Assembly: GCA_023443045.1 (NCBI GenBank)
Contig: JAEZWK010000032.1
Coordinates: 1 to 9,446 of the forward strand
Direction: 5' to 3'
DNA length: 9,446 nt
Source: Bacillota bacterium
GTDB taxonomy: Bacteria > Bacillota_A > Clostridia > Tissierellales > Peptoniphilaceae
Part shown: positions 1-9,446 of the stretch, one piece after another
Numbering within the stretch: the stretch's first letter is position 1
Layout: every line of letters starts with the position of its first letter
Notes under the pieces: generated by a model
Database searches by the model: none
What the model saw: only the letters and a program-made list of their open reading frames with translations
Told to the model about the DNA's origin: nothing
Position numbers and translations under genes: made by a program

Positions 1-203
1 TAAAAGGAGAGGGATTTACGAAACACGTAAACGTGGGAGATAAAGTAAAAGCTGGAGATAAACTGATAACTGCAGATTTGGAAATAATAAAATCTCACGG
101 TAAAAAAGTGGATACCCCGGTAGTAATAACAAATGGTAAAGAAATAGAAAAAATTCTAGGAAATGCAGTTAAAGGAAAAAGTGAAATAATAAAAGTAAAA
201 TAA
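1..203 (+). CDS. PTS EIIA(Glc)-family domain, C-terminal end (partial)
   Basis: This is the last 66 codons of a gene cut by the left edge; the reading frame starts at base 3 and ends at TAA 201-203. The peptide begins KGEGFTKHV, continues with VGDKVKAGDKL, and has DLEIIK followed by TPVVITN. This is the typical C-terminal half of the glucose-type phosphotransferase IIA domain (Crr, or the IIA part of PtsG/NagE/BglF-like fusions). In that family the domain is phosphorylated by HPr on a histidine and passes the phosphate to the IIB domain during sugar uptake. The active-site histidine lies upstream of the window and cannot be checked. The visible part does not tell a free-standing IIA protein from the tail of a larger permease, so no symbol is given. 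The gene converges on hsdS, with a hairpin terminator between them. Confidence 0.85.
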   Translation, partial: KGEGFTKHVNVGDKVKAGDKLITADLEIIKSHGKKVDTPVVITNGKEIEKILGNAVKGKSEIIKVK

Positions 204-296
204 AATAGAGCCTTAAAACGGATTGTATGTCATAATAATTATAGAGGCGAATTCAAAAATAAAAGTAAATTTTACTAACTTACAATTGAATAACAA

Positions 297-336
297 AAAA
301 ATGCTATGCTGCATAAAATAAAGGCATAGCATTTTT
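297..336. terminator. Bidirectional Rho-independent terminator between the PTS gene and hsdS
   Basis: TGCTATGC at 302-309 pairs perfectly with GCATAGCA at 324-331. The stem extends through A297-301 and T332-336 to 13 base pairs, around a 14-nt loop. A-rich sequence on the left and T-rich sequence on the right give a U-tract for transcripts from either side, as expected between convergent genes. The rest of the 204-373 gap is AT-rich; I see no gene in it. Confidence 0.85.
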
Positions 337-365
337 ATTTATAAAAGATTAAGAACAATAACTTA

Positions 366-386
366 GTCGTTTTTTATTTAAACGAC
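366..386 (-). other. Small inverted repeat spanning the hsdS stop codon
   Basis: GTCGTTT at 366-372 and AAACGAC at 380-386 can form a 7-bp stem, with the hsdS TAA (376-374) in the loop. The sequence beyond it on the minus strand is not T-rich, so by itself it is a poor terminator. The 297-336 hairpin probably ends the hsdS transcript; this one may be a 3'-end structure. Confidence 0.4.
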
Positions 387-2119
387 AATAATATATCCCT
401 GTAGTACTCATATTGTTTCGTGCGCATTTCTATCTCTGCGGGGAGTCCTGCGTTTAGGTCATTACATAGCGCATAAAATTTATCAAGTATCGATACAATT
501 CTTTTTTGTTCTTGGATAGGTGGAACAGATATTTTGGATTTGCTTATATTATCGTTATAAAGTCTTGCAATCGTTCCACCTGTCGATGCATTCCACGGCT
601 GTAGTTGATAATAGTAATATAAATAGCGATTCAACACGATGCTCTCATCGTTAGCTATCCAGACAATATTAGAGTCCTGATAATAGGCATCTTTACCGTC
701 AAAGACAACTGTTCTTCCAATTGTTCCCGATGCTGAAATAAGAATGTCACCTTTGTTTGGATAAGAATATGTCGCTTTATATTCCTCGAATTTCTCTCTG
801 GATATATAAGCATCTGGTTGCTTTCCAAATGTACCAATTTTAAAAAATGGAACATCTCCAACTGTACTAGTTTCGGATTTCATAATGCGTTTGCACATAG
901 AAACTTTTCCAATATCACCCAATAATATTTCCGCTTTACCAAACACATATTGAATAAGCCTAATTATATTCTGTCTGTCTATCTGTCTAACGTTTATGTT
1001 GCCAGTTGCAGTATATGTCAACAGTGCATCACGATAGTACTCATATTGTTTTTGTCTTGCTTCCATATCAGCAGGCAAAATAATATTTAAATTAGAACAG
1101 ATTGACTCAAAATTATCTAAAACTTCCACAAGACGATTTTGAAGATCAAGAGATGGTAATGGAATTTCGATATTTTCAATTGATTCTCTAGAAATTCTCG
1201 GTATGCTTGCTTTACGAACTTTCGAATTAATTAATGACTGATTATTAAGTAGTACATAGAAGAGGAATTTTTGAGTTATCTTTTCATTACATTCAAACGT
1301 GTAACAATCATCAGCTGCCCAAAAATCATTCTCACTAAATCCAATAGACCCAGCAGCTCCTGCACCAATTAAATACACACTTCCACCATTTCTATTCTTG
1401 GAATTGTAATAACCCATTGGAGAAAGAGCATTCTGATATACCGCATATTCTCCATTTTCACTCAAATCACTTTTTACTAATCGTTTTCCACGCGATATAT
1501 CAGCCACATCTTTAATACGAATTCTATCAATTGTACATTCAAAAGTTAGTAGGTAATCTCTATAGTATTCATATTGTTTTTTGCGTAAATCTAATTCTTT
1601 TTTTAATTTATCATTTAATTCCTTTGTTAGGTCTGTGAATTTGTCGAGGATGTTTACTATACGCTCTTGTATTTCGAGTGGCGGGAGGGGGATGAGTATA
1701 TTTTTTATCATAGGAATTGTTAGTTGTGGTATTCCCGTAATAGGTACATTATACTTTTTATCTTGTAAACAATAATAAAGATATTTACAGTTAAGTTCAT
1801 TTTTATCATATGGAATAATTGATAGAAGACGTACAACAGGATAATATGAATAATCTCTATATTCAGCATAACCAATTGTTCCTCTTGCTGAAATAGTTAC
1901 AGCAGTTTCAGTTATTTTAGGTATATCGGTATACCCATATAATGCTTTTTCACCCACTCCATTACTTATGATAGGCACTGTAAAGTTTTCAGTTTTAGTA
2001 ACGGAATAATTTTCTTTTGGAATGTCTCCACCCGATGTTATTATACATATCTCACCTAATTCTTTATACTCCACGCCGTCGGGGCACATTTCTCTTACCA
2101 ACTCATCTATTTTATTCAT
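374..2119 (-). CDS. hsdS: Type I restriction-modification specificity subunit with three target-recognition domains
   Basis: HsdS chooses the DNA target of a type I restriction-modification enzyme and docks onto the HsdM methylase. The start MNKIDELVREMCPDGVEY matches common HsdS N-termini and has GAGGA five bases upstream, so I chose the ATG at 2119 over in-frame ATGs at 2125 and 2134. From that start the protein has 581 residues; ordinary HsdS proteins have about 380-450. I see three TRD-plus-helix units. TRD1 is at about 17-145, with its helix ending in KQYEYYRD at 181-188. TRD2 is at about 200-322, ending in KQYEYYRD at 357-364. TRD3 is at about 395-533, ending in KQYEYYRD at 568-575. Each helix begins with an IPLPPLEIQ-like or VPPIQEQ-like motif. 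Family members normally have two TRDs, so the third is unusual. No hsdM or hsdR lies in the window, so partners must be elsewhere or absent. The TRD2-TRD3 linker is coded by a tetranucleotide repeat (970-988). Confidence 0.92.
   Translation of the reverse strand: MNKIDELVREMCPDGVEYKELGEICIITSGGDIPKENYSVTKTENFTVPIISNGVGEKALYGYTDIPKITETAVTISARGTIGYAEYRDYSYYPVVRLLSIIPYDKNELNCKYLYYCLQDKKYNVPITGIPQLTIPMIKNILIPLPPLEIQERIVNILDKFTDLTKELNDKLKKELDLRKKQYEYYRDYLLTFECTIDRIRIKDVADISRGKRLVKSDLSENGEYAVYQNALSPMGYYNSKNRNGGSVYLIGAGAAGSIGFSENDFWAADDCYTFECNEKITQKFLFYVLLNNQSLINSKVRKASIPRISRESIENIEIPLPSLDLQNRLVEVLDNFESICSNLNIILPADMEARQKQYEYYRDALLTYTATGNINVRQIDRQNIIRLIQYVFGKAEILLGDIGKVSMCKRIMKSETSTVGDVPFFKIGTFGKQPDAYISREKFEEYKATYSYPNKGDILISASGTIGRTVVFDGKDAYYQDSNIVWIANDESIVLNRYLYYYYQLQPWNASTGGTIARLYNDNISKSKISVPPIQEQKRIVSILDKFYALCNDLNAGLPAEIEMRTKQYEYYRDILLSFK
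402..418 (-). repeat. hsdS internal repeat, copy 3 (end of TRD3 helix)
   Basis: A 17-base segment, tagtactcatattgttt on the plus strand, codes for KQYEYY near the end of the third conserved helix. It is identical to the copy at 1035-1051 and differs by one base from the copy at 1563-1579. Such repeats can support in-frame recombination that swaps or deletes a TRD. Confidence 0.85.
970..988 (-). repeat. Imperfect tetranucleotide repeat in the hsdS TRD2-TRD3 linker
   Basis: On the plus strand the tract reads TCTG TCTG TCTA TCTG TCT, which is 4.75 units with one substitution at 981. On the coding strand it is an AGAC-type repeat encoding RQIDRQ. The gene reads through in the present frame. Removing one unit gives ATA-TAA, with the stop at 966-964. 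Adding one unit gives a TAG stop at 962-960. Either change would end the protein at about residue 383-387, just after TRD2. The longest uninterrupted part is only 2.75 units, so high-frequency slippage is not assured. Confidence 0.75.
1035..1051 (-). repeat. hsdS internal repeat, copy 2 (end of TRD2 helix)
   Basis: This segment is identical over 17 bases to 402-418, 633 bases away, an exact multiple of three. Recombination between the two would remove 211 codons in frame and leave a two-TRD gene. Confidence 0.85.
1563..1579 (-). repeat. hsdS internal repeat, copy 1 (end of TRD1 helix)
   Basis: This segment matches copies 2 and 3 in 16 of 17 bases. It lies 528 bases (176 codons) from copy 2, so an exchange between them would also keep the reading frame. 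Confidence 0.8.
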
Positions 2120-2129
2120 TCTCATCCTC
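2120..2129 (-). promoter_or_regulatory. Ribosome binding site deciding the hsdS start
   Basis: On the minus strand GAGGA (2129-2125) sits five bases before the ATG at 2119. The more upstream in-frame ATG at 2134 would lie almost at the predicted transcription start and has no Shine-Dalgarno sequence. Confidence 0.75.
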
Positions 2130-2143
2130 AACATTTTTTCTTT

Positions 2144-2172
2144 ATTATAACAAATTAAAATAAAAAAAGCAC
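2144..2172 (-). promoter_or_regulatory. Probable hsdS promoter with extended -10
   Basis: On the minus strand TGTTATAAT (2152-2144) is a perfect extended -10 element. Transcription should start near 2137, giving a short leader of about 18 bases before the ATG at 2119. The -35 region has no good match (TGCTTT or GTGCTT) and falls inside the terminator stem of the upstream gene. Confidence 0.65.
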
Positions 2173-2184
2173 CCGCAGGCGCTT
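2155..2184 (-). terminator. Rho-independent terminator of the 250-residue membrane protein gene
   Basis: On the minus strand AAGCGCC pairs with GGTGCTT around a TGCG loop (7 bp with one G-U pair; plus-strand arms 2167-2173 and 2178-2184). A long run of T follows. The stop codon TAA (2185-2183) overlaps the base of the stem. Confidence 0.88.
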
Positions 2185-2935
2185 ATCTTTCATCAATTGT
2201 CATCTCAAAATCATCATCTCTTAAATTTGTATATTCGAACATATAGTTTTTATTTTCCATCTCATATTTATAAACTATATTTCCATTTTTATAATTATAT
2301 ATGATCGTTCTTGTGTTTCCTTTTAATTCCATAAGATCATGCTTTTCTATATATGAGTCCAGCTTTTTCGCCCCCACAAACATTCTATATGGAATATCAA
2401 AAATTATACTAGATATCATAAATATTATTATGCTGTAGACTATACAGGAGTATATTTTCTTATCTTGCTTTAGTGCCCAAATGCAGAATGTGGAGATTAT
2501 AATTATGGATAGCATTAGTAATAATAACGAATAATTTATACTTCCATCAGCATATATGGCTCTTATGTTAAAAATAATTAGTGCCACAGCTACTATATCC
2601 ACAAACAAAAATAGTGATATAAATAGGCTTTTTATAATAGAATTATCCACCCTAAATACATAGTGACAGATCATAAATATTAAAGCTAGCGCTATTATGG
2701 GCACAAGTATTAGATAAGGACTTATATAATATATCAAATAGATTGGAGAGATTATTTCACCGATATGATAATTCAAAAAATAATTTATATTATAGCTAAT
2801 ACTTATCACAATAAATATGGCAAGTGATATGTGAATTCCTCTTTGTGTAAATGGAATTTTTTTGTATCTGGTTATTATATATCCCAAAAGCGCAGAAAAT
2901 AATAATATTAATAGCTCAGTTATTATATATATCAT
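2183..2935 (-). CDS. Unrecognised polytopic membrane protein with C-terminal soluble tail
   Basis: The start is the ATG at 2935, preceded by AAGGAGGG with four bases between; the frame stays open further upstream, but no comparable site exists there. This gives 250 residues. I see about six hydrophobic segments, at roughly 2-23, 34-53, 60-92, 102-124, 134-155 and 160-184. A hydrophilic tail of about 65 residues follows, rich in Lys, Asp, Glu, Asn and Tyr (for example NYKNGNIVYKYEMENKNYMF), likely a small beta-rich domain. I recognise no enzyme motif or transporter signature. The gene has its own promoter and terminator and lies between the Trk operon and hsdS, so context gives little clue to its role. 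Residue use is strongly Ile-rich, in line with the AT-rich genome. Confidence 0.8.
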   Translation of the reverse strand: MIYIITELLILLFSALLGYIITRYKKIPFTQRGIHISLAIFIVISISYNINYFLNYHIGEIISPIYLIYYISPYLILVPIIALALIFMICHYVFRVDNSIIKSLFISLFLFVDIVAVALIIFNIRAIYADGSINYSLLLLMLSIIIISTFCIWALKQDKKIYSCIVYSIIIFMISSIIFDIPYRMFVGAKKLDSYIEKHDLMELKGNTRTIIYNYKNGNIVYKYEMENKNYMFEYTNLRDDDFEMTIDER

Positions 2936-2947
2936 TTTTCCCTCCTT
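2936..2947 (-). promoter_or_regulatory. Strong ribosome binding site fixing the membrane protein start
   Basis: On the minus strand AAGGAGGG (2947-2940) precedes the ATG at 2935. It lies inside the longer open frame, which excludes the 16 extra codons upstream. Confidence 0.85.
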
Positions 2948-2971
2948 TATTTTATAGATATCTATAATATT

Positions 2972-3000
2972 ATTATAACACATTAAAGTTTTTTTGGAAG
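2972..3000 (-). promoter_or_regulatory. Probable promoter with extended -10 for the membrane protein gene
   Basis: On the minus strand TGTTATAAT (2980-2972) is an extended -10 element identical to that of hsdS. The -35 region around 2994-2999 reads TTCCAA, matching the consensus in three of six positions. The predicted leader is about 30 bases. Confidence 0.6.
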
Positions 3001-3028
3001 TATAAAAAAATAATTAATATTTAATATT

Positions 3029-3055
3029 TAATAAAAAAAGAGCGTGAAAGCTCTT
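3029..3055 (-). terminator. Rho-independent terminator of the Trk operon
   Basis: On the minus strand AAGAGC and GCTCTT form a 6-bp stem around TTTCAC (plus-strand arms 3038-3043 and 3050-3055), followed by seven T. The trkH stop codon (3056-3054) overlaps the stem. Beyond it, 3000-3030 is only AT-rich sequence with short TAATATTT repeats. Confidence 0.85.
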
Positions 3056-4511
3056 AATTTCTATATTTTATTTTTTTTATGTTATTAATCGCACTGGAGG
3101 ATGCGATGATTATGGTAAATATTTCCAATCTTCCAAGTATCATGGCAAATATTTCTATTATTAATGTTATCATATCTGTATTTGGATTTGTGATTCCTAT
3201 AGATAATCCAACTGTAGAAAGTGATGAAGATATTTCAAACATGGCGCTTGTGAGATTTGTTTTGGCGCTTATGGTTAGTAGTAGAGATAGTACCATGAAT
3301 ATGAGTAGATACACTAGAAAAAATCCAAATGTATTTTCTTTTAGTTCATCATCTATTTTTGTTTTGCCCTTGACTGTGATGTAGTAATCTGTAGCTATTT
3401 GTCTTTTGGGGCTTATTTGTTTTTTTATATTTATTATCATCATTTTTAGGAGTAGGTATGCACGTGTGAGTTTGAGTCCGCCCGCGGTTGATCCTATTCC
3501 GCCACCAATTATCATGAGTATTATCATTAGTCCAAGTGAAAATTCTGACCAATCAGAAAAGCTGATTGTGGAGTATCCTGTAGTAGAGATTGCTGATCCT
3601 ACGTTGATTAATGATTCGTACATTGCATTTATTATCGGGAGTTTGTTGTGAATGCTTAGCGATATTCCTATTATTATCACAGATATTATAAGTAGCGCTC
3701 CCAAAAATTTCATTTCACTTACTTTGAATGCTTTTTTTATTTTTCCTTTTATGAGACAGAGTAGTACTGCAAAGTTGGTAGTTCCTATTATCATCAGTAC
3801 AAATGTTACTAATCTTATTCCTACGCTATTATATTCTCCGATGCTATTTAGTCTTGTGGAAAATCCTCCGGTAGATAATGAGCACATGGAATGGCATATG
3901 CTTTCAAAGAGATTCATACCAAATATTGTATATAATGCACTTCCGATTCCCAAAAATAATAGATACATAAAAAAGATGATTCTGGCGGTCTTTTTTAGGT
4001 GTGGCAGTAATCTGTCTGAGTGCGCCTCTCTTTGGTATAATTCCATTGATTGTTTATTTGTAGAGATGAGTAGCATCATCATGATAAATCCTAATCCACC
4101 CACATATTGCATAAATGATCTGTAGAATAGAATTATTTTAGGTGCTGTAGTTACATCGACAACGGAAAGGCCTGTTGTAGTAAATCCGCTTACCGCTTCA
4201 AATATTGCTTGAACTGGATTTAGCATTCCCGATATTATAAATGGTAGTGCCCCGATGATGGAGCCGTAAACCCAAGCAAATATTACTTTGTATGAGGTTT
4301 CATTTAGGACTTCTATTCTATTTGATTTTAATTCGTTATTATCTCTAAAGAAAAGATTTAATAAAATTCCTAGAAGTATGGATGTGATAGATGGTATAAA
4401 AAATGGATAAAAATATTCATACTCCTGATAGATGGGTAATATAATTAGGCTTAATCCCACTATTACGCCTACAGATATCATCACATTTCCAAAATATGAT
4501 CTAAATTTCAT
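3054..4511 (-). CDS. trkH: Potassium uptake channel subunit, TrkH/KtrB family
   Basis: The 485-residue integral membrane protein has the four-fold membrane-pore-membrane plan of the TrkH/TrkG/KtrB superfamily. Four selectivity-filter loops are visible: TTTG at 111-114, STGG at 213-216, STTG at 309-312 and STVG at 432-435. The intramembrane gating loop with GGGIGSTAGGLK is at about 336-347, and the family motif GRLEIFTI is near the C-terminus. It moves K+ (in many relatives with Na+ or H+) across the cell membrane under control of cytoplasmic RCK proteins, which are encoded directly upstream. I prefer the ATG at 4511, which has AAGGTGAG four bases ahead; a GTG at 4520 lies within that binding site. 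The gene overlaps the end of the preceding RCK gene by 11 bases, which suggests translational coupling. All filter glycines are present and the length is normal for the family. Confidence 0.95.
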   Translation of the reverse strand: MKFRSYFGNVMISVGVIVGLSLIILPIYQEYEYFYPFFIPSITSILLGILLNLFFRDNNELKSNRIEVLNETSYKVIFAWVYGSIIGALPFIISGMLNPVQAIFEAVSGFTTTGLSVVDVTTAPKIILFYRSFMQYVGGLGFIMMMLLISTNKQSMELYQREAHSDRLLPHLKKTARIIFFMYLLFLGIGSALYTIFGMNLFESICHSMCSLSTGGFSTRLNSIGEYNSVGIRLVTFVLMIIGTTNFAVLLCLIKGKIKKAFKVSEMKFLGALLIISVIIIGISLSIHNKLPIINAMYESLINVGSAISTTGYSTISFSDWSEFSLGLMIILMIIGGGIGSTAGGLKLTRAYLLLKMMIINIKKQISPKRQIATDYYITVKGKTKIDDELKENTFGFFLVYLLIFMVLSLLLTISAKTNLTSAMFEISSSLSTVGLSIGITNPNTDMITLIIEIFAMILGRLEIFTIIIASSSAINNIKKIKYRN

Positions 4512-5175
4512 AATTCTCACCTTTTAGAGTTTTTATGAGTTCGAATTTGTTTTTGTTTTTTGCTAATACTAGCAGTATATCTTTGGATAATATTTCTGTA
4601 TCACCTTTAGCAACGATTGTTTTATCTCCTCTTAGCACGCAGATGATTATAGCGTCTTCTGGGAATTTTATTTCTGCAATTTTTTTGTTGCAGGCTGCAT
4701 CATTTGTTTCTATTAAAATTTCTGTCACTTCTAGCGCACCCTCTCTTATGGGCACTGAGTGAGTTATGGTATCTAGTAGCGCCTCTTGTTTTATAAACTC
4801 TGATACCTGTCTTACTGCGCATATAACTTTATCCACTCCCATTCTATGAAAAAAATCTACCTTTCTTACATCGTTTAAGAGTGAAATAGCTCTAGTTACT
4901 TTAAATTTTTTCTTAGCGAGTTCGCATACCAAAAGATTATCTTCGTCATTTGATAAAAGTGATATTACTATATCCATTTCATGAGTGTTTGCATCTTCTA
5001 GTACATATGGTTTTGTGCCATCTCCCAAGAATACTTTTATTTTTTTATTTTCGCTTAAAAATTGTGCATCATCAGGATTTTTATTGATAATTGTCACATC
5101 ATAATTGTTTTCATAAAGGCTTTCTGCTAAAGTTTTTGCTTTATTTCTTCCGCCTACTATTAATATTTTTTTCAT
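4501..5175 (-). CDS. TrkA/KtrA-type RCK regulatory subunit, two-domain, with altered nucleotide loop
   Basis: This 224-residue cytoplasmic protein has an RCK-N Rossmann domain (about 1-125, with the conserved GDGT at 51-54) and an RCK-C domain (about 140-215). Proteins of this kind form a ring under the TrkH/KtrB channel and gate it in response to bound nucleotides. RCK-C domains of some relatives bind cyclic di-AMP; nothing visible here proves or excludes that. The glycine-rich loop is unusual: it reads VGGRNKAKTLA where relatives have a GxGxxG pattern, so a residue and the last glycine appear lost. The acidic residue ending the second strand is Asn (IINKNP rather than IIDKDP). Classical NAD(H) binding may therefore be weakened. 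It follows the RCK-N-only gene by nine bases, with its GAGG site overlapping that gene's stop codon, and it overlaps trkH. Confidence 0.9.
   Translation of the reverse strand: MKKILIVGGRNKAKTLAESLYENNYDVTIINKNPDDAQFLSENKKIKVFLGDGTKPYVLEDANTHEMDIVISLLSNDEDNLLVCELAKKKFKVTRAISLLNDVRKVDFFHRMGVDKVICAVRQVSEFIKQEALLDTITHSVPIREGALEVTEILIETNDAACNKKIAEIKFPEDAIIICVLRGDKTIVAKGDTEILSKDILLVLAKNKNKFELIKTLKGENYEI
4512..4523 (-). promoter_or_regulatory. Ribosome binding site deciding the trkH start
   Basis: On the minus strand AAGGTGAG (4523-4516) precedes the ATG at 4511 by four bases. It lies within the 3' coding part of the upstream RCK gene. Confidence 0.7.
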
Positions 5176-5184
5176 AACTTCCTC

Positions 5185-5601
5185 TTATATTAGTTCTTCG
5201 ATTTTTTTACTTGCAAGTTGTGTAGGGCATATCGTCTGTATACCAAGCTCCTCATAGACGCATGATCTATCTATATCATAGATTCTACACACAATATTTT
5301 TTACATGATACATATCTTTTAATAACTGCGATACCATGATATTTGTATTATCTTTATTTGTTACAATGATAAATACATCATCCGGCGATATTTTTAGCTC
5401 ATCATATATATCTAAATCGAGTGCATCACCTTCTATGATCTCTCCGCCAAAGGATAGTGACAATTTTCTAAAAGCATCAGAGTCTTTATCGATTATAGTT
5501 ACATCTAGCCCCTTATCATACATCATATTTGCTATGTGAGCGCCAAGCCTTCCGCATCCCACAACAATTATATTTTTTACTTCACTACTATTTCTAAACA
5601 T
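5185..5601 (-). CDS. TrkA-type RCK-N-only regulatory subunit
   Basis: This 138-residue protein consists of a single RCK-N Rossmann domain. It has an intact glycine motif VVGCGRLG (13-20), the acidic residue after strand two (IIDKD, 36-40) and EGDA (57-60) in place of the usual GDG/GDS. There is no RCK-C domain: the protein ends normally at TAA, and the next gene starts nine bases on in another frame, so this looks like a genuine short subunit and not a truncation. A two-subunit gating plate of this kind, one short and one long RCK protein, has been described for Thermotoga maritima TM1088A/TM1088B. By analogy the two products here probably assemble together on TrkH. It is the first gene of the operon, with GGAG five bases before the ATG. 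Confidence 0.9.
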   Translation of the reverse strand: MFRNSSEVKNIIVVGCGRLGAHIANMMYDKGLDVTIIDKDSDAFRKLSLSFGGEIIEGDALDLDIYDELKISPDDVFIIVTNKDNTNIMVSQLLKDMYHVKNIVCRIYDIDRSCVYEELGIQTICPTQLASKKIEELI

Positions 5602-5633
5602 ATTTTCTCCATATTTATTTATTTTAAAAACAT

Positions 5634-5662
5634 ATTATACTCCTATTTTTTTAAAATATCTA
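5634..5662 (-). promoter_or_regulatory. Probable promoter of the Trk operon
   Basis: On the minus strand TAGATA (5662-5657) is followed after 17 bases by a perfect TATAAT (5639-5634). The leader is about 25 bases, too short for a riboswitch such as the cyclic di-AMP type that controls some potassium transporters. Confidence 0.7.
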
Positions 5663-5696
5663 TATAAAATAAAAAACTCTCCCCGAGGGAAGAGTT
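5661..5696 (-). terminator. Rho-independent terminator of the thioredoxin/small membrane protein unit
   Basis: On the minus strand AACTCTTCC pairs with GGGAGAGTT (9 bp with one G-U pair; plus-strand arms 5675-5683 and 5688-5696) around a 4-nt loop, followed by a T-run. The stop codon TAA (5697-5695) overlaps the stem. Confidence 0.88.
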
Positions 5697-6030
5697 AAAT
5701 ATCTAAATTTTCTAAATGATCAATCTCTGAAATTTCATATCCATCTAACCCCAAAGCAGTTTTTTCTTCAGGGCTAAAATATCTGGAAAACTTTCCAAAT
5801 TGATTTTTATAGTAATTTAGTTTTTCATATTCTAGCGTACTTTCTTTAAATAAAAGTTCAGCTTTTTCAAGTTCTTTTTTTAAGATCATAGCATTGTCAA
5901 AATTTATATCATGTTTTAGATTTGTGTATGATTTATACATTTCATCTAAATAAATTTTGACGGTTATCCTTTCATGTATTCTAGAATATATTAATAAACC
6001 AAATGCTATAATCGCAATGATCCATAACAT
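5695..6030 (-). CDS. Small membrane-anchored protein sharing a C-terminal module with its neighbour
   Basis: The 111-residue protein has one N-terminal hydrophobic segment (about 2-16), then a basic stretch (SRIHER, with a Lys following). A predicted helical, charged region (about 28-70) and a C-terminal part containing FSPEEKTALGL (85-95) follow. Residues 43-95 resemble the C-terminus of the preceding gene product: N-x-[DE]-NA-x2-LK near the start, ES-x(2-4)-EK in the middle and F[ST]PE[EQ]KT-x-LG at the end. Its ATG shares one base with the preceding stop (TAATG) and no good ribosome binding site is visible, so translation is probably coupled. I do not recognise a named family. The basic residues after the single helix would favour a cytoplasmic C-terminus, which is odd for a partner of a secreted protein; a secreted-side orientation remains possible. 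Confidence 0.8.
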   Translation of the reverse strand: MLWIIAIIAFGLLIYSRIHERITVKIYLDEMYKSYTNLKHDINFDNAMILKKELEKAELLFKESTLEYEKLNYYKNQFGKFSRYFSPEEKTALGLDGYEISEIDHLENLDI

Positions 6031-7247
6031 TATTGAGCTTCAGCAATTCCTAATTCAGTTTTTTGTTCTGGTGTAAAATCTTTGGTTAATCCGACTAATT
6101 GTTTTAATAAGTAAAATTTTTCTCCGCCTATAACTGATTCGTGTACCCAGCCTTCTTCTCCTAAATCTTTTAATCCATCAATAGCCGCTTTAAGAGCTTT
6201 TGCATTTTCCATATTTACTTCTTTCTTCAATTTTTCTAAAAGTTCATATGCTTTTTCAATTTTTTCTCTTTCAGCTTTGATTTCAGCTATTTCACCATTT
6301 TTAGCTTTTTCTACTAATTGTACCCATGAATAGTTTTCGCCGTTTGAATATTTTAGCACTACATTTCCTTCTTTATCCATAACGAAGATGGTTGGGAAAT
6401 ATACACTGTCGTCGCCTGTAAGTGTCTTGATATACTCGATCATTGCCTCATCCATAGCAAAGTATTTGTAGTTTTCTGGATATTCAGCTAATTCAAATTT
6501 TGAGTGAGCCATTTTGTCATCATATCTCTTGTAATCATAGATTAGAGAAATAACTTGTGAGTTGTTGTCAGCTTTTAAAAACTCATTTAAGTGAGCTTTT
6601 TCAAGTCCGCACCATCCGCACCATGGAGCCCATGCAAATAGAATTGTGTAATCTTTTTTAGCGTATAATTCTTTTAAGCCTTCAACTGTTGTTGTTTCAT
6701 AAACAGTTTTTGTAGGATAGATGATAAATTCATTATCTTTAAGATCTGTGTAATAAATTTCTCCCAATCCTTTTCTTAGAGAACCTAATTGGATGTAATA
6801 TTCTTTATCAATGATTAGTGCATCCCAAGGTTTTTCAACTTTTTCACCATTTAATGATAATGCTAATTCAACTTTTGTGTACTTAGTTGTAGCTTCTTTA
6901 GCTACATTGTCAGTATCTTTTTTAGCATAGTCTTTTCCAATAACTAAATCAAGTGTTTTATTTTTGTTATCCCATGCTATATCAAATTTAGCATCTGTAC
7001 CAGCTAATAATGCTGCCATATCTCTTAAACGAATGTAATAACTAGAATATGCTTCTTCATAGTCATCATCCCACTGAATTAAGTTATAGATATTAGCTAC
7101 TTTTTCTTCGCCATTCATCATAACTTTTAGATCAGCTTTTTCTAATTGTGGAAAATCTTCTTTCTTTAGCTCTTCTGCATTTACCATTGGCGCAAATAAA
7201 CTAAACGCCATAAATAGAGCTAAAATTGTGCATAAAAATTTTTTCAT
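6030..7247 (-). CDS. Secreted thioredoxin-fold protein with copper amine oxidase N-like region
   Basis: The 405-residue protein begins with a Sec signal peptide (1-24, probable cleavage VNA|EE) and has no lipobox, so it should be exported. Residues 38-104 and 126-178 look like two half-repeats of the 'copper amine oxidase N-terminal-like' wall or stalk region common in clostridial exported proteins (NGEEKV...YYIRLRDMAALLAG; LNGEKVEK...YYIQLGSLRKGLG). A thioredoxin-like domain follows at about 186-315, with active-site motif WCGWC (209-213) and a probable cis-proline in YFPTIF (P285). The name of the first region does not imply copper oxidase activity. The TlpA-like fold suggests extracytoplasmic thiol-disulfide chemistry. 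A charged helix (317-345) leads to a terminal module (346-401) that recurs in the next gene product. AGGAGG lies five bases before the ATG. The only other cysteine, C6, is in the signal peptide. Confidence 0.88.
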   Translation of the reverse strand: MKKFLCTILALFMAFSLFAPMVNAEELKKEDFPQLEKADLKVMMNGEEKVANIYNLIQWDDDYEEAYSSYYIRLRDMAALLAGTDAKFDIAWDNKNKTLDLVIGKDYAKKDTDNVAKEATTKYTKVELALSLNGEKVEKPWDALIIDKEYYIQLGSLRKGLGEIYYTDLKDNEFIIYPTKTVYETTTVEGLKELYAKKDYTILFAWAPWCGWCGLEKAHLNEFLKADNNSQVISLIYDYKRYDDKMAHSKFELAEYPENYKYFAMDEAMIEYIKTLTGDDSVYFPTIFVMDKEGNVVLKYSNGENYSWVQLVEKAKNGEIAEIKAEREKIEKAYELLEKLKKEVNMENAKALKAAIDGLKDLGEEGWVHESVIGGEKFYLLKQLVGLTKDFTPEQKTELGIAEAQ

Positions 7248-7278
7248 ATGCTCCTCCTAATTTTTTTTCATTACAATA

Positions 7279-7307
7279 ATTATATCACTTTATTTAATTA
7301 ATTACAA
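7279..7307 (-). promoter_or_regulatory. Promoter of the secreted thioredoxin-like gene
   Basis: On the minus strand TTGTAA (7307-7302, four of six matches) is followed after 17 bases by TATAAT (7284-7279), extended to TGATATAAT. The leader is about 25 bases and ends in AGGAGG. The -35 element lies right after the clpB terminator. Confidence 0.8.
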
Positions 7308-7334
7308 ATAAAAAGAGAGAATTAATCTCTCTTT
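7302..7334 (-). terminator. Rho-independent terminator of clpB
   Basis: On the minus strand AAAGAGAGA and TCTCTCTTT form a perfect 9-bp stem (plus-strand arms 7312-7320 and 7326-7334) around TTAAT, followed by TT-rich sequence. The clpB stop codon (7324-7322) lies in the loop. G+C in the stem is modest, so termination may be incomplete. Confidence 0.75.
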
Positions 7335-9446
7335 AAAATCATATTTCCATCCACCACATCTACGAGTACATTATCTCCGTCAGAAATACTTCCTTTTAAT
7401 ATATCTTTAGCTAGTATATTTTCTACATTGCTCATGAGGAATCTTTTTACAGGTCTTGCTCCAAAACTTTCGTCATATGAATTTTCTAGCACAAAATCTC
7501 TTGCTTTTTGACTTAGTTTTAGTGTTATATTTTTCTCTTTTAGCACCTCGTTTAAAGAATTTATCAAAAGATCTATAATCTGATTTAGATTTTCTTTATT
7601 TAGCGGTCTAAACATAATTATTTCATCTATTCTATTTAAAAATTCAGGTCTAAATGCAAGTTTTAACTCTTCGTCGACTTCATTTCTTGCCTCATCAGTA
7701 ATGAGCCCATCTTTTATTCCATCAAATATATATCTACTTCCTATATTCGATGTCATAATAATTACAGTATTAGAAAAATCTACAACTCTACCCTGATTAT
7801 CAGTTAGTCTTCCGTCATCTAGGACTTGCAAAAGCACATTAAATACATCCGGATGAGCTTTTTCTATTTCATCTAAAAGAACTACACTATATGGCTTTCT
7901 TCTTACCGCTTCTGTTAGCTGGCCACCCTCTTCATATCCTACATATCCCGGGGGAGCTCCTATAAGTCTAGATACTGAAAATTTTTCCATATATTCACTC
8001 ATATCTATTCTTATCATATTTTTATCATCATCAAAGAGTGTTTTTGTAATTTCTTTAGTTAGATGAGTTTTACCAACTCCTGTGGGACCCAAGAATAAAA
8101 ATGATCCAATGGGACGATTTTTCCCTGAAAGCCCCGCTCTATTTCTCTGTATCGCACCAACAATTTTTTCTATCGCCTCATCCTGACCGATTACAGTTTT
8201 CATAAGATGCTGATCTAGCTCCAAAAGTTTTTCCCTATCACTTTGATTTAGTTTAGAAACTGGTATGCCCGTCCACTGGTTAACCACTTTTGCTATTTCA
8301 TCCTCAGTTACTTCCATATTCAAAATCTTATCTTCTTTTTCATTTTCAGTTAGATATTTTAATTCTTCTTCCAATTTGGGTAAAGTACCAAACTTAAGTT
8401 CACTCAAATGCTCTAGATTATATTCTCTTTCGGCTTTTTCTATTTCCAATTTTACATTATCTATTTTTTCTTTTACTTCTTTTATCTTTTCGAGTTCTGA
8501 TTTTTCTTCTTCCCATCTCTCTTTTAAAACCTGATATTTTTTCTTCTCTTCTGATAATTCTCCTTCTAAAATCTCAAGCCTTTTTTTAGAATTCTGATCA
8601 GTCTCTTTTTTAAGAGCCTCGCGCTCAATTTCTAGCTGCAATATTTTTCTTTCCATCTCATCTATTTCTATAGGTGAAGAATCTATCTGAGTTCTAACCA
8701 TAGCAGATGCTTCATCCATAAGGTCAATCGCCTTATCTGGTAAAAATCTATCTGTGATATATCTGTTGGATAGAGTAGCTGCTGCTATAACCGCGCTATC
8801 AGAAATTCTAATTCCGTGGTGAAGCTCATATTTATCCTTTATACCTCTAAGAATTGAAATGGTATCCATAACTGTGGGTTCTGTAACCAAAACTTTTTGG
8901 AAACGTCTTTCTAGTGCAGGATCTTTTTCTATATATTTTTTATATTCGTCTAAAGTAGTAGCACCAATCGCGTGCAAAACACCTCTAGCAAGTAATGGTT
9001 TTAGAAGATTACCCGCATCCATAGCTCCGCTTGTTCTTCCGGCACCTACTATTGTGTGTATCTCGTCGATAAACATTATTATCCTGCCTTCAGATTTTTC
9101 TACTTCCTCTAAAACTGATTTTAATCTCTCCTCAAACTCACCCTGATATTTTGCACCAGCTATCAATGCACCCATATCCAAGCTAAAAATTGTTTTATTT
9201 TTAAGTCCGTCTGGCACATCATTTTTTACTATCCTCTGAGCCAAACCTTCTACTATGGCAGTTTTACCTACACCAGGCTCCCCGATTAAAACCGGATTAT
9301 TTTTGGTTCTTCTAGATAAAATACGTATACAATCACGAATTTCCTCATCTCTACCAATTACCGGATCTACCTTGCCATTTTTTGCCTCTTCTACCAAATC
9401 TCTACCAAATCTAGTAAGCACGCTGTAATTGGATTCGGGATTATTG
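7322..9446 (-). CDS. clpB: ClpB-type AAA+ disaggregase, N-terminal domain cut off by window edge (partial)
   Basis: The frame is open to the right edge: codons upstream of the GTG at 9421 read NNPESNYS, the usual linker before the first ATPase domain, so that GTG is not the start. The visible 707 residues contain, in order: AAA+ domain 1 with Walker A GEPGVGKT (55-62), a pore loop KYQG (99-102) and Walker B ending FIDE (about 125-128); a full-length charged coiled-coil M-domain (about 263-383); and AAA+ domain 2 with Walker A GPTGVGKT (453-460), pore loop GYVG (500-503), Walker B VVLLDE (521-526) and MTSN (564-567). The long M-domain and lack of a ClpP-binding loop motif fit ClpB rather than ClpA/ClpC. 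ClpB threads aggregated proteins through its hexameric pore, working with DnaK/DnaJ/GrpE in the cytoplasm. Promoter and N-domain are outside the window, so heat-shock control cannot be judged. All catalytic motifs are intact. Confidence 0.96.

Follow-up and report, generated by a model that had tools for sequence, protein, structure and literature searches.

A short interrupted repeat in a three-TRD Type I hsdS gene, probably a worn member of a family of slippage switches

Results

The window gene and its surroundings

The DNA analysed here (the window) is a contig of 9446 nt with one hsdS gene on its minus strand (Table 1). Three Methylase_S (PF01420) stretches (E 2.3e-88) identify its product as a Type I specificity subunit. 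PADLOC matched it to Specificity_I (E 2.2e-141), and it contains the complete fold of an HsdS, with two TRDs and two conserved regions (CRs). The database copy of this protein, P0001, has 581 aa.

Table 1. Features in and around the window hsdS gene, ordered by contig position
Feature	Position (nt)	Strand	Residues or product	Basis or remark
Hairpin with T-run downstream of hsdS	297-336	minus		fold; absent from scan
hsdS, three-TRD Type I specificity subunit	374-2134	minus	586 aa from M1, 581 from M6 (2119)	
CR3, C-terminal-type conserved region	377-526	minus	537-586	GLPAE-type motif
TRD3	527-934	minus	401-536	PF01420 profile, alignment, model
Helix opening third module (..NIIRLIQYVF)	941-985	minus	384-398	model; LxQYVFG head of relatives
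TAG after gain of one unit	960-962	minus	392 aa from M1	in-silico slip
TAA after loss of one pure-run unit	964-966	minus	388 aa from M1	in-silico slip
Interrupted AGAC tract, 4.75 units	970-988	minus		minus-strand letters AGACAGATAGACAGACAGA; TRD2-TRD3 linker
CR2, C-terminal-type conserved region	1013-1156	minus	327-374	GLPAE-type motif; modelled helix break
TRD2	1157-1537	minus	200-326	AlphaFold2 model and alignment
CR1, one long central helix	1538-1684	minus	151-199	model helix 153-196
TRD1	1685-2062	minus	25-150	AlphaFold2 model and alignment
Possible extended -10 element TGTTATAAT	2144-2152	minus		read by eye; absent from motif scan
Terminator-like hairpin after upstream gene	2167-2184	minus		scan

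The TRD and CR borders are approximate and were set by us from an AlphaFold2 model and an alignment. The three CR pairs of the protein were about equally alike, in register (26/51, 28/50 and 25/51 positions). Hence, CR2 and CR3 are marked as one type only by the GLPAE-type motif, which occurred in none of 54 aligned CR1 regions, in 46 of 54 CR2 and in 46 of 54 CR3 regions, and by the modelled interruption of the helix at this point of CR2. In the model, helix 384-398 precedes TRD3 in the same way as helix 2-16 precedes TRD1. The model of the three-TRD chain reached a pTM of 0.55 and aligned with HsdS entries over long stretches at an rmsd of 20.8-28.8 A, so that we draw no functional conclusion from it.

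No tblastn match to hsdM or hsdR was found in the 9446-nt window, and a complete Type I R-M operon is therefore not present on this short contig, although partner genes may lie elsewhere in the genome. Among the relatives described below, hsdM precedes and hsdR follows hsdS at L001, L004, L007, L009 and at 12 of 14 further loci. At L154 the hsdS gene starts at the contig start, and the upstream hsdM side is absent from the contig. At L156, hsdM and another open frame accompany a three-TRD hsdS, and no hsdR was found in the 8.7 kb that follow this gene; the locus is perhaps a methylation-only system. Orphan hsdS genes are described in the available text of PMC6241649.

Positions 2183-9446 encode a 266-aa protein (weak DUF3139), TrkH, two TrkA-type proteins, a 405-aa protein (weak AhpC-TSA) and a ClpB-like protein that runs off the contig. 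In 150 genomes, the 405-aa protein had no match above 32% identity. Since hairpins flank hsdS and a candidate promoter (TGTTATAAT) lies upstream, the gene may be a separate transcription unit.

Recombination-driven switching was considered and rejected for the contig, on which neither a second hsdS gene nor a good inverted repeat was found; the inverted repeats present were short and imperfect (17-21 nt, 76-88% complementary). No recombinase was found among the scanned window proteins, a search bounded by the contig ends. A plasmid or phage origin was likewise rejected. Matches occurred in 1018 plasmid and 8 phage records; the identity was 32-43% in the best 25 of the 1018 plasmid matches and <60% in the 8 phage matches, in both sets over an ordinary HsdS length or less.

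A period-4 tract between TRD2 and TRD3

The original prediction of an interrupted AGAC-type tract in the TRD2-TRD3 linker of a three-TRD hsdS gene was confirmed with PF01420 and with TRF, which reported a period of 4, 4.8 copies, 86% matches and a score of 31 for positions 970-988. The tract is thus a simple sequence repeat inside a gene with a unit not divisible by 3, though its pure run (970-980, 11 nt) has 2.75 units only. Rfam gave no match.

Slipping the pure run in silico by one unit reproduced the two predicted stop codons. The products of 388 and 392 aa, against 586 aa for the full protein, are the same as the 383 and 387 residues given previously, which were counted from M6 and not from M1. 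Loss of a unit upstream of the interruption leads to an earlier stop (the TAG within GATAG) and 383 aa from M1. Truncated and three-TRD forms also occur naturally among the relatives.

In dinucleotide shuffles of the gene, an equally good period-4 tract arose in 41 of 500 cases, an equally good tract of period 2, 4, 5 or 7 in 126 of 500, and an equally good tract inside a 69-nt piece in 31 of 3000. Given these counts, the window tract alone is weak evidence. Its 3' flank, however, matched that of L045, an (ACAG)n junction from a different genome, at 34 of 36 positions, counted by eye. We therefore take the window tract to be homologous to true slippage tracts.

Perfect repeats at related junctions

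Related junctions were collected with an anchor, the LxQYVFG head after the tract, using a query without any repeat. The anchor matched 46 of 297 genomes of one family (48 places) and 53 of 397 genomes of another (55 places). All 103 places were examined, 102 together plus G001 (the same as L001). In total, 24 were related hsdS junctions, of which 23 carried a perfect tract with units of 4, 5 or 7 bp and one had an assembly gap in the tract. Among the 102 places, 23 were hsdS junctions, and 22 of these had a perfect repeat there, with period 4 in 20 cases, 5 in L052 and 7 in L109. The perfect repeats in these 22 measured junctions spanned 15-120 nt, the shortest being truncated at a contig end. 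The L001 tract consists of 13 ACAG units and that of L109 of four copies of the heptanucleotide ACGAGCA, while the L128 junction has a run of N followed by ACAGACAGAC. The 79 remaining anchor places were unrelated to hsdS junctions and had no junction-type repeat. Within 19 complete hsdS genes, no second repeat of this kind was found.

A separate search of 391 genomes for (ACAG)5 matched 14. Judged by the first listed locus of each matched genome, six of the 14 lay at hsdS junctions and eight elsewhere; three of the six are at contig ends and were assigned from one flank. Non-hsdS (ACAG)n tracts of 23-94 nt were seen at L012, L016, L017, L019, L020, L022, L023 and L024; several have short open frames on either side and may be intergenic. 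With QWVFGP as a second anchor, three places were obtained in 371 genomes. A viral scan for the AGCAG-type junction found none. A 56.8-kb IMG/VR contig has (GACA)9.5 in an in-frame three-TRD hsdS gene (L170:1413-1462).

In nine of the 23 survey junctions (L045, L067, L086, L089, L097, L098, L117, L118 and L121), the contig breaks off at the tract or upstream of it. Assemblies thus seem to break at junction repeats, and three-TRD hsdS genes are probably under-reported.

Linkers and shared protein bodies

A protein search gave 7972 homologs, and the 120 listed matches are 529-635 aa long. Linkers were tallied in the 227 three-TRD-length proteins with a CR2 motif among 284 listed matches, a set chosen by similarity and not a census. 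A repeat-type linker peptide was present in 223 of the 227 (SRAEQ in 153, RERE in 23, STVQY in 16, NGTER in 15, TDRQ-like in 14 and NRTEQ in 2); the DNA units behind these peptides were observed for the ACAG, AGCAG and GA types only. The other four (P0215, P0222, P0231 and P0256) have a linker without repeat-like sequence, which indicates that three TRDs can occur without the repeat. P0256 is a near-identical F. prausnitzii-type HsdS in which the whole tract is gone and CR2 is fused in frame to the QYVFG head of the third module, a natural fixed three-TRD form.

It is conceivable that the repeat is simply a flexible protein linker, which would look repetitive in the window by chance. The window tract is within chance for its gene, and the one other protein found with this linker keeps it at 25 of 26 residues. 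The relatives, in contrast, use DNA periods of 2, 4, 5 and 7 at the same point and encode unrelated peptides there, stops occur in both other frames, truncated forms exist naturally, and the window flank aligns with (ACAG)n junctions. We consider a mere linker very unlikely. For the family, a chance tract or pure protein linker was rejected on the recurring different units, the dual stops and the natural truncated forms; for the window gene taken alone it was not.

Linker lengths were compared in 155 three-TRD proteins of the SRAEQ and NGTER types. In 154 pairs with at most three mismatches outside the linker, the linkers were of unequal length, and the differences were 5, 10, 15, 20 or 25 residues only, i.e. 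multiples of 15 nt; a further 41 pairs with at most three mismatches outside the linker had linkers of equal length. The best 25 of the 154 pairs had zero mismatches over 577-595 residues. Their linker pieces of 3-33 residues, in steps of 5, are what would be expected if repeat number tuned the spacing of the domains in frame without frame switching, like the TAEL and LEAT repeats. Specificity-altering in-frame repeats of this sort are described for NgoAV (LEAT) and E. coli (TAEL) in the available text of PMC6789123. Tuning of this kind would, however, favour units divisible by 3, none of which was seen in the relatives, and shifted loci are the majority (15 of 23), with both alternate frames stopping soon. 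We regard it as quite unlikely in place of a frame switch; a change in spacing may be a side effect of the switch.

Several truncated proteins share their body with a three-TRD protein. The bodies of P0128, P0129, P0131 and P0132 are identical to P0121/P0122, that of P0125 to P0003, and that of P0257 to P0033/P0081. P0130 and P0133 have the P0121 body with other end residues (SLSLIHI and SRAPDADGLQ). One mismatch to the nearest body was found for P0127, P0258 and P0259, and 3-19 mismatches for P0126, P0149, P0227, P0228 and P0230; for P0135 there was no body of equal length. One F. prausnitzii body comprised 91 listed rows of at least 98% identity, 88 of them three-TRD rows (P0256 among them) and three truncated. 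Counted as cluster members in the same set, the truncated rows hold 220 sequences and the others 115, numbers that would depend on the clustering rule.

Reading frames, stop codons and retention of TRD3

Among 18 complete junctions (window included), seven were in frame and 11 shifted. Addition of L009, L170, L171, L172 and L173, the last with a phase based on 150 nt after the tract, gave eight in frame and 15 shifted among 23. This agrees with the one third expected under free slippage (P = 1.0), although the ratio is rough because the ways of finding the loci differed, with the repeat itself as the guide to some of them, and nine of the 23 survey junctions were cut by contig ends.

Both alternate frames stopped within 14 codons in all 18 junctions tested, and the farthest stop started 24 nt after the tract. 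When these 14 codons were shuffled synonymously, dual stops were expected in 7.4 of 18 junctions, and other positions in the same genes averaged 43%. The nominal P value of 1.4e-8 treats related loci as independent.

The ratio pN/pS was 0.07-0.23 for one TRD3 type (15 pairs from six loci), with 0.23 for the shifted pair L004-L007, and 0.12-0.21 for the window TRD3 against five relatives; pS was 0.44-0.88, near saturation, which makes these ratios rough. As far as these substitution ratios indicate, TRD3 is under purifying selection. The dual stops and the selection on TRD3 in the relatives strengthen the argument, made originally from the window gene, that shifted frames ending at a domain border point to a switch origin.

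With 15 of 23 complete junctions shifted, one might suppose that the shifted copies are decaying pseudogenes without an alternative state. Against this, TRD3 is open to its end in 11 shifted genes, pN/pS is low (0.07-0.23) with shifted loci included, and some truncated proteins have bodies identical to in-frame ones. Nor did any repeat-bearing anchor have a broken TRD3, though only junctions whose TRD3 end was intact were selected. Decay is the least probable explanation that we weighed, and a highly improbable one. The varied units, the dual stops and the presence of both phases with identical bodies instead argue for the junction as a slippage switch between two-TRD and three-TRD forms.

The window copy and a probable second allele

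Only P0052 shares the window linker, so that two of the 284 listed proteins carry it; at the protein level, its linker is likewise interrupted and in frame. P0052 (557 aa) is 92% identical to the window protein in the head, 23% in TRD1, 94% in CR1, 89% in TRD2, 83% in CR2, 26% in TRD3 and 70% in CR3. By this mosaic pattern it looks like another allele of the window gene, with a different TRD1 and TRD3 between conserved regions. TRD1 and TRD3 thus differ between the two proteins while the linker is unchanged.

The window tract might still switch at a low rate, with the organism using both forms now: the 2.75-unit pure run and the two stop codons have been retained, and a possible promoter precedes the full open frame. 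Yet its 11 nt compare with perfect repeats of 15-120 nt in the 22 measured relatives (the 15-nt one truncated at a contig end), the linker of P0052 is interrupted in the same way and in frame, and the contig lacks a partner hsdM. Present-day switching therefore appears unlikely, in agreement with the weak case that had been made for it from the few pure units. The pure run has 2.75 units, the only other allele found shares the linker, and neither hsdM nor hsdR is on the contig; the window gene is thus probably an orphan, and its tract a relic frozen in frame. The phase-variable origin or relic proposed for it gains support from relatives with several different units at the same junction and from both phases with identical bodies.

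Discussion

The sequence comparisons make it very probable that the window tract is homologous to slippage tracts and that the family switches; the effect of three TRDs lies outside this judgement. With the same high degree of confidence, the family would be a widespread set of slippage switches, each placed between TRD2 and TRD3 of a Type I hsdS gene, and the window tract a short, interrupted member of it. We take the host taxa of this junction family to be Clostridia.

Comparison shows that tract lengths in the family differ between otherwise identical genes; they would change by slipped-strand mispairing. At two of three lengths, translation ends just after TRD2-CR2 and yields a normal two-TRD HsdS. 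At the third length, the product is a three-TRD protein, i.e. a two-TRD HsdS with an extra half that consists of the helix, TRD3 and a C-terminal-type CR. Since methylation and restriction both depend on S for their specificity, the switch would change the sites used by the HsdM-HsdS-HsdR enzyme. Most likely, in our view, TRD1-CR1 can pair with either TRD2-CR2 or the extra half, which then compete for it, or the extra half of one copy pairs with a further copy. The in-frame state would thus add or replace a specificity.

Atack et al. 2020 (FASEB J, doi 10.1096/fj.201901536RR) reportedly describe simple sequence repeats within the hsdS genes of Type I systems. The window gene resembles these in having a repeat able to shift the frame, but differs in its short, interrupted tract and in the lack of hsdM and hsdR on its contig. 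In the titles and abstract openings of the papers listed, a coverage that does not extend to Atack et al. 2020, we found no account of a tract at the TRD2-TRD3 junction. PMC12429846, in its available text, credits Atack et al. 2020 with reporting three-TRD HsdS subunits. The three-TRD HsdS is already reported as a gene type, and the window gene adds one case. Simple sequence repeats in hsdS occur in 10% of Type I systems according to the accessible part of PMC7394358.

The parallel with NgoAV of Neisseria gonorrhoeae in the original prediction holds in part. There too, tract length determines whether a longer or a truncated HsdS is made, with changed specificity, as described in passages of PMC9577141 and PMC6789123. 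However, the NgoAV tract is a homopolymer (polyG) and its switch leads from two TRDs to one, with a 410-aa archetype and a 208-aa truncated form, whereas the junction family has units of 2-7 bp and alternates between a three-TRD and a normal two-TRD form. The window tract, with its period of 4 and its position after TRD2, is not of the NgoAV type. Three-TRD HsdS proteins are also described for H. pylori and Mycoplasma agalactiae; the available text of PMC3077401 ascribes their TRD1-TRD2-TRD2 arrangement to recombination at flanking repeats and not to a microsatellite frame switch. Inverting hsdS loci share the random change of Type I specificity, but have a second hsdS gene and inverted repeats, some with a recombinase gene (PMC7394358, in its accessible part), and none of these was found in the window.

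A broader reading, tentative and somewhat short of an even chance, is that these junctions represent a distinct, repeatedly evolved design in Clostridia. Unrelated microsatellites with frame-shifting units would have arisen at one junction, followed by stops in both alternate frames, with a complete HsdS as the default, the extra half expressed in about one third of the loci and a third specificity state as the outcome, while solitary frozen copies would store three-TRD proteins. If so, frozen solitary copies such as the window gene could act as TRD donors or as competitors for HsdM.

The window copy is of interest chiefly because it illustrates how such a switch looks when worn. Public data of the Faecalibacterium type already contain truncated and three-TRD proteins whose bodies are identical, and natural pairs may thus be available. 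Type I enzymes are the textbook two-domain DNA readers, and a common switch that adds a third reader would raise the question of what HsdS does with three TRDs.
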